Shown: one piece after another, positions 1-64,000 of the stretch
Numbering within the stretch: position 1 is the stretch's first letter
Layout of the letters: each line of letters starts with the position of its first letter
Assembly (NCBI GenBank): GCA_005502925.1
Contig: SCPD01000007.1
Location: forward strand, 186,001 to 250,000
Origin: Rhizobiales bacterium Y(2018)
GTDB taxonomy: Bacteria; Pseudomonadota; Alphaproteobacteria; Rhizobiales; Aestuariivirgaceae
Length of the DNA stretch: 64,000 bases
Direction of reading: 5' to 3'
Made by a program: the position numbers and the translations under genes
The notes under the pieces: generated by a model
What the model was told of the DNA's origin: nothing
What the model saw: the letters and a program-made list of their open reading frames with translations, nothing else
Database searches by the model: none

Positions 1-306
1 CTGGTGCTCGGCGCCGGCGGCATTCTCACCGAGCTGCTCAAAGATTCGGCAACACTCATTCTGCCGGCGTCGCGGCCTGAGATCGAACGCGCGCTCAAGT
101 CGTTGAAAGTATGGAAGCTCGTCGAAGGCTTCCGTAACAAGTCGGGGGATCAGGAGGGTGTGATCAGGGCGGTCGAGGCAATTGCAGGCTTTGCCGAGGC
201 GCATCGGGGCCTTATAGAGGAGCTCGATGTCAATCCCCTGCTCGTCCTGCCTCCAGGTCAAGGTGCCGTGGCGGTCGATGCCCTCATCGCAATGCGCAAA
301 GGTTAG
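1..306 (+). CDS. Acyl-CoA synthetase (NDP-forming), C-terminal ATP-grasp fragment, 5' truncated
   Basis: This is the last roughly 100 codons of a gene that begins before the window; the frame is open from base 1 and stops at 304-306. The residues GAGGILTELLKD, then IEELDVNPLLVLP near the end, match the C-terminal ATP-grasp (succinyl-CoA-synthetase beta-like) part of NDP-forming acyl-CoA synthetases, which make an acyl-CoA from an organic acid, CoA and a nucleotide triphosphate. It ends three bases before a CaiD-like hydratase on the same strand, so the two are very probably co-transcribed. The pair suggests activation of an acid followed by hydration or dehydration of its CoA ester. The substrate cannot be told from this fragment. 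Confidence 0.8.
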   Translation: MVLGAGGILTELLKDSATLILPASRPEIERALKSLKVWKLVEGFRNKSGDQEGVIRAVEAIAGFAEAHRGLIEELDVNPLLVLPPGQGAVAVDALIAMRKG

Positions 307-309
307 CTC

Positions 310-1092
310 ATGTCGTCACCTCTCATTGTCGAACGCCGCGGCAAGGTCCTCGAAGTCACCATCAACCGGCCCAAGGCCAACGCCATCGACGCGCCGACGA
401 GCCGCATCATGGGCGAGACCTTCGCCAAATTCCGCGACGACCCCGAATTGCGCGTGGCTATTCTCACCGGCTCGGGCGAGAAATTCTTCTGCCCCGGCTG
501 GGATCTGAAAGCCGCGGCGGAAGGCGAAGCGCCCGATTCCGATTATGGCGTCGGTGGTTTCGGCGGCCTGCAGGAATTGCCCGGCCTCAACAAGCCGGTG
601 ATCGCCGCGATCAACGGCATCGCCTTCGGCGGCGGCTTCGAGATCATGATCTCGGCCGACATCATCATCGCCGCCGACCACGCCACTTTCGCCCTACCGG
701 AAATCAACTCCGGCACACTCGCCGACGCGGCCACCATAAAATTGCCACGCCGTATTCCCTACCATGTCGCCATGGAGCTTCTCTTCACCGGACGGCGCAT
801 GGATGCCCACGAAGCCAAGCAATGGGGCATCGTGAACGAGATCGTGACGCAGCCCAATCTGATGATCCGCGCCCGCGAAGTCGCCGCCATGCTGGCCGAC
901 GGCCCGCCGCTGGTCTTCGCCGCCATCAAGGAAACGGTGCGCGAGACCGAGCGCCTCACCGTCCAGGAAGCCTTCGACCTCGTCACCAAGCGCAAGCTCA
1001 AGACGGTCGACACGCTCTATGCGAGCGACGACCAGAAGGAAGGCGCCCGCGCCTTCGCCGAGAAGCGCAAGCCGGTGTGGAAAGGCCGCTAG
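310..1092 (+). CDS. caiD: Enoyl-CoA hydratase/isomerase, CaiD (carnitinyl-CoA dehydratase)-like
   Basis: Crotonase-superfamily protein of 260 residues, the usual length for CaiD. The N-terminal 130 residues are nearly colinear with enterobacterial CaiD as I remember it (RPKANAIDA, FRDDPELRVAI, GWDLKAAAEGEAP), and it ends in the same FAEKR-PVWKGR tail. The oxyanion segment is AINGIAFGGGFE, with Glu111 and Glu131 (ALPE) at the positions of the two crotonase acid/base residues. The loop after Glu131, usually G-I-x-P-x-x-G-G, is here SGTLADAATIKL, so the paired glycines are lost and substrate or activity may differ. It follows the acyl-CoA synthetase by 3 bases. No caiA, caiB or caiT is seen, so carnitine as the real substrate is uncertain. 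Confidence 0.75.
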   Translation: MSSPLIVERRGKVLEVTINRPKANAIDAPTSRIMGETFAKFRDDPELRVAILTGSGEKFFCPGWDLKAAAEGEAPDSDYGVGGFGGLQELPGLNKPVIAAINGIAFGGGFEIMISADIIIAADHATFALPEINSGTLADAATIKLPRRIPYHVAMELLFTGRRMDAHEAKQWGIVNEIVTQPNLMIRAREVAAMLADGPPLVFAAIKETVRETERLTVQEAFDLVTKRKLKTVDTLYASDDQKEGARAFAEKRKPVWKGR

Positions 1093-1101
1093 CACAAACA
1101 G

Positions 1102-1992
1102 ATGAACCGCCGGACGTTCTTCAAATGGCTGGGCGGTCTCGCTTTGTCGGGCGCGGCGATGACCAGCTACGCCTTCGGCATCGAGCCGGGCTTCATGCTG
1201 CGCGTGCAGCAATACAGACTGACGCCGCCCGGCTGGCCCGCCGACTTCAAGCTGCGCATCGCCGTGCTCACGGATATCCATGCCGGCGAGCCCTATATGA
1301 GCCTCGGGCGGATCGAGCGTATCGTCGAAACGACCAATGCGCTCAAGCCCGATCTTGCGCTCCTTCTGGGCGACTTTTCCACCGGCCATCGGCTGATAAC
1401 CAGGCAAGTTCCGATCAAGGACACCGCCGCGGCCTGTGCCGGACTTGTGGCACCACTCGGCCGGCACGCCATTCTCGGCAATCATGACTGGTGGGACGAC
1501 CGGGCGGCGCAGAAGCGGCAATCCGGTCCCAGCCTCTATGGCGATACGCTGAATGCCTCCGGCATTCCCGTCTATGAGAATGACGGTGTGCGCCTCGAGC
1601 ATAATGGCCGGCCCTTCTGGCTCCTGGGCCTCGGCGACCAGCTTGCCTTCGTCCGCGGCCGCGGTCGCTTCACAGGCGTTGACGATCTCGACGGCACGCT
1701 CGCCAAAGTGACCGACGACGCGCCGATCATTCTCATGATCCATGAGCCCGACGCCTTCATCAAAGTGCCTAAACGCGTTTCACTCACGCTCGCCGGCCAC
1801 ACCCATGGCGGCCAGGTGCGCCTCTTCGGCTATTCGCCCGTGGTCCCGTCCGGCTATGGCAACCGCTTCGCCTACGGCCATGTCGTCGAGGACGATCGCC
1901 ATCTGATCGTGTCGGGCGGCCTCGGCTGCAGCATCCTGCCGGTGCGTTTCGGCGTGCCGCCCGAAATCGTGCTGATCGAGCTCGGCGGCTAG
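1102..1992 (+). CDS. Tat-exported metallophosphoesterase (calcineurin-like, YaeI/YkuE type)
   Basis: 296 residues starting with a twin-arginine motif (NRRTFFKWLGG) and a hydrophobic stretch, so probably exported or anchored through Tat. The metallophosphoesterase motifs occur in order: LTDIHAG (D-x-H) near residue 58, LLGDFS near 91, GNHDWWDD near 129 and AGHTHGGQV near 233. This order is that of the YkuE/YaeI/LpxH-like branch, which hydrolyses phosphodiester or pyrophosphate bonds of lipid-type substrates with two metal ions. It begins 9 bases after the CaiD-like gene and may be read with it, though no functional link is evident. Start chosen because the Tat motif begins immediately; no strong Shine-Dalgarno is visible. 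Confidence 0.85.
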   Translation: MNRRTFFKWLGGLALSGAAMTSYAFGIEPGFMLRVQQYRLTPPGWPADFKLRIAVLTDIHAGEPYMSLGRIERIVETTNALKPDLALLLGDFSTGHRLITRQVPIKDTAAACAGLVAPLGRHAILGNHDWWDDRAAQKRQSGPSLYGDTLNASGIPVYENDGVRLEHNGRPFWLLGLGDQLAFVRGRGRFTGVDDLDGTLAKVTDDAPIILMIHEPDAFIKVPKRVSLTLAGHTHGGQVRLFGYSPVVPSGYGNRFAYGHVVEDDRHLIVSGGLGCSILPVRFGVPPEIVLIELGG

Positions 1993-1995
1993 CCG

Positions 1996-3528
1996 CTACT
2001 CCACCTTGAAATAGGCCTGTGCCTGGACGGCATAATGATCGTCCTTCATCAGGCGCAGCTCATATTCGCCGGGCGCCAAGGGTTCGCTGAGTGCATTCTC
2101 ATCCAGCATCACCGTGCCGTTGAAGCGCGCATTGGTATAGACATAGGTCAGGTAGTTGAAGGCATTCGCATCGCCCTGCCCGCGCGCATAAAGCGCGATC
2201 CAGTCGAATTTGGTGCCCGGCGTATCGGTAAAGCTGATCTTGATCGGCTCACCCGGCTTGTAGATTTCTTTGTCGGTTTGGAGCTCTGCCTGCGCGTCCT
2301 TCGTCTGCATGGTGAAAAGCGAACGCGCCATCTCCTTGCCTTGCGCATCGAGCAGCACCGCGGTGAATTCGCCGCCATCGTTCCAGCCGGGCAGCGTCAG
2401 CTTGATCGAGGGGCGGTCCCAGAAGCCGACACTGGCGACGCCGGTCAAAGCATCGGTGGCCGGATCGCCGTCGCGCACCATGACGATGGCGCTCCATTCC
2501 GACTTGTCCGGCATGTTGACGCGCAGACGGAAATCCTCACCGGCGATCACTGGCCGGGGCTCGACCGTGATCAGCGCCGGCGCATCGACCGGCGTCACGT
2601 CGAAGGTCGAGATCACCGCGCGATGATCGGATGGCCACGGATCGACCACGACGCCGACATCGGGATTGCCCTTCTCGCCGCCGAGCACGCTTGCCACCGG
2701 CTTGGCATTGGCCGACCAGATCATGTCGATGCGATCGAGCGTTTCGGTCGGACGGATGTAAGGCTGCGGATAACCGGCGGTCCAGGTGAGGCCGGGATTT
2801 TTCACCGGATCGGGATTGACCGCCCGGTAGGAATCGGTGAGCCCCGCATCGGCGAAGACCTTCGAGGCCGGCCACTCGACCGGGAACTTCACTTGTTTGC
2901 GCGCCTTGGCGGCTTCCGCCGTCCAGTCGAGATGCGACGGCGAATTGAAATCGCCGGTGAGGAATACCGGCACACCCGCCTTGGCGAGCTTGCCGAGCGC
3001 GTCGGCGATGGGCTGCGCTTCGGGTACGCGTGTCTCGGTCTCGATCTTCAGCACCTCTTCGAGTGTCTTGCCGTCGCGCACCGCTTCGGGTCCGTACGGA
3101 TCGCTGGTCAGATGCAGATTGGCGACCGCCACCGCCTTGCCGGGCCTGACCATGACCCAGGCATGCACCGTGTCGGGTCCCACCCCGTTCAGCGAATAGA
3201 CGAGACCTGACGACTCGGGCGCAGCGCCATTGCCGGAATCGAAGAGCGGATAGCGGCTGATGATGTGGCGGCGTGTATCGACATAGGAATAGCCGGCGAG
3301 TTGGGCGATCTTCTCGATATTGCCATCCGGCTCCTGGATGCCGATGATGTCGGGATCGGCCGCCTTGATCGCCCGGATCACTGCGCCGAAATCCAACTGC
3401 TCGCCGCCATACCAGATATTGAAGCTCATGACCTTGAGCGGCACGCTGTCCTGCGCCGACGCCATGCCCGGCAGGATGAGCCCCAGGCAGCACAGAATGA
3501 TCCTGATCAAGCCCTTCGCCATCCCCAT
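1996..3528 (-). CDS. Secreted endonuclease/exonuclease/phosphatase (EEP) family protein
   Basis: 510 residues with an N-terminal signal peptide ending near GMASAQ. The EEP catalytic motifs are all present: VMSFNIWYGG, IIGIQEPDGN (metal-binding Glu), LTGDFNSPSHLD and PSDHRAVI (catalytic His). The domain ends near residue 310; the remaining 200 residues (ITVEPRPVIAGEDFRLRV onward) look like beta-rich immunoglobulin-like modules. Such periplasmic proteins are phosphodiesterases on nucleic acid or phospholipid head groups; which applies here is unknown. Starts at 3528 and 3522 are both possible: GGGGAG sits almost on the first and about 8 bases before the second, which favours 3522. It converges with the metallophosphoesterase, the stops being 3 bases apart. 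Confidence 0.8.
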   Translation of the reverse strand: MGMAKGLIRIILCCLGLILPGMASAQDSVPLKVMSFNIWYGGEQLDFGAVIRAIKAADPDIIGIQEPDGNIEKIAQLAGYSYVDTRRHIISRYPLFDSGNGAAPESSGLVYSLNGVGPDTVHAWVMVRPGKAVAVANLHLTSDPYGPEAVRDGKTLEEVLKIETETRVPEAQPIADALGKLAKAGVPVFLTGDFNSPSHLDWTAEAAKARKQVKFPVEWPASKVFADAGLTDSYRAVNPDPVKNPGLTWTAGYPQPYIRPTETLDRIDMIWSANAKPVASVLGGEKGNPDVGVVVDPWPSDHRAVISTFDVTPVDAPALITVEPRPVIAGEDFRLRVNMPDKSEWSAIVMVRDGDPATDALTGVASVGFWDRPSIKLTLPGWNDGGEFTAVLLDAQGKEMARSLFTMQTKDAQAELQTDKEIYKPGEPIKISFTDTPGTKFDWIALYARGQGDANAFNYLTYVYTNARFNGTVMLDENALSEPLAPGEYELRLMKDDHYAVQAQAYFKVE

Positions 3529-3550
3529 CTCTCCCCTTGGCTATTGATGC

Positions 3551-3955
3551 TCAGTACACTTCCAGACGTGACCGGCTCATGACGAAGCCGTTCTTGCCGC
3601 GCTGGCATTTGAGGCCTTTGCTCGATGCCTGGCAGGTGAACGGCCCGGCCTTCCATGTCTTGCCATAGCTGAGCACCGGCTCGGCCGAGCAACAGGACGC
3701 ATCGCCGACCTGCTTGTAAACCTTGCCGCGCCCAATAGGCCCCAGGATGATGCGCGCATATTTGGGTTCGACCCGGTCGCAGGAAAGCTCCGGCCCGCCA
3801 TCCACCGGCTGATAGACATCGGTGCCGCCTTTGGGCGTGTAGATGCAGCCGATATTGCCGGAGGGCAGCACGAATTCGACCTGCTTCTCGGCGAGAACCG
3901 GCGTGGTGAGTCCGGCCAACAATGCAACGACGCTCAACAACCGAAAGACCGCCAT
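3551..3955 (-). CDS. Small secreted protein, DUF6636-like
   Basis: 134 residues from the ATG at 3953-3955, which is preceded by GAAGG and starts a clear signal peptide (MAVFRLLSVVALLAG...VLAEK). A longer frame to 3994 would bury this signal peptide, so the shorter start was chosen. The mature part has VEFVLPSGNIGCIYTP, the hallmark of small secreted proteins annotated DUF6636, and six cysteines including a vicinal pair (DASCCSAEP). No function is known for the family; it probably acts in the periplasm with disulfides. It lies just upstream of the EEP hydrolase on the same strand (22-base gap) and may be co-transcribed with it. Confidence 0.65.
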   Translation of the reverse strand: MAVFRLLSVVALLAGLTTPVLAEKQVEFVLPSGNIGCIYTPKGGTDVYQPVDGGPELSCDRVEPKYARIILGPIGRGKVYKQVGDASCCSAEPVLSYGKTWKAGPFTCQASSKGLKCQRGKNGFVMSRSRLEVY

Positions 3956-4096
3956 CCTGAAATCCTTCGCTCTAGTTGAATGAACGTTCAGCATACTGCC
4001 ATGGAAGCGCCAGTGCGGTCAGTAGGAATCCGGCACAGCGATGTCGGAATTTCTTCTTCAGCCGACATTCATCTTGGGATTGCAAGGCTCGCCTGG

Positions 4097-4462
4097 ATGA
4101 AACCGATCCTTGCCGTACTGATTGTTGCTGCAACGTTGGACGCCAGCGCGGAAACGGCGCGGCTGGGGGCTGCTCATAGCAGGGCAAACTACAGCGGCTC
4201 ACTTTCCTGCGTCCTTCACGAACCGCGGTCGCCGTCGGTTCACATCTTTCAGTGTAGGGACACCAAGGGCTGTGAATTGCCGGCCGCACAGCCCATTTCG
4301 AACCTGCTGCAAAAATTCAGCTCGACGAAAATCGTCAAGCTTGCGCCACTGCCGAATGGATGCCTGCGTATCACCCTCATCGGCAAGCTCAAGCTTCCGG
4401 ACGCACCGCCCTGGGCAGGCACCGCCTATCCCGGCTGGCGCCCCTTCACTGACACCCCATAG
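4097..4462 (+). CDS. Small secreted four-cysteine protein, copy 1
   Basis: 121 residues from the ATG at 4097, which begins a signal peptide (MKPILAVLIVAATLDASA). I do not recognise the family. The mature part holds four cysteines: SLSC, IFQC, GCEL and NGCLRITL. The next gene (4527-4889) is the same length and has the same cysteine pattern and order of strands, ending in G-C-x-R-(I/V)-T-(L/F)-x-G. The two are therefore diverged tandem paralogues. Two disulfides in the periplasm are likely (inference). An in-frame extension to 3980 exists but would put 39 unlike residues before the signal peptide. Confidence 0.6.
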   Translation: MKPILAVLIVAATLDASAETARLGAAHSRANYSGSLSCVLHEPRSPSVHIFQCRDTKGCELPAAQPISNLLQKFSSTKIVKLAPLPNGCLRITLIGKLKLPDAPPWAGTAYPGWRPFTDTP

Positions 4463-4526
4463 CGCCTCCTTAGAAGGACGGTGTACGATCGCGCCCCTGG
4501 TTACCCCTGATCTGGCATCGGTGAAT

Positions 4527-4889
4527 ATGAAACCGCTTTATACCGCTCTAGCTCTATTCGCCCTGTGCGCTGTCACGGGCGGATCGTTGCGCGGCCAGGC
4601 GGCAGAGACTGAGCCGGAGATCGAGGCCCCCGGCGCACTACCGCTCGGCCCACCGATGCAAAGCAAGCCGGCGCGCGGCGCTCTCCTTTGCACCTATGAA
4701 GACCAAAGCAACGCGGAGATCCATGTCCTTCTGTGCCGCTCGGAGAATTCTGAGGCGTGCGCGCTGACCAATCCCGTGCCGATACGGGCTCTGATGAGCG
4801 GATATGATGGGGTGAAGATCCTCGCAATCGGCGCGAGTCCTGAAGGATGTTCGCGCGTGACCTTTACGGGGTCGCGGAAGGCGAACTGA
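4527..4889 (+). CDS. Small secreted four-cysteine protein, copy 2
   Basis: 120 residues from the ATG at 4527, starting with a signal peptide (MKPLYTALALFALCAVTGGSL). It aligns along its length with the preceding gene: ALLCTYED with LSCVLHEP, HVLLCRS with HIFQCRD, ACALTNPVPI with GCELPAAQPI, and EGCSRVTFTG with NGCLRITLIG. Family unknown, function unknown. Its last 26 bases overlap the 3' end of the convergent MFS gene, a compact arrangement that supports both stops. Frame extension upstream to 4122 has no signal peptide and is rejected. Confidence 0.6.
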   Translation: MKPLYTALALFALCAVTGGSLRGQAAETEPEIEAPGALPLGPPMQSKPARGALLCTYEDQSNAEIHVLLCRSENSEACALTNPVPIRALMSGYDGVKILAIGASPEGCSRVTFTGSRKAN

Positions 4890-6045
4890 CCGTCTTCGGC
4901 AGGAACAGCAGCACCAGCGCCGCCCCCACCCACAGGCTCGCCGTCGCCGCGAGGCTGGTGGCGAAGAAACCGTGCGCCGCATAGACGCTGCCATAGACGG
5001 CGCCGCCGATGCCGACCGCGACATAGGTGATGAAGGAGAACAGCCCCATAGCGGTCGAGCGCTCGGCCGCCGGCGCCGCACCGATATAGGAAACGAGCAC
5101 ATTCATGCCGACATGCTGCACGAGACCCCAGACCAGCGGATAGGCAATCGCCGTCCACAGATTGAGCGTCGCGAAAGGCAGGAGAATGTAGTTGATGCCG
5201 ACGACGAACAAGGCCGCCGCCATCAGCCGCGCCGGGCCCATGCGATCGATGAAACCGTCGAAGAAGACGGCAAGTCCGAAGCCGATGCCATAGGAGCAGG
5301 CGATGAGCCCGCCGAGCCAAGCGCCCGCTTGATGCAGATGGCGCGCGTGATCGCCGAGGAACGTATAGGTCTGATAGAAGCCGATCATGAAGACGAAGGT
5401 GGCGATAAGGGCCAGCGGAATGCCCTTCACCGCCAGCGCCCGGCGATAAGGCACCGGCCGCGAAGCGGCTGCCGCCTCCGCCCTTGGCAACAGCCCGATG
5501 CCGAAAATCATCACGGCCGAGATCAGGGCGACGGCAATAAAGGTGCCGCGCCAGTCGACGAGGTCAGACAGGATGGCGGCGAGCGGCACGCCCGCCACCA
5601 TCGCCACCGACCAGCCGAAGATCACCCGTCCCATGGCGCGCGAGCGCATATGGTCAGGGGTCAGATCGGCGGTGAGCGCGTAGGTGCCCGGGATGATCAC
5701 CCCGGCGGCGAGGCCGGTGATGAACTGCCCGGCCACGAGCACGCGCCAGTCGAAGGCGGCGGCGCAGAGCGCAAGACCAGCCGCGATAACGGCGAAGGCA
5801 ATCTGCATGGCCTGACGCTTCGGCCACTGGCCGAGCCGCGGCGCCGCCAGCAGTGCCGCCAGCGCCACACCGACGCCATAGGCGCCCGAGGCAATGCCGA
5901 TCTCGACGGGGCCGGCGACGAGCGCCCTGGCGATGTCGGGGAGCATCGGCGACAGCATCAGCGCCTGAATACCGACGGCGGCGATGCCGCACATCAGGAT
6001 CAGCAGATGGTTCTGCGAGGACGGAGCGCTGGTTACGGCAGTCAT
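4864..6045 (-). CDS. MFS transporter (drug/arabinose-efflux type)
   Basis: About 393 residues with the twelve hydrophobic segments of a major facilitator. The motif-A-like loop is PRLGQWPKRQAMQI near residue 80, followed by GRVIFGWSVAMVAGVPLAA in the middle. It resembles AraJ/Bcr-type exporters that expel sugars or small toxic compounds by proton antiport. Divergently transcribed from an Lrp/AsnC regulator with a short shared region, so that regulator probably controls it. The ATG at 6045 is preferred over one at 6084: the extra 13 codons would be encoded by an AT-rich stretch containing a perfect palindrome (6048-6062), better explained as an operator. Confidence 0.8.
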   Translation of the reverse strand: MTAVTSAPSSQNHLLILMCGIAAVGIQALMLSPMLPDIARALVAGPVEIGIASGAYGVGVALAALLAAPRLGQWPKRQAMQIAFAVIAAGLALCAAAFDWRVLVAGQFITGLAAGVIIPGTYALTADLTPDHMRSRAMGRVIFGWSVAMVAGVPLAAILSDLVDWRGTFIAVALISAVMIFGIGLLPRAEAAAASRPVPYRRALAVKGIPLALIATFVFMIGFYQTYTFLGDHARHLHQAGAWLGGLIACSYGIGFGLAVFFDGFIDRMGPARLMAAALFVVGINYILLPFATLNLWTAIAYPLVWGLVQHVGMNVLVSYIGAAPAAERSTAMGLFSFITYVAVGIGGAVYGSVYAAHGFFATSLAATASLWVGAALVLLFLPKTVSSPSATP

Positions 6046-6047
6046 AT

Positions 6048-6062
6048 TATCTAACCTAGATA
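6048..6062. promoter_or_regulatory. Palindrome TATCTA-ACC-TAGATA, candidate Lrp-type operator
   Basis: Perfect 6-bp arms around a 3-base centre, lying just upstream of the preferred MFS start at 6045 and within the control region shared with the Lrp/AsnC gene at 6154. A weaker inverted repeat (ATCAT...ATGAT, 6085-6103) lies next to it. Lrp/AsnC regulators bind AT-rich 13-15 bp palindromes, so this is the best operator candidate. Assignment is inference from position and shape. Confidence 0.4.
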
Positions 6063-6153
6063 GAGAGATTACGATTTTTCCCATATCATGTTATGAATAT
6101 GATCAGGAATGGCTATTTTATACCGTCCAAACCTCGTTAAGGGATAACCCGCA

Positions 6154-6609
6154 ATGGATGCCACCGACCGAAAGCTGTTAGCCATCATGGCCGAGGATGC
6201 CTCGATCGCCTATCGCGACCTGGGCGAGAAGCTCGGCCTGTCCGCCCCTTCCGTTTATGAGCGGGTGAAGAAGCTCAAGAAGGAAGGCGCCATCCGCCGC
6301 ACCACCATCGAGATCGACGGCGAGGCCATCGGCTGCCCCCTCCTCGCTTTTGTCCATGTCACCACCGAAGGCTGGGGCAAGACACCGCAAATGCTGGCCA
6401 TGGGCGAGGACCCGCGGGTCGAGGAGCTCCATTCAGTGGCCGGCGACAGCTGCATGATCCTGAAAGTGCGTTGCGAGGGCACCCAGGCCCTCGAGCAGCT
6501 CCTGAAGCGGGTCTACGACATTCCGGGCGTGCGCAGCACCCGTTCCTATATCGCGCTCAACACTTTCTTGGAGCGCGGTCCCCGGACTGAGCTTTTCACT
6601 AAAAATTAG
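6154..6609 (+). CDS. Lrp/AsnC family transcriptional regulator
   Basis: 151 residues. The N-terminal winged helix starts DATDRKLLAIMAEDASIAYRD and continues LGLSAPSVYERVKKLKKEGAIRR, the typical Lrp helix-turn-helix. The C-terminal part (LAFVHVTTEG...CMILKVRCEGTQALEQLLKR...VRSTRSYIAL) is the RAM/AsnC ligand-binding domain that forms the octamer and binds small molecules, usually amino acids. AAGGGAT precedes the ATG. It is divergent from the MFS exporter, the classic regulator-exporter arrangement. The likely role is sensing a metabolite that the exporter removes. Confidence 0.9.
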   Translation: MDATDRKLLAIMAEDASIAYRDLGEKLGLSAPSVYERVKKLKKEGAIRRTTIEIDGEAIGCPLLAFVHVTTEGWGKTPQMLAMGEDPRVEELHSVAGDSCMILKVRCEGTQALEQLLKRVYDIPGVRSTRSYIALNTFLERGPRTELFTKN

Positions 6610-6724
6610 ATCAAAGCCAATTGTTAACGGGCCCTTTCGCCGACCCGCGAGTTTTCAGAGTTGGTATTGAAACTCTTTACACGCCTCTCCCGTAACTAGG
6701 CACTAAGTGCAAGGCGACAGGAGG

Positions 6725-6766
6725 CGCGGTCCGGTCCAGAGGGCGATCGGGCCGCGTTTTATTTTT
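6725..6766 (+). terminator. Rho-independent terminator after the Lrp gene
   Basis: A 9-bp stem (CGCGGTCCG paired with CGGGCCGCG, one G-T pair) with a 14-base loop is followed by TTTTATTTTT. It lies 115 bases after the Lrp stop and touches the 3' end of the convergent SRPBCC gene. Confidence 0.6.
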
Positions 6767-7289
6767 CTGCCAGCGCTTTGAGCTTGGCGAGGCCCTTTTC
6801 ATTATCGGGTCCGAAAGTGCGATCGTAGAGCAGCCCCATCCAGCGCTCAAGCGGATTGCGTAAGAGCGTCTTGAAGCCCCAGGTGACCCGCGTCTCGTTG
6901 GCGATGGCCGAGAAATCCAGATAGGCGACCGCATCGCCCATGCCGCCGAAATCGAGCGTCGTGGCGAAGCGCTTGTTCGGCTGGTAATCGACCACCGTCT
7001 GCGAACCGGAGCCGAGCTGCGGATTGTCGGAGGTCCAGGACATCTTCTGCCCGATGCCGGTCTCCGGTCCTTCGAACGTATAATGCAGCCCGGGATCGAT
7101 CTCGGCCCAGGGCGAGAATTCCTTGAACCGCTTGAGATTGCTGGCGATGGCGAAGACCTTGTCCGCCGGCGCCGCGATGGTGATCCGGCGTTCGACCACC
7201 GCCTCGCCCGGCAGCACATAGGCACCGCCCATGAAAACGACGACGAACGCGATCAGCGCATAGACGACGCCCAGCACGACTTTCTTCAT
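6759..7289 (-). CDS. Membrane-anchored SRPBCC (polyketide cyclase-like) protein
   Basis: 176 residues. The first 25 form an uncleaved-looking membrane anchor (MKKVVLGVVYALIAFVVVFM). The rest fits the START/SRPBCC helix-grip fold: ITIAAPADKVFAIASNLKRFKEFSPW is the usual first strand and helices, and TRVTWGFKT with the final amphipathic helix close the fold. Such proteins bind hydrophobic ligands in a cavity; the ligand here is unknown. It is a single gene between two intergenic features, with its start 12 bases from the first palindromic repeat element. The assignment to the superfamily is firm; any enzymatic role is not. Confidence 0.75.
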   Translation of the reverse strand: MKKVVLGVVYALIAFVVVFMGGAYVLPGEAVVERRITIAAPADKVFAIASNLKRFKEFSPWAEIDPGLHYTFEGPETGIGQKMSWTSDNPQLGSGSQTVVDYQPNKRFATTLDFGGMGDAVAYLDFSAIANETRVTWGFKTLLRNPLERWMGLLYDRTFGPDNEKGLAKLKALAEK

Positions 7290-7300
7290 GGCTTCCTCTA

Positions 7301-7358
7301 GAGCCCTTCCCGTTTTGATCGAATCGTTCCGATTCGATCAAAACGGGAAAAAGGGCTC
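7301..7358. repeat. Rhizobiales-type intergenic palindrome (R1)
   Basis: Near-perfect inverted repeat: a 26-base left arm (7301-7326, GAGCCCTTCCC...GAATCG), a 3-base loop TTC, and a right arm (7330-7358) identical in reverse complement apart from three extra A. The sequence type is one I recognise from intergenic regions of many Rhizobiales genomes. It could form a strong RNA hairpin. Confidence 0.75.
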
Positions 7359-7374
7359 GAAAACATATGATCTG

Positions 7375-7422
7375 GAGCGCTTCCTTATCGCCAAAGTCGA
7401 GCAACTTTGGCGGGCAGCGCTC
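7375..7422. repeat. Second intergenic palindrome next to R1 (R2)
   Basis: Outer arms GAGCGCT/AGCGCTC (7375-7381 and 7416-7422) and inner arms CGCCAAAGT/ACTTTGGCG (7389-7397 and 7404-7412) with a 6-base loop. It begins 17 bases after R1 and ends before the GNAT gene. The two may be one composite element. Confidence 0.65.
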
Positions 7423-7458
7423 TGGTCCTGAATGACGGGCGCTTCTATAGCTTAGGCC

Positions 7459-7914
7459 ATGCGCCCTGCCCAACTGTTCCGCATTAGGCCCCTGGAGCCG
7501 CGCGATCTTGACGCGGCCGCCGAAGCCGCCAATGCCGCCTGCCGCCAGGCCTATGCCTTCTTTGGTTATAACCACCCTGTCTCGACGTCGCGCCAGCGGC
7601 TCGGCGAAGCTGTCAGCGAGGGGCAGCGTTGCTTCGTGCTGGAGGTCTCGGGCGTGGTCGCAGGGATCCTCACCCTCAAGCCCGCTTTCATCGACAAGCT
7701 CTTCATAGCGCCGCACTGGCAGGGCCTCGGCATGGGCTCCGCCTGCCTCGCTTTCACCAAGGCGCTTTATCCGCATGGCATTGAGCTGCATTGCGCCCAG
7801 CAGAATTTCGGCGCCTGCCGCCTCTATGAGCGGAACGGCTTCATCGCCGTGACCCATGAGATCTATCAGCCGATCGGTATCGGCGACGTCATCTATCGCT
7901 GGCCGGGAAACTAG
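7459..7914 (+). CDS. GNAT family N-acetyltransferase
   Basis: 151 residues of GNAT fold: an N-terminal IRPLEPRDLDAAAEAANAA strand-helix, then the acetyl-CoA binding segment DKLFIAPHWQGLGMGSA (a Q/R-x-x-G-x-G/A version) near residue 76, and the C-terminal ACRLYERNGFIAV signature near 120. It transfers an acyl group from acyl-CoA to an amine; the target is unknown. It converges with the TRAP permease gene, the stops being 3 bases apart, and has no obvious operon partner. Confidence 0.85.
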   Translation: MRPAQLFRIRPLEPRDLDAAAEAANAACRQAYAFFGYNHPVSTSRQRLGEAVSEGQRCFVLEVSGVVAGILTLKPAFIDKLFIAPHWQGLGMGSACLAFTKALYPHGIELHCAQQNFGACRLYERNGFIAVTHEIYQPIGIGDVIYRWPGN

Positions 7915-7917
7915 GCC

Positions 7918-9249
7918 TCAGCGCCCATAGACCTGGCGCGGCAGCCACAGGCCGATCTCCGGGAAGACATAGAGCAGCACCATGGCGATGAGCACGATGA
8001 AGATGAACGGCATTACGCCTTTGAAGATGTCGTTGATGTTCACATGTTTGGGGGCGACGCCCTTCAGATAGAACGGCGCCATGGCGACCGGCGGCGACAG
8101 GAACGACGTCTGGATGTTGAGCGCGATCAGGAGCCCGAAGAACAACGGGTCGATGCCGAAATGCTCGAGCAGCGGCAGGAAGATCGGCACGAAGATGACG
8201 ATGATCTCGGTCCATTCGAGCGGCCAGCCCAGGATAAAGATGATGATCTGGCTGACGATCAGGAAAGTGATCGGCGACAGGTCGAGCCCCACCACGAAAT
8301 CCTTGATCACCGCATCGCCGCCAAGCGCCGCGAATACGGCCGAGAACATGAAGGAGCCGACGAACAGCCAGCCGACCATCGCCGAGGTACGGGCGGTCAG
8401 ATAGACCGACTCGCGCAGCTTCTCGTAATTGAGCGAGCGATAGGCAGCCGCCAGGATGAGCGCGCCGAGCGCTCCGATCGCCGCAGCCTCGGATGGCGTC
8501 GCGAGCCCGAACATGATGGCGCCCAGCACGGAGAAGATCAGGAGCGCCAGCGGCAGGAAGGACGTGGCGAGCTGATAGAAAATCGTCGCATAGGGCACGT
8601 CGCGCTCGGCCTTGGGCATCGGCGGCGCCAGTGATGGATTGATCAAGACCCGGATCATCACATAGGCCATATAAAGCCCGGCCAGCATGAGCCCGGGGAA
8701 GAATGCGCCGGCGTAAAGCTGCACCGGCGATACGCCAGCCGTTGCCCCGTACAAGATGAGCATGATCGAGGGCGGAATGAGAATACCGAGGCAGCCGCCG
8801 GCACAGACGACACCGGCCGAGAGCTTAACGTCATAGCCGTGCCGCAGCATCGCCGGGAAAGCCAGGAGCCCCATCAGCGTCACCACCGCACCGACGATAC
8901 CCGTCGCCGTGGCGAAGAGCGCGCAGGTGGCGAGCGTGGCGATGGCGAGCGAGCCCGGCAAGGCGCCGGAGGCAAGTTGGATCGATCGGAACAGGCGGTC
9001 GAGGATATTGGCGCGCTCGACGATATACCCCATGAAGACGAAGAGCGGCACCGAGATCAGCACGTCATTGGTCATCACCGACCAGGTACGCTGGACGAGC
9101 AGCGCCGCCACTGTGTCCATGTTCCCGTCATAGGCAAGGAAGGCAAAGCCGACGCCCATCGCCATCAGCGTGAAGGCGATCGGGAAGCCGAGCATGATGA
9201 GGAAGATGAAGAGGACGAGCATGAGCACGCCCAGCTGCGGGTCGGTCAT
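7918..9249 (-). CDS. dctM: TRAP transporter large permease (DctM family)
   Basis: 443 residues, the usual DctM length, with 12-13 hydrophobic segments. Typical motifs are LGFPIAFTLMAMG near residue 20, VPLFVFMGYIVERA near 66, GCLGILIPPSIMLILYGATAGVS near 150 and the closing LPLLEHFGIDPLFFG and AMAPFYLKGVAP. It is the sodium-coupled transport subunit for an organic acid or similar solute. Its ATG overlaps the stop of the small-subunit gene by 4 bases (ATGA), indicating translational coupling in a dctP-dctQ-dctM operon. Confidence 0.9.
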   Translation of the reverse strand: MTDPQLGVLMLVLFIFLIMLGFPIAFTLMAMGVGFAFLAYDGNMDTVAALLVQRTWSVMTNDVLISVPLFVFMGYIVERANILDRLFRSIQLASGALPGSLAIATLATCALFATATGIVGAVVTLMGLLAFPAMLRHGYDVKLSAGVVCAGGCLGILIPPSIMLILYGATAGVSPVQLYAGAFFPGLMLAGLYMAYVMIRVLINPSLAPPMPKAERDVPYATIFYQLATSFLPLALLIFSVLGAIMFGLATPSEAAAIGALGALILAAAYRSLNYEKLRESVYLTARTSAMVGWLFVGSFMFSAVFAALGGDAVIKDFVVGLDLSPITFLIVSQIIIFILGWPLEWTEIIVIFVPIFLPLLEHFGIDPLFFGLLIALNIQTSFLSPPVAMAPFYLKGVAPKHVNINDIFKGVMPFIFIVLIAMVLLYVFPEIGLWLPRQVYGR

Positions 9250-10181
9250 GGACGGCCTCCGGTCGGATTGGCAGTTTCGGCATGCTGGGCGAGGATGACA
9301 TTCTCCAGCTCTTCGACGTCATGCAGCCTTTGCGGCCACTCACCACGCCTCAGGCAGAAGATGCAGCGCGCCACTTCGACTATGCCCTGGAGCAGCAGCA
9401 GCACGCCGGTCGCCGGGATCAGTGTCTTGTATTGATAGACCGGCAGGCCGTCGGGGCTATAGGCCGAATGCTCATGCGTCATCCAGGACTGCGCCGCGAA
9501 ACCATAGCCCGCGAAGATGAAGGCGATGATTCCGGGGAAGAAGAACAGAAAGTAAAGCACCAGGTCCATCAGCGCCTGGCGGCGCGGCGACCAGGTGCGG
9601 TAGAGGAAATCGCCGCGCACATGGGCGTTGCGGGACAGCGCATAGGCGCCCGCCATGATGAACAGCGCGCCATAGAGGATGTAGCTCGCATCATAGGCCC
9701 AGGTGGTGGGCGATCTCAGCACATAGCGCGAGAAGACCTCATAGCTCACGGCAACGGTCAGGATGACGATCGACCAGGCGAAGAGCTTACCGACGAAAGT
9801 CGAGACTTGGTCGACCGGGATGAGGACGCGCTGCAGGCGCGGCCCCCAGCCCTCGTCGGCTGAGCGTTTCGCGAGATTCATGGCGAAGCTCGCCAGAATG
9901 GCGATGGCGCCCAGCCAGAACAGCCAGGGTGAATAGGCCCATGTCCCGCGTTCGACATGGGCCGCGGCAAGCGGCGTGCATCGTTCGAAGGGACCGAAGA
10001 GACAGAGGAAGACCTGATTGGGCCTGAGGCCCTTGCCCGCCACCAGCCCACCGACCTGGCCATAAGCATAAAGCGACCAGAAGATCGCAAGGATGATGAG
10101 GGCCACCCCTCCTCCAAAGAGGAGAAGTGGCAGGCGCTGATTTTTCATGGCGCCGTCACGCAGTCTGAAAACAGCACACAT
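9246..10181 (-). CDS. dctQ: TRAP transporter small permease (DctQ family), N-terminally extended
   Basis: 311 residues, longer than the usual 160-230. The DctQ core is in the C-terminal 190 residues (SWSIVILTVAVSYEVFSRYVLRSPTTWAYD and GDFLYRTWSPRRQALMDLVLYFLFFFPGIIAF). The N-terminal part adds two membrane segments joined by a loop with two cysteines (LCLFGPFERCTPLAAAH). The first start (10181) has AAGGGG close upstream; an internal ATG at 10148 begins MKNQRLPLLLFGG and is an alternative. The extended form is known in TRAP systems for larger acids, but I cannot name the substrate. Confidence 0.8.
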   Translation of the reverse strand: MCAVFRLRDGAMKNQRLPLLLFGGGVALIILAIFWSLYAYGQVGGLVAGKGLRPNQVFLCLFGPFERCTPLAAAHVERGTWAYSPWLFWLGAIAILASFAMNLAKRSADEGWGPRLQRVLIPVDQVSTFVGKLFAWSIVILTVAVSYEVFSRYVLRSPTTWAYDASYILYGALFIMAGAYALSRNAHVRGDFLYRTWSPRRQALMDLVLYFLFFFPGIIAFIFAGYGFAAQSWMTHEHSAYSPDGLPVYQYKTLIPATGVLLLLQGIVEVARCIFCLRRGEWPQRLHDVEELENVILAQHAETANPTGGRP

Positions 10182-10243
10182 TTCCCCTTTCAGTCACGCT
10201 CCCGCCCGCTCCCGAACGAGCGAGAGCATCATGCGGCTGAAGC

Positions 10244-11362
10244 TCAGGCCTTGAAGAAGTGATCGAAGGCGGTCTTCTGGTCGACTTCCATATCGAACTG
10301 AAGGGCGACGACCCGCTTGGTCCAGGTTTTCTGCGACTCGACCACCTTGGCGAAGAACGGCTCCTGCGATTGCGCCGTGATCACCTTGTCCCAGGCTGCG
10401 AGCTGTGCTTGCAGCACGGCGTCAGGCGTTCTGTGCACCTTGACGCCGCTTTCGGCCTTCATCGCCTCAAGATCCTTGGAGTAGCGGTCCATCGCCTTCC
10501 ACGACATGTCGGCCGAGGCCGATTCAGTCGCATATTTGAGGATAGCCTGGAGATCGGGCGCCAGCGCGTCATATTTCGCCTTGTTGAACATGATCTCGAA
10601 GCATTCCGCCGACTGGTGATAGGACTGCAGCATGTAGTCCTTGCTGACATCCGGGAAGCCCAGCACGCGGTCGGAGGACGGATTGTTGAACTCCGCCGCC
10701 TCGAGCAAGCCGCGATCCATCGCCGGCACGATCTCGCCGCCGCCCAGGATGGTCACCGCGGCACCCATTTCCTTGAACAGATCGGCCGAGAGACCGACGG
10801 TGCGATATTTGAGGCCGGCCAGGTCCTCCGGCTTCTCGACCGGCTTCTTGAACCAGCCGAGCGGTTGGGTCGGCATCGGTCCGGTGAGGAAGCCCACGAG
10901 GTTCAGGCCGAGCACCTGCTGGACGAGCTCTTCATAGAGCGCCTGCCCGCCGCCATATTTCATCCAGCCGATCATCTGATTGGCGCGCCAGCCCCAGGCC
11001 GGCGGCGTGCCGAACAGCGAATAGGCCTTGTGTTTGCCGTACCAGTAGGCGCAGACGCCATGGCCGCCATCGAGCGTGCCGGCGATCACCGCATCCTGCA
11101 ATTCGAAGGCCTTGGCGACGGCGCCCGCCGCCAGAAGCTCAAGCTTCAGGCGGCCGCCCGACATCTCGTTGACGCGGTTCACATAATCCTGCGCGTATTC
11201 GTGGAAAATATCCTTGGACGGCCAGGTGCTCTGGAACTTGAACACCACTGCCTCCTGCGCTCGGACGACATTCGGCACGGAGAGAGCAGCGGCGCCGGCG
11301 ACGGATGCAGCACCGGTCGCCAGGAATTGCCGGCGTGATTTGGACGGACGGTCTTTGGCCAT
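10244..11362 (-). CDS. dctP: TRAP transporter substrate-binding protein (DctP family)
   Basis: 372 residues with a Tat-type leader (SRRQFLATGAASVAGAAAL...VVRAQ) and a DctP body: FKFQSTWPSKDIFHEYAQDYVNRVNEMSGGRLKLELLAAGAVAKAFEL, then GGGEIVPAMDRGLLEAAEFNNPSSD in the second lobe. The order TGPMPTQPLGWFKKPVEKPEDLAGLKYRTVG is typical of TRAP receptors for 2-oxo acids and similar carboxylates. GAGGAGG lies just before the ATG. It is the first gene of the TRAP operon and is divergent from an FAD oxidoreductase, which may act on the imported compound (inference). Confidence 0.9.
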   Translation of the reverse strand: MAKDRPSKSRRQFLATGAASVAGAAALSVPNVVRAQEAVVFKFQSTWPSKDIFHEYAQDYVNRVNEMSGGRLKLELLAAGAVAKAFELQDAVIAGTLDGGHGVCAYWYGKHKAYSLFGTPPAWGWRANQMIGWMKYGGGQALYEELVQQVLGLNLVGFLTGPMPTQPLGWFKKPVEKPEDLAGLKYRTVGLSADLFKEMGAAVTILGGGEIVPAMDRGLLEAAEFNNPSSDRVLGFPDVSKDYMLQSYHQSAECFEIMFNKAKYDALAPDLQAILKYATESASADMSWKAMDRYSKDLEAMKAESGVKVHRTPDAVLQAQLAAWDKVITAQSQEPFFAKVVESQKTWTKRVVALQFDMEVDQKTAFDHFFKA

Positions 11363-11538
11363 TGGAGTTCCTCCTCGTGCGCCTGCTTATTGCTTGGGCG
11401 CTTCGCGGCGGAGTGTGCAGGAGAAACCCAGGTGAGGCAACTTGCCGCGCCATTCAACTAACGTCGAATACCGCCTCCCCCGGCGTCGTAACTTTCATCC
11501 CTAAGTGACTGATTTGGAAAAGGGAAAGAGCTGGTGTT

Positions 11539-12882
11539 ATGATCCTACGAGATTCCAGCCAGCGTGTGAGCTTCATGCCATCACAGTTATTTCATCCCGA
11601 CTTCAAGGCCCGTCCCTTCTGGTGGGAGGCCTATGCCCCCGAAGCGATCGCGCCGATCGACCTGCCGAAGGAGACCCGCGTCGCCATCATCGGCGCCGGC
11701 TATGCCGGGCTTTCCGCCGCCATGGCGCTGAACCAGGCCGGTCTCGACTGCCTCATCCTCGATGCCAATGAGCCGGGCTTCGGGGCCTCGACGCGCAATG
11801 GCGGCATGGTCTCGGGCGGCGTAAATGTCGCCAAGCGCTATTTCGCCAAGCCCCTCTCGGCCGAGGAATCCGTCCCTTATCTCAACGATGCCGCCGACGC
11901 CTTCGCCCATGTCGAGGACCTCATCGCGCGCGAGAACATCGCCTGTCACTGGACCAAGGCCGGATATTTCCTCGGCGCCTGGTGCAACGCCCATTACCGC
12001 ACCATGGAGAAGAAGGTTCAGTCCCTCAATGCCGACGCGCAGTCGGGCGCCTATATCGTGCCCCGGGCGCGCCAGCGCCAGGAGATCGGCTCGGACTATT
12101 ACCGAGGCGGCATGGTGGTCGAGCGCGCCGCTCATATCCACCCTGCCCTCTATTTCAAGGGCCTCTTCGATGTCATCCGCCGGCAGAACATTCCGGTCGC
12201 GGCCAAGACGCCGGTGACCAATCTGGTCCAGTCGGGATCGGGCTGGACCGTCGAGACGCCGCGCGGGACCATCAAGGCCGGCGACGTCATCATCGCCACC
12301 AACGGCTATACCGGCAATATCACGCCGCAATTCAAGCGCCGGCTGGTCCCGATCGGCTCCTATATCATCGCCACCGAGGAGCTGCCGCCCGAGATCGCCG
12401 CCTCCCTTTCACCGAAGAACCGCTCCTTCGCCGACACCCGCCGCGTGCTCACTTATTACCGCATGTCGCCCGATGGTAAGCGCCTCATCTTCGGCGGCCG
12501 TGCCAAATTCGGCCAGACCGACCCGGTCGAGACGGCGCCCATCCTCTACCGTTTCATGCTCGACCGCTATCCGCAGCTGAAAGGCACGCGCATCACCCAT
12601 GCCTGGACCGGCAATGTCGCTTTCACGCTCGATGAGATGCCGCATATGGGCAAGCTCGACAATCTCCATTACGCGCTGGGCTGCAACGGTTCCGGCATCG
12701 CCATGCTGAGCTATCTGGGCTTCCAGACCGGCCGCAAGATCGCCGGCCGGGTCAACCGTATCTGCGCCTTCGACCAGGAAGAGTTCCCGACCCACCCGCT
12801 CTATCACGGCAACACCTGGTTCGTGCCGTGGATCGGGCGCTATTTCCGCACCCGTGACTGGATCGACCGCCGCCTCGATTGA
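11539..12882 (+). CDS. FAD-dependent oxidoreductase (DadA/PuuB family)
   Basis: 447 residues. The dinucleotide-binding motif VAIIGAGYAGLSAAMALNQAG is near residue 50, and the FAD-contact segment GASTRNGGMVSGG follows. The C-terminal part (THAWTGNVAFTLDEMPHMGKLDNLHYALGCNGSGIAMLSYLG) matches gamma-glutamylputrescine oxidase and related amine/amino-acid oxidases. The expected reaction is oxidative deamination with FAD. The start at 11539 has no strong ribosome site; Met13 (11575) is an equally plausible start. Divergent from the TRAP importer through a 176-base control region in which I see no clear palindrome. The substrate remains open. Confidence 0.85.
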   Translation: MILRDSSQRVSFMPSQLFHPDFKARPFWWEAYAPEAIAPIDLPKETRVAIIGAGYAGLSAAMALNQAGLDCLILDANEPGFGASTRNGGMVSGGVNVAKRYFAKPLSAEESVPYLNDAADAFAHVEDLIARENIACHWTKAGYFLGAWCNAHYRTMEKKVQSLNADAQSGAYIVPRARQRQEIGSDYYRGGMVVERAAHIHPALYFKGLFDVIRRQNIPVAAKTPVTNLVQSGSGWTVETPRGTIKAGDVIIATNGYTGNITPQFKRRLVPIGSYIIATEELPPEIAASLSPKNRSFADTRRVLTYYRMSPDGKRLIFGGRAKFGQTDPVETAPILYRFMLDRYPQLKGTRITHAWTGNVAFTLDEMPHMGKLDNLHYALGCNGSGIAMLSYLGFQTGRKIAGRVNRICAFDQEEFPTHPLYHGNTWFVPWIGRYFRTRDWIDRRLD

Positions 12883-12897
12883 CGCAACGACATATCT

Positions 12898-13059
12898 ATG
12901 CAGGATAGCAACAGCTGGGGGCTGTTCGTGCATGCGGTCGTAATTCGTCGGCAGGCGAGGTCGGAAATGCTGTCCGGATCGCCCCTTGCCTCGCGGATCA
13001 AAGCGCCCGCAGCGATCAACGCCGAGGCGCTGGGGAGATGGGCGAAACATCTGAGCTGA
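12898..13059 (+). CDS. Possible 53-residue small protein overlapping the STAND gene start
   Basis: An ATG at 12898 opens 53 codons that end at 13057-13059, overlapping the first 22 bases of the next gene in another frame. Codon use is GC-rich at third positions like its neighbours, and the product is basic (RRQARSEMLSG). There is no Shine-Dalgarno. It sits in the same frame as the end of the upstream oxidoreductase gene, so it could also be fossil sequence. It might be a leader peptide coupling translation of the STAND protein, but this is speculative. Confidence 0.2.
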   Translation: MQDSNSWGLFVHAVVIRRQARSEMLSGSPLASRIKAPAAINAEALGRWAKHLS

Positions 13060-16000
13060 TCGACGAAAAGTCCGAGCCGATCGACGTCAAGCGCGGTCTC
13101 CTGCATGTGCCCGACCCGCGCGAGACGCCAACCGGGCATCAGCTATTGCCGGACTGCCTCCTCGTCTTCGTGCATGGCTTTGCCAGCGGACCCGAAGCCT
13201 GGGGTGACGAACCTCGCCGCATACTCGACGACCTCGCCATCGAGTGTACCTATTTCCTCTACAGATATCCGTCGAACTTCTGGGAAGCCGCGAATGTCAA
13301 AGATGCTGCCAAGGATCTCAAGACATATCTCGACAATAATCTCGGCGGATTTGCACATGTTGTTTTCTTTGCCCACAGCACAGGCGCACTGGTCGTCCAG
13401 GAATTACTGATTCAGTCCTTCGTGCCATCTGATCATCGTGAAGGACGGGCACTGTACGAACAGCGTCTCAGCTCGCTGCTGAGCAGGACCCGCTCCATCA
13501 TCTATCTGGCGGGTGCCCATCTGGGGGCGCAACCTTTCGCACGGCCATTGAAGCGGTTGTACAATATCGTCTGGGCACCGGTTTCGGGTCTCTTGAGGCG
13601 GGTTCCTGTCATCGGAAAGCGCTTCGGCAATTTCGATCTACGCGACCAGATCCAACCCATTCAGAGCAACGCTTTTCTCCAAAAGCTCACGCATGATCAC
13701 CGGCTCATGCTCGAGAAGCAGACCGCACTCGCTCAACCGCGCCCGGTCCGCTTTGAAACTTTCGCCAGGAACGAAGGCGTCATCCAACAGCAGGAGAGCA
13801 CATCGGCGCCGCAGGGAACCGAACAGAGCATCGGCTATGCCTCGCACTCACTGAGTTCCCTCCTCTCTCTGGCAGGTTCGACCTTGCCAGCCCGGGTCTT
13901 TCCCCAATCGCTGCGAAGCGCGACGCCGCACACAGGCTATGCCTCGGCGCTGAGATGGGACCTGGCCTACGATTCTCTGCGCTTCATCGCCAAGCTCGAC
14001 TCCGAGCAGCATGTCGAGGACCTTCTATCGGACGAAATGAAGACCAATGCATCTTCGCGGACCCAGAGGGCTTTGTTCGATGATATTCGAGAAGGCCTCA
14101 CCGGCACCAAGACCCGCATTCTGGTGCTCATAGGTCCGGGCGGAACCGGCAAGTCGGTTCTGATGCGCCAAGTGGCGCAGTCGCTCGCTGTCGATTGGCT
14201 TTCGCGAGAGGAGCCAAAAGAAGACGCGGCGCGTCTGCGACTTCCTTTCATCATCAACATGAAGCGGCTGGACATACCGAGCGTGGACATTCAGGCCTAT
14301 GTGAATGGTGGCAGGCGCCCTGGGGATCTCTGGAATGCGATCAAGAAAGCCTGGATACCTGTAGGCCATGCTCTGAGGAAGGATCGATCTGCCGGACGAA
14401 TACGGATCGACGCCTCAAATGTCGAGCTTCGCCTCATTCAGCTGAGTGACGGAGATCGCCCAAGGGTGACGCCCGAATGGATCGATGAATGCTGGCACAG
14501 CGGCAACACGGTTCTGTTCCTCGACAGTGTAGACGAATTTCTCAACAGCTATCGCCTCCTCGGTGCGGCCGATTTTATCGGATTGCTGCACCATCTGAGC
14601 GGACCCGACAATGTGCACAGAAAGATCGTCTTCGCGGTTCGCGAGGGAGAGCTCGATGCGATACGGCAGATCACACCGACCAGCGAACGTTTCTGGCTCA
14701 ATCGCCTCACGGATGAAAGCACGCTCGCATTCCTGGAACGGCATGGCCAGGGCGCGGACTCGAAAGGCGCCAAAGACGCGGTCGCCCAGCGACGGCGAAA
14801 ACTCAAGGAAATCTTTGAAGGCCTGCCGCGCGATGCCCGGGAAACAATCGCCACGCCGCTGGTCTTTCACAAACTCCCTAATCTCCTGGATATCGAAGAC
14901 CCGTCAAAGCTCTCGACGGTGTCGGGCGTCCTGGAACTTGTCCTGCGAAAGATCATTGAAGATGAACCCACAGGTTCGACACAAACATCCGAACAGCATA
15001 CATCCTGGCAAACGGCGACGCCGGATGAACGTCTCGACATGCTCTCGGTGCTTGGCTGGGTATATGCTTGCGACAATGAAGGCCCGTATCAGGCTCGCCC
15101 ATTGGACTGGCTCAAGGCCACGCTCGCCGAGCAGAACAAGATCTGGAACGAGCAGGAAGACCTGCCCCGAATAGGCGCCATCGAACGTCTCACACAGGCA
15201 TTCCAAAACCTCCTCGCCGAGGGCGGGTTAGAGGCCTGTCTGCGCCGTTCCGTCTTTCAATCGATCCGCGGTCATGGTTTCGACCACCGGCAATGGGCCG
15301 ATCTATGCATCGCCCGCTTTCTGTCGATATGCGTCCTCTCCGGGGTGTTCAAGCCGCTGACGGAGCGGACCTATCATCCATCGATCTTCCTGCGCATCGC
15401 CGATTATCTCGGCGTTCCCCCCGTTTCCGGGTTCCCCAAGAGCATCGGCAAGGAGACCATCGACAAGATGCTGGCCTGGCTTGCGCGCGATCCGCGCGAC
15501 GGCCAGTTCGTCATCGGCAATTTTGCCGCCATCATGAGTCACGGACGCTTCACGATCGACGCCGAGGCAATGGTTGCGATCATGAACGAACTCCACCGCA
15601 TCCCACCTCTGGCGAAACATGTGGTCCTGTCAGCCTTTGGTTACCGCGCTTTGGCCGGAAGCGATCAGGATCCGACCGCACGCATTCTGAGGGCCCGGAT
15701 CATTCCGGCGGCCGCTGAACACATCTCGAAGGTCAATCCGATTACGGCGAGCCTCATCTGGTGTTTGATGCGGGCGCTTGATCCGACCGCAGCAGAGCGG
15801 CTGGGCAGCTGGCCGCGTCCCCGGGACGAAGATGCCGAGACGAACTTCAGAATGGTCTGTCCTGGCTTTCCCGAGCGTGACGATCTGGCTCAGAGATACT
15901 CCCTGCAGAACGGCTATGTGCAGACGGCAAAATCGATGCTCGAGGACGAGCATCGGACCATCGCGTCCATGCACTATCTGTTCTTTGCCGTCATGACTCT

Positions 16001-16181
16001 GCACCGCGATGCGGCGGTTCCCGATACCCTCCTTCAGCTGAATGAGATTTTCATCGACAAGCAAACTGACTTCAGGCGCAGGCTTGAAGCCTACGCACGA
16101 TGCCCCGAGGCGCTCGAATTGTTCACGCTCGCGCAAGCAATCTACAAAGAGAAGACCGGCCAGCCCGCAAGCGAGCCTTGA
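13038..16181 (+). CDS. Alpha/beta-hydrolase - STAND (NACHT-like) NTPase, 1047 residues
   Basis: Three parts are visible. Residues about 40-250 form an alpha/beta hydrolase: LLVFVHGFASG (oxyanion strand) and nucleophile elbow AHSTG with Ser114. A P-loop NTPase follows: Walker A GPGGTGKS at 366-373, Walker B VLFLDSVDEF with Asp496 and Asp499, and a sensor-like segment KIVFAVREGE near 530. A segment FDHRQWADLCIARFL at 748 resembles the F-x-H-x-x-x-x-E-Y-L-A-A pattern after the winged helix of NACHT-type STAND proteins. The last 300 residues are helical with no recognised repeat. The architecture is that of NLR-like immune sensors: effector, switch, sensor. No signal peptide, so cytoplasmic. GGGGAG directly abuts the ATG. 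A defence role is inference. Confidence 0.75.
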   Translation: MGETSELIDEKSEPIDVKRGLLHVPDPRETPTGHQLLPDCLLVFVHGFASGPEAWGDEPRRILDDLAIECTYFLYRYPSNFWEAANVKDAAKDLKTYLDNNLGGFAHVVFFAHSTGALVVQELLIQSFVPSDHREGRALYEQRLSSLLSRTRSIIYLAGAHLGAQPFARPLKRLYNIVWAPVSGLLRRVPVIGKRFGNFDLRDQIQPIQSNAFLQKLTHDHRLMLEKQTALAQPRPVRFETFARNEGVIQQQESTSAPQGTEQSIGYASHSLSSLLSLAGSTLPARVFPQSLRSATPHTGYASALRWDLAYDSLRFIAKLDSEQHVEDLLSDEMKTNASSRTQRALFDDIREGLTGTKTRILVLIGPGGTGKSVLMRQVAQSLAVDWLSREEPKEDAARLRLPFIINMKRLDIPSVDIQAYVNGGRRPGDLWNAIKKAWIPVGHALRKDRSAGRIRIDASNVELRLIQLSDGDRPRVTPEWIDECWHSGNTVLFLDSVDEFLNSYRLLGAADFIGLLHHLSGPDNVHRKIVFAVREGELDAIRQITPTSERFWLNRLTDESTLAFLERHGQGADSKGAKDAVAQRRRKLKEIFEGLPRDARETIATPLVFHKLPNLLDIEDPSKLSTVSGVLELVLRKIIEDEPTGSTQTSEQHTSWQTATPDERLDMLSVLGWVYACDNEGPYQARPLDWLKATLAEQNKIWNEQEDLPRIGAIERLTQAFQNLLAEGGLEACLRRSVFQSIRGHGFDHRQWADLCIARFLSICVLSGVFKPLTERTYHPSIFLRIADYLGVPPVSGFPKSIGKETIDKMLAWLARDPRDGQFVIGNFAAIMSHGRFTIDAEAMVAIMNELHRIPPLAKHVVLSAFGYRALAGSDQDPTARILRARIIPAAAEHISKVNPITASLIWCLMRALDPTAAERLGSWPRPRDEDAETNFRMVCPGFPERDDLAQRYSLQNGYVQTAKSMLEDEHRTIASMHYLFFAVMTLHRDAAVPDTLLQLNEIFIDKQTDFRRRLEAYARCPEALELFTLAQAIYKEKTGQPASEP

Positions 16182-16200
16182 GAGAAGGTAACATCGACGA

Positions 16201-17493
16201 TCAAGGCCCGCCGAAAACCGCGAAGGACGCCCATTGGCCGGCGCTTGGAAAGCGCTCACGCGTGGCGAGTGTGGCGCGGCGCAGCGCCTCGGCCGGCTCG
16301 TGGTCAGCGATCAGCCGGTAGAAATGCTCCATCAGGAAACGTGTCGCGTCATCGTCGACACTCCACAGGCTCATGACCGTGTTGGCGGCGCCGGCCAGCT
16401 GGAAGGCCCGCGCCAGGCCGATGACGCCGGCATCGAGGGCCTGACCGAGACCGCTCTGGCAGGCGCTGAGCACAACCAGCGGGCGGTTGTCGAATTCGAG
16501 CGATTGGATATGGCGTGGCGACAGCCGCTCATCGGCCAGCGCCAGGAAGCTCTGGTCGAGGGGAGATGTTTCATCCGCGATGCCGTGTGCTGCAAGCACG
16601 ATCAGGTCGGCTGATGGCGCCAATTCGTCGAAGCGCGCAACGGTTGCCTCATCGCGCGTGAGCATCGTGCCGCCAAACAGAGAATGGGCGAAACGCGCTT
16701 CCGCCTCGGCTCCCGGAAGATCGGGAAAGGCCCACTCCGTGTCCCGAGTGGTCGGATTGCCCATGATCAGGACATTGGTCTTGGCGCCCGCCGGCGCCGG
16801 CTCGGGCTCCTGGATGTCTTCCATCAAGGTGAGGATGTTGATGGAGAAGCGCTCTGCCGCCACTTGGCCATCGCCGAGCGGCTTGAGCATGAACAAAGGG
16901 ATCGTCGCGATCGGGCCTACCGGAACGATCGCCAGCTGGTCGGTCTTAGCGAGCACATCACGCAGCTCAGGTGGAAAGAGCAGCGCCGACAAATCATCCG
17001 TCACGACGCCGACATCGCCCGACGGCGCCTCCGCCGTGTCATAGGCGGTCGCACCGCGCTTGCGCGGCAGACGGTTTGCCACGGCCATGGGCGCTCGCGC
17101 CAGCTCGCTCAACAGGCGGGCATGGTGGACAAGCTTGTTGCGCGCATCCGGAATACGCACATAGATTTCCTGATCGGGTGCCGACCACAGGAAGAGGCAT
17201 AGATCCTTCTCATCCCAGGCGAAGACGAGAAGTGCCGTGCCCTCCCGGCCTTCCACGAACCTCATTGCGTCGGCGGCGAGATTGTCGAAGGACCGGGGTT
17301 CGAGCGAGACGGAACGCGCCCTCAGCAGACTGCGTGTCGCCAGCTCATGAAATTGCTCGAATTGCCTGAGCGCCGCCTCGCGGTTTTCCAGGCACACCCT
17401 TGGCGCTTCGGCGCGCACAACGGGGGAAGAGAACAGGAGCACCGCTCCGAGGCCCAAGGAGAGAAGGATTATTCGGAGAACCACCGCCAGCAC
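16201..17493 (-). CDS. Exported CHAT-domain (caspase-clan) protein without TPR repeats
   Basis: 430 residues from a GTG start. Residues 1-28 are a signal peptide (ILLSLGLGAVLLFSSPVVRAEA), so the protein should be periplasmic. The CHAT domain fills the rest: INILTLMED, VLIMGNP, LPGAEAEARFAHSLFGG, the catalytic His303 in VLAAHGIAD, Cys345 in VVLSACQSGLG, and the closing NTVMSLWSVDDDATRFLMEHFY and WASFAVFGG. Both His and Cys are intact, so a cysteine protease activity is expected. Most CHAT proteins carry long TPR arrays before the domain; here only about 150 residues precede it. It converges with the STAND gene, stops 19 bases apart. Substrate unknown. Confidence 0.8.
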   Translation of the reverse strand: MLAVVLRIILLSLGLGAVLLFSSPVVRAEAPRVCLENREAALRQFEQFHELATRSLLRARSVSLEPRSFDNLAADAMRFVEGREGTALLVFAWDEKDLCLFLWSAPDQEIYVRIPDARNKLVHHARLLSELARAPMAVANRLPRKRGATAYDTAEAPSGDVGVVTDDLSALLFPPELRDVLAKTDQLAIVPVGPIATIPLFMLKPLGDGQVAAERFSINILTLMEDIQEPEPAPAGAKTNVLIMGNPTTRDTEWAFPDLPGAEAEARFAHSLFGGTMLTRDEATVARFDELAPSADLIVLAAHGIADETSPLDQSFLALADERLSPRHIQSLEFDNRPLVVLSACQSGLGQALDAGVIGLARAFQLAGAANTVMSLWSVDDDATRFLMEHFYRLIADHEPAEALRRATLATRERFPSAGQWASFAVFGGP

Positions 17494-17564
17494 CCGAAAA
17501 CATGTTCCGATGCCAAGGTGCTAGCAGCAGGCGGTGCCTCGTTACAAGAGTGGCGGCCGCGCGA

Positions 17565-17933
17565 TTATCCGCAGCGCGCCTGGAGCGCCCATACGCCGCC
17601 CTTGAATTTGGGCGCGCCGACGAGACGGCCGCGCTGGCCATCCGGACAGGCGAAATAGCCGAGCGACGACGACGCGATATTGACCGCGTCCTTCTGGGCG
17701 TCCGGCTTCATCGGCGAGGTCGTGCCCGACACTTTCATGTCGAAGGCCTTCATCGCGTCGTTATAGGTGTAGTTCAGCGCGTAGTGCTTGCCGTTGTAGA
17801 AAATCGGCTCGGAGCGCGACTGGGTCTGGACGCTGCGGGCGCCGCCGGAATTGATGTCGATATTGCTCGGCTTGCTGGAGCAGGCCGCAAGCAGGACGGG
17901 CACACAGAGAAGGACAGGCGCAGTCAGTTTCAT
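17565..17933 (-). CDS. Small lipoprotein of unknown function
   Basis: 122 residues from the ATG at 17931-17933. The leader MKLTAPVLLCVPVLLAACSSK contains a lipobox (LLAAC), so the product is a lipid-anchored envelope protein. The mature part (NYTYNDAMKAFDMKVSG, ASSSLGYFACPDGQRGRLVG) ends with Trp-Ala-Leu-Gln-Ala-Arg-Cys; two cysteines may pair. I do not recognise a named family. The longer open frame to 18323 runs over the aminotransferase start and has no signal, so the short start was chosen. The CHAT gene begins 71 bases downstream on the same strand. Confidence 0.7.
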   Translation of the reverse strand: MKLTAPVLLCVPVLLAACSSKPSNIDINSGGARSVQTQSRSEPIFYNGKHYALNYTYNDAMKAFDMKVSGTTSPMKPDAQKDAVNIASSSLGYFACPDGQRGRLVGAPKFKGGVWALQARCG

Positions 17934-18120
17934 GGCGGTTCCGGATGTCGGGGAAGGCCTGCGCATATAGGGGTATTCGCCCTTTATGTACAGAAAGGAG
18001 GTTAAACAAATGCACCGGTGCAATGCGCACCGGCGGCATGGGTGGCCGTAACGGCAGACTGTGACATTTTTGCGAGGCCTCCTCGACCTCATGGCGGGGT
18101 CGTGGCATAGAGCCCGCATC

Positions 18121-19335
18121 ATGGCCCCGTTCGATATTTCCTCCCTTCTCGCCCGCCGCGCCTCCCAGTCCGACGAAGGCGCCATCGTCCGCATGTCACA
18201 GCGCGCCCGCGAGCTCAGGGCCAAGGGCCACGACATAGCGAGCCTCACCATCGGCGAGCCTGATTTCGACACCCCGGCCCATATCCAGGCCGCCGCGGCG
18301 GAAGCGATGCGCAAGGGCCTCACCCATTATTCGCCGGTCGCCGGCATCCTCGAGCTGCGCCAGGCGCTGGCGAAGAAGCTGAAAGAGGAGAACGGCCTCG
18401 ACTACGCCGCCAATGAGATCGTCATCGCCAACGGCGCCAAGCAGGCCATCGCCAATGCCGTGCTTGCCCTGGTCGAGCCCGGCGATGAAGTTATCCTGCT
18501 GTCGCCCTATTGGGTCTCCTATGAGATCACCGTGCGCTTGGCGGGGGGTGTGCCCGTCATCCTCAAGGCCGGGGTGGACGAGGATTTCAAGGCGCCGCCC
18601 GCCCGCATCGCCGCCGCACTCACCGAGCGGACCAAGCTCCTGATCCTCAACTCGCCCAGCAACCCGACCGGCGCTGTGTGGAGCCGGCCTGAGCTCGAAG
18701 CGCTGGCCGAGGTGGTGAAGAGCCATCCGCGCCTGATGGTCCTCTCCGATGAGATCTACGAATATATCCTGTTCGACGGATCGATGACGTCCTTCGCCAG
18801 CCTCCGCGGCATGCGCGAGCGTTCCATCACCGTCAACGGCTTCTCCAAGAGCTTCGCCATGACCGGCTGGCGGCTTGGCTATGCCGCAGGTCCCGCCCCA
18901 CTCGCGGTCGCCATGGCGCGGCTGCAGAGCGGCATCACCGCCGGCGCCAATTCCTTCGTGCAGCATGCCGCACTGACCGCTTTGTCGGCGCCGCGCGATG
19001 ATGTCGAGAAGATGCGCGCCCGTTATGAGCTGCGCCGGGACATGGTGGTGAAGGCGCTGACCGCCATTCCGGGCCTGCGTCTGGCGCCTATTCCCGCCAC
19101 TTTCTATGCCTTCCCGGATGTCGGCGCCTTCCTCGGCCGCAAAGCCGGCAACCATGTGATGGACAGCGTCGACACGTTGTGCGACTGGCTGCTCGAGGAG
19201 CATGGTGTCGCCACCGTGCCGGGTTCGGCCTTCGGCGATCCCAACTGCATCAGGCTGTCCTTCGCCACCGGCGAGGCCGAGCTCGAAAAGGCGCTTGCCC
19301 GCTTCGCGGAAGGCTTGAACCGCCTTAGCGCGTGA
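18121..19335 (+). CDS. Pyridoxal-phosphate aminotransferase, class I (aspartate/aromatic type)
   Basis: 404 residues from the ATG at 18121; the longer frame from 18061 adds 20 unlike residues. Fold-type I motifs: LTIGEPDFDTP near 42, NGAKQAIANAVLALVEPGDEV, LILNSPSNPTGAVWS, SDEIYEYILFDG and the PLP lysine in NGFSKSFAMTGWRLGY. This matches the AspC/PatA group of bacterial aminotransferases acting on aspartate, aromatic or related amino acids. The TGA stop lies inside the arm of an intergenic palindrome (19328-19375). No partner gene on this strand. Confidence 0.9.
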   Translation: MAPFDISSLLARRASQSDEGAIVRMSQRARELRAKGHDIASLTIGEPDFDTPAHIQAAAAEAMRKGLTHYSPVAGILELRQALAKKLKEENGLDYAANEIVIANGAKQAIANAVLALVEPGDEVILLSPYWVSYEITVRLAGGVPVILKAGVDEDFKAPPARIAAALTERTKLLILNSPSNPTGAVWSRPELEALAEVVKSHPRLMVLSDEIYEYILFDGSMTSFASLRGMRERSITVNGFSKSFAMTGWRLGYAAGPAPLAVAMARLQSGITAGANSFVQHAALTALSAPRDDVEKMRARYELRRDMVVKALTAIPGLRLAPIPATFYAFPDVGAFLGRKAGNHVMDSVDTLCDWLLEEHGVATVPGSAFGDPNCIRLSFATGEAELEKALARFAEGLNRLSA

Positions 19336-19375
19336 TCAGGAAAAGTGGGCACCGGTTTTCCGTCCGATCACGCGC
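19328..19375. repeat. Intergenic palindrome R3 overlapping the aminotransferase stop codon
   Basis: Perfect 10-bp outer arms GCGCGTGATC (19328-19337) and GATCACGCGC (19366-19375), with an inner GGAAAA/TTTTCC pair. The TGA at 19333-19335 is part of the left arm. The motif GATCAGGAAAAGTGG...CGGTTTTCCG is one I know from intergenic repeats of Rhizobiales. Confidence 0.7.
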
Positions 19376-19392
19376 CAAATATTAAGATTCCC

Positions 19393-19440
19393 GATCACGT
19401 TTATCACTTTAGGTCGACCCGATCTAAAGTGATCGTGATC
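19393..19440. repeat. Intergenic palindrome R4
   Basis: Imperfect inverted repeat with outer arms GATCACG/CGTGATC and inner arms ATCACTTTA/TAAAGTGAT around GGTCGACCCGATC. It fills the space between R3 and the stop of the convergent S41-like gene and touches that stop. With R3 it probably serves as a bidirectional terminator (inference). Confidence 0.6.
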
Positions 19441-20891
19441 TAAGGCGTGATCCGCTTCAGTACTTCTTCCATGACGAGATCGCGCCGCGCGGCGTAGTCG
19501 CTGAAAGCAGGCTTTACGTACACTTGCGGATCCAGTGAACCGGGTGCGGCACCAAAAATGTAATTGGGCAGGAAGCAGTAGGTGATCTGCTCCAGCCGGC
19601 AGCCCTTCTCCCAATCATGATAGCCCGTGGCATAACGCACGGTGATCTTCGAGTTCGGCAGGATGGCGATACCGCCCTCGCCCCACATTTGTCCACGATC
19701 CCCCATCGGCGTTCCCAGTTGAACGCCTCGCTCCCCGGAGAAAAATTTCAACCGGGATGCGATGCTGATCGCGGCCGAAAAGGTGTTTTCGCCGGTCAAT
19801 ACGAATACCTGCCCATCAGCGGGCAGCGTTTCCGGCAAGGCGCGCGCGAAATCTGCCGCCAGCATGTAATTGCCGCCGCGATTGAAGCGCAGATCGACCG
19901 CGACATATCTGACGCCCGTCTGGCGGATTTCTCCCAGCACGCGGTTCAGATAGTCCCCGAGCGATTCCGTCCCCTCATCGCGCATCCGGTTGACCTGCAG
20001 ATAGAGAAGTTTGCCGTCCGCCAAAGAGGCATGCCAGTAATTCTGATCGAGCCGGGAGAGATAAAGCGGCGCGGCATCCGGTTGGCCGAGCACATGCGCC
20101 CAATCGGCATTGTCCTTATCCGGCGGAACGGGACTGAGATCCCGTACCGGCCAATAGGCACCCGCTTTCGTTTTTTCATAAGCGACAGCGGTCAGCGTGC
20201 GCTCGATCTCGGAGCCATCCGCCAGGCGAAAGCGAAAATCGGCGCGCTCAGGGCTGTCGCCGAGGCCGGCGGCGTGAAGAAGTTCCGGGGACACGATGAG
20301 TCTCGTTGCATGGGCGTGCAGCAAGGTTGCCGGCCCGCCGATGAAGGGCCCAAGCGATGCGATCAATGCATCGCTCGCCCGTCCGTTCACAGTGAGAATT
20401 TGCGCCCCCAGCAAATCCCGGTTCTCTTCGGTCGTCTTCACGACGAACAGGCCGTCCGCAAATACGCCGAGCCGCACCGGCACGGACTTGAACGCAGTGT
20501 CCTCCAGGAGCGTGATGACATTGGTATGGCCGTTATTGGCGACGGCCACGAGGCGCGCCACTTCCATTGTCAGCTGGGCCCGATCGAGACTGGCGGCACG
20601 CGCCTTGAGCGCATCGAGCCCGTGCTGGAAGGCGGCACGTGTTTCAGCCGTGAAGCTACGGTCGATCTCGGGCAACTGACGCAGGTAATCGAGATCCTGG
20701 CCGTTCCCTTCCGCCGTTGAAGCCGCGGACGGAAAGTCGGCTTCCGGATAGGAGCGCCAGACCGGGTATATGAGAAAGGCGACGCCCGCAAAGACGATAG
20801 CCAGCAAAGCCGCGACCACCAGGGTTCCGCGCAGCAACGAGCGGCGCAACGATATCGGGCGACGGCGCTCGGTCATACTGATCCCAGTCAT
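19440..20891 (-). CDS. Membrane-anchored S41-family peptidase-like protein, copy 1
   Basis: 483 residues (478 if the second Met at 20876 is used, which suits the basic start TERRRPISLRR before a membrane segment VVAALLAIVFAGVAFL). The C-terminal domain has the S41/crotonase-like core: RYVAVDLRFNRGGNYMLAADFARAL, VFVLTGENTFSAAISIA with a Ser at 372 in the S41 nucleophile position. The lysine loop of C-terminal-processing proteases (T-x-G-K-G) reads GTPMGDRGQ, so the canonical Ser-Lys dyad seems absent. The protein ends with YHDWEKGC...TYC and a conserved tail shared with copy 2. Last gene of an apparent operon with an RND pump. Function unknown. Confidence 0.65.
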   Translation of the reverse strand: MTGISMTERRRPISLRRSLLRGTLVVAALLAIVFAGVAFLIYPVWRSYPEADFPSAASTAEGNGQDLDYLRQLPEIDRSFTAETRAAFQHGLDALKARAASLDRAQLTMEVARLVAVANNGHTNVITLLEDTAFKSVPVRLGVFADGLFVVKTTEENRDLLGAQILTVNGRASDALIASLGPFIGGPATLLHAHATRLIVSPELLHAAGLGDSPERADFRFRLADGSEIERTLTAVAYEKTKAGAYWPVRDLSPVPPDKDNADWAHVLGQPDAAPLYLSRLDQNYWHASLADGKLLYLQVNRMRDEGTESLGDYLNRVLGEIRQTGVRYVAVDLRFNRGGNYMLAADFARALPETLPADGQVFVLTGENTFSAAISIASRLKFFSGERGVQLGTPMGDRGQMWGEGGIAILPNSKITVRYATGYHDWEKGCRLEQITYCFLPNYIFGAAPGSLDPQVYVKPAFSDYAARRDLVMEEVLKRITP

Positions 20892-20917
20892 TTACGCTTG
20901 CTCCATGGGGGAACGCC

Positions 20918-22342
20918 TTACGGCGTGATCCGCTTCAGCACTTCTTCCATCGCGGGATCGCGGCCCGTCAGGTAGTCGCGAAAACTCAAGCCGGTCTCCA
21001 CCTGAGGAGCGAGCGAGCCGGGGGCCACCGCATAGGCGTAGTTGAACAGAAAGCAACGCCCGATATCGGCGAGGCCGCAGCCCTTCTCCCAGTCGTGATA
21101 GGCCGTGGCGAAGCGAAAACGGATCTTCGAATTGGGAAGCTCGGTACGCCCCCCTTCCGCCCAGAACTGGCCGCGGTCGCCAATCTGCCCGCCGATCTGA
21201 AGACCGCGCGTGCCGGCGAAAAACTTGAGCCGCGCCAGCGTGACGATACCGGCGGAATAGGTGTTGCTCCCGCTCAGGATGAAGATGCGGCCGTCGGTGG
21301 GAACGGTCTCGGCGAGACGACGGGTGAAATCGGCCGCCAGCAGGTAATTGCCGCCGCGGTTGAATCTCAGATCGACGACGACGTTCTTGATCTTGTTGGC
21401 CCTGATGTCGCCGATCACGCGGTCGAGATAGGTCGCGAGCGGTTCCGGCCAGGAATTCTTGATGCGGTTGAGCTGCAGGTAGAGAAGGCTCCGATCTGCC
21501 TTGATCTCATGCCAATAGGCCTGATCGGGGCGCCCGAGATAATCGGGCAGTTGCATCCGCCCGCCCAGCACATGCGGCCAGGAGCCGTCATCACTGACGA
21601 GAGGAACCGGGCTCAGATCGCGCACCGGCCAGTAGTTCTTCCGGGGCGGCACCTCGGGCCGGCCGCCCTCCAGAACCTGCTCGACCTCGGCCCCGTCGGA
21701 AAAGCGCAGGCGCAAGCGGCTCTCGGTCGGCTTATCGCCGAGGCCCGCCGCATGCAGCAGCTCGGGCGATGTGAGAAGCCGCGGCGCATGATTGGAAAAC
21801 ATCGCATCATTGCCGCCGATGAAATTCCTGAGCGATGCGAGTACCTCGCCGATCGGTCGCCCATCGACGGCGACGAGTTGCCCGCCGAGCAGATCAGTGT
21901 GGTCCTGGCGCGCTTTGACCACGAACAGGCCATCGGTGAAGGAACCGAGCCGGATCGGCAAGGACCGGAAGCTGCCGGTGCCGAAATAGATGTGGGCATT
22001 GGTATGTGCGTTGTCCGCGAGTGCGGTGAGCCGCGCCACCTCGACCGCCAGCCTGGCTCTGTCGAAATTGGCCGCCGCCGGCATCAGGGCATCGAGCCGG
22101 CGCAGAAACTCGGCCCGCGTCGTGGGCGTGAAGCTGGGGTCGAAATCGGCGAGCTTGCGCAGGTAGTCGAGATCCTGCCGGTTCGCCTCTTCCTGCGAGG
22201 CGGGTGGCGGATAATGCGGTTCCGGATAAGGCCGCCACACCCGATACATTAGAAGGGCGGCCGCGATGACCGGAATAGCGAGCAACAAAACGCCGCCGGC
22301 GAGCCAATACCAGATCGGGCTCCTGCGGCGGCGCTCATTCAT
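20918..22342 (-). CDS. Membrane-anchored S41-family peptidase-like protein, copy 2
   Basis: 474 residues, clearly paralogous to the neighbouring gene along the full length: same N-terminal anchor after a basic stretch, shared NRQDLDYLR, ARLVAV/ARLTAL...NNGHTN/DNAHTN, DLSPVP, DLRFNRGGNYLLAADF, LPNSKI and YHDWEKGC, and the same end MEEVLKRITP. The S41 nucleophile position is Ser363 in SGSNTYSAGI; the usual lysine loop is replaced by GGQIGDRGQ. It starts 17 bases after the RND permease stop and precedes copy 1 by 26 bases, so all four genes are likely one transcript. The proteins should face the periplasm. Activity as a protease is unproven. Confidence 0.65.
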   Translation of the reverse strand: MNERRRRSPIWYWLAGGVLLLAIPVIAAALLMYRVWRPYPEPHYPPPASQEEANRQDLDYLRKLADFDPSFTPTTRAEFLRRLDALMPAAANFDRARLAVEVARLTALADNAHTNAHIYFGTGSFRSLPIRLGSFTDGLFVVKARQDHTDLLGGQLVAVDGRPIGEVLASLRNFIGGNDAMFSNHAPRLLTSPELLHAAGLGDKPTESRLRLRFSDGAEVEQVLEGGRPEVPPRKNYWPVRDLSPVPLVSDDGSWPHVLGGRMQLPDYLGRPDQAYWHEIKADRSLLYLQLNRIKNSWPEPLATYLDRVIGDIRANKIKNVVVDLRFNRGGNYLLAADFTRRLAETVPTDGRIFILSGSNTYSAGIVTLARLKFFAGTRGLQIGGQIGDRGQFWAEGGRTELPNSKIRFRFATAYHDWEKGCGLADIGRCFLFNYAYAVAPGSLAPQVETGLSFRDYLTGRDPAMEEVLKRITP

Positions 22343-22359
22343 CCAGGCGGCATCCGGTT

Positions 22360-25300
22360 TTACTCCGCCGCCTCGGCGCGCGGTGAATGCCTGGCCTTGG
22401 CCGCTTCGACCTCGCGGTCATTGGCGGCGTCATCGACCACTGGCGGATGCCCACTCGACCGCGCGGCAACACCGCCCGCCACGGCTTCCTTGGGACGCCG
22501 GTCGGCGGCGATATAGGTATAGACCACGGGCGTGATGAACAGGGTGAACATCGTGCCGACCGTCATACCCGCGGCGATGACGAGGCCGATGTCAAAGCGG
22601 CTCTTGGCGCCGGCGCCGGCGGCAACGAGCAGCGGCACGACGCCGATCACCATGGCGGCCGTCGTCATCAGGATGGGCCGCAGACGCACTGCGGCGGCTT
22701 CCTTGATGGCCGCGAACTTGTCGTAGCCCTGCTCTTCCTGAAGCTTGTTGGCGAACTCGACCATGAGAATGCCGTGCTTCGAGATGAGGCCGATCAACGT
22801 CACGAGACCGATCTGGGTATAGATGTTGATCGTACCGGAGCCGAGATTGATGCCGAGCTGCCCCTGTGTCGCGCCATTAACCTCGCCCATGATGAACAGG
22901 AAAAACAAGGCGCCGAACATCGAGGCCGGCAGACCGATCAGGATGATGAACGGATCGCGGAAGCTCTCGAACTGGGCGGCGAGCACCAGATAGATGACGA
23001 TCAGCGCGAACAGGAACGTATAGGCCAGCGTGTTGCCTTCGGTCACGAACTGCCGGCTTTCACCCTGGAAGTCGTAGGTCATGTTCGGCGGGAAGAACTC
23101 CTGCGCCTTCTGCTGCAGGAAGGTCACCGCCTCGCCGACGGTGCGGCCGGGGAATGGCGCGCCCTGGAAGGTCGCGGAGTTCAACTGCTGGAAGGTCGCG
23201 AGGCTGTTGGGCTGCACCGTCTGATCGAGCTTGATGAAGGTCGACAACGGCACCATGTCGCCCGAAGTGGTGCGCAGCTGATAATCGAGGAGGCGCGCCG
23301 CCGAGCCGCGGAACGCGCGCGGCACCTGGGCGATCACTTCATAGGAGCGGCCTTGGATGTTGATGCGGTTGACGTTGTTGCCGCCGAGCAGAACCGCCAG
23401 CGTGGCACCGACATCGCTCATCCGCACGCCCAGCTGGTTGGCCTTGTCCTTGTCGATGATGAGCTCGGCCTGCGGCGTCTCGAATCTGAGATCGGTGTTG
23501 GTGAAGATGAACAAGCCGCTCTTTTTGGCTTCCGCCTCGATCTTGTCGAGCACCTCGGCGACCTTGGTGTAGTCGCCGGGCGATTTGATGACGAATTCGA
23601 CCGGCATCTCACCGGCGCCGATCGGAATGGCCGGCGGCGCCGTGGCGAAGGTCTTCACCCCCGGAATACCGGCGAGCTTGCCCTGCAATTCGCCGAGGAT
23701 CATCGTGTCGGAGCGATCGCGCTGCTCCCACGGCTTGACGATCAGGCCGACGAACGAGGCGTGCACCGACCCCATGCCGACGATGGTGAAGACGTTCTGG
23801 CGTTCCGGCACGTCCATGAATATCTGGGTGACGCGGTCGGCATAGATCTGCAGGTAATCGAGATTGGTCTGTTCAGGCGCGTTGACGAAGGAGAATACGA
23901 CACCCTGGTCTTCGGCCGGCGCCAGCTCTTTGTTGATCGCCGTATAGAGGATGCCCGACAGGGCGACGATGAGCACGACCATCACCGCGAAGACCGGACG
24001 CTGCTTGAGCGCGCCGTCCAGGCGGCGCGAATAGAAGCGCCGGAGGCCGCCGAAGATGCTCTCGACAAGCCGGCCGAACCAGCCCTCCTGCTCATGCTGC
24101 TTGAAGATCTTCGAGCACATCATGGGCGACAGCGTCAGCGCAACGATACCGGACACGACGACGGCGCCCGCCAGCGTGAAGGCGAATTCGCGGAACAAGG
24201 CGCCGGTGAGGCCGGCGGTGAAGCCGATCGGCGCATAGACCGCCGCCAGCGTCAGCGTCATGGTGACGACCGGACCGGCGATCTCGCGGGCCCCCGCAAG
24301 GGCGCTCTGGAACGGCGTCATGCCGTCCTCGATATGGCGGTGGATGTTCTCCACCACCACGATCGCGTCGTCGACGACGAGCCCGATGGCGAGCACGAAG
24401 GCGAGCAGCGTCAGAAGATTGATCGAATAGCCGAGCGCCAGCAGGAAGATGGCGACACCGACCAGCGACAGCGGAATGGTGACGACGGGAACCAGCGTCG
24501 AGCGCAGATTGCCGAGGAACAGGAAGATGACGACGATGACGATGAGCGTCGCCTCGAGGAGTGTCTTGCTCACTTCCCAGATCGACGCATTGATGAATTC
24601 GGTCGCGTCATAGGCGATGCTCGCCTTGAGCTGCGGCGGCAGCTGCGCCTGCAGCTTGGGGAACTCGTCGCGCACCTGCGAGATCACCGACAGCGGGTTG
24701 GCGTCGGGCGTCGTGGTGATGCCGAGGAACACCGCCTTGAGCCCGTCGAAGGACGAGGTCGAATCGAAGTTCTGCGGCCCCAGATCGACGGTGGCGATCT
24801 GGCCGAGACGGATGATGGTGCCGTCCTTCACCGCCACCACGAGTTGCAGGAACTGCTCCGGCGTCTCGAGCGACGTCTTGGCGTTGATGTTCTGCTGGGT
24901 GAAGTCGCCCTTCACGCTGCCGGCGGCGGTGGTGAAGTTGTTCTGCGCCAGCGCGGTGTTGACGTCGAGCGGTGTGATGCCGAGCGCCGCCATCTTGTCC
25001 GGGTTGAGCCAGACGCGCATGGCGAAGGTCGAGCCGCCGAGGATCTCGGCTTCGGCGACGCCGTTGATCGCCTGGATCTGCGGCCGGATCACGCGGTCGA
25101 GATAGTCGCTGATCTGCGCCGGCGCCATGCTCTCGGAGCTGAAGCCGATATACATGAGGGCGTAGGGCGTGCCCGTGGTGCGGGTCACCACCGGATCCTT
25201 CGATTCCTCCGGCAGCACGCTCTTGACTTCGTTCACCTTGGACAGAACGTCGGCCAGCGCCCGGTCGCCATCGGCGTTGAGCTTCAGCTTCATCGTGATG

Positions 25301-25569
25301 GTCGAGACGTTCTGCGCCGAGGTCGATTTCAGCGTATCGATACCCTCAGTCGAGGCCACCGCCTGCTGGATCGGCGTCGTAATGAAGCCCTTGATCTGGT
25401 CGGCATTGGCGCCGGGATAGGACGTCGTGATGGTGATGGTCGTGTCTTCGACCTTCGGGAACTGCCGGACCGGAAGATTCCAGACCGCATTGGCGCCGAC
25501 CAGCAGGATGAGAAGGCTCACCACCGACGCCAGCACAGGGCGGCGTACGAAGATGTCGGTGAAACTCAT
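22360..25569 (-). CDS. RND efflux pump inner-membrane permease (HAE1/AcrB family)
   Basis: 1069 residues with the AcrB plan: FVRRPVLASVVSLLILLVGANA at the start, two large periplasmic loops, and the proton-relay aspartates in GLVVDDAIVVVENIHRH near residue 405. Late motifs FIILIGLPASMFGALFF and LIGLISKHGILMVEFANKLQEEQG are also typical. It works as a trimer that exports hydrophobic compounds using the proton gradient, together with the adaptor encoded just upstream. No outer-membrane TolC-type gene lies in the window. Operon: adaptor, this gene, then two S41-like genes. The C-terminal tail is charged and Ala-rich. Confidence 0.95.
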   Translation of the reverse strand: MSFTDIFVRRPVLASVVSLLILLVGANAVWNLPVRQFPKVEDTTITITTSYPGANADQIKGFITTPIQQAVASTEGIDTLKSTSAQNVSTITMKLKLNADGDRALADVLSKVNEVKSVLPEESKDPVVTRTTGTPYALMYIGFSSESMAPAQISDYLDRVIRPQIQAINGVAEAEILGGSTFAMRVWLNPDKMAALGITPLDVNTALAQNNFTTAAGSVKGDFTQQNINAKTSLETPEQFLQLVVAVKDGTIIRLGQIATVDLGPQNFDSTSSFDGLKAVFLGITTTPDANPLSVISQVRDEFPKLQAQLPPQLKASIAYDATEFINASIWEVSKTLLEATLIVIVVIFLFLGNLRSTLVPVVTIPLSLVGVAIFLLALGYSINLLTLLAFVLAIGLVVDDAIVVVENIHRHIEDGMTPFQSALAGAREIAGPVVTMTLTLAAVYAPIGFTAGLTGALFREFAFTLAGAVVVSGIVALTLSPMMCSKIFKQHEQEGWFGRLVESIFGGLRRFYSRRLDGALKQRPVFAVMVVLIVALSGILYTAINKELAPAEDQGVVFSFVNAPEQTNLDYLQIYADRVTQIFMDVPERQNVFTIVGMGSVHASFVGLIVKPWEQRDRSDTMILGELQGKLAGIPGVKTFATAPPAIPIGAGEMPVEFVIKSPGDYTKVAEVLDKIEAEAKKSGLFIFTNTDLRFETPQAELIIDKDKANQLGVRMSDVGATLAVLLGGNNVNRINIQGRSYEVIAQVPRAFRGSAARLLDYQLRTTSGDMVPLSTFIKLDQTVQPNSLATFQQLNSATFQGAPFPGRTVGEAVTFLQQKAQEFFPPNMTYDFQGESRQFVTEGNTLAYTFLFALIVIYLVLAAQFESFRDPFIILIGLPASMFGALFFLFIMGEVNGATQGQLGINLGSGTINIYTQIGLVTLIGLISKHGILMVEFANKLQEEQGYDKFAAIKEAAAVRLRPILMTTAAMVIGVVPLLVAAGAGAKSRFDIGLVIAAGMTVGTMFTLFITPVVYTYIAADRRPKEAVAGGVAARSSGHPPVVDDAANDREVEAAKARHSPRAEAAE

Positions 25570-25581
25570 GGGTTTCCCCCG

Positions 25582-26724
25582 TTATTGCGTGTTGCGGTCA
25601 ACCGTCAGGTTGAGCGCGATCGAATTGTCGATTCGAACTTTCGAACCCTGGTCGATCTTGTTCTGGCCGGCGATCACGACTTGATCTCCGGGCTTGATGC
25701 CCTCGACCACATTCACTCTGCCGTCACGCACCAAACCCAGTTTGACGAAACGCCGCTCGGCCTCGAGATCGGGCTCTTTCGCGTTGGGATCCGCATCCTT
25801 CGCCTTCACCACCGCAAAGACGCTGTCGCCATAGAGGGAATAGGTGACTGCCGACTGCGGGATGGTCACCACCGGGGCCGGCTCGCCGACGATCACTTTC
25901 ACGTCGGAATACATGCCAGGCACCAAGCGCCCCTCGGGATTCTGGAGCTTGCCGCGCACCGTGATCATTCGGCTCGCTTCCGAGACCCGGGCGTCGGTCG
26001 TGAAGACCTCGCCGTCGAACGTGTCGTTCGCATAGGCGCTGAACTTCGCCTTGACCTTCTGGCCCACCTTGATGCGGCCGAAATCATTCTCGGTCACAGT
26101 GAAGTCGACATAAATCGGATCGACGGTCTGCAGCCAGATCATGTTCTGGCCGGGCGCTACATATTTGCCCACTGCGACGTCGCGAAGGCCCAGGCGGCCA
26201 TCCCACGGCGCATAGATCGACTTCTGGGCGATCAAGGCTTCGGTGCGCTCGATCTCGGCCTGCATGCGGTCGCGCAGCAGGCGCGCGGTGTCAAAGGCAG
26301 ACTTCGAGGCGAAGCCCTTTTCGAGCAGCTTCTGCTGGCGATCGAGCTCGGTCTCAGCATTGCCGAACTGGACGCGGAAATTCTTGAGATCGGCCTCTTC
26401 CGTGTCGGTATCGAGCTGGAAGAGCTTCTGGCCCTTTTTCACCAGGTCGCCCGAATCGAAAAAGATTTCTTTGACGATGCCGCCGACCTGCGGCGCCACT
26501 TCGATACCGTTGACCGCGGTGAGCGAGCCGATCGCCGAAACCTCCGGCTCCCACTGGTCCTGGCGCGCCTCTTCGGCCGAAATCGTCTCGACCGGTTTGG
26601 GCGCGCTCATGATGAAGCCGGCGATCATCTTCGGCTTGAAGTCGAAGGCGTAATAGGCAATCGCCCCGGCCAGTCCGCCGAAGATAATAAGTACGAGGAA
26701 AAGGTATATGATGCGGCGCAGCAT
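25582..26724 (-). CDS. RND efflux membrane-fusion (adaptor) protein
   Basis: 380 residues. An N-terminal membrane anchor (RRIIYLFLVLIIFGGLAGAIAYY) leads to the hairpin and lipoyl-like domains: VSAIGSLTAVNGIEVAPQVGGIVKEIFFDSGDLVKKGQKLFQLD, then APWDGRLGLRDVAVGKYVAPGQNMIWLQ and the beta-barrel domain. This is the HlyD/MexE-type adaptor that connects the RND trimer to the outer-membrane channel. It is the first gene of the operon, 12 bases before the permease. A palindrome about 95 bases upstream (26820-26836) could be its operator. Confidence 0.92.
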   Translation of the reverse strand: MLRRIIYLFLVLIIFGGLAGAIAYYAFDFKPKMIAGFIMSAPKPVETISAEEARQDQWEPEVSAIGSLTAVNGIEVAPQVGGIVKEIFFDSGDLVKKGQKLFQLDTDTEEADLKNFRVQFGNAETELDRQQKLLEKGFASKSAFDTARLLRDRMQAEIERTEALIAQKSIYAPWDGRLGLRDVAVGKYVAPGQNMIWLQTVDPIYVDFTVTENDFGRIKVGQKVKAKFSAYANDTFDGEVFTTDARVSEASRMITVRGKLQNPEGRLVPGMYSDVKVIVGEPAPVVTIPQSAVTYSLYGDSVFAVVKAKDADPNAKEPDLEAERRFVKLGLVRDGRVNVVEGIKPGDQVVIAGQNKIDQGSKVRIDNSIALNLTVDRNTQ

Positions 26725-26819
26725 GGGGCGTCTAGATAAGCCGTTTGAACCTGAATGTAAATGATATAAACTTAGGGAATAAAGACTACTGACAAAAGCG
26801 GCAAGACTTCGCGACCAAG

Positions 26820-26836
26820 TATTTCGTTACGAAATA
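26820..26836. promoter_or_regulatory. Palindrome TATTTCGTTACGAAATA between the RND and liv operons
   Basis: Perfect 8-bp arms around a single T in the AT-rich 269-base region between the RND adaptor (start 26724) and livH (26994). The size and spacing resemble TetR-type operators that often control RND pumps, but no regulator gene is adjacent, so the protein that reads it is unknown. Nothing else coding is seen in this gap. Confidence 0.4.
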
Positions 26837-26993
26837 TTTCATCCCTTGAGAGGCGAATCTTAGACTTTTGGTCAGTCCTTTCAGGACAGCTTGTGTTTCC
26901 AAAATGATACCTTTAAGGATCGCTGTACCGGCCGTCCAGAAGCCGGGCAATAAAAGAGAAAAACATGGGTGAGAAACGGCAACAGGGGGGCTC

Positions 26994-27929
26994 ATGGAAT
27001 ATTTCCTCGAGCAGCTCATAAACGGCATTACCTTGGGGTCGATCTACGGCCTCATCGCCATCGGCTATACTATGGTCTATGGCATCATCGGCATGATCAA
27101 TTTCGCTCATGGCGACATTTTCATGATCGGGGCCATGATTTCGCTGATCGCGATTCTGGCCATCGGGCTGACCGCCTCGGCGAGCTTCGCCCTCCTCCTC
27201 CTGGCTCTCATCCTGGTGCTCGCCATCGCGATGATCCTGGCTTCGGCCTTTAACTGGACGGTCGAGCGGGTCGCCTATAAGCCGCTGCGCGGTTCCTTCC
27301 GGCTGGCACCGCTCATTTCGGCCATCGGCATGTCGATCGTGCTCCAGGAATTCGCCCGCATCGCCCAGGGCGGCCGGCCCAAGCCCATGCAGCCTTTGCT
27401 CTCCGGCGGCTTCGAGCTGATGCACCGCACCACCGAGGCCGGCGAGTTCATCGTCCGCATATCTACCATCCAGATCATCATCATCGTCACGACCCTGGCC
27501 CTGATGGCGCTGTTCACCGCCCTCATCACCCGCACCTCGCTCGGCCGTGCCCAGCGCTCCTGCGAGCAGGACATGAAGATGGCCTCGCTCCTCGGCATCG
27601 ACGTCAACAAGACGATCTCGATCACCTTCATCATGGGTGCCTCGCTCGCCGCGGTCGCCGGCCTCATGTTCTTCCTGCGTTATGGCGTGATCGACTTCTA
27701 TATCGGCTTCCTCGCCGGCGTTAAGGCCTTCACGGCGGCGGTTCTGGGCGGCATCGGCTCGATCCCCGGCGCCATGCTGGGCGGTCTGGTGATCGGCCTC
27801 ATCGAAGTCTTCTGGTCGGCCTATTTCTCGGTGGAATACAAGGACGTAGCCGCCTTCGCCATGCTGGCTGTCGTCCTCATCTTCCTGCCGCAGGGCCTGC
27901 TCGGCAAACCGGAAGTGGAGAAAGTCTGA
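26994..27929 (+). CDS. livH: Branched-chain amino-acid ABC transporter permease LivH
   Basis: 311 residues with eight or so membrane segments; [34 protein letters not shown]-type start (here [19 protein letters not shown]) is diagnostic for LivH, and [19 protein letters not shown] near residue 255 is the permease-ATPase contact loop. A strong AGGGGGG lies 3 bases before the ATG. First gene of a livHMGF operon that imports leucine, isoleucine, valine or related amides; the exact substrate is set by the binding protein encoded at the end. Confidence 0.93.
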
Positions 27930-27931
27930 CC

Positions 27932-29515
27932 ATGGCGCTTGCCCCGCAACCAACACAACAAGGCGGCGCAAGAGCCGCCCGATCGCCGACCGTCCCCCCG
28001 GGCGACCAGAAGCGCCTCCTGATCGATCTGCTGCTCACCGGCCTGATCGCGTCGGCGATCTTCGGCCCGATCGTCGGCATGAGCGCCACGGCCCCTCAGG
28101 GCGGTCTCGTCCTGCAATATCGATGGGGTACCGTCTTCTGGCTCGTCGCGGCGGTCGTCATCGGCCGCCTTCTCCTCCATCTCTTTGTCTGGAATCGCCC
28201 TGACTGGGTGAAGCCCATCCATGTCAAGCGGCTCGGCGCCGGTCTCGTTGCCATCGGGACCCTGGCGCTGCTTCTCGGCCTGTTCGTGTTCGACGCGCCC
28301 TGGTTCGACGCCGTCGGCATTTTCGGCCTCATCGCCGGCGCGTGGTTCTACATATCGAGCAGCAACGAGACGGCGGCGGAGCGTGGCGCCCCATCGCCGC
28401 TGGCGCACGCCATCGAGCCCCTCGGCAAATATCTCGGCATCGCCCTCCTCCTCATTGCCATTGCCCTGCCCTTCATCCCGGGCGTCGACCGCCGTATCGT
28501 CGACCTCGCCATCCTCATGCTGACCTATGTCATGCTGGGCTGGGGCCTCAATATCGTGGTCGGCCTCGCCGGCCTTCTCGATCTGGGCTATGTCGCCTTC
28601 TACGCGGTGGGCGCCTACGCCTACGCGTTGCTCTCCACCATCTATTTCCCGCTGTGGTTCGGCGACGGCATCACGCCCTGGGCCTTCTGGCTGGTTCTGC
28701 CCTTGGCGGGCCTGCTCGCCGCTTGCTGGGGCCTTATTCTCGGTTTCCCGGTGCTGCGCCTCAGGGGCGACTACCTGGCGATCGTGACGCTGGCTTTCGG
28801 CGAGATCATCCGCATCATCCTGATCAACTGGTACGATTTCACCGGCGGGCCGAACGGCATTTCCGACATTCCGCGGCCGAGCTTCTTCGGCATCCCCTTC
28901 ACCAATGACGAGAATGGCTTCGCCGCCACGTTCGGCCTCGCTTATTCACCGCTCCAACGCATCATCTTCCTCTACTATGTCATCCTGGTCTTGGCGCTGA
29001 TCACCAATTTCGTCACCCTTCGCCTGCGCAAGCTGCCGATCGGGCGCGCCTGGGAAGCGTTGCGCGAGGACGAGATCGCCTGCCGCTCGCTCGGCATCAA
29101 CACCACCAACACCAAGCTGACCGCTTTCGCCATCGGCGCCATGTTCGGCGGCTTCGCCGGCTCCTTCTTCGCCACACGGCAAGGCTTCGTATCGCCCGAG
29201 AGCTTCGTCTTCATGGAATCGGCCATCATCCTGGCCATCGTCGTGCTCGGCGGCTTGGGCTCGCAAATCGGTGTCGTCGTCGCCGCCATTGCGGTGATCG
29301 GCGCCTTCGAACTCTTCCGTGAGCTCGACTTCCTGAAGGCGATCATGCCGGAGGGGTTCGATCCCACCCAGTACCGCATGCTGGCGGTCGGCATCGCCAT
29401 GGTGCTGATCATGCGCTGGCGTCCGCGCGGGCTCGTCACCAAACGAGATCCCTCCATTTATCTCAAGGAGAAGAAAGCGGTCTCCGCCGATCTCGTTGCG
29501 CAGGGACACGGCTGA
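27932..29515 (+). CDS. livM: Branched-chain amino-acid ABC transporter permease LivM
   Basis: 527 residues, longer than the usual 330-430. The conserved permease core starts near residue 180 ([36 protein letters not shown]) and includes [22 protein letters not shown] and the contact loop [28 protein letters not shown]. The extra N-terminal 175 residues contain four hydrophobic segments, corresponding to the LivHM N-terminal extension but larger. It starts 2 bases after livH and its stop overlaps the region of the livG start, indicating tight coupling. Confidence 0.92.
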
Positions 29516-29516
29516 C

Positions 29517-30415
<899 letters not shown>

Positions 30416-30416
<1 letters not shown>

Positions 30417-31141
30417 TGGCATCCCCTCTCCTCACCATCCGCGGCGTCGAGACCTTCTACGGCAAGATCCAGGCGCTCAAGGGCATCGATCTCGATGTCA
30501 ATGAGGGCGAGATCGTCACGCTCATCGGCTCGAACGGCGCCGGCAAGTCCACCTTGATGATGACGATCTGCGGCACGCCGCGCTGTCGCTCGGGCTCCAT
30601 CCGCTTCGGCGAGTCCGACATCACCCAGACGCCGACCCATGAGATCATCCGCCGCGGCATCGCGCAGTCGCCCGAAGGCCGGCGCATCTTCCCGCGCATG
30701 AGCGTTCTCGAGAACCTGCAGATGGGCGCGGCGGTGACCGATCCGAAGCATTTCGACGAGGACCTCGCCCGCGCCTTCAAGACCTTCCCCATCCTCGAGA
30801 AGCGCCAAAGTCAGCGCGGCGGCACATTGTCGGGCGGCGAGCAGCAGATGCTCGCCATCGCCCGTGCTTTGATGGCGCGCCCGCGCCTCCTGCTCCTCGA
30901 TGAACCGTCGCTCGGCCTCGCCCCTCTCATCGTCAAGCAGATATTCGAGGTCATTCGCGAGCTCAACGCCAAGCAGGGCCTCACCGTCTTCCTGGTCGAG
31001 CAGAATGCTTTCCACGCGCTGAAGCTCGCCCATCGCGCCTATGTGATGGTAAACGGCCGTATCACCATGTCGGGCACCGGCAGCCAGTTGCTGGCCAGCC
31101 CTGAAATCCGCGCCGCCTATCTCGAAGGCGGAGCTCATTAG
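30416..31141 (+). CDS. livF: Branched-chain amino-acid ABC transporter ATP-binding protein LivF
   Basis: 241 residues from the ATG at 30416, which shares one base with the livG stop and has GGGAGG upstream. Walker A GSNGAGKSTLMMTICG, signature LSGGEQQMLAIARALM and Walker B LLLLDEPSLGLAP are intact, with VFLVEQNAFHALKLAHRAYVM at the H-loop position; a His is replaced by Gln-Asn as usual for LivF. It forms the ATPase heterodimer with LivG. Confidence 0.93.
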
Positions 31142-31152
31142 GGAAACGCAAT

Positions 31153-31500
31153 ATGTCTCTCTTTGTCGAGGACGATCCCTGGATCTTCATCATCATGACG
31201 GTGATCATAGGCGGCGGCGCCGCCTATCTTTCCGGCCGGGCGCTCGCGTCCAAATGGCGCCCATGGGCGATGGCCGCCTTCTACATGCTCCCGCTCGGCC
31301 TCGCTTTACGCTTTTTTCACTATGCGTTGTTCAACGGCAACCTGATGAGCCTGCATTACTTCATCACCGACACGCTGGTGCTGGTCGCCGCGACCAGCCT
31401 CGGCTACCGGCTGACCCGCGTCGGTCAGATGGTCAACCAATATCCGTGGCTTTACGAGCGTTCCAGCCCCTTCGGCTGGAGATCCAAGACCGCACCCTGA
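31153..31500 (+). CDS. Small membrane protein of the liv operon (DUF6867-like)
   Basis: 115 residues with three hydrophobic segments (FIIMTVIIGGGAAYLSGRALA, MAAFYMLPLGLALRFFHYAL, ITDTLVLVAATSLGYRLTRVG) and a conserved-looking C-terminus NQYPWLYERSSPFGWR. GGGAAA precedes the ATG and the gene lies 11 bases after livF, so it belongs to the operon. I believe this is the small protein annotated DUF6867 next to liv genes in Rhizobiales; the function is unknown. It might help assembly of the permease (inference). Confidence 0.65.
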   Translation: MSLFVEDDPWIFIIMTVIIGGGAAYLSGRALASKWRPWAMAAFYMLPLGLALRFFHYALFNGNLMSLHYFITDTLVLVAATSLGYRLTRVGQMVNQYPWLYERSSPFGWRSKTAP

Positions 31501-31509
31501 GTTTGGCAT

Positions 31510-31537
31510 AAGGGCCATGCCGTCCAGCATGGCCCTT
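31510..31537 (+). terminator. Hairpin between the liv membrane-protein gene and livK
   Basis: Perfect 11-bp stem AAGGGCCATGC/GCATGGCCCTT with a 6-base loop, 9 bases after the preceding stop. Only a short T run follows, so it may stop or attenuate transcription, or protect the upstream mRNA end. It separates livHMGF from the binding-protein gene. Confidence 0.6.
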
Positions 31538-31626
31538 TCCAATCGCGCCCTTTTGCGCAAAGATAGGCGCAAGGGGTGTGTAACCCCCGAAGACCGATCA
31601 AGGTCATTACCCCAAGGGAGAAACAG

Positions 31627-32748
31627 ATGAAAAAATTTGTACTGTCGGGCCTAGCCGTTGGCTTCGCGGCGACCCTCGCCGCCTCCACGGCCTGGGCCGA
31701 TATCACGATCGCCGTGGCCGGCCCGATCACCGGCCAGTACGCGGCCTTCGGTGAGCAGATGAAGCGCGGCGCCGAGATGGCGGTGGCCGACATCAACGCC
31801 GCCGGCGGCGTCAATGGCGAAAAGCTCGTCCTCGAAGTGGGTGACGACGCCTGCGACCCGAAGCAGGCTGTTGCGGTGGCCAACCAGCTCGCCTCCAAGG
31901 GCGTGAAGTTCGTCGCCGGGCATTTCTGCTCGAGCTCGTCGATCCCGGCCTCCAAGGTCTATGAAGAGGAAGGCGTCCTGCAGATTTCGCCCGCTTCGAC
32001 CAACCCGAAGCTGACGGATGAAGGCGGCTGGAACGTGGCGCGCGTCTGCGGCCGTGACGACGCCCAGGGCATCGTCGCCGGCGGCTTCCTCGCCAAGAAC
32101 TACAAGGACAAGAAGATCGCCATCATCGACGACAAGACGGCCTATGGCAAAGGTCTGGCGGACGAGACGCGCAAGGCGCTCAACGCGGCTGGCGCCAAGG
32201 AAGCCATGAACGAAGCCTACACCGCCGGTGAGAAGGACTACACCGCGCTCGTTTCCAAGCTCAAGGAAGCGGCGATCGATGTCGTCTATGTCGGCGGCTA
32301 TCACACGGAAGGCGGCCTCATCCTGCGCCAGCTGCGTGAACAGGGCTCGCAGGCGCTGATGGTGTCGGGCGACGCGTTCGTGACCGACGAATTCTGGACC
32401 ATCACCGGCCCGGCCGGCGAAGGCACGATCATGACCTTCGCGCCGGATCCGCAGAAGTTCGACGCGGCCAAGGCGGTCGTGGAGAAGTTCAAGGCGGCCG
32501 GCTACAATCCGGAAGGCTACACGCTCTACACCTACGCGGCCGTCCAGGCCTATGTGCAGGGTGTGACCGCTGCGGGCGGCGCCGGCGACAACAAGAAGAT
32601 CGCCGAGTGGCTGCGCGCCGGCAACACGCTGAAGACGGTCCTTGGCGACCTCTCGCTCAACGAGAAGGGCGACATCAAGGACGCCAAGTATGTCTGGTAC
32701 AAGTGGCATGACGGCAAATATGCCGAAGACGCCGAGCTGAACAAGTAA
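31627..32748 (+). CDS. livK: Branched-chain amino-acid ABC transporter substrate-binding protein LivK/BraC
   Basis: 373 residues from the ATG at 31627 with AAGGGAG seven bases upstream; the longer frame to 31576 lacks this. A signal peptide (MKKFVLSGLAVGFAATLAASTAWA) precedes the Leu/Ile/Val-binding fold: ITIAVAGPITGQYAAFGEQMKRGAEMAVADINAAGGVNGEKL, a loop with paired cysteines (DDACDPKQA and GHFCSSSSIPA), AYGKGLADETRKAL and AIDVVYVGGYHTEGGLILRQ. It delivers the ligand to LivHMGF from the periplasm. It sits behind a hairpin, so it may also have its own promoter. Confidence 0.93.
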   Translation: MKKFVLSGLAVGFAATLAASTAWADITIAVAGPITGQYAAFGEQMKRGAEMAVADINAAGGVNGEKLVLEVGDDACDPKQAVAVANQLASKGVKFVAGHFCSSSSIPASKVYEEEGVLQISPASTNPKLTDEGGWNVARVCGRDDAQGIVAGGFLAKNYKDKKIAIIDDKTAYGKGLADETRKALNAAGAKEAMNEAYTAGEKDYTALVSKLKEAAIDVVYVGGYHTEGGLILRQLREQGSQALMVSGDAFVTDEFWTITGPAGEGTIMTFAPDPQKFDAAKAVVEKFKAAGYNPEGYTLYTYAAVQAYVQGVTAAGGAGDNKKIAEWLRAGNTLKTVLGDLSLNEKGDIKDAKYVWYKWHDGKYAEDAELNK

Positions 32749-32770
32749 TCCGGCTCACACCGACCAATAA

Positions 32771-32805
32771 AGAACCCGCATGGCGCGCCATGCGGGTTTT
32801 TCTTT
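32771..32805. terminator. Rho-independent terminator after livK
   Basis: AACCCGCATGGC pairs with GCCATGCGGGTT, followed by TTTTTCTTT. It is 22 bases after the livK stop. On the other strand it could also end the convergent small secreted gene. Confidence 0.9.
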
Positions 32806-32826
32806 GTGGGAATGAACCCGTACCGC

Positions 32827-33207
32827 TTAGTCGATGCGGAACTGCAGGCCGATGCCAGGGCCGCCCCAATAGCCGGGGCCGTAATAGCCATAGCCCGGTC
32901 CATAGTAGCCGCCATAGTAATAGGGATCGTAGTAGTACGGATCATAATAGCGATGGCGCCGCCATTTGCGATGATGACGCCAGCGGTCGCCGCGCCAATG
33001 GCGGGCTTCACGCCAGCGACGTTCGCCGCGCCAGCGCCGATGCTCACGGCGCCATTTCTTCTTGTGCTTGGCGAGGACGATATTGCCGTCCTGCACCGTC
33101 TGGGCTTTTACCGGCCCGACAGGCATCGCCTGACTCGTTGCCGGCATCACGAATGCTGTGCCCACCGCCAGGGCGGACGCCACAGCAAGGGCTTTGATCT
33201 TGAACAC
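32827..33207 (-). CDS. Small secreted basic, Tyr/Gly/Trp-rich protein
   Basis: 126 residues from a GTG start with AGGAGG eight bases upstream. A signal peptide (IKALAVASALAVGTAFVMPATSQA) is followed by a strongly basic middle rich in Arg-Trp-Arg and His (KHKKKWRREHRRWRGERRW) and a C-terminal tail of DPYYY and GYYGPGY repeats. Small exported proteins of this composition (for example the BA14K-like group) are common in Rhizobiales; the exact family is not certain. It may bind cell-surface polysaccharide (inference). Confidence 0.7.
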   Translation of the reverse strand: MFKIKALAVASALAVGTAFVMPATSQAMPVGPVKAQTVQDGNIVLAKHKKKWRREHRRWRGERRWREARHWRGDRWRHHRKWRRHRYYDPYYYDPYYYGGYYGPGYGYYGPGYWGGPGIGLQFRID

Positions 33208-33345
33208 GATAAGGTCCTCCTCTCTCGACAGACCTCGTTACTTCCGATGCGATCAACATAGGGATCGCATATGGCCGTTAAAAGGCATCTTGACCGGAAC
33301 AACGAACGGCAGGAAGGATCGTTCCGGAATCTAGAGGAGCCGCCA

Positions 33346-33582
33346 ATGAAGGCCTATTTCGTCCAGATAAAGTGTGAGCTTGGCAAAGCTTACCAAGTGG
33401 CAACCGCCATCGCCGATGCCGAGATCGCGTCGGAAATCTATTCAACTTCAGGCAATTACGATCTCCTGGCGAAGTTCTATCTGGAGCCCGAGGCCGACAT
33501 CGGGCACTTCGTCAACGAGAAGCTTCACAAGATCAAAGGTATCAAGGATACCTACACCATCATCACCTTCCGCGCTTTCTGA
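33346..33582 (+). CDS. Stand-alone Lrp/AsnC ligand-binding (RAM) domain protein
   Basis: 78 residues from the ATG at 33346 with GAGGAG upstream. The whole protein is one RAM-type alpha-beta sandwich (KAYFVQIKCELGKAYQVATAIADAE...SGNYDLLAKFYLE...HKIKGIKDTYTIITF) without the helix-turn-helix of Lrp proteins. Such single-domain proteins form decamers or dodecamers and bind amino acids; their role is not settled. The frame could run upstream to 33271 but has no ribosome site. It precedes a DUF2259 gene by 9 bases and is probably co-transcribed with it. Confidence 0.85.
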   Translation: MKAYFVQIKCELGKAYQVATAIADAEIASEIYSTSGNYDLLAKFYLEPEADIGHFVNEKLHKIKGIKDTYTIITFRAF

Positions 33583-33591
33583 AGATCAGCC

Positions 33592-34314
33592 ATGCGTCTC
33601 GCCAGTGCCCTCTTGTTTCTGGCCATCACTGCGACGGCAGCCGCGGCGGCCGACAATGCGGAGCGCGCTGCCATAGGTTTTTCACCGGATGGCCGCTATT
33701 TCGCCTTCGAGCAATATGGCGTGCAGGATGGATCGGGATTTCCCTATTCCGAGATCTTCGTGATCGATCTCGACGCCAATCAGTGGGTGAAGGGCTCACC
33801 GTTCCGCGCGCGGATCGAGGACGAGGCTGCTCTTGTTTCATCCGTGCGCGCCAAGGCCGCCAAGTCGGCCGCTTCCCTCATCGGCCAGTTGAAGACCGCC
33901 GAGCCCGGCGATGCGCTCGCCGCACAACTGCCGACCCAGGCCGTAGCCGACCGCCACCGCATCGGCTTCGACCCCTACTATCAGAGCCAGACCAGACAGA
34001 AGGGCGACCGCTTCACGCTGAGCCTCGAACTCGTGCCGTTCGCCGCTCCCGAAAGCTGCTATGCCGAGGATGGCAAGCAGATGGGCTTCAGGCTCGCCCT
34101 CAAGGACAATGAATCCGGCACCGAGAAGGAAGTCCATAAGGACGCCGCCATCCCCTCCTCGCGTTATTGCCCGCGCGACTACGACATCTCCGATGTCATC
34201 GCCTACCGTCCCAGCTCAGGGGAAGCGCGGCAGGTCGCACTGATCGGCGTCTACACGCCGGGCTTCGAAGGCGTGAACCGGCGCTTCATCGCCGTGCCCT
34301 TCCGGTTACCCTAG
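33592..34314 (+). CDS. Secreted DUF2259 protein
   Basis: 240 residues with a signal peptide (MRLASALLFLAITATAAAAAD). The mature part (AAIGFSPDGRYFAFEQYGVQDGSGFPYSEIFVIDL) and a late segment CPRDYDISDVIAYRPSSGEARQVALIGVYTPGFEGVNRRF match the predicted secreted family DUF2259. It has two cysteines that may form a disulfide. Function unknown; the WD-like GRYFAFE phrase could mean a beta-propeller blade. Linked to the RAM-domain gene just upstream. Confidence 0.75.
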   Translation: MRLASALLFLAITATAAAAADNAERAAIGFSPDGRYFAFEQYGVQDGSGFPYSEIFVIDLDANQWVKGSPFRARIEDEAALVSSVRAKAAKSAASLIGQLKTAEPGDALAAQLPTQAVADRHRIGFDPYYQSQTRQKGDRFTLSLELVPFAAPESCYAEDGKQMGFRLALKDNESGTEKEVHKDAAIPSSRYCPRDYDISDVIAYRPSSGEARQVALIGVYTPGFEGVNRRFIAVPFRLP

Positions 34315-34386
34315 AACCGCGTCCCGCTTTCTGCCAATATATCCGACGTTATCCTCTTCCGGGGGCGCTGGTCACGGGAGAAGAGC

Positions 34387-35847
34387 ATGGGCGGCGCATC
34401 GAGCAATGAGACCTCCTCTGGATTGCGGCGGCGGGCATTTCTGCTGAGCGGCGTGGCGGCCGGGATAGGTCTCGCAGCCTCCGCCATTACGACAAAGGCA
34501 ATCGGCAAGACTGCGCAGCCTCATATCATCCACATCGTCGCCGACGATCTCGGCTGGAAGGATGTCGGCTTCCACGGTTCCGACATCAAGACTCCGCATC
34601 TCGACAAGCTCGCCGAGACGGGCGCCAGTCTCGAGCAATTTTATGTTCAGCCGATGTGCACGCCGACGCGCGCCGCTCTCATGACCGGGCGCTATCCGTT
34701 GCGCTACGGGCTGCAGACGGGTGTCGTTCCCGCTGCCGGCAGCTACAGCCTTCCCATGGATGAATATCTCCTGCCGCAGCTGCTCAAGGATGCCGGCTAC
34801 CGGACGGCGATGGTCGGCAAGTGGCACCTTGGCCATGCCAAGCCGGAATTCTGGCCGCGCCAGCGCGGTTTCGATTCATTCTATGGCGCCACCGTCGGCG
34901 AGATCGATCACTTCAAGCATTCATCGCACGGCGTCCTCGACTGGTACCGCAATAACAAGCCTGTGAAGGAAACTGGCTTCGACAATACCCTGTTCGGCGC
35001 CGAAGCCGCGCGGGTGATCGAAAAGCACGACACCGGGAAACCGCTGTTCCTCTATCTCGCCTTCACCGCGCCTCATACGCCTTTTCAGGCGCCGCAGAGC
35101 TATCTCGACCGCTATCGTCACATCCCCGACGAGAACCGGCGGAAATACGCCGCCATGGTGTCGGCGATGGACGACGAAATCGGCCGCACCGTCGCGGCAT
35201 TGGAAAAGCGCGGAATGCGCGACAACACGCTCATCATCTTCCATAGCGACAATGGCGGAGTGAGATCATCGCTCTTCGCGGGCGACTCCAAGGTGACCGG
35301 CGGGCTGCCCGCCGACAATGGGCCTTATCGCGATGGCAAGGGGACGCTCTTTGAAGGAGGAACCCGGGTCGCGGCTCTCGTCAATTGGCCAGGCAAGATC
35401 AAGCCGGGAGCTATAGACGGCATGATGCATGTGGTCGACTTTTACCCGACGCTCGCCGGCCTTGCCGGCGCCAGCCTCGGCAAGAACAAGCCGCTCGACG
35501 GCATGGATATGTGGCAGACACTCAGCGCGGCGGCGCCGTCTCCGCGCAGCGAGGTCGTCTACAATGTCGATCCGATGGCCGGCGCCGTGCGCCAGGGCGA
35601 CTGGAAGCTGATCTGGAAGGCGGCTCTGCCGCAAATGCTGATGCTATTCGACCTGGCCAAGGACAAGTCCGAGACCACCGACCTCGCCGCCGAGAACCCG
35701 GAAAAAGTCAGGCAATTGCAGGCTCGGATCAGCGAGCTCGCCGGTGAGATGGCACAGCCGCTTCTGCTGATGGAAGCGGTCAGGCTCACCTTCTTCAGCC
35801 CGCCGGTGATGCCCGACACGTCGCAGATGTTCAATATCGGAGACTGA
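34387..35847 (+). CDS. Tat-exported type I sulfatase (arylsulfatase family)
   Basis: 486 residues with a twin-arginine leader (LRRRAFLLSGVAAG). The formylglycine motif is CTPTRAALMTGR with Cys91, within the required C-x-P-x-R context, and metal ligands occur in IVADDLGWKDVGFHG and HSDNGG. VGKWHLGH near residue 140 and APHTPFQAP near 237 are further sulfatase landmarks. It hydrolyses sulfate esters in the periplasm after Cys is converted to formylglycine; the converting enzyme is not in this window. It converges with the MBL gene, 3 bases between stops. Substrate unknown. Confidence 0.9.
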   Translation: MGGASSNETSSGLRRRAFLLSGVAAGIGLAASAITTKAIGKTAQPHIIHIVADDLGWKDVGFHGSDIKTPHLDKLAETGASLEQFYVQPMCTPTRAALMTGRYPLRYGLQTGVVPAAGSYSLPMDEYLLPQLLKDAGYRTAMVGKWHLGHAKPEFWPRQRGFDSFYGATVGEIDHFKHSSHGVLDWYRNNKPVKETGFDNTLFGAEAARVIEKHDTGKPLFLYLAFTAPHTPFQAPQSYLDRYRHIPDENRRKYAAMVSAMDDEIGRTVAALEKRGMRDNTLIIFHSDNGGVRSSLFAGDSKVTGGLPADNGPYRDGKGTLFEGGTRVAALVNWPGKIKPGAIDGMMHVVDFYPTLAGLAGASLGKNKPLDGMDMWQTLSAAAPSPRSEVVYNVDPMAGAVRQGDWKLIWKAALPQMLMLFDLAKDKSETTDLAAENPEKVRQLQARISELAGEMAQPLLLMEAVRLTFFSPPVMPDTSQMFNIGD

Positions 35848-35850
35848 GAC

Positions 35851-36651
35851 TCAGGCGATCGCCTTCAGATAGCGCTCCACCGAGCGCGCCACCGCGCCCT
35901 TGCCGTCTTCGAGGATGCGCATGTTGCGGAAGGCGCTGTAGACCTGGTCGTAGTCGAAGGGTTCGAGCGCTTGCGCGATATGCTTCACCGCGCGCGCATT
36001 GAGCGGCCAGAGATTGGGATAGGAATACATGAAGCTCACATATCTGCGGTCCATCACGACCTGCACGATGTCGCCGGCCAAGAGCACATTGGGCTTCGCC
36101 TTGCGTGCCCAGTGACAGACGGTGCCGCCCTCGAAATGTCCGCCGCAGCGGATGAGTGTCAGATCGGGGAGGATCTGGCGCGTCTCGCCGCTCCAGAAGA
36201 CGATGGCAGGATCGGGCCGCGTGACCCATTGCCGGTCGCCTTCATGGATATAGATCGGGATATTACCGAGCGCCCCGCTCCATTCGACGATCACCGAATA
36301 ATAGTGCGGATGCGAGATGGCCATCGCCGTGACAGGTCCGCGCGCCGTGAGCGCCGCCACCGCCTCATCGGTCACGAGGCACACGCTGTCCCACAACAGA
36401 TTGCCGTCCGGCGTCTCGGCGAGCAGAGCCCGCTGGCCGATGGCGAAGGCGGGCTCGACGATGATGCTGAGCACGCCATCCTCATCCGAGATCACCACCT
36501 TGTGGTCGCGGGCGAGCTCTTCCATCGTCGTCCAGTCCTGGCCCGCCCAGCGTACATATTGGCGGCCATCGCTGCAGATGGGACATGATGCCGGCGGGAC
36601 GGCGCTCGCCGCATATTGGACGCCGCATTGCCGGCACATATGATGAATCAT
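35851..36651 (-). CDS. MBL-fold protein with N-terminal zinc ribbon and incomplete metal motif
   Basis: 266 residues (262 if Met5 is used). Residues 6-26 form a Cys4 zinc knuckle (MCRQCG, SCPICSDG). The metallo-beta-lactamase fold follows: LLWDSVCLVTDE, ISHPHYYSVIVEW in place of the H-x-H-x-D-H motif (His114 and His116 are present, Asp and last His replaced by Tyr and Ser), GGHFEGGTVCHW with His172 and LLAGDIVQV with Asp194. One metal site is therefore likely lost, and the activity may be altered. On the same strand as the VWA operon but separated from it by a strong hairpin. Confidence 0.7.
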   Translation of the reverse strand: MIHHMCRQCGVQYAASAVPPASCPICSDGRQYVRWAGQDWTTMEELARDHKVVISDEDGVLSIIVEPAFAIGQRALLAETPDGNLLWDSVCLVTDEAVAALTARGPVTAMAISHPHYYSVIVEWSGALGNIPIYIHEGDRQWVTRPDPAIVFWSGETRQILPDLTLIRCGGHFEGGTVCHWARKAKPNVLLAGDIVQVVMDRRYVSFMYSYPNLWPLNARAVKHIAQALEPFDYDQVYSAFRNMRILEDGKGAVARSVERYLKAIA

Positions 36652-36659
36652 GAGAAAGC

Positions 36660-36694
36660 CCTCCTGCGCTGGACGACTTGTCTAGCGCAGGAGG
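36660..36694 (-). terminator. Strong hairpin between the VWA and MBL genes
   Basis: Perfect 11-bp arms CCTCCTGCGCT (36660-36670) and AGCGCAGGAGG (36684-36694). It follows the VWA stop by 13 bases on that strand; the T run after it is weak (GCTTTCTC). It may be a terminator or an mRNA-processing hairpin. Confidence 0.5.
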
Positions 36695-36707
36695 AAATAT
36701 GAGGCCA

Positions 36708-38756
36708 TTACTGTTTGAGCGGCTCCAGGCCTTGCGCTGTCTTGGCGAGGCGGACGAGATTGACGAATTCGGCGCGATAGCCGAACTCGTCCTTGCCCTT
36801 GGCGCCCTGCGCCAGCGCGATCACGTCGTCATAGGAATAGGACTTCGTATATTGCGCGCCGCGCAACAGCTGACCGAAGGCCGAGACCGCTGTGGCGAAA
36901 CGCGACTCCTGCGGTGCCGCATCTAAAGTCGCCGAAGCGGCATCGATCTTCATCGGCTCGCTGATGAGCTTCGAATCTTTTTCGCCCGGCAGCTTGTAAC
37001 GGATCTTGACGAAGCCATATTCATCCGCACCTGCTTTCGCCGGCGTGTCGCTCTTCCCGTAACGCAGATCGTCATTGAGCTTCGCCTTCGAGTCCCGGGG
37101 CGTGATTTCGTAGATCGCGGTCACCGTATGCCCGGAGCCGATATCGCCGGCATCGACTTTGTCATTGTTAAAATCCTCGCGCTGGAGCATCCGCGTCTCA
37201 TAGCCGATGAGGCGGTATTCCGAGACCGTGTCGGGATTGAACTCGACCTGGATCTTGACGTCCTGGGCGATGGTGAACAATGTCGAGCTCACCTCGTCGA
37301 CCAGCACCTTGCGCGCCTCGTTGAGCGTGTCGATATAAGCGGCATTGCCGTTGCCGTTCTGGGCCAGCGTCTGCATCATCTCGTCATTGTAGTTGCCGCG
37401 CCCGAAGCCCAGCACCGACAGGGTCACCCCGCTCTCGCGCTTGCGCTCGACGAAGCTCTTGAGCTCTTGCGGGTCGGTGATGCCGACATTGAAGTCGCCG
37501 TCGGTAGCGAGGATGACGCGGTTGATGCCGGTCTTGTCGAAGCTCTGCTCGGCGAGCTGATAGGCCTGGCGGATGCCTTCGGCGCCGGCGGTCGAGCCGC
37601 CCGCCATCAGCCGGTCGAGCGCAGCGATGATCTTCGCCTTATCCTTGGCCTTGGTGGGTTCGAGCACGGTACCGGCGCTGCCGGCATAGGTGACGATCGA
37701 CACCGTGTCCTCAGGCCCCATCGTGTCGACCAGCAGCTTTAGCGAATTCTGTAAGAGCGGCAGCTTGTCGGGCGCATCCATCGAGCCCGACGTGTCGACG
37801 AGGAAGACCAGGTTGGCCTTGGGCTTCTCCTGGCCGTTGAGCGAAAAACCCTTGATGCCGATATGCATCAGCCTGGTGTCGGAATTCCACGGTGTCGGGA
37901 AGACCGAGACATTGGCCTTGAACGGCACCGTCCTGTCGGCAGGCCCCGCATAGTCATAAGGGAAATAGTTGATCATCTCCTCGACGCGCACCGCATCCTT
38001 CTGCGGCAGGACATTCCGGTTCAGCTCGCCGCGCACGAAGCTGTAGGAGGACGTATCGACATCGATCGAGAAGGTCGAGACCGGCTCGTCCTCGGCGATC
38101 TTCACCGGGTTGGTCTTGATGTCGGTGAACCTGTCGCGCCCCTGATCCTGGTAATAGATCTGGCGCTGATCGGCGGTCGTCGGCGCATAGGTCATGACGC
38201 TACCGGCCAAGCTCTCCGGTTCCGAATAGTCGGTGAAATTACCGCCCTTGGGAGCGATGACGTCTGCGACGCTTTCGGATTTCGACAAGTCCAAGCCAAG
38301 CGCGCCCGACGCCTCGGGCGCCGGCTTCGGAACGGCCTGCAACTGCTCGACGATCTCCCGGCGCGCCACCTGCGCATCCGCCCTCTGCCTAGGCTCCGCC
38401 ATCTTCTCCTTGCTGTCGATTTCCGTCGGCAAGGCGGGCTGATCCTCGATGAAAAATGTATTCTGCGGCGCGCGCAGCATGCCGCTATTGACCGCGATCA
38501 GCGTGATGACCGCGAGGCTCGCACCGGCCATCAGGCCGTGACTCAATCTCAATCCTTGCATCTTTGTGCTCCCAGAAAGGAAACCCCTCACCCGAGTCAT
38601 GAGACGGGGCTTGGCGCGGGTTCCTTGGGAGGCCTTGGAGAATATTTCGTCATAGGCGGCCATCGCCGCTTCGATGCCGGCCGCCTTCGCCGCCGGATCG
38701 GCCTTTGGCGCCTCACCGCGGAAGAGAGCTTTGAGAGGGTCGAAATCGTCGGTCAT
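36708..38756 (-). CDS. Membrane VWA-domain protein (YfbK type) with cytoplasmic N-terminal segment
   Basis: 682 residues. Residues 1-70 are hydrophilic and resemble the cytoplasmic tail of anti-sigma-like partners; one membrane segment (GLMAGASLAVITLIAVNSG) lies at 74-92. After a linker, STFSIDVDTSSYSFVRGELN and the YfbK N-terminal domain lead into a VWA domain with an intact MIDAS motif DTSGSM (321-326), and the C-terminal DUF3520-like part ends at LARLAKTAQGLEPL-type residues. It binds a partner through a divalent cation in the periplasm. Its ATG overlaps the sigma-factor stop by 4 bases, so it is translationally coupled to it and may act as its membrane sensor or anti-sigma (inference). 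Confidence 0.85.
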   Translation of the reverse strand: MTDDFDPLKALFRGEAPKADPAAKAAGIEAAMAAYDEIFSKASQGTRAKPRLMTRVRGFLSGSTKMQGLRLSHGLMAGASLAVITLIAVNSGMLRAPQNTFFIEDQPALPTEIDSKEKMAEPRQRADAQVARREIVEQLQAVPKPAPEASGALGLDLSKSESVADVIAPKGGNFTDYSEPESLAGSVMTYAPTTADQRQIYYQDQGRDRFTDIKTNPVKIAEDEPVSTFSIDVDTSSYSFVRGELNRNVLPQKDAVRVEEMINYFPYDYAGPADRTVPFKANVSVFPTPWNSDTRLMHIGIKGFSLNGQEKPKANLVFLVDTSGSMDAPDKLPLLQNSLKLLVDTMGPEDTVSIVTYAGSAGTVLEPTKAKDKAKIIAALDRLMAGGSTAGAEGIRQAYQLAEQSFDKTGINRVILATDGDFNVGITDPQELKSFVERKRESGVTLSVLGFGRGNYNDEMMQTLAQNGNGNAAYIDTLNEARKVLVDEVSSTLFTIAQDVKIQVEFNPDTVSEYRLIGYETRMLQREDFNNDKVDAGDIGSGHTVTAIYEITPRDSKAKLNDDLRYGKSDTPAKAGADEYGFVKIRYKLPGEKDSKLISEPMKIDAASATLDAAPQESRFATAVSAFGQLLRGAQYTKSYSYDDVIALAQGAKGKDEFGYRAEFVNLVRLAKTAQGLEPLKQ

Positions 38757-39286
38757 TCTTCCGTCCTCGCCAGCACCGCAAGGCGCTTGCGTATTTCATG
38801 CATCCGCCAGGATACGGTGGATTCCTTGACGCCCAGCACCTCCCCTGCTTCGGCGTGATTCATGTCTTCGGCCAGCACCAGCAGTGCCGTTTCCTTGAGA
38901 TCGGGCGACAGCCGGTCGATCGCCTGATAGAGCCATTGCAGCCGCCGGTCGCTGTCGGCCCAGTCGGCGCTGCGCTGGGCGTCGACCTCGACGAAGGCGG
39001 CTTCCATCCGCCCTGCCGTTTTGCGCCGCCGGATCAGGTCGCGGCAGTGATTGAGAGCGAGCTGATAGAGCCAGGTCGAGAACCGGCTCCGGCCGCCAAA
39101 ACTGCCGATCTTGCGCGCCAGCGCCATGGCCATCTCCTGGGCGGCATCCTCGGCCTCGGCCCGGCTGCCGAGCAACCGGTAGGCGACCCGGAACATGAGA
39201 TCGTAATGCCGCTCCAGCAGAAGCCGGAACGCGGCACGGTCGCCGTCCCGGGCCAGCCGGACGAGATCGAGGTCGCTCGCATCCAT
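38753..39286 (-). CDS. ECF-type RNA polymerase sigma factor
   Basis: 177 residues from the ATG at 39286; a TTG at 39337 would add 17 residues. Region 2 is LLERHYDLMFRVAYRLLGSRAEAEDAAQEMAMALARKIGSFGGRSRFSTWLYQLALNHCRDLIRRRK. Region 4 is LSPDLKETALLVLAEDMNHAEAGEVLGVKESTVSWRMHEIRKRL. Both are complete. It directs polymerase to a small regulon not identified here. It lies between an exported double-caspase gene and a transmembrane VWA gene on the same strand; the latter overlaps its stop, the usual position of an anti-sigma factor. Confidence 0.92.
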   Translation of the reverse strand: MDASDLDLVRLARDGDRAAFRLLLERHYDLMFRVAYRLLGSRAEAEDAAQEMAMALARKIGSFGGRSRFSTWLYQLALNHCRDLIRRRKTAGRMEAAFVEVDAQRSADWADSDRRLQWLYQAIDRLSPDLKETALLVLAEDMNHAEAGEVLGVKESTVSWRMHEIRKRLAVLARTEE

Positions 39287-39343
39287 GTGTCTGAAGCTTT
39301 GACGGCTGTCGATGGCCAAACCTTGGAGGACGCCCAAAATAAA

Positions 39344-41062
39344 TCAGGGCTTGAAGGCAGCGGTCAGTTCAGGCTCGATCCTGAAGACAATATCGCCGCT
39401 ATCCAGATCCGGGATGATGATCGTGTCGCTTTGCGGGGTCTGCGGCAGATCGGTGCCGAAAGAGAAGTCGACCACGTCTTTCTTGAGAAAGTCGCCGAGC
39501 TCTGCCCCGGTGACGAGGTTATCCTGATCGCCGATCTTGAAGTCACCGCGCAGCGCCCGGGTGAATTGCCGGGTGAAGCGACTCTCGGCCGGCACCTCTT
39601 CATTCTCGGATCCCGCAGTAATCACGCGGCGGACCGGCTGCATATGCAGGTGAATTTCCCACGGCCGCACCGCCGCATCGCCCTTCTTTTCCATCATGCG
39701 GAGCGCCACGCCGGAAAAGCAGCTGTCGAACACCCACAGCACATGCTTGGCTTCCATCAATTCGGACCATTCCGCGATCCGGCTCATATTGAGCGCGGTA
39801 TTGGCAAAAGGAATAGGGCTGTCCACGTGATGGGGGGCGTCTTTGGGAACGAACCATCCGACCTTTTTCTTCGTCAGCTTGTTCTCGATGGTTATCCCGT
39901 GGCCCGAGAGGAAGAAGAGCAAGCGGGCATTGGTTTTCGAACCGTGCTCATTGACGAAGGATTTGATCGCCGCTTCGAGCTGCTGTCCGGTCGGATTGGG
40001 CACGGTCGTCACCCGAAACCCATGGATGGCCTCGAGCGTCCGGCCCAGCTCGGCGATTTCACCGCGTACCGCCGGAAGGTCGCGCCAGGCCTTGAGGCTG
40101 TCCTCGTAATCACTGACGCCGATGAGCAGCGCATAGCTGCCGTCCTCATAGGTCGCCGCGAGCTCGCCGGGCTGGGTTTCATAGACGACTTCGGCGGCCC
40201 GCGTCATCGCATCCTTGCCCGGTTTGGCCGGAACAGGCGTCGCAGCTTTGAAATAAAACGGCTCGGTGAGCGCTGTCTGGACCCAGGGCTGCTGATAGCC
40301 ATTGGTCGCAGCCAGCACATCGTCGCGCACCAGCCGGGCGAACTCCATGAATTCAAGCCCCGGCATTGTCAGGTTCTCGGCCAGCGCCAGGGCAAACGGA
40401 CCATTGTTCCCTGCCCCATCGAGCGCCTGCCGGCCAGGGGAAGTCGCGAACATCACGGCCATGCGCGCGCTGACATCCATCGGCGCAAGGCCACGTTCGG
40501 TCTCGAGAATGGCAATTCCCCGCGTCGTCGCGGCGGCAGCGGCGAATGGGTTGTCATTGCATGCGTCGAAGAACAGGAGCGACGTCCCCGACCTGTTGGC
40601 GAGCCTCAGGCCGTCGATCAGGATAGCGAGACTGATCCCTTGAGCGGTCGCATCATCGGCGGTCTTGATGTTGCTGTCGCGCGGTATCATGAAGTTCACA
40701 CCGCCGACCTGAAGCCCCTGGCCGGCATAATAGACGACCACCACCGGGTCGGTCGCGGCGGCAACCCGCGCCATGAAGTCCCCAATCACACGGCGCAGGG
40801 CGGCGGCGGAGGGATCCGTCCGCGCCATCACGTCAAATCCGAGGTCCCGCAGGCTCGCCGAGATCAGATCGGCGTCATTGGCCGAATTCTTCAGCTTGGG
40901 GTGATGGTCGTAATCGGAAATGCCGAACACAAGCGCCAGACGCGGGCGTTCGGCGGCCGCCGGCTTTCCGGATAGACCGCCCAGCACCAGCAAAGCCGCA
41001 AAAAGGGCCAAACCGATCAATCTGGGAACAATGCTGGTCACTGTCGCCGTCACCGCCGTCAC
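39344..41062 (-). CDS. Exported protein with two caspase-like (peptidase C14) domains, one degenerate
   Basis: 572 residues from GTG at 41062; a second GTG at 41053 has GAAGGG at better spacing. A signal peptide (LIGLALFAALLVLGGLSGKPAAA) is followed by domain 1 (41-270): LALVFGISDYDHHPKLKNSANDADL, VVVYYAGQGLQ and FFDACNDNP. Here the catalytic His is replaced by Gln115 while Cys168 remains. Domain 2 (305-535): YALLIGVSDYED, LLFFLSGHGI with His388, VFDSCFSG with Cys448, both intact. This looks like a fused regulatory pseudo-domain and an active domain. The sigma-factor ATG follows 57 bases later. Periplasmic location is inferred. Confidence 0.85.
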   Translation of the reverse strand: MTAVTATVTSIVPRLIGLALFAALLVLGGLSGKPAAAERPRLALVFGISDYDHHPKLKNSANDADLISASLRDLGFDVMARTDPSAAALRRVIGDFMARVAAATDPVVVVYYAGQGLQVGGVNFMIPRDSNIKTADDATAQGISLAILIDGLRLANRSGTSLLFFDACNDNPFAAAAATTRGIAILETERGLAPMDVSARMAVMFATSPGRQALDGAGNNGPFALALAENLTMPGLEFMEFARLVRDDVLAATNGYQQPWVQTALTEPFYFKAATPVPAKPGKDAMTRAAEVVYETQPGELAATYEDGSYALLIGVSDYEDSLKAWRDLPAVRGEIAELGRTLEAIHGFRVTTVPNPTGQQLEAAIKSFVNEHGSKTNARLLFFLSGHGITIENKLTKKKVGWFVPKDAPHHVDSPIPFANTALNMSRIAEWSELMEAKHVLWVFDSCFSGVALRMMEKKGDAAVRPWEIHLHMQPVRRVITAGSENEEVPAESRFTRQFTRALRGDFKIGDQDNLVTGAELGDFLKKDVVDFSFGTDLPQTPQSDTIIIPDLDSGDIVFRIEPELTAAFKP

Positions 41063-41193
41063 CCCTTCAATGCCATGAGATTATGTCTGCCGCAGGGAGT
41101 CAATATGGCCCAATACTGGATTTTCCCTCGCCCTCCCCCCTTCGATTTGTTAGACCGCGCGGGTCAGAAACCCGCATCGCAACGAGCCCGCCC

Positions 41194-42501
41194 ATGATTC
41201 CGCGTTATACCCGTCCCGAAATGGCCGCCATCTGGGAGCCCCAGACCCGCTTCCGCATCTGGTTCGAGATCGAGGCCCATGCGGCGGACGCCATGGCCGA
41301 GCTCGGCATCATCCCCAAGGAGGCCGCGGCGACCATCTGGGCCAAGGCCAGGGACGCCGTCTTCGACGTCGCCCGCATCGATGAGATCGAGCGCGAGACC
41401 AAGCATGACGTCATCGCCTTCCTGACCCACCTGTCCGAGATCGTCGGCCCCGAGGCGCGTTTCGTCCATCAGGGCATGACCTCATCCGACGTGCTCGACA
41501 CCTGCCTCAATGTCCAGCTCTGCCGCGCCGCCGACATCCTGCTCGCCGATCTCGACGATCTGCTCGTTGCCCTCGAGCGCCGCGCCAGAGAGCACAAGAA
41601 CACCGTCACAATCGGCCGCAGCCATGGCATTCATGCCGAGCCCACCACCTTCGGCGTCAAGCTCGCTTTCGCCTATGCCGAATTCATGCGCGCCAAGGAA
41701 CGTCTTGCCTTCGCCCGCATGGAAGTGGCGACCTGCGCCATATCGGGCGCCGTCGGCACCTTCGCCAATATCGATCCGCGCGTCGAGGAGCATGTCGCCA
41801 AGAAAATGGGTCTGACACCTGAGCCGGTCTCGACCCAGGTCATTCCGCGCGACCGTCATGCGATGTTCTTCTCGGTGCTGGCGGTGATCGCGAGCTCGGT
41901 CGAGCGCCTCGCCACGGAAGTCCGCCATCTGCAGCGCACCGAGGTGCTGGAGGCGGAGGAATTCTTCTCGCCCGGCCAGAAGGGCTCGTCCGCGATGCCG
42001 CATAAGCGCAATCCGGTGTTGTCGGAGAACCTGACCGGCCTCGCCCGCCTGGTGCGCTCGGCTGCCGTGCCGGCGCTCGAGAATGTGGCGCTCTGGCACG
42101 AGCGCGACATCTCGCATTCATCCGTCGAGCGCGGCATCGCCCCCGACGCCACCGTGCATCTCGACTTCGCCTTGCGCCGTATGACCGGCCTCATCGACAA
42201 GCTGGTCGTCTACCCGGAGAACATGCGCAAGAATCTCGACCGCCTCGGCGGTCTCATCCATTCGCAGCGCGTGATGCTGGCCCTCACCCAGGAGGGCATG
42301 GCGCGCGAAGAGGCCTATGCCGCGGTCCAGCGCAATGCCATGCCGGTCTGGCGCGGCGACGGCGACTTCCTCACCTTGCTCCAGGCCGACAAGGACGTGA
42401 CCGCCAAGCTAACCAAGACCGAGCTCGCCGAGCTTTTCGACCTCGGCTATCACACCAAGCATGTCGACACGATCTTCAAGCGGGTGTTCGGCACCGCGTA
42501 G
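41194..42501 (+). CDS. purB: Adenylosuccinate lyase
   Basis: 435 residues from the ATG at 41194 (typical PurB length); the frame can be extended to 41083 but those residues do not fit the family. The fumarase-superfamily signature SSAMPHKRNP is present, with the earlier FVHQGMTSSDVLDTC and GRSHGIHAEPTTFG motifs. It cleaves adenylosuccinate to AMP and SAICAR to AICAR in purine synthesis. It is divergent from the caspase gene. In related genomes purB is usually near the zeta-purC-purS-purQ-purL cluster; here about 11 kb of unrelated genes intervene. Confidence 0.96.
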   Translation: MIPRYTRPEMAAIWEPQTRFRIWFEIEAHAADAMAELGIIPKEAAATIWAKARDAVFDVARIDEIERETKHDVIAFLTHLSEIVGPEARFVHQGMTSSDVLDTCLNVQLCRAADILLADLDDLLVALERRAREHKNTVTIGRSHGIHAEPTTFGVKLAFAYAEFMRAKERLAFARMEVATCAISGAVGTFANIDPRVEEHVAKKMGLTPEPVSTQVIPRDRHAMFFSVLAVIASSVERLATEVRHLQRTEVLEAEEFFSPGQKGSSAMPHKRNPVLSENLTGLARLVRSAAVPALENVALWHERDISHSSVERGIAPDATVHLDFALRRMTGLIDKLVVYPENMRKNLDRLGGLIHSQRVMLALTQEGMAREEAYAAVQRNAMPVWRGDGDFLTLLQADKDVTAKLTKTELAELFDLGYHTKHVDTIFKRVFGTA

Positions 42502-42597
42502 CTGATACCTGCTGGTCACTGGCCCCGCCATCGACTACAGTTTCCATCGAGCCGGAGAATTGTAGCCTGAAGGCGTTACCCCATAAGGGAGGCCAGG

Positions 42598-43050
42598 ATG
42601 ATCGAACTCACGGTAAATGGCGAGAAGCGCCAGACGGACGTCTCGCCCGATATGCCCCTGCTCTGGGTCCTGCGCGACGAATTCGGCATCACCGGTCCTA
42701 AATATGGCTGCGGCATCGCGCAATGCGGCGCCTGCACGGTCCATATCAACGGCGTGGCGGTGCGCTCCTGCCAGGCGCGGATCGGCGAGCTCGGCGGCGC
42801 CCAGGTGCTCACCATCGAAGGCCTTGGCGCCAAGTCGCTGCACGCCGTCCAGAAGGCCTGGATCGACCATCAGGTGCCGCAGTGCGGCTACTGTCAGACG
42901 GGTCAGATCATGCAGGCCGCTGCCCTCCTCGACAAGACTCCGAAACCGACGGACGAGGACATCGACATGGCGATGTCCGGCAATCTGTGCCGCTGTGGGA
43001 CCTATGTGCGCATCCGCGCCGCGATCCACGCGGCCGCCGAGAAATTGTAG
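42598..43050 (+). CDS. iorA: [2Fe-2S] small subunit of an isoquinoline 1-oxidoreductase-like enzyme
   Basis: 150 residues, the size of the small iron-sulfur subunit of molybdenum hydroxylases. The plant-ferredoxin cluster is [21 protein letters not shown] and the second cluster is [11 protein letters not shown] with [15 protein letters not shown]. It transfers electrons from the molybdopterin subunit encoded just after it (9-base gap). GGGAGG precedes the ATG. By analogy with IorA of Brevundimonas; the natural substrate here is not known and may be another N-heterocycle or aldehyde. Confidence 0.88.
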
Positions 43051-43059
43051 GAGGCGGAG

Positions 43060-45312
43060 ATGGGCCACATCACCAATATCTCCCGCCGCACTTTTCTGGT
43101 CGGATCGGCCGCGCTCACCGGCGGCGTCGCCTTCGGCACCTGGTCCTTTGCACAGGACGCGGTCACGGATGTTCCTAATCCGCTGTTGCCGGGCCTCGGC
43201 CCCAATGCGGCAAGCTTCAATGCCTGGGTCAAGATCAGTCCCGAAAAGATCACGCTCATCACGCCGCATGCCGATGTCGGTCAGGGCGTGGCGTCGTCGC
43301 AGGCGATCCTGATCGCCGAGGAAATGGATCTCGATCTCGGCCAGTTCGAAACCGAATTCGGTCCGCCGAGTGCTGCCTATTGGAATACCGGGCTCGCCAA
43401 TGAATTCGTGCCTTTCACCGAAACCGACCACAGCCCGGCGGCCGAAGCGGCGCGTGAAGGTGCCCGGAAATATCTGAAAGAGTCGGGCCTGCAGATCACC
43501 GGTGGCTCGAGCACCATTCCCGACAGCTATGAGAAGTTACGCCTGGCCGGAGCCGTCGCGCGCGAGACCTTGAAGGCAGCGGCCGCCAAACGCAGTGGTG
43601 CCGCGCTGGCGGATATCCGCACGCAGTCTGGCCATGTGATCCTCCCCGACGGCACGAAGATTCCCTATGGCCAGCTCGCCACCGAGGCGGCTCAGCTGCC
43701 GCCGGTCCAGAATGTGGCCCTGCGCGCGCCGTCGCAATGGCGGCTGATCGGCAAGCCGATGGAGCGCGTCGACATCAAGGCGAAGGCGACGGGTGCCCTG
43801 AAATTCGGCATCGATCAGACCGTCGACGGCATGGTCTTCGCATCGGTGAAGCTCAATCCGTATAAGGGCGGCGCCCTCACCGCCTTCGATGCCGGCACGG
43901 CCGAAGCCATGCCGGGCGTGAAGAAGGTGCTGCAGATCACCAATGGCATCGCCGTGATCGCCAGCAACAGCTGGTATGCGATGCAGGCGGTCGATGCGGT
44001 CGAATGCACCTGGGCCAAGGGCAATTATCCACCCGAGCAGGCCGAGCATTGGGCCGCGGTCGAAGCGTCCTTCAGCCCCGCCAAGGTCGACAAGGAGTGG
44101 CGCAATGAGGGCGACATCGCAGCGGCGCTGAAAGACGCAACTGTGATCGACGCCGAATACCGCGCCCCCTATGTCGCGCACCAGCCGCTCGAGCCGCTTA
44201 ACGCCATCGCCGTGGTCCGCGAAGATGCGGCCGAGATCTGGGTCGGGCATCAGATGCCGCGCATCGTCCAGTCGATGGTCGCGACCTTGACCGGGCTCAA
44301 GCCCGAGCAGGTCGTGTTCCACAATCAATGGTCGGGCGGCAGCTTCGGCCATCGTCTCGAATTCGAGAATGTCCGCACTGTGATCGAGATCGCCAAGGAG
44401 ATGCGCGGCACGCCGGTGAAAGTCGTGTTCTCGCGCGAGGAGGACTTCCTCCAGGATTTCCCGCGCCAGATCGCCATGGCGCGCAACCGTGGCGTGGTCA
44501 AGGACGGCAAGATCATCGCCGCCGACATGCATTTCGCAAGCGCATCGGCGGTCAGGTCGCAATTCGGCCGGCTCGGCATGCCGGCGCAGGGTCCCGACAC
44601 CCAGATCCCGGCCGGCATTTGGAATATGACCTATGCGATCCCGAATTACCGCGCGACGACCTATGCGGTGGAGGGTGTCTCCCCTACCTCGTCCTGGCGT
44701 TCGGTCGGCGCCTCGACCGGCGGCTTCTTCGCCGAATGTTTCATCGACGAGTTGATCCATGCCGCCGGCCTCGATCCACTCAAGGCGCGCATCGCCATGT
44801 CCACCATCGATGTCTACCGCAAGGTACTGGAAGCGGTGGGCGAGATGTCGGACTGGAAGGGTCCGCTCGGCAATGGCAAGGGCCGCGGCGTCGCCTTCAT
44901 GGAGGCCTTCGGCGTGCCCATTGCCGAAGTCGTCGAAGTATCGGCGACCGCCAAAGGCATCAAGATCGACAAGATCTGGATTGCCGCCGAGGTCGGCAAG
45001 GTGGTCGATCCGGTCAATTTCGAGAACCTGGTCCAGGGCGGAGTCGTCTGGGGGCTCGGCCATGCCATCAATTGCGAGCTGACCTATTCGCAAGGCGCGG
45101 CGCAGCAGACGAACTATACGAGCCATGAAGGCATGCGCATGTATCAGTGCCCGCCGATCGAGGTGCGCGGGCTCGAAAACGGCTCCGATATCCATGGCAT
45201 CGGGGAGCCGCCCACGGCCATCTCGCCGCCGGCGCTCGCCAACGCCATCTTCGCGGCGACCGGCAAGCGGCTGCGCGAAATGCCCTTCAACAAATTCATC
45301 GACTTCGTCTGA
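43060..45312 (+). CDS. iorB: Molybdopterin-binding large subunit, isoquinoline 1-oxidoreductase-like
   Basis: 750 residues with a Tat leader (SRRTFLVGSAALTGG), so the enzyme is probably exported folded with its [2Fe-2S] partner. Molybdopterin-contact motifs are ITPHADVGQGVASSQAILIAEEMD, GSFGHRLEFENV, EGVSPTSSWRSVGASTGGFFAECFIDEL and HGIGEPPTAISPPALANAIFAATG (with the catalytic Glu in this GEPP segment). These match the IorB branch of the xanthine-dehydrogenase family, in which a single-chain large subunit works with IorA and no FAD subunit. Followed by a cytochrome gene 11 bases later that can take the electrons. Confidence 0.88.
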   Translation: MGHITNISRRTFLVGSAALTGGVAFGTWSFAQDAVTDVPNPLLPGLGPNAASFNAWVKISPEKITLITPHADVGQGVASSQAILIAEEMDLDLGQFETEFGPPSAAYWNTGLANEFVPFTETDHSPAAEAAREGARKYLKESGLQITGGSSTIPDSYEKLRLAGAVARETLKAAAAKRSGAALADIRTQSGHVILPDGTKIPYGQLATEAAQLPPVQNVALRAPSQWRLIGKPMERVDIKAKATGALKFGIDQTVDGMVFASVKLNPYKGGALTAFDAGTAEAMPGVKKVLQITNGIAVIASNSWYAMQAVDAVECTWAKGNYPPEQAEHWAAVEASFSPAKVDKEWRNEGDIAAALKDATVIDAEYRAPYVAHQPLEPLNAIAVVREDAAEIWVGHQMPRIVQSMVATLTGLKPEQVVFHNQWSGGSFGHRLEFENVRTVIEIAKEMRGTPVKVVFSREEDFLQDFPRQIAMARNRGVVKDGKIIAADMHFASASAVRSQFGRLGMPAQGPDTQIPAGIWNMTYAIPNYRATTYAVEGVSPTSSWRSVGASTGGFFAECFIDELIHAAGLDPLKARIAMSTIDVYRKVLEAVGEMSDWKGPLGNGKGRGVAFMEAFGVPIAEVVEVSATAKGIKIDKIWIAAEVGKVVDPVNFENLVQGGVVWGLGHAINCELTYSQGAAQQTNYTSHEGMRMYQCPPIEVRGLENGSDIHGIGEPPTAISPPALANAIFAATGKRLREMPFNKFIDFV

Positions 45313-45323
45313 GGGAGAGGGCC

Positions 45324-45959
45324 ATGCGCAAAGCACTTCTGATCGCCCTGCTCCTGGCGCCTTCGGCCGCCATTCCCGTGGTGATGTCGCTCGCGGCGGA
45401 TGTCACGCCGACGAGTGAAATGCCGGCCGCTGGCAGTGTCGGCAAAACCGAAGGTCTCGCCGCCTGGAAGCGCGTCGAGGCTGTCTTGACCCATCCGCGC
45501 TGCGCCAATTGTCATGTCGGCCCCGATAATATTCCGATATGGACGGTCGCCGGCGAGAAGAAGTCCCGTCCGCATGGGATGAATATCCATGCCGGCGACA
45601 GCCGGATCGGGGCCGAGACCATCGCCTGCTCGACCTGTCACATGACCTCGACGGCCCCCAACAAGCTGGCCCACGCACCACCGCATGTCGGGTTCGACTG
45701 GCAGCTTGCGCCGGTCGATTTCGTGTGGGTCGGCAAGAGCGGTGTCGAGATCTGCACCCAGCTCAAGGATCCCAAGCGCAATGGCGGCCGCGACGCGGCG
45801 GGTCTCGTCGAGCATCTGCGCCATGATGCGGAAGTGAATGGCTTCATCCCCTGGGCGTGGAATCCCGGCGGTGGCCGCGAGATGCCGCCCGGCACCTTCG
45901 AGGATCACGTGAAGGATGTGGCGATGTGGGGCGCGGCCGGCCAGCCCTGCCCTGAATAA
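45324..45959 (+). CDS. Di-heme cytochrome c-type protein of the molybdoenzyme operon
   Basis: 211 residues from the ATG at 45324 (GAGGGAGAGG upstream), starting with a signal peptide (RKALLIALLLAPSAAIPVVMSLA). Two heme c sites are visible: C60-x-x-C63-H64 (RCANCHVG) and C102-x-x-C105-H106 (ACSTCHMT), and distal methionine candidates follow. It lies directly downstream of iorAB and is the likely electron acceptor passing electrons to the respiratory chain. It replaces the larger tri-heme cytochrome of many IorAB relatives (inference). It converges with the sugar ABC gene, with stops 2 bases apart. Confidence 0.82.
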   Translation: MRKALLIALLLAPSAAIPVVMSLAADVTPTSEMPAAGSVGKTEGLAAWKRVEAVLTHPRCANCHVGPDNIPIWTVAGEKKSRPHGMNIHAGDSRIGAETIACSTCHMTSTAPNKLAHAPPHVGFDWQLAPVDFVWVGKSGVEICTQLKDPKRNGGRDAAGLVEHLRHDAEVNGFIPWAWNPGGGREMPPGTFEDHVKDVAMWGAAGQPCPE

Positions 45960-45960
45960 C

Positions 45961-47796
45961 TTACTCCAACCTCCCGCGCGCCATCAGGCTCCACAGCTGA
46001 TCGGCGCTGAGCTGCTTGACCGCACCGTCATAGGCGACGCGGCCAAGGCTGAGCACCACGATACGATCGGCCAGCGCCCGCACCGTCGCGAGGTCATGCG
46101 TGACCAGAATGACACCGGTGCCCTGCGCCGCGATCGAACGGATCAGGTTCATGACTTGCGCCGTCTGCTTGACGCCAAGCGCCGCCGTCGGTTCATCGAG
46201 ACAGATCAGTTTCACATGTTCGCCAAGTGAACGGGCGATCGCGATCGACTGGCGCTGGCCACCGGAAAGCGAGCGCACCAGCACATCTTCGTCTCGGAGC
46301 GTCACACCCAGCGCCGCCAGCCGCTCGCGGCATTGCTCGGCCGCCTTGCGATCGTCGCGCACCGGAAGAAAGCCGAGCCAGCGTCGCGTCGCTTCGCGCC
46401 CGAGGATCATGTTGTGGGAGACGCTGAGATTGGGACACAGCGCCAGGTCCTGATAGACCGTCTCCAATCCGGCGGCGCGCGCATCCTGCGGGCTTCGGAA
46501 GGCCACGGGCTGGTCCTCGAGCGTCATCGTGCCGGCATCCGGCTGGAGCGCGCCCGAGATGATCTTCACCACCGTCGACTTGCCGGCGCCATTGTCACCG
46601 AGCAGGCAGACGATCTCACCCTTGTTGACGGTGAAACCCGCCTCTTCGAGCGCCGTCACGGCGCCGAAGGATTTGCGCGCCCCCGTGATCGAGAAGACGG
46701 GAGCGCCGTCATGCGCCACGCGCGCCGTCGCCGCCGGCACCAGGGCCACGCTTGGATCGGCCACGCTGAAGGACGCAGTCGCGGCGCGCGCCCGCTTGCG
46801 CCGCATGACGATCGCCAGTTGGTCGGCGGTGAGCGCCAGCAGCAGCATGAAGCCCACAGCGATCGACTGCCACCAGGATTGCAGGCCGACGAAAATCAGC
46901 CCGGCATTGAGGATGCCGATCGTGGCGACACCGATGGCGATGCCGAGCGGCCGTCCGGCGCCGCCCGAGAAGGCGACGCCGCCGAGGATGGCGGCGGTCA
47001 GCACATCGAGCTCGAAGCGCACGCCGATGGTCGGCGTGATGCTGCCGAGCCTTCCGGCGATCAGCACCGCGACGAGGCCGATCAGGAGCCCGTTGGCGGC
47101 ATAAAGGCCGACCACCGTCTTGCCGACCGGAATGCCGCACAGTTCCGCCGCGCGCGGATCACCGCCGATCGCATAGATGCGTAAGCCGGTCACCGTGCTG
47201 GTCAGGATGAAGGCGCCGATGATGAAGACGCAGAGCGCGATGAGCACGGTGAACTGGATGCCGAACAGCTTGCCACGCCCGAGCTCGAGCAGGCCCGGCG
47301 GAAAGCCATAGACGGCGGTACTGCTGACCACGAAGGCGAAGCCGCCGTAAAGCGCCAGCATCGCCAGCGTCACGATGAGCGGCGAGATGCTGAGCCTGCG
47401 CACGAGCAAACCGTTGAGCAGCCCGAGCAAAAAGCCGAGTCCCAGGCCGACGCCGACCGCGAGCACGGCACTTCCCGTCAGCACCGCCACCTTGGCGGTG
47501 ATGATGCCGATGAGTGCCACCATGCTGCCGATCGACAGATCGACATAACCGGCGATCAACAGCGCCGAGGTGCCGAGCACCGCGATGAGGATCGAGGTCG
47601 AATTGACGCCGATGACCACGAAATTATCGAGGCTGAAGAAAGCGGCGTTGAGCAGCGAGAAAAGGACGACCAGCCCCAGCGCGACCAGCGCCAGGCCGAT
47701 GCGCCCCGAAGCCTCGCCCGGCGCCTTGATGCCGAGGCGCAGGAAGGATCCTTCCTGCGCCTGAGGCCATGCCGTTCGGACATTATCCGTCGTCAT
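45961..47796 (-). CDS. Sugar-type ABC transporter: permease fused to ATP-binding protein
   Basis: 611 residues in one chain. Residues about 25-330 are a ribose/xylose-type permease (LLIAGYVDLSIGSMVALIGIITAK, GGVAFSGGAGRPLGIAIG). Residues about 365-611 form one ATP-binding domain: Walker A GDNGAGKSTVVKI, Q-loop VYQDLALCPNLSVSHN, signature LSGGQRQSIAIARSL, Walker B LICLDEPTAALG and VILVTHDLATV. Ribose-type importers normally use a separate double-ATPase (RbsA) and separate permease, so this fusion with a single ATPase is unusual; two chains would supply the needed pairs. It starts 4 bases after the binding-protein stop. Confidence 0.88.
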   Translation of the reverse strand: MTTDNVRTAWPQAQEGSFLRLGIKAPGEASGRIGLALVALGLVVLFSLLNAAFFSLDNFVVIGVNSTSILIAVLGTSALLIAGYVDLSIGSMVALIGIITAKVAVLTGSAVLAVGVGLGLGFLLGLLNGLLVRRLSISPLIVTLAMLALYGGFAFVVSSTAVYGFPPGLLELGRGKLFGIQFTVLIALCVFIIGAFILTSTVTGLRIYAIGGDPRAAELCGIPVGKTVVGLYAANGLLIGLVAVLIAGRLGSITPTIGVRFELDVLTAAILGGVAFSGGAGRPLGIAIGVATIGILNAGLIFVGLQSWWQSIAVGFMLLLALTADQLAIVMRRKRARAATASFSVADPSVALVPAATARVAHDGAPVFSITGARKSFGAVTALEEAGFTVNKGEIVCLLGDNGAGKSTVVKIISGALQPDAGTMTLEDQPVAFRSPQDARAAGLETVYQDLALCPNLSVSHNMILGREATRRWLGFLPVRDDRKAAEQCRERLAALGVTLRDEDVLVRSLSGGQRQSIAIARSLGEHVKLICLDEPTAALGVKQTAQVMNLIRSIAAQGTGVILVTHDLATVRALADRIVVLSLGRVAYDGAVKQLSADQLWSLMARGRLE

Positions 47797-47800
47797 AATG

Positions 47801-48940
47801 CTACTTGGCTTCCGACGACCACGGGAAGTTCACATACTGGTCGCGTGTGTCGTAGCAGATATTGCCATACATCTTGAGATAGAGGTCGCGCTTCTTGGGA
47901 TCGTTGTAGACGGATGCCGGATCGGCGACGTCGGCCTGATACTGCGCCAGGAAATCAGCGGTGAGCGCCACCGGCAGGATGTCCATCGCCTGCGGGATGC
48001 TTTTTCCTTCGATCCAGTCGGCGGCATGCTGGCCCATCGCATAAGCGAAGACCGGCGACGCGAGGCTGATGCTGGCCTTGTAGGGCCCGTCACCTTTCTT
48101 GATCGCCGCCACCGCTTCCGGCTCACCATCGATGCCGCCCAGGAACTGGTCGGGCCTGGCCTTGCCGGCGGCCTCCAACGCCGCGAGCGCGCCCAGCACC
48201 ACCGTATCGGCGCCCAGCACCACATCGACATCGGGATGCGCCTGCAGGATGGTGCTCATCGTCGCGAAGCCGCCTTCCTTGTTGACCGGTGACGGCGAGA
48301 TGTCGGCGACGATCTTCACATCCGGCAGGGTCCTCATCACATCGCGCATGGCGGCGAAGCGTGGCGCCAGGAACTCCATGCTGTCATGCGAGAGGATGAC
48401 GACATTCGCCTTGCCGCCGAGCTTGTCCTTGATATAGGCCGCCGCCGCTTCCGCCAGCACCTTGCCCGTTTCGTATTGTGGCGCATTGAGGAGCGAAGTG
48501 GCGGGCGGCGGCACGATGGTGCCGACATAGGCGCCCGACCAGATGAGCTCCTGCAGGCTGCGGCTCATCGAGGCCGGATCGACCGGTGCCGCCACGAGGC
48601 CGCCGATCTTCGAGGCGAGGAAGAGCTGCACCTGCTCTACCCCCTTGGCGGCGTCGTTGTTGGCGAGCGCGCGGCGATATTCGAGGCCGCGATCCTTGGC
48701 CGCCTTGGCGAGCCCCTGATCGACGCCTTGCATGAATTCGCGCTCATTGTCCTGGGCGAAGGCCAGCACCTTGGCGACGCCCGGCGGCGGGCTGCAGGCC
48801 GGCGCCGCGGGATCGAAAGGCTTGAAGACCGTCTGGGTGGTGATGCCCGGCGGGCCTTCCTGCGCCAATGCGAGCGGCAGGCCGAGCGCGAGCAAACTCG
48901 CCGCGCCAAGTGTTGTCAGAAGCACTTTCCTTCTCAGCAT
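47801..48940 (-). CDS. Sugar-type ABC transporter periplasmic binding protein
   Basis: 379 residues with signal peptide (RRKVLLTTLGAASLLALGLPLALAQ). The body has the periplasmic-binding/LacI fold: AFAQDNEREFMQGVDQGLAKAAKDRGLEYRRALANNDAAKGVEQVQLFLASKIGGLVAAPVDP near residues 65-125 and the hinge VVLGADTVVLGALAALEAAGK near 240. It captures a sugar or polyol for the fused permease-ATPase that starts 4 bases downstream. GGGAGG lies upstream of the ATG. A ROK regulator and an SGNH esterase flank it, suggesting a carbohydrate catabolic unit. Confidence 0.88.
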   Translation of the reverse strand: MLRRKVLLTTLGAASLLALGLPLALAQEGPPGITTQTVFKPFDPAAPACSPPPGVAKVLAFAQDNEREFMQGVDQGLAKAAKDRGLEYRRALANNDAAKGVEQVQLFLASKIGGLVAAPVDPASMSRSLQELIWSGAYVGTIVPPPATSLLNAPQYETGKVLAEAAAAYIKDKLGGKANVVILSHDSMEFLAPRFAAMRDVMRTLPDVKIVADISPSPVNKEGGFATMSTILQAHPDVDVVLGADTVVLGALAALEAAGKARPDQFLGGIDGEPEAVAAIKKGDGPYKASISLASPVFAYAMGQHAADWIEGKSIPQAMDILPVALTADFLAQYQADVADPASVYNDPKKRDLYLKMYGNICYDTRDQYVNFPWSSEAK

Positions 48941-48973
48941 GTTCTATCCTCCCATTTGCTTTCTTGGTGTCGC

Positions 48974-49624
48974 TCACGCCGCCAGCGCCTGGACCGCCTT
49001 GGCGATCTCGGTGCCGAGGACGCGATGCGCGTCGCTTTCGAAATGAATGCCGTCGACAGTGCTCGATTCGATGATTGCGCCGGCATCGAGGAAGGTCACA
49101 CCAGCGCGCTTGGCCGCCTCGCGGAACAATTTGCCCAGATGTTTGGATTTCTCGGCGCCCCCTAAGAACATCTGGCCGAACCAGTCGATCTCGAGCAAAG
49201 GCGGCGGCGCCACCACGAGCACCTTGGGTGCCGCTCCGCCATCGCCCGCCTCGCTGCGCTGGATGAGGCGAACCAGAACCTCAATGGAGTCGGCCACGTC
49301 ATTCGGCGTCAAAGAGAATCTGTGTTTGAGGTCGTTGGTGCCCAAGGCCAGTACGATGGCGTCGAGCGGCATATGGGTCTCGAGCAGCACCGGCAATGCC
49401 TTAATGCCGCTTTTATGCAGGCCCTCGATCGGGTCTTCATGCACGGTGGTGCGTCCGGGATGGCCCTCTTCGATGACGTCCCAGCCATTGCCGAGCGCCT
49501 TGCGCATTACGCCGGGCCAGCGCCGATCCGGGGCGAAGCGGTGCCGGCCGGTGCGCGCCAGCGTCGGGATGGCGCCATAGGTATTGGAGTCCCCGAAGCA
49601 CATCACGGTCTTGGCTTGCGTCAC
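48974..49624 (-). CDS. SGNH/GDSL hydrolase (arylesterase-like)
   Basis: 216 residues, no signal peptide. Block I is VMCFGDSNTYG with the nucleophile Ser, block III is GTNDLKHR and block V DGIHFESDAHRVLG supplies Asp and His. This is the cytosolic arylesterase/acyl-esterase branch of the SGNH family. It is likely to remove acyl groups from an imported sugar, given its place at the head of the ABC operon, 33 bases before the binding-protein gene. The promoter region shared with the ROK gene includes a palindrome (49690-49702). Confidence 0.85.
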   Translation of the reverse strand: MTQAKTVMCFGDSNTYGAIPTLARTGRHRFAPDRRWPGVMRKALGNGWDVIEEGHPGRTTVHEDPIEGLHKSGIKALPVLLETHMPLDAIVLALGTNDLKHRFSLTPNDVADSIEVLVRLIQRSEAGDGGAAPKVLVVAPPPLLEIDWFGQMFLGGAEKSKHLGKLFREAAKRAGVTFLDAGAIIESSTVDGIHFESDAHRVLGTEIAKAVQALAA

Positions 49625-49689
49625 GGCGCCCCTCCCATTCCCTGACGTGCTTATTGGACGCCATCGCCCCCGGGCTCGTCAACTAATTT

Positions 49690-49702
49690 CTTCCACTGGA
49701 AG
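49690..49702. promoter_or_regulatory. Palindrome CTTCCACTGGAAG, candidate ROK operator
   Basis: Perfect 6-bp arms around a central C, in the 123-base divergent region between the SGNH esterase (start 49624) and the ROK regulator (GTG 49748), flanked by A/T-rich sequence (AATTT and GTATTTAAA). Position and symmetry fit an operator for the adjacent ROK repressor. Assignment is inference. Confidence 0.4.
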
Positions 49703-49747
49703 TATTTAAAGATTGCCTCAGGCAGGCCGCGTTGCTAGTACCACTTC

Positions 49748-50962
49748 GTGACAGGCACCAGTTTCTTCAGCGTCGAGAAGATCGGCACCGGCCGCAGTGG
49801 CGGAACCACCCAGGCCGAGAGCCGCATCTACAATGAGCGCCTTGTCGTGGCTCTGGTGCGCCGCTACGGCCAACTGGCCAAGACCGACCTGACGCGGCTG
49901 ACGGGCCTCGCCCCCCAGACCATCACCACCATCGTGAACCGGACCGCCGAGACCGGCCTGCTGCGCCGCCTCGAGCCCCTGCGCGGCAAGCTCGGCCAGC
50001 CTTCCGTCCCCTATGCGCTCAATCCTGCCGCCGCCTTCGCTTTCGGCCTTAAGGTCGACCACCGCGGCGCCGATGTCGCCCTCATCAACTTCACCGGCGA
50101 AGTGATCGCCTTCGAACGCGGTGACCTCCCCCAGCCCGGTCCCAACGAGGTGATGGCCTTCGCCCAAGGTGTCATCGCCCGGATGCGGGAGACGCACGCC
50201 CTCGCGCCTGAACGTATTGCCGGCCTCGGCATCGCTTCACCGTTTCATCGCGGCAGCCTCGACGACGGCCTCCTGCCCGAGGCACGCCTCGAGGCCTGGC
50301 GCCGGATCGACATCCGCGCCGAACTCGACCGCCGCTTCGACTGGCCGGTCTTTCTCCACAATGACGGCACCATGGCCGTCGCCGCCGAATTGATGTTCGG
50401 CGCCGGCGCCCTGTCCGCCGATTTCCTCCATGCCTATATCGGCCACAATGTCGGCGGCGGGCTGGTGCTCGACCATCATCTGCATCCTGGCCGCAACAAG
50501 CTGGCGGGCGCCCTCGGCGACATCCTTGTCCCTGCCGCGGCCCAGGACAATGAAAGCGCCGTGCCCTTGTCACGTGTCGCCTCCTTGCGTGCCCTCGCCG
50601 GCCGGCTCAATGGTTCAGATGACGGGCGCATCTGGTCCTCGCCCGATGATTGGGGCGATCTCGGCTCCCCCTTGCAGGACTGGATCGAAGCCGCCTCCGA
50701 CGGCCTCGCTCACGCCGTGCTGAACGCCGTCGCCTTGCTCGACATCGACAATGTCGTCATCGACGGCGCCATGCCGAAGGAGGTGCGCAAGGAGATCGCC
50801 AAGGCGACCCGGCGCAAGCTCGCCCGTGGTCTCGCCCAGCGGCCACAGCCGTTTTCGGTGCTGGAAGGCGCTTTCGGCCATCTCGGCCCCGCCATCGGCG
50901 GCGCCAGCATCCCGTTGCTGGTGAAATACTCCAACGACCGGGATGTTCTCTTTAAGGATTGA
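49748..50962 (+). CDS. ROK-family transcriptional regulator
   Basis: 404 residues from a GTG start. The N-terminal winged helix (VVALVRRYGQLAKTDLTRLTGLAPQTITTIVNRTAETGLLRR) is of MarR type as in NagC/XylR. The ROK body follows (FGLKVDHRGADVALINFTGEVIAFERGD and the sugar-domain HNDGTMAVAAELMFGAGA...YIGHNVGGGLVLDHHLHPG). A zinc-type C-x-C-G-x-x-G-C motif is not obvious. It probably represses the SGNH-ABC operon that diverges from it until a sugar binds. Confidence 0.88.
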   Translation: MTGTSFFSVEKIGTGRSGGTTQAESRIYNERLVVALVRRYGQLAKTDLTRLTGLAPQTITTIVNRTAETGLLRRLEPLRGKLGQPSVPYALNPAAAFAFGLKVDHRGADVALINFTGEVIAFERGDLPQPGPNEVMAFAQGVIARMRETHALAPERIAGLGIASPFHRGSLDDGLLPEARLEAWRRIDIRAELDRRFDWPVFLHNDGTMAVAAELMFGAGALSADFLHAYIGHNVGGGLVLDHHLHPGRNKLAGALGDILVPAAAQDNESAVPLSRVASLRALAGRLNGSDDGRIWSSPDDWGDLGSPLQDWIEAASDGLAHAVLNAVALLDIDNVVIDGAMPKEVRKEIAKATRRKLARGLAQRPQPFSVLEGAFGHLGPAIGGASIPLLVKYSNDRDVLFKD

Positions 50963-50963
50963 A

Positions 50964-51008
50964 GCATCGGTCCGAAAAGTGTGACACGGTTTTCGGACAA
51001 ACCGATGC
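50964..51008. repeat. Intergenic palindrome R5, directly after the ROK stop codon
   Basis: Outer arms GCATCGG/CCGATGC and inner arms TCCGAAAA/TTTTCGGA, 45 bases, beginning one base after the stop at 50962. The same element type recurs at R6 (61224) after purL. A smaller GAGCG...CGCTC pairing follows to about 51046. It may act as an RNA hairpin at the mRNA end. Confidence 0.7.
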
Positions 51009-51054
51009 GCATAAGAGAGATAGAGCGCCGAGCGTTCTCGACGCTCGATAACAC

Positions 51055-51510
51055 CTAGTTGGTGATCGTGATCCGCGTGCCGCCCTTGCCATATTGCTGG
51101 ACGAGGCTGTAGAGCCGCGCCGCATTGCCGGGCGCCAGGCGGATGCAGCCATGCGACGCCGGGCGGCCCAGCGCGCGCACATAGCCGGTGCCGTGAATGG
51201 CATAGCCGCCTTTGAAGAAGATCGAATGCGGCATCGGCGAATTGTCGTATTTGCGCGAATAATGCATGCGCTTGAGCAGGAACGGCCGGTAGGAACCGCG
51301 TGGCGTCCAGTAGCCTGAACGCGCCGTCGAGACCCGCCAGGTCGCATAGGGCCAGCCATTGACTGAAACCGACATGGTCTGACTTGAGATATCGATCCGT
51401 ACAGAGACTTTGGCCTCGGCGCTGGAGACCATCACCAGGAGCCCCAGCAGCCCGGCGGCGGCAATCGAGGCGACCGACCGGATAAAACCGTTACGCATAC
51501 GCATGTTCAA
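51055..51510 (-). CDS. L,D-transpeptidase (YkuD family)
   Basis: 151 residues with signal peptide (RSVASIAAAGLLGLLVMVSSAEA). The YkuD catalytic motif is complete: His106 (AIHGTGYVRALG) followed by SHGCIRL with Ser119, His120, Gly121, nucleophile Cys122 and Arg124. It makes 3-3 crosslinks in peptidoglycan or ties lipoproteins to it in the periplasm. Small single-domain forms such as this are numerous in Rhizobiales, which rely on L,D-transpeptidases. It stands alone; upstream 153 bases carry only a small AACCTG/CAGGTT pairing at 51601-51615. Confidence 0.92.
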   Translation of the reverse strand: MNMRMRNGFIRSVASIAAAGLLGLLVMVSSAEAKVSVRIDISSQTMSVSVNGWPYATWRVSTARSGYWTPRGSYRPFLLKRMHYSRKYDNSPMPHSIFFKGGYAIHGTGYVRALGRPASHGCIRLAPGNAARLYSLVQQYGKGGTRITITN

Positions 51511-51663
51511 CCCCTAAAACACACACAGCCGGGATTAGGAAAGCATGAAGCACTTCGGCCCCGCAATGGGCCTATCCTTCACTTCGGCGTGATTATTCCT
51601 AACCTGTTTCAGGTTGGAACGCATTGAAATTGCCGAAATATGTTTAAAAAGATCGTGGGCGGA

Positions 51664-52902
51664 TCAATCGAACAGGAATTCGCGCCCGACTTTAACCCTT
51701 CTCACCCCGTCATAGGCGATGATGTCGGCCGTCGCATAGGTCTCCGACAAGGTCGCCGGCAGGAAGCTCCCTGTACCGACGATATCGAGGGGCGCCTTGG
51801 CCGCGCCCATGACCTGGCATTTCTGCGGATCGAAGCCGGACGAGCCGACGATCTGCGCATCGCGATAGCCTGCCTCGTCGAGCGCCAGGCGCGCATGGAT
51901 GATGGCAGCGACCGACACACCCTTGCCGAACAAGATGCGGCGCACCTTGTCGACCAGGATATTGCCGGGATCGAGCTGGAAGGCGCGCCCGCCCAGAACC
52001 TGCTCGACGATGTTGTATTCGCCCGACACGCCGAGCCACTGGCCGACGCGCTCGACCGACTTCTCATAGTCGAGCCCTTCGGCGAAGCGTCCGCCATGCG
52101 TGTCGAGGCGGACGCCGAAAGTCTTGCCCAGCTTGTCGAGCTTCGCTTCCTCGTAGAACCACCTGGCGCAGCGCAGAGAGTCGGTGATCTCCTCACCCGT
52201 ATAGTCGACGAGCGCGACGAGTGTCTTGGCGTCGGGGATCGTCGCCTGGAACAGCTTCATCGCTTCCAGCACATCACCGCCCGCATAACCGACGAGCGCA
52301 TGCGGCATCGTCCCCATGCCGGCATCGGCGCCGAACAGAGGCGCGGTCAGATCCTGCGACGAGCCGATGAAGCCCTTCACCTTGGGATCGGCGCGCTTGG
52401 CCGCTTCGCTGCCGGTCGCCGCGCCATAGGCGGCGAGGATGTTCATTTCGGCGCCGCTCGCATGGCGCGCATGCATATCCATGAAACCGGCGGTCGGAAT
52501 GGCGCGGCACATCTCATAAGCGTTGTTGGCCGACACGCACGGAATGCCGGTCTTCTGCAGCAGCAGCGTCTCGATCTCCGACAGCTTCGCCATCGAGCCG
52601 GTGATCTCCATCATCTTCTTTTCCGACGGCACCAGATCGCCTTCGTTGAAGAAACGCTTCACCCTGGTGCCGGGCGCCAGCCGGTTGATGAGACGGATGG
52701 TCGGCTCGAGGGCGGCCACCACGCGCCGGCGCATGAACACCGCGAAAGTGACTTCCGAATCGCCATGCGCCTTCACGATGCGCGACGTGTTGGTGAAATA
52801 TTTGTCGGTCTGCGCGTCGGTGGGACCGGCGCTCAGGCAGATGTCGACGATGCGGTCGAGAACCGCGTCGCGCTGGGCCGTCAGGGGAGTTCGCTGATCC
52901 AT
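51664..52902 (-). CDS. pncB: Nicotinate phosphoribosyltransferase
   Basis: 412 residues. The family marks are TDKYFTNTSRIVKAHGDSEVTFAVFMRR at the N-terminus (in the position of Tyr/Phe-x-x-x-x-substrate-binding), GFMDMHARHASG, GSSQDLTAPLFGADAGMGTMPHALVGY and DYTGEEITDSLRCARWF, then VRLDTHGGRFAEGLDYEKSVERV. It condenses nicotinate with PRPP to nicotinate mononucleotide in NAD salvage. This is the type found in many Rhizobiales and archaea. It lies just downstream of the HpcH aldolase gene on the same strand (49-base gap), perhaps one transcript. Confidence 0.88.
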   Translation of the reverse strand: MDQRTPLTAQRDAVLDRIVDICLSAGPTDAQTDKYFTNTSRIVKAHGDSEVTFAVFMRRRVVAALEPTIRLINRLAPGTRVKRFFNEGDLVPSEKKMMEITGSMAKLSEIETLLLQKTGIPCVSANNAYEMCRAIPTAGFMDMHARHASGAEMNILAAYGAATGSEAAKRADPKVKGFIGSSQDLTAPLFGADAGMGTMPHALVGYAGGDVLEAMKLFQATIPDAKTLVALVDYTGEEITDSLRCARWFYEEAKLDKLGKTFGVRLDTHGGRFAEGLDYEKSVERVGQWLGVSGEYNIVEQVLGGRAFQLDPGNILVDKVRRILFGKGVSVAAIIHARLALDEAGYRDAQIVGSSGFDPQKCQVMGAAKAPLDIVGTGSFLPATLSETYATADIIAYDGVRRVKVGREFLFD

Positions 52903-52951
52903 GAGTTGCCTCTCTGCGAGCGGCGGAGTTTGGACGCTTAAGGACTACCGG

Positions 52952-53719
52952 TCAAATCTTCGCGAGCTGATCCTGCAAAGCTTTGGCGCCCGCCGCCAGG
53001 AGGCCGACATCGGTGGCCGCGGCGATGAAACGGAAGCCGTGACCGGCGAAGAAGGCGCAACTCTCGGGCGAGCCGCCAAAGGCGCCGGGCACCAGCTTGT
53101 TCTTCTTGGCCGCCGCCGCGATCGCCTTGATCGCCGCCTCGAGCTTCGGGATCTTGAGATCCTTGCCGAGGCCGAAGCCGAGCGAGATCGACAGATCATT
53201 GGGTCCGACGAACAGCCCGTCGAGGCCCGGCGTCGAAGCGATGGCATCGAGATTGCCGAGCGCCTCCTCGGTCTCGATCATGGCGAAGATCATGGTGCGG
53301 CTGTTGGCTTCCTTCAGGTAGTCGGCCGGCACTGTGCCCGCCGCCTGGACCGCCGCATAGCCGCCCCAGCTGCGCATGCCCTGGGGTGCGTATTTCGCCG
53401 CCTTGACCACCGCTTCCGCCTGCGCCCTGGTATTCACCATCGGCACGATGACGGCAGTGGCGCCGGCGTCGAGCGCCTGGCCGATCAGGCCCGGATCATT
53501 CCACAGGATGCGCAGGACCAGCGGCTTGCCGCTGGCGGTGATCGCCGGCGACATCGAGGCCACGTCGGTGAAACCGGCGAGGCCGTGCTGCATGTCGATG
53601 CATACCGCCTCATAGGGCAGTCTTGCCATCTGCCCTGCGACAATTGCGCCCGGAAAGGTCATCCAGGAGAAATAGAAGGGATCCGCCTTAGCGAGCCTGC
53701 CCCTGAGATCGCTGGCCAT
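52952..53719 (-). CDS. HpcH/HpaI-type aldolase (2-keto-3-deoxy acid aldolase)
   Basis: 255 residues from the ATG at 53719; the longer frame (to 53899) overlaps the DUF1476 gene. The TIM-barrel class II aldolase motifs are present: VCIDMQHGLAGF (in the place of V-x-D-x-E-H-G), PLVLRILWNDPGLIGQALDAGATAVIVPMVNTRAQAEAVVKAAKYAPQGMRSWGG, MIETEEALGNLDAIASTPGLDGLFVGPNDLSISLG. It cleaves or makes 2-keto-3-deoxy acids with a divalent metal. The catalytic Glu of the usual D-x-E-H motif is Met-Gln here (DMQH), as in some relatives. Seven bases separate it from the zeta-subunit stop. Confidence 0.87.
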   Translation of the reverse strand: MASDLRGRLAKADPFYFSWMTFPGAIVAGQMARLPYEAVCIDMQHGLAGFTDVASMSPAITASGKPLVLRILWNDPGLIGQALDAGATAVIVPMVNTRAQAEAVVKAAKYAPQGMRSWGGYAAVQAAGTVPADYLKEANSRTMIFAMIETEEALGNLDAIASTPGLDGLFVGPNDLSISLGFGLGKDLKIPKLEAAIKAIAAAAKKNKLVPGAFGGSPESCAFFAGHGFRFIAAATDVGLLAAGAKALQDQLAKI

Positions 53720-53726
53720 TGGAACC

Positions 53727-54050
53727 TCAGGCGTCCGACTGCAGCTGCTGCAGGGCCTTGCCGAAAAGCTCGTCCATGGTGCGGCGGATCTGGTGATCCG
53801 ACTGCTCGACCTTCTTGGCGTCGAAATCCTTGCGAACCTTGCGGAATACGTCGTCGTCGCCAGCTTCCTCGAAGTCGGCCGCGACCACGGCTTTGACATA
53901 GGCTTCGGCCTCGGCGCCCGAAAGCCCCAGCTTTTCCGCCGCCCACTGGCCGAGAAGCTTGTTGCGCCGTGCCGTGGCCCGGAACTTCATTTCCTCGTCA
54001 AGGGCGAACTTTCGCTCAAAACCTTCCTCGCGCTTGTCGAACGTTGTCAT
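53727..54050 (-). CDS. ATPase inhibitor subunit zeta (DUF1476)
   Basis: 107 residues from the ATG at 54050. The sequence TTFDKREEGFERKFALDEEMKFRATARRNKLLGQWAAEKLGL is the family signature; the rest is a helical bundle (AEAYVKAVVAADFEEAGDDDVFRKVRKDF). In Paracoccus the zeta protein inhibits the F1F0-ATPase hydrolysis by inserting its N-terminus. It is restricted to alphaproteobacteria. It lies divergently upstream of purC (255-base gap, no obvious operator), the position where it is usually found in Rhizobiales, which supports the assignment. Confidence 0.9.
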   Translation of the reverse strand: MTTFDKREEGFERKFALDEEMKFRATARRNKLLGQWAAEKLGLSGAEAEAYVKAVVAADFEEAGDDDVFRKVRKDFDAKKVEQSDHQIRRTMDELFGKALQQLQSDA

Positions 54051-54305
54051 TCCGGTGCTCCCAAATAGGATTATGTACAAATCACGCTGCCGGATGAGAT
54101 AGCGGCTGCCCGCCCCCAAATCAACCGCGCTTGATTATCGGGGTCTGTCGGGCTAGGTCCATTGTGCAGCGCACCCCCAGGCATTATGTTTGGGCCATGG
54201 CGGCAAGCTTTGAGTCGCATAACTTCTCGATATTGGTGGCGTAAGGACCCCTTGCGGACGTAATTTGCGAGGGTATCAAGGGTTTTCTGGATGAGGATTG
54301 TGAAT

Positions 54306-55079
54306 ATGAACACCAGGCGCACCCGCATTTATGAGGGCAAGGCCAAGATCCTGTATGAAGGGCCTGAGCCCGGAACCTTGATCGTTCACTATAAGGACGA
54401 TGCAACCGCCTTCAATGCCCAGAAAAAAGCCGTCATCGACGGCAAAGGTGTGCTCAACAACCGCATCTCCGAGATGATCTTCACCAGGCTCAATGAGCTG
54501 GGCCTGCCCACTCACTTCCTCAAGCGCCTCAATATGCGCGAGCAGCTGGTGCGCGAAGTCGAGATCATTCCGCTCGAGGTGGTGGTGCGCAATGTCGCCG
54601 CAGGCTCGCTGTCGAAGCGCCTCGGCATCGAGGAAGGCACCGCCCTTCCCCGCTCGATCATCGAATTCTACTACAAGAAGGACGAGCTCAACGACCCGAT
54701 GGTGTCGGAAGAACACATCACCGCGTTCAACTGGGCGACGCCCCAGGAGATCGACGACATGATGCACCTCGCCATCCGCATCAACGACTTCATGTCCGGC
54801 CTCTTCCTCGGCATCGGCATCAAGCTCGTCGACTTCAAGATCGAGTTCGGCCGTCTCTACGAGAACGACATGATGCGTATCGTGCTCGCCGACGAGATCA
54901 GCCCCGATTCGTGCCGCCTGTGGGACATCAAGACCCAGGACAAGCTCGACAAGGATCGCTTCCGCCGTGACATGGGTGGCCTCGTCGAAGCCTATCAGGA
55001 AGTCGCCAAGCGCCTCGGCATCATGCCGGAGCTCGCCGAGCCCGAACGTTCGCGTCCGCAGCTCGTGAAGAGCGACTGA
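54306..55079 (+). CDS. purC: Phosphoribosylaminoimidazole-succinocarboxamide synthase
   Basis: 257 residues from the ATG at 54306 (GAGG nine bases upstream); the frame also opens at 54291 but that start lacks a ribosome site. SAICAR synthetase motifs: [61 protein letters not shown] and [14 protein letters not shown] with the substrate-binding SPD. It joins CAIR and aspartate with ATP. First gene of the plus-strand pur operon. The region 54051-54305 upstream shows no strong operator to the eye. Confidence 0.96.
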
Positions 55080-55091
55080 ACATCCCTTCCT

Positions 55092-55140
55092 CCTTCCCCG
55101 CTTGCGGGGAAGGTGGCGGTTAGCGCCGGTTGGGGTGAGG
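55092..55140. repeat. Intergenic repeat with hairpin between purC and purS (R7)
   Basis: Perfect 10-bp arms CCTTCCCCGC/GCGGGGAAGG with a 2-base loop, then GGCG...CGCC and GGGTGAGG. This sequence type is a common intergenic repeat in Rhizobiales and Bradyrhizobium-like genomes. It begins 12 bases after the purC stop. Confidence 0.7.
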
Positions 55141-55165
55141 CAGTAGACTATTTCCGCGAGGAACA

Positions 55166-55405
55166 ATGAAAGCCAAGATCAAGGTGACACTGAAGAACGG
55201 CGTGCTCGATCCGCAGGGCAAGGCCATCGAGGGCGCGCTCGGCTCCCTCGGCTTCTCCGGCATCGAGCATGTCCGCCAGGGCAAATATTTCGAGATCGAT
55301 CTCAAGAACACCGACAAGGCGAAAGCCAAGGCCGAGCTCGACGACATCTGCCGCAAGCTGCTCGCCAACACTGTCATCGAGAATTACGAGATCGAGCTCG
55401 CCTGA
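55166..55405 (+). CDS. purS: Phosphoribosylformylglycinamidine synthase subunit PurS
   Basis: 79 residues with the PurS ferredoxin-like fold: KAKIKVTLKNGVLDPQGKAIEGALGSLGFSGIEHVRQGKYFEIDL. It forms the complex PurS-PurQ-PurL which turns FGAR and glutamine into FGAM. GAGGAA precedes the ATG. Normally followed at once by purQ; here the next purine gene starts only at 56997 after a 1.6-kb antisense insert. Confidence 0.93.
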   Translation: MKAKIKVTLKNGVLDPQGKAIEGALGSLGFSGIEHVRQGKYFEIDLKNTDKAKAKAELDDICRKLLANTVIENYEIELA

Positions 55406-55477
55406 TCGCAGGATTTGCGGCCACGGCAGATTTTCGCAAGTGTCGCCTAGAAGTCGATCTTCTAGGCGGGACATCTG

Positions 55478-55995
55478 TCAGGAGGTCACGTCTGGGGGCG
55501 CGGGTTCCGTTCCCCGCTTGGTGGCGAAAGCGTAAGCCCCCATCGCCACCGCAAAACCGCCGACCAGCAACGCCTGCACAGGATTAGGCATGATCGCCAG
55601 CTCGGCAGTACCCGACGACTCACGGATTTCGATCGCGCTGCCCGGCTTGATTCCGACGGCATGTCCGAGCTCCGGAGTCAGGGTCACGGAGGCCTTTCTC
55701 CTCGTTCGGCCTCGTAGACCGCCTCGATCCAAAGTCGCCTTTCGCCCTGCGGCTTGTAGCCATCGCCGGTCAGTCGAGCAGTCTCCTGATCGTCGTTGCA
55801 GAAGGGATATTCTCGGTCATAACTCCGCCTCCCTGATCGCTTTTTATACTCGCAAATCAGGCGGGTGGCGACGACTGTCGCGCTTATCTGCTGCCAGGCG
55901 AAGACCTTGTAATATTGGTAGCCCGTCATCGCCGCAAAAATGAACAGCAGGATAAGCAGTCCCCGGAACCAGCTCGTTCGTATACTGAATATCAT
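55478..55995 (-). pseudogene. Frameshifted DUF3592-like membrane protein, copy A
   Basis: Two overlapping reading frames on the minus strand join into one protein. The N part (55684-55995) has a membrane segment (LLILLFIFAAMTGYQYY), WQQISATVVATR and reads CNDDQETARL...IEAVYEAERGE. The C part (55478 up) reads KASVTLTPELGHAVGIKPGSAIEIRES and ends in another membrane segment. One extra A in the AAA run (plus-strand TTT at 55695-55697) restores a continuous frame, matching copy B at 56402. The layout, one segment-domain-segment, resembles DUF3592 proteins. Either real decay or a base-calling error; it lies antisense within the pur operon. Confidence 0.55.
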
Positions 55996-56088
55996 GGCAG
56001 CCGTGCGATCTTGCGGGTAATTTGCCGCGTTGCATTTCTATACCAGCAACAGCCCGGACTGGATAGCTCTGAGATCCGCCGCGTCGAC

Positions 56089-56400
56089 CTAGCTGGATGT
56101 GTCCTTCCCATCACCCTCATATGTGACGAAGGCGATAAGGCATGCGAGGAGCAGAGCGCCAAGAATAATACCCAGAATGACGACGGGCGCTTTTCCCGAT
56201 CCGGTGACCAATTCGGCCTCGTTGGGTGAAAAGGGAGAAAAAATACTTATGCGGTGCTCGCCGCGAGAAGGAGAACTACAGCCCCACCGATCCCCGGCAG
56301 CTTGTCGCGAAGATCCTTGCGTATCCTGTCTCCGAAGCGCGCCACCCCTTCCGTTAGATAAGCATCTGCGCCGACCCGTGCAACCGGGACCGATCACCTC
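56089..56400 (-). pseudogene. Degenerate remnant, copy C of the same family
   Basis: The C-terminal stretch (SPNEAELVTGSGKAPVVIL with the segment ILGALLLACLIAFVT) resembles the ends of copies A and B: polar turn, E-L-(V/A), then a membrane helix. No N-terminal domain is recognisable. Just upstream, another frame (56247 to about 56370) reads GVARFGDRIRKDLRDKLPG plus a hydrophobic tail but lacks an ATG or GTG start. Both look like fragments. Similarity was judged by eye and is weak. Confidence 0.3.
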
Positions 56401-56401
56401 T

Positions 56402-56921
56402 TCAACCGCGCGCGCGATCCGCATTTTGCCGTGCCAGCTCACGTCGCCAGTAGCGCCAACCATAGGCCCCGATCACCGCCGCCGCGCCGAGGGCGATCAG
56501 CCCTTGCGTACCATCTGGCGCAACGGCCAGTTCGGAACTGCCGGGTGTCACGGGAGAAAGCCTTATGCGAATCGTACTGCCCGGCTTTACCCGCCAGGCA
56601 TCCTCCAGAAAAGGATCGAGTGTCGTATGCACCATCTGTCCCGACGGGCCCTCATAGACCGCCTCGATCCGAAGCCGTTTGACGTCGCCCGACTCGAATC
56701 CCTCCGCAATCAGCCGCTCGGCTTCATCCTGATTGTCGCACAAAGGGTGCCTGGACTGGCGGGTTAATGAACGCCCTCTTGCAAAAAAGGCAGGTTTCCC
56801 GGGTGGAAAGGACCGTCGCGGTGATTTCCGGCCAAAAGTAAGATTTGTAATAGTCAAAGGCTGTCTTGCCGGCCAGGAACACCGAGACGCAGAAGAATAC
56901 GACAATGAGTTTCTCGCGCAT
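56402..56921 (-). pseudogene. Frameshifted DUF3592-like membrane protein, copy B
   Basis: From the ATG at 56921 the frame reads MREKLIVVFFCVSVFLAG, then WPEITATVLSTRETCLFCKRAFINPP, and then runs to a stop at 56724. The matching continuation RHPLCDNQDEAERLIAEGFE...RIEAVYEGPSGQ...RVKPGSTIRIRLS is in the next frame and ends at 56402 after a C-terminal membrane segment. A one-base difference between about 56750 and 56775 would join them. It aligns with copy A along the whole joined length (W-x-x-I-x-A-T-V, C-x-x-x-x-D-E/Q, IEAVYE, KPGS). Function unknown. Confidence 0.5.
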
Positions 56922-56996
56922 CGAAAAAGCTTTTGAACGGCCGGGAAATTCGCTATTCAGCCCCCTTAGACCAATAGCGGCCCGAGCAGAATAGCC

Positions 56997-57659
56997 ATGA
57001 AATCCGCCGTCGTCCTCTTCCCCGGCATCAACCGCGAGCGCGATATGGCGCGCGCACTTGAGGCCGTCACCGGCCACAAGCCCGCCATCGTCTGGCATAC
57101 CGAGACGACCTTGCCCAAGGTCGACCTCGTCGCCGTGCCGGGCGGCTTCTCCTATGGCGACTATCTGCGCTGCGGCGCCATCGCGGCGCGCTCGCCGATC
57201 ATGACCGATATCCGCGCCAAGGCCGAGAAGGGTCTGAAGGTTCTGGGCGTCTGCAACGGCTTTCAGATCATCACCGAAGCCGGCCTCCTGCCCGGCGCGC
57301 TTTTGCGCAATTCAGGCCTCAAATTCGTCTGCCGCGAAGTGAAGCTGAAAGTGGAAAACACCGACACCTTCTTCACCAACCGGATGAAGAGGGGCGCGGT
57401 GGTGCGCTGCCCGGTCGCCCATGGCGAAGGCAACTACATCTGCGACGACGAAACGCTCAAAGCCCTCGAAGCCGAGAACCGCATCGTCTTCCGTTACGCC
57501 GAGGGCACCAATCCGAACGGCGCCACGAACGACATTGCCGGCATCACCAACGGCCGAGGCAATGTCATCGGCATGATGCCGCATCCCGAGAACATGATCG
57601 AACCGCTGCACGGCAATAGCGATTGCCGTCCCCTGTTCGAGAGTCTGCTCGCGGCGTGA
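56997..57659 (+). CDS. purQ: Phosphoribosylformylglycinamidine synthase subunit PurQ
   Basis: 220 residues, class I glutamine amidotransferase. Nucleophile Cys in [23 protein letters not shown], and the His-Glu pair in [25 protein letters not shown] is the oxyanion-strand region. It supplies ammonia to PurL. It is followed by a GST gene whose GTG start overlaps the stop (GTGA), a translationally coupled pair. Confidence 0.95.
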
Positions 57660-58291
57660 GCGCCGAGCTCACCCTCTACGGCGCCCGCTACAGCGTCTAT
57701 GTGCGCGCGGCACTGATGGCGCTCGAAAGCAAAGGCGTCGCCTACGATCTCGTTCCGGTCGACATCTTCTCGGACGCCGATGATCTCGAGGCCTATCGCG
57801 AGATCCATCCTTTCGGCCGCATCCCGGCGTTGCGCGACGGCGATTTCATTCTTTATGAGACGGCCGCCATCAACCGTTACATCGATGAGGGTTTTCTGGG
57901 GCCGTCCCTGCAACCGGCGGAAACCCAGAGCCGCGCCCGCATGACTCAGATCATGTCGATGACCGATTCCTACGCCTATCGGCCGCTGGTCTGGGACGTC
58001 TATGTCGAGCGCGTCTCCAACCCAAAGGAAGGCAAACCCACCGACGAGGCGCTGATCGCATCCGCTCTGCCCAAGGCGCGAACCTATCTCAAGGCGCTGC
58101 ATTATCTCATGGGCCGCCAGGCTTTCCTGGCCGATGAGACGCCGACGCTCGCCGACTTCCACGCCGCGCCGGTGTTCGCCTATTTCCTGGAGGCGGCGGA
58201 AGGCCGCGCCGTGCTGGCGGAATTTCCGCGCGTCCAGAACTGGTGGTCGCGCATCCAGGCGACCGATGCCTTCAAGCGCGCGCACGCATGA
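57656..58291 (+). CDS. Glutathione S-transferase family protein
   Basis: 211 residues from the GTG at 57656, which overlaps the purQ stop by 4 bases. The thioredoxin-like N domain ([34 protein letters not shown]) has the Tyr/Ser at its start as active-site candidates and the cis-Pro loop [24 protein letters not shown]. The helical C domain includes [25 protein letters not shown]. It conjugates or reduces electrophiles using glutathione; the substrate is unknown. Placement inside the purine cluster is likely for co-expression, not a known purine step. Confidence 0.87.
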
Positions 58292-58941
58292 GGCCGACGC
58301 TCGGCAGATATCTGGCGCTTCTGGGCCTCCTCATCGGCGCCGGCACCCTCCTCGCCCAGTTCGCGCTCACAATGTCTTTATCGCAATCGGCCGGCCGCAC
58401 CCTGCTGGGCTCGGTGATCTTTTTCTTCAGCTTCTTCACCATTCTCAGCAACCTGCTGGCGGTTTCCTGCTTCGCCGCTTTCGCCTTCCCCGGCTGCCGG
58501 CACGTCGCCGTCTTCCGCAGCCCCAAGGTCGCGACCGCCATCGCGCTTTATATGCTGGTGGTCGCCGCCATCTATATCGCCATCCTCGCGGGCCTATGGG
58601 CGCCCCAGGGCCTCATGCGTGTCCTCGACACGCTTCTCCATTATGTGATGCCGGCTCTCTTCCTCGTCTTCTGGGGGGCTTTCGTGCCCAAGGGCGGCAC
58701 CGCCTATGCCGATATTCCCGGATTTCTGGCCTTTCCGGCGCTCTATGGTGCCTATGTCATGATCCGCGGCGCCCTCACCGGCGACTATCCCTATCCGATC
58801 CTCGATGCCGGCACGCTGGGCTACCCCGCGGCGCTCGCCAATATGGCCGCCATTCTGGCCCTTTTCCTGATTCTCGGGCTGGCTCTCATCGCCGTCGACC
58901 GCTGGGCCGGGAAACGGGCCGGAACCGCCTCATCCGGTTGA
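58288..58941 (+). CDS. Pr6Pr-type integral membrane protein
   Basis: 217 residues from the ATG at 58288, which overlaps the GST stop (ATGA). Six hydrophobic segments: [99 protein letters not shown] and [17 protein letters not shown]. The FTILSNLLA and WxPQG...DTLLHYVMP motifs match bacterial Pr6Pr family proteins of unknown function. Probably co-translated with the GST and upstream of purL by 77 bases. Confidence 0.8.
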
Positions 58942-59018
58942 GCTTTTTCGCGTGTTGTTATCCCCGGCCAAGCCCGCTAAAGCACCTCCTTCCCATCACG
59001 CCCGACCCAGCCAAGGCC

Positions 59019-61223
59019 ATGATCCCCAACGATATCAAGATCACCCCTGAACTCGTTGCCCAGCACGGGCTCAAGCCCGACGAATATGAGCGCTTCCGCA
59101 AGCTCATCGGCCGCGATCCGACCATCACCGAGCTCGGCATCGTCTCCGCCATGTGGAACGAGCATTGCTCCTACAAGTCCTCCAAGAAGTGGCTGAAGAC
59201 GCTGCCGACCAAGGGCCCCAAGGTCATCCAGGGCCCGGGTGAGAATGCCGGCGTCGTCGATATCGGCGACGGCCAGGCCGTCATTTTCAAGATGGAGAGC
59301 CACAACCACCCGTCCTTCATCGAGCCCTATCAGGGCGCAGCGACCGGCGTCGGCGGCATCCTGCGCGACGTCTTCACCATGGGCGCCCGTCCCGTCGCCG
59401 CTCTGAACGCGCTGCGCTTCGGCAGCCCCGATCATCCCAAGACCCGCCATCTCGTCTCCGGCGTCGTCGCCGGCATTGGCGGCTATGGCAACTCCTTCGG
59501 CGTGCCGACGCTCGGCGGCGAGGTCAATTTCCACCCGCGCTACAATGGCAACATCCTGGTCAACGCCATGGCGGTCGGCCTCGCCGACACCGACAAGATC
59601 TTCTATTCCAAAGCCGAAGGCGTCGGCCTTCCCGTCGTTTATCTGGGCGCCAAGACCGGGCGCGACGGCATCCATGGCGCCACCATGGCGTCGGCCGAAT
59701 TCGACGACCGGGCGGAGGAGAAGCGCCCGACCGTGCAGGTCGGTGATCCGTTCACGGAGAAATGCCTGCTCGAAGCCTGCCTCGAATTGATGGCGTCAGG
59801 CGCCGTCATCGCCATCCAGGACATGGGTGCGGCCGGCCTCACCTGTTCGGCGGTCGAAATGGGCGCCAAGGGCGATCTCGGCATTGAGCTCGATCTCGAC
59901 AAGGTGCCGTGCCGCGAAGACGGCATGACGGCTTACGAAATGATGCTGTCGGAATCACAGGAGCGCATGCTGATGGTGCTGCGCCCTGAGCAGGAAGAAG
60001 AAGCCGAGGCGATCTTCCGCAAATGGGGGCTCGACTTCGCCATTGTCGGCCAGACCACCGACACGCTGCGTTTCGTCATCAAGCATGAGGGCGAGGTAAA
60101 GGCCGATCTCCCGATCAAGGAACTCGGCGATGAGGCACCCGAATATGACCGCCCCTGGATCGCGCCCAAGGCTCAGCCCTTCCTCAAGGCCGAGGACGTG
60201 CCGGCCCCCAACGATCTCAAGGCGGCGATCCTGAAGATCCTCGGCAGCCCCGATATGTCGTCGCGCCGCTGGGTGTGGGAGCAGTATGATCATCTGATCC
60301 AGTCGAATTCGGCGCAGATCCCGGGCGGTGACGCCGGCGTCATCCGCCTCGACGGCACGCCAAAGGGCCTCGCTGTTTCGACCGACGTGACGCCTCGTTA
60401 TGTCGAGGCCGATCCTTATGAGGGTGGCAAGCAGGCGGTGGCCGAATGCTGGCGCAATCTGACCGCCGTTGGCGCCGACCCGATCGCCGTCACCGACAAT
60501 CTCAATTTCGGGAACCCCGAGCGCCCCGAGATCATGGGCACCTTCGTCAAGGCCATCGAAGGCATCGGCGAGGCCTGCCGGGCGCTCGACTTCCCCGTCG
60601 TCTCCGGCAATGTGTCGCTTTACAACGAGACCAACGGCCAGGCGATCCTGCCCACCCCCGCCATTGGCGGTGTCGGCCTTTTGCCTGATCTGACCAAGAT
60701 GGCGACGGTTGCCTTTAAGGCAGACGGCGAAGCCATTCTCCTCGTCGGCGGTCACGGCACCCATCTCGGCCAGTCGATCTATTTGCGCGAGGTGCTGGGC
60801 CGTGAGGAAGGCGCTCCGCCGCCCGTCGATCTCGCCCGCGAGAAGCGCCATGGCGACTTGATTCGGTCTTTCATCAGATCCGGCCAAGTCACTGCAGTAC
60901 ATGACATTTCCGACGGCGGCCTCGCTTCTGCCCTCATCGAGATGGCGCTCGCGTCCAAGACACTTGGCGCGTCAGTCGGTCCCCTGGACCATGTCGCCCT
61001 CTTCGGCGAGGACCAGGCCCGTTACGTGGTGACATGCCCGGCCAAGGAAGCCGCCAAGATCATCACCCAGGCCCATGTGAAGGGCGTCGATGTCATCCGC
61101 GTCGGCACCGTGACGAAGGACGCCGGATTGATTGTCGAGGGTGCCGCTTCTATATCCTTGGACGACCTGCGCAAAGCGCATGAAGGCTGGTTCCCGGCTT
61201 TCATGGGCGCCAAGGCAGCCTAA
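59019..61223 (+). CDS. purL: Phosphoribosylformylglycinamidine synthase subunit PurL (short form)
   Basis: 734 residues from the ATG at 59019 (AAGG just upstream); an apparent 885-base extension of the open frame to 58134 is noncoding overlap with the GST and Pr6Pr genes. Small-type PurL motifs: [100 protein letters not shown]-like ([15 protein letters not shown]). It is the ATP-dependent synthase subunit that works with PurS and PurQ. A palindrome (R6) follows immediately. Confidence 0.96.
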
Positions 61224-61266
61224 GCATCGGCCCTAAAAGTTGCAGACTTTTCGGACAAGCCGATGT
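61224..61266. repeat. Intergenic palindrome R6, directly after purL
   Basis: Outer arms GCATCGGC/GCCGATGT (7 of 8 pairs) and a partly matching inner CTAAAAG/TTTTCGG pair, starting on the base after the purL stop. It is the same element type as R5 (50964), also directly after a stop codon. Confidence 0.65.
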
Positions 61267-61292
61267 GAGAAACGATGAAGGAGATTTGACGC

Positions 61293-61529
61293 ATGGCCAT
61301 GAACGCCTCCGATATCGAGCGGTTGATCAAGGAAGCTCTTCCGGATGCGCAAGTGGAGATCCGCGATCTCGCCGGCGACGGCGACCATTATGCGGCCAAT
61401 GTGGTTTCGACCTCCTTTAAAGGCAAGTCACGTGTGCAGCAGCATCAGATGATTTACGCTGCGCTCAAGGGTAGAATGGGCGGCGAACTCCATGCCTTGG
61501 CGCTGCAGACCAGCGCCCCGGAAGATTGA
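61293..61529 (+). CDS. BolA-family protein
   Basis: 78 residues: [69 protein letters not shown], a complete BolA/YrbA fold with the His in the C-terminal HAL region. BolA proteins bind monothiol glutaredoxins and handle [2Fe-2S] clusters. It precedes the CGFS glutaredoxin by 22 bases, the classic BolA-Grx pair. GAAGGAGA lies before the ATG. Confidence 0.92.
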
Positions 61530-61551
61530 TATTAGGATAAGCGAGCGAAAC

Positions 61552-61872
61552 ATGACCGACATCAACACCTGGATCGACACCGAAGTGAAATCGAACGACG
61601 TCGTGCTGTTCATGAAGGGCACGCCGGACGCGCCGATGTGCGGCTTTTCCGGCCGCGTCGTGCAGATCCTCGACCATCTGGGCGCCGACTACAAAGGCAT
61701 CAACATCCTCGAATCGGGCGAACTGCGCCAAGGCATCAAGGACTATTCCAACTGGCCGACCATCCCGCAGCTTTATGTGAAGGGTGAGTTCATCGGCGGC
61801 TGCGATATCGTCACCGAGATGTTCCAGTCTGGCGAGCTCAAGACGCTTCTCGCCGAGAAGACCGCCGCCTGA
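61552..61872 (+). CDS. grxD: Monothiol glutaredoxin (Grx4 family)
   Basis: 106 residues from the ATG at 61552. The CGFS active site ([14 protein letters not shown]) and the glutathione/cluster site [19 protein letters not shown] are intact. It carries and transfers [2Fe-2S] clusters with the BolA protein encoded upstream. The frame can be extended to 61492, but that overlaps bolA. Confidence 0.94.
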
Positions 61873-61939
61873 CGCATGGCAGGCCTCAGGGGCCGCCAAT
61901 TGACGTGACTTGAGGGTTCGGGCACTCGTTGCCCGGCCC

Positions 61940-62848
61940 ATGGCCGTTCCCGTTTCAACCAGTCCCTCATCCGCTTCGACGCTCGCTTTCCTGGCCTTGC
62001 TCGGAGCGGGCGTAGCGGTCGGCTTTTCGCCGAATCTGGCCCGTCTGTCGGACCTGGCGCCGTTGGCCTCCGGTTTCTACCGCCTCGCTCTGGCGGTTCC
62101 CGCCATCTGGCTCGCCATCATCCTGACCGGCAGCAAGCTCGAGCCTCTCTCCGGCATGCCGGTCAAGCACCGCTGGCGGCTGTTTCTCGCCGGCCTCTCT
62201 TTCGCCGCCGATATCGCCTTCTGGCATCTCGCCATCGCCGAGACCACCATTCTCGAGGCGACTCTGCTCTCCAGCACCGTGCCGATCATGGTCTCTTTCG
62301 TCTCGGTGTTCTTCCTTGGCGAGCGGCTCAAGCCGCTCTTCCTGCTTGGGCTGGCGTTGGCGCTGGCCGGTGTCGTGGTTCTCGCTCTCCAGAAGACGGG
62401 TGCGCCGCAGACACCGCCCAACCGTCTCCTGGGCGGCATCTACGCGCTGCTCGCCGCATCCTTTTTTGCGATCTATCTCCTTCTGATCGCCACCGTCCGT
62501 CAGCGCAGCTCGACCGGCACGGTCATGTTCTATACGAGCCTGATCTCGGCGCTCGCGATGCTGCCTTTCGCACTTGCCATGAGCCCGACCATGCTGTCGG
62601 GCTCGCTCGAGGGCTGGCTCATCCTCGTCGGTCTCGCCGTCATCAGCCATGCCGGTGGCCAGGGCCTGATGACCTTCGCCCTCGCCCATCTGCCGACCTC
62701 CTTCTCCTCGATGATGGGGCTGATGCAGACGGCGGTCGCGGCGATCGTCGCCTGGGTGCTGTTCTCCGAACCCTTGACCTTGCTGATGCTGGCAAGCGGT
62801 GCGGCGATCCTCGCCGGCATCTGGATCTGCCGCAAGGCGACGGCGTGA
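61940..62848 (+). CDS. DMT-superfamily (EamA) transporter 1
   Basis: 302 residues from the ATG at 61940; a TTG at 61910 would add ten residues. Ten hydrophobic segments in two EamA halves: LAFLALLGAGVAVGFSPNLARLS, LLSSTVPIMVSFVSVFFLGERLKPLFLLGLALALAGVVVLA and the second half MGLMQTAVAAIVAWVLFSEPLTLLMLASGAAILAGIWIC. Such proteins export amino acids, metabolites or toxins. The next gene starts one base after its stop and is of the same superfamily; the two may form a heterodimer or just be duplicates. Confidence 0.88.
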   Translation: MAVPVSTSPSSASTLAFLALLGAGVAVGFSPNLARLSDLAPLASGFYRLALAVPAIWLAIILTGSKLEPLSGMPVKHRWRLFLAGLSFAADIAFWHLAIAETTILEATLLSSTVPIMVSFVSVFFLGERLKPLFLLGLALALAGVVVLALQKTGAPQTPPNRLLGGIYALLAASFFAIYLLLIATVRQRSSTGTVMFYTSLISALAMLPFALAMSPTMLSGSLEGWLILVGLAVISHAGGQGLMTFALAHLPTSFSSMMGLMQTAVAAIVAWVLFSEPLTLLMLASGAAILAGIWICRKATA

Positions 62849-62849
62849 C

Positions 62850-63758
62850 ATGACGCGGCTCAAGCCCTTGGCCGCTTTGCTCTTCACCATGCTGATCTGG
62901 GGCGTCACCCCGGTGTTCCTGCGCTCGCTTTCGGTGGGCCTGGGGCCGGCCGACGCGCTGGTCATCCGCTACACCCCAGTGGCGCTCATTTCGCTGGCGA
63001 TCCTGCTGGCCACAGGGGGCTGGCGCATCGCGCGTGCCGACGTGCCCCGCCTCCTCGTCATCTCCCTGCTCGGCCTGTTTGGCTACAGCCTCACCTCGGT
63101 CTATGGTTTCGCCAGCGTGCCGGCCGGCGTCGGCGGTCTCATTTACGCAACACAGCCGCTGTTCATTGCTCTCCTGGCGGCCATCATGCTGGGTGAAAAG
63201 CTCACGCCTCAGGTGATCATCGGCTTCGCCCTGGCGCTCATCGGCACCAGCCTCCTCTTCTGGGACGATCTCGCCGGCGGCGGGACAGCCGGCTCCTCGA
63301 TCACCGGCATGCTGCTCCTGGTCTTCGCCTGCTTCATCTGGGGCTTCTATTCGGTGCCGGCCAAGGCGCTCGTTCTGCGCTACGGCACCTTGAACACGAC
63401 CACCTTGAGCCTGTTCATCGGCACCTTGCCGATGCTGGCGCTCGCTTCGCCGCAAACGCTGGAAACGGTCGCCGCCATGACACCCAGGCTGTGGGCCGAA
63501 ATCGCTTTCCTGGCTTTCGCCTCGACCTTCATCGCGATGTTCTCCTGGACCTATGCGACCTCCCGGCTGCCGGCCGCGACCACCGGCGCCTTTCTTTATC
63601 TGATCCCGGTCATCGCAGTCCTCGCCGGCACCTTGATGCTGGACGAGGCCGTGACGCTCAACATGGTCCTGGGCGGGTTGCTCATCCTGGGCGGAGTCGC
63701 CTTTGCTCAGCTCGGGCAGCGCCTGAGGCGGGTCCGGCATGAGCAGAACGCAGTTTGA
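62850..63758 (+). CDS. DMT-superfamily (EamA) transporter 2
   Basis: 302 residues from the ATG at 62850. Two EamA halves with ten segments: LLFTMLIWGVTPVFLRSLSVGLGPADALVIRYTPVALISLAILL, IYATQPLFIALLAAIMLGEKLTPQVIIGFALALIGTSLLFWD, FACFIWGFYSVPAKALVL and FLYLIPVIAVLAGTLMLDEAVTLNMVLGGLLILGGVAFAQLGQ. Probable exporter of unknown solute, co-transcribed with the preceding DMT gene (one-base gap) and possibly with the MFS gene 48 bases on. Confidence 0.88.
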   Translation: MTRLKPLAALLFTMLIWGVTPVFLRSLSVGLGPADALVIRYTPVALISLAILLATGGWRIARADVPRLLVISLLGLFGYSLTSVYGFASVPAGVGGLIYATQPLFIALLAAIMLGEKLTPQVIIGFALALIGTSLLFWDDLAGGGTAGSSITGMLLLVFACFIWGFYSVPAKALVLRYGTLNTTTLSLFIGTLPMLALASPQTLETVAAMTPRLWAEIAFLAFASTFIAMFSWTYATSRLPAATTGAFLYLIPVIAVLAGTLMLDEAVTLNMVLGGLLILGGVAFAQLGQRLRRVRHEQNAV

Positions 63759-63806
63759 CCAACCTGCGGTTACGCCTATCTTGCGTCCCCCAACTTTGAG
63801 GCAGTC

Positions 63807-64000
63807 ATGACCGAAGCGTCCCTGAAGCGGCCCACGCCCTGGTATTACCTTCCCGCCGTGATCATCGTATCGGGCTGCCTAGTCGCCATGGTCAATTTCG
63901 GCGTGCGCTCGACCTTCGGCCTGTTCACGACGCCGATCTCCGAATTGCATGCCTGGCCGCGCGAGATCTACAGCATCGCCATCGCGCTGCAGAATCTCCT
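63807..64000 (+). CDS. MFS transporter, 5' part only (cut by the window end)
   Basis: 64 codons from the ATG at 63807: MTEASLKRPTPWYYLPAV, then a first membrane segment and the FGVRSTFGLF motif followed by EIYSIAIALQNLL. This start is typical of oxalate/monocarboxylate-like MFS carriers. The rest lies outside the window, so the substrate group is tentative. Confidence 0.7.
   Translation, partial: MTEASLKRPTPWYYLPAVIIVSGCLVAMVNFGVRSTFGLFTTPISELHAWPREIYSIAIALQNL

Follow-up and report, generated by a model that had tools for sequence, protein, structure and literature searches.

Pseudo-variants account for 18.9% of alphaproteobacterial orthocaspases (PMC6426788), and Asplund-Samuelsson et al. 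(2012, PMC3501461) put intact dyads in Alphaproteobacteria at 75%, with Tyr as the usual replacement of the catalytic His. In Rhizobiales, Klemencic et al. (2019, PMC6426788) describe Gln-Cys as a common pseudo-dyad, found almost exclusively in proteins with trypsin at the N-terminus. As described there, this kind almost always pairs the N-terminal trypsin domain with a C-terminal DUF4384, and the description mentions no second caspase domain. The same paper already raises c-FLIP for bacterial pseudo-orthocaspases; in its view, those of prokaryotes most probably do not regulate the true orthocaspases next to them.

The window, the whole stretch of 64,000 nucleotides analysed here, carries a gene for an orthocaspase with two caspase domains on one chain. 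The first domain (D1) resembles the published Gln-Cys pseudo-orthocaspases in being a p20 domain from Hyphomicrobiales (Rhizobiales) with Gln for His and the Cys kept. The Gln-Cys pseudo-dyad itself is not new, as it has been published for Rhizobiales (PMC6426788). Unlike that group, the tandem protein has no trypsin domain and no DUF4384 in Pfam. Each of its domains is a PF00656 member, as are true orthocaspases, which have a His-Cys p20 without p10; in the loci examined, true orthocaspases have one caspase domain per protein, whereas the tandem protein has two. In searches of open-licence literature, none of the papers listed had tandem bacterial caspases as its topic by title or abstract start.

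Gene layout and occurrence

The gene lies at 39344..41062 on the minus strand, as do all features below unless stated otherwise, and encodes 572 aa from a GTG start; its orthologue has ATG at that codon. Residues 1-37 (40952..41062) look by eye like a signal peptide, with a hydrophobic core followed by AAA before the domain, and the protein is probably secreted, most plausibly to the periplasm. D1 spans residues 38-272 (40247..40951), followed by a linker (residues 273-304, 40151..40246) and the second domain, D2 (residues 305-566, 39365..40150). Peptidase_C14 (PF00656) is found in two stretches of the protein (E 6.6e-47), and no other Pfam family appears at E up to 1. A D2-only fragment scores 50.7 bits against the Peptidase_C14 cut-off of 21.4. 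NF047832 (EACC1-associated caspase, NCBIfam) gives the tandem protein 86.9 bits, below its curated cut-off of 140, with D2 as the best stretch.

The first-pass annotation had described a first domain with Gln in place of the catalytic His beside an intact second one, and the coordinates bear this out. Gln115 is encoded by a clear CAG (40718..40720) in the context VYYAGQGLQVG, and Cys168 is retained, followed by Asn169 (40556..40561), in LFFDACNDNPF. D2 has both His388 (39899..39901, FFLSGHGITIE) and Cys448 (39719..39721, WVFDSCFSGVA). The case is somewhat stronger than first described, in that three positions of D1 are altered, the changes are kept in the orthologue, and the domains have two ancestries. 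On the plus strand, an antisense ORF of 725 aa (38798-40975) spans most of the caspase gene and is probably a side effect of GC-rich codon usage.

The sole orthologue found, from Taklimakanibacter lacteus (Aestuariivirgaceae, Hyphomicrobiales), is 72-73% identical over the full length. It reads YYAGQG and DACN in D1 and SGHG and DSCF in D2, with all four dyad residues kept, in what is one comparison with one orthologue. The earlier suspicion that homologues might have His at this place holds for less close relatives (30/30 compared rows, those lacking a His-Cys dyad having been set aside) and fails for the orthologue, which retains Gln115 together with Cys168. A recent point mutation or sequencing artefact at Gln115 was rejected, since the orthologue also has Gln.

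Both domains stand on one chain in two of five genus genomes and, among the loci examined, only in the window's own genome and a T. lacteus-like one. A full-length search matched 30/60 relatives at 1e-10, with single-domain matches in all but the own genome and G001. Scanning genome contigs with two peptide patterns of the orthologue pair gave T. lacteus as the sole match. Searches with D2 alone, the own genome being counted each time, matched 3/69 genomes of the family (E up to 1e-5), 13/397 in the order sample (1e-6), 8/385 in the class sample (1e-10) and 10/398 in the phylum sample (1e-15); scans of viral contigs for further D2 rows gave nothing new. The own genome (7.1 Mb), that of a soil alphaproteobacterium, has 12 caspase-domain matches in 11 proteins, whose open frames run from 485 to 1233 aa. 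Seven of the other ten have GHG and DACR, two distant ones have GHG with DACN or DACH, and one weak match stands outside this dyad count.

Ancestry and structure of the two domains

A tree of 67 rows was built with IQ-TREE, with bootstrap and SH-aLRT support, after eight pieces under 150 aa had been left out of the domain set and four fragments dropped from the resulting 71 domains. D1 falls among the common Hyphomicrobiales orthocaspases, its sister without resolution. D2 belongs to a separate 13-row clade (100/98), adjacent to L043 (100/99). The nearest rows outside the pair are the order's His/Cys orthocaspases for D1 and a rarer His/Cys subfamily for D2. A tree in which the two D1 and two D2 rows form a single clade is worse by 123 log units (p-AU 1.15e-10). 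This rejects tandem duplication as the origin of D1-D2, and the protein is therefore a fusion of two kinds of orthocaspase.

The dyad of D2, His388/Cys448, is intact. His and Cys are present in 12/12 aligned rows of the D2 subfamily, and a wider tally of 35 D2-type segments, two of them incomplete, gave His-Cys in 28, Gln without Cys in four (L075-L077 and L160) and His-Ser in one. Glu335 and Glu493 align at places like those of two D1 residues, Asp63 and Asp215, the place of Glu493 being non-acidic in L043. By its residues, D2 is predicted to be a working cysteine protease. Towards the C-terminal end of the domain, nine of ten distant D2 relatives show by eye a DxNxDG loop resembling an EF-hand; in the tandem protein and its orthologue the loop is two residues shorter and degenerate, the remnant lying at 39500..39535 (by eye, from an alignment of D2 relatives). 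Given this degenerate loop, calcium control of D2 may have been lost. One family member with a D2-like caspase, L041 (a minus-strand ORF of 542 aa), has the domain after an unnamed repeat of about 100 residues, seemingly in two copies (GDYIRRKQGDDD.. and GKFVTRDVTDDK..).

AlphaFold models were made from two alignments, A5 (18 rows, rich in D1 rows and taking in 16 of 24 D1 loci) and A6 (4 rows, with D2 rows). The 18-row model reached a pTM of 0.49, with D1 well predicted and D2 half predicted, and the 4-row model 0.40; long D2 stretches fall under pLDDT 50. D1 takes on a caspase fold in the modelling: of its first 23 ten-residue blocks, 19 have a pLDDT of 84-97. MALT1, caspases and CED-3 make up the 50 PDB matches listed, and a sequence search gave MALT1 only, in line with these. 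With these pTM values and a poorly predicted D2, the models neither show nor exclude a D1-D2 interface.

Across the 397 genomes sampled from the order, a census of the DNA pattern [YF]Y[AS]GQG returned 72 places, our own finding among them. All 72 were inspected via loci or stretches, some ending at contig ends. A D1-type profile, which could overlook distant relatives, recognised six of them as caspases; the short motif alone therefore means little. The six are the two orthologues, L075, L076, L077 and L160, and the Cys is kept only in the tandem protein and its orthologue. Its position is held by Val in L075, Ser in L076, Thr in L077 and Ser in L160, the motifs reading VFDTV, VFDTS, VFDAT and VIDSS. 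A trypsin domain is present in L075 and L076 (Pfam) and in L077 (by position), and DUF4384 scores under its cut-off in L075 and L076 (Pfam). L160 has DUF4384 and weak EF-hand matches and no trypsin match. L075-L077 thus share the architecture and the Gln of the published trypsin kind without its Cys, and none of the four fits the Gln-Cys description given in PMC6426788.

D1 is far from L075-L077 and L160 in the tree. Placing the six Gln rows in one clade was weakly rejected (p-AU 0.042), in a test made after a quick tree had been seen, with L075-L077 and L160 lacking the Cys and the true published Gln-Cys members outside the tree; Gln may therefore have arisen more than once. Descent of D1 from the published trypsin-bearing Gln-Cys group is not supported, the Gln-bearing trypsin proteins compared being Cys-less.

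State and role of the first domain

In all 30 His/Cys relatives of D1 type that were compared, His, Arg and Ser stand where D1 has Gln115, Asn169 and Gly221 (40400..40402), and these three D1 residues are common to both orthologues. Seven D1-type rows had been set aside before this count (L032, L033, L034, L036, L044, L065 and L180); L034 has Tyr and Ala as its dyad, L036 has His and Thr, and the residue after the Cys is Arg in L032 and Ser in L033, both His/Cys rows. A wider tally of 69 D1-type segments, five of them incomplete, gave His-Cys in 59, Gln-Cys in two (the tandem protein and its orthologue), and Tyr-Ala, His-Thr and Gly-Cys in one each. D1 thus counts as a pseudo-orthocaspase, a p20 domain with a replaced dyad residue that the orthologue shares. 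With Gln115/Cys168 in place of a His-Cys dyad, it is predicted to be proteolytically inactive. Asp63 and Asp215 are invariant in a 16-row D1 alignment and, placed via the metacaspase residues named in PMC6426788, would sit at the S1 pocket.

Between the orthologues, identity is 66.5% in D1 and 84% in D2, and dN/dS is 0.196 in D1 and 0.080 in D2 (own Nei-Gojobori script; dS is 1.1-1.2, near saturation). By this codon measure, the ratios show purifying selection on both domains, D1 therefore being held by selection less tightly than D2. Within D1, the Cys loop is identical at 14/16 positions and the Gln loop at 17/23. The C-terminal part of the domain (233-271) has an identity of 0.85 in the orthologue pair against 0.45-0.76 in 17 His/Cys pairs; relative to overall identity, the orthologue pair is second of 18, and this conservation is therefore no clear sign of an interface.

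We favour, as a reasoned preference held with about even confidence, the reading that D1 serves D2 as a pseudo-protease with a docking or regulatory role. Two orthocaspase domains of different origin are joined in one chain, which would be secreted and probably periplasmic and in which D2 would carry out cysteine-protease catalysis. D1 would formerly have been an ordinary His/Cys orthocaspase and would have become a pseudo-protease before the two carrier species split. It would have been kept as a domain still able to fold, with Cys168 and the pocket acids in place, and would serve D2 in cis, either by docking substrates or by holding and releasing the D2 active site. The c-FLIP picture may be one form of this reading. 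Weighing against the reading are the low pTM of both models, the single orthologue with dS near saturation, the gene's absence at this place from three of five genus members, and the doubts of PMC6426788 about regulatory roles for such proteins.

It is also possible, though unlikely in our view, that D2 took over catalysis after the fusion and that D1 is a relic, a folded spacer retained solely because losing it would destabilise the chain. The lower identity of D1, its roughly 2.5 times higher dN/dS and the loss of three residues that all 30 relatives compared have in common are consistent with such decay. However, its dN/dS still denotes strong constraint, the Cys and Gln loops are not worn away, and Cys168, Asp63 and Asp215 are retained. 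A considerably less probable account makes D1 altered and not dead, with Cys168 and Gln115 (and Asn169) forming an unusual hydrolase or transferase, or with D1 binding a modified or basic peptide. Both orthologues retain Cys168 and the pocket acids, Gln with a kept Cys is a published, common pseudo-dyad of Rhizobiales (PMC6426788), and the other Gln-bearing caspases found also lost the Cys, so keeping it is not automatic. Yet the relevant passages of the pseudo-orthocaspase literature gave no precedent for caspase-fold catalysis without His, and the Cys has lost its neighbouring Arg as well.

Neighbourhood and comparison with known systems

Downstream of the caspase gene lie a gene for an ECF sigma factor (38753..39282; alternatively from a TTG start at 39337) and one for a YfbK-type von Willebrand A protein (36708..38756), whose start overlaps the ECF stop by 4 bases. 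In both carriers the caspase gene is followed by those of the ECF sigma factor, the YfbK-type protein and a further protein, with purB divergent, and it stands directly upstream of and in line with the ECF and YfbK genes. The further protein is MBL-like by eye, and Pfam gives it a weak rubredoxin-like match only. By Pfam, purB and a sulfatase are the closest neighbours; the others are metabolic by eye. A defence island was considered and rejected, as PADLOC gives a generic 'caspase' match only and the ECF and YfbK proteins are without a match.

The caspase gene is dispensable, being missing at this place in three of five genus members, where purB adjoins the ECF gene. By YfbK (91%) and purB (98%), the nearest relative is caspase-less G003. 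Caspase-less G002 retains, at 92% identity, 48 bases of the flank 5' of the caspase gene, which fits loss of an ancestral caspase gene; transfer of the gene is possible as well. YfbK matches occur in 25/60 relatives, and an ECF gene stands beside YfbK in 9/10 stretches from other genera, where the pair is without a caspase. A promoter-like motif, CCAAG-N17-CGTCAAA, lies before the ECF gene and downstream of the caspase gene (39298..39326) and is kept in 5/5 genus members. With up to 3 mismatches allowed, its long form has just one match in the own genome; the short form, CCAAG-N15-18-CGTC, is unremarkable, with 4 matches in the window against 2.8 expected. The motif is probably an autoregulatory ECF promoter, with which the operon would not depend on the caspase gene; this weakens a functional link. 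The idea that the neighbouring sigma factor controls the caspase gene was rejected, no copy of the motif being found upstream of the caspase.

These genes raise the possibility, in our judgement a very slim one, that the caspase is part of an ECF-YfbK envelope-signalling operon and cleaves the periplasmic part of YfbK to free the sigma factor. The conserved position in both carriers would suit this, and a caspase-like protease that relieves a sigma-factor inhibitor is documented in Csx29-Csx30 (PMC10028731). In that Csx29-Csx30-CASP-sigma system, too, a caspase-like protease gene stands beside an ECF sigma factor gene; Csx29, however, is an RNA-activated TPR-CHAT protease of a type III-E CRISPR locus, whereas here the link is one of position only. 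Against the idea stand the ECF-YfbK pairs that lack a caspase in the genus and beyond, the ECF gene's own conserved motif with no copy before the caspase, and the YfbK protein, in which Pfam finds no anti-sigma domain and whose topology was read by eye. Still more doubtful is a combined scheme in which a periplasmic tandem caspase, its Gln-Cys domain gating the active one in cis, was added to an ECF-YfbK signalling operon of older date, and cleavage of membrane YfbK by the caspase sets off the sigma factor. We give scarcely any credence to a chance substitution without functional meaning in one lineage, a pseudo-domain among many paralogues: the eleven caspase proteins of the genome and the frequency of pseudo-variants noted above (PMC6426788) would allow it, but Gln, Asn and Gly are common to an orthologue that is only 66.5% identical in D1.

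The preferred reading, in which D1 docks substrates for D2 or regulates it, invites comparison with the long form of c-FLIP and caspase-8, where a pseudo-caspase unit is likewise paired with an active caspase unit, here the apparently intact D2. c-FLIP is a separate protein with death-effector domains and meets caspase-8 in trans in the cytosol. That pair is thus two proteins in trans, whereas the tandem orthocaspase is one secreted-looking chain in which Pfam finds Peptidase_C14 only and no death-effector domains. The likeness drawn in the first-pass annotation stands as far as a pseudo-domain and an apparently intact one share a chain; it is loose, since D1 and D2 do not stem from a duplication, and nothing we found shows D1 controlling D2. 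Pseudo-orthocaspases are common in Hyphomicrobiales (PMC6426788), and their natural fusion to an apparently active caspase offers a compact test case: one can ask whether a dead caspase steers a live one in bacteria, with halves that can be expressed together or apart. If D1 does steer D2, pseudo-caspase control arose outside animals too. Within the searches made, the tandem of a pseudo-domain and an apparently active one is a rare variant, at genus level, of the known pseudo-orthocaspase theme.
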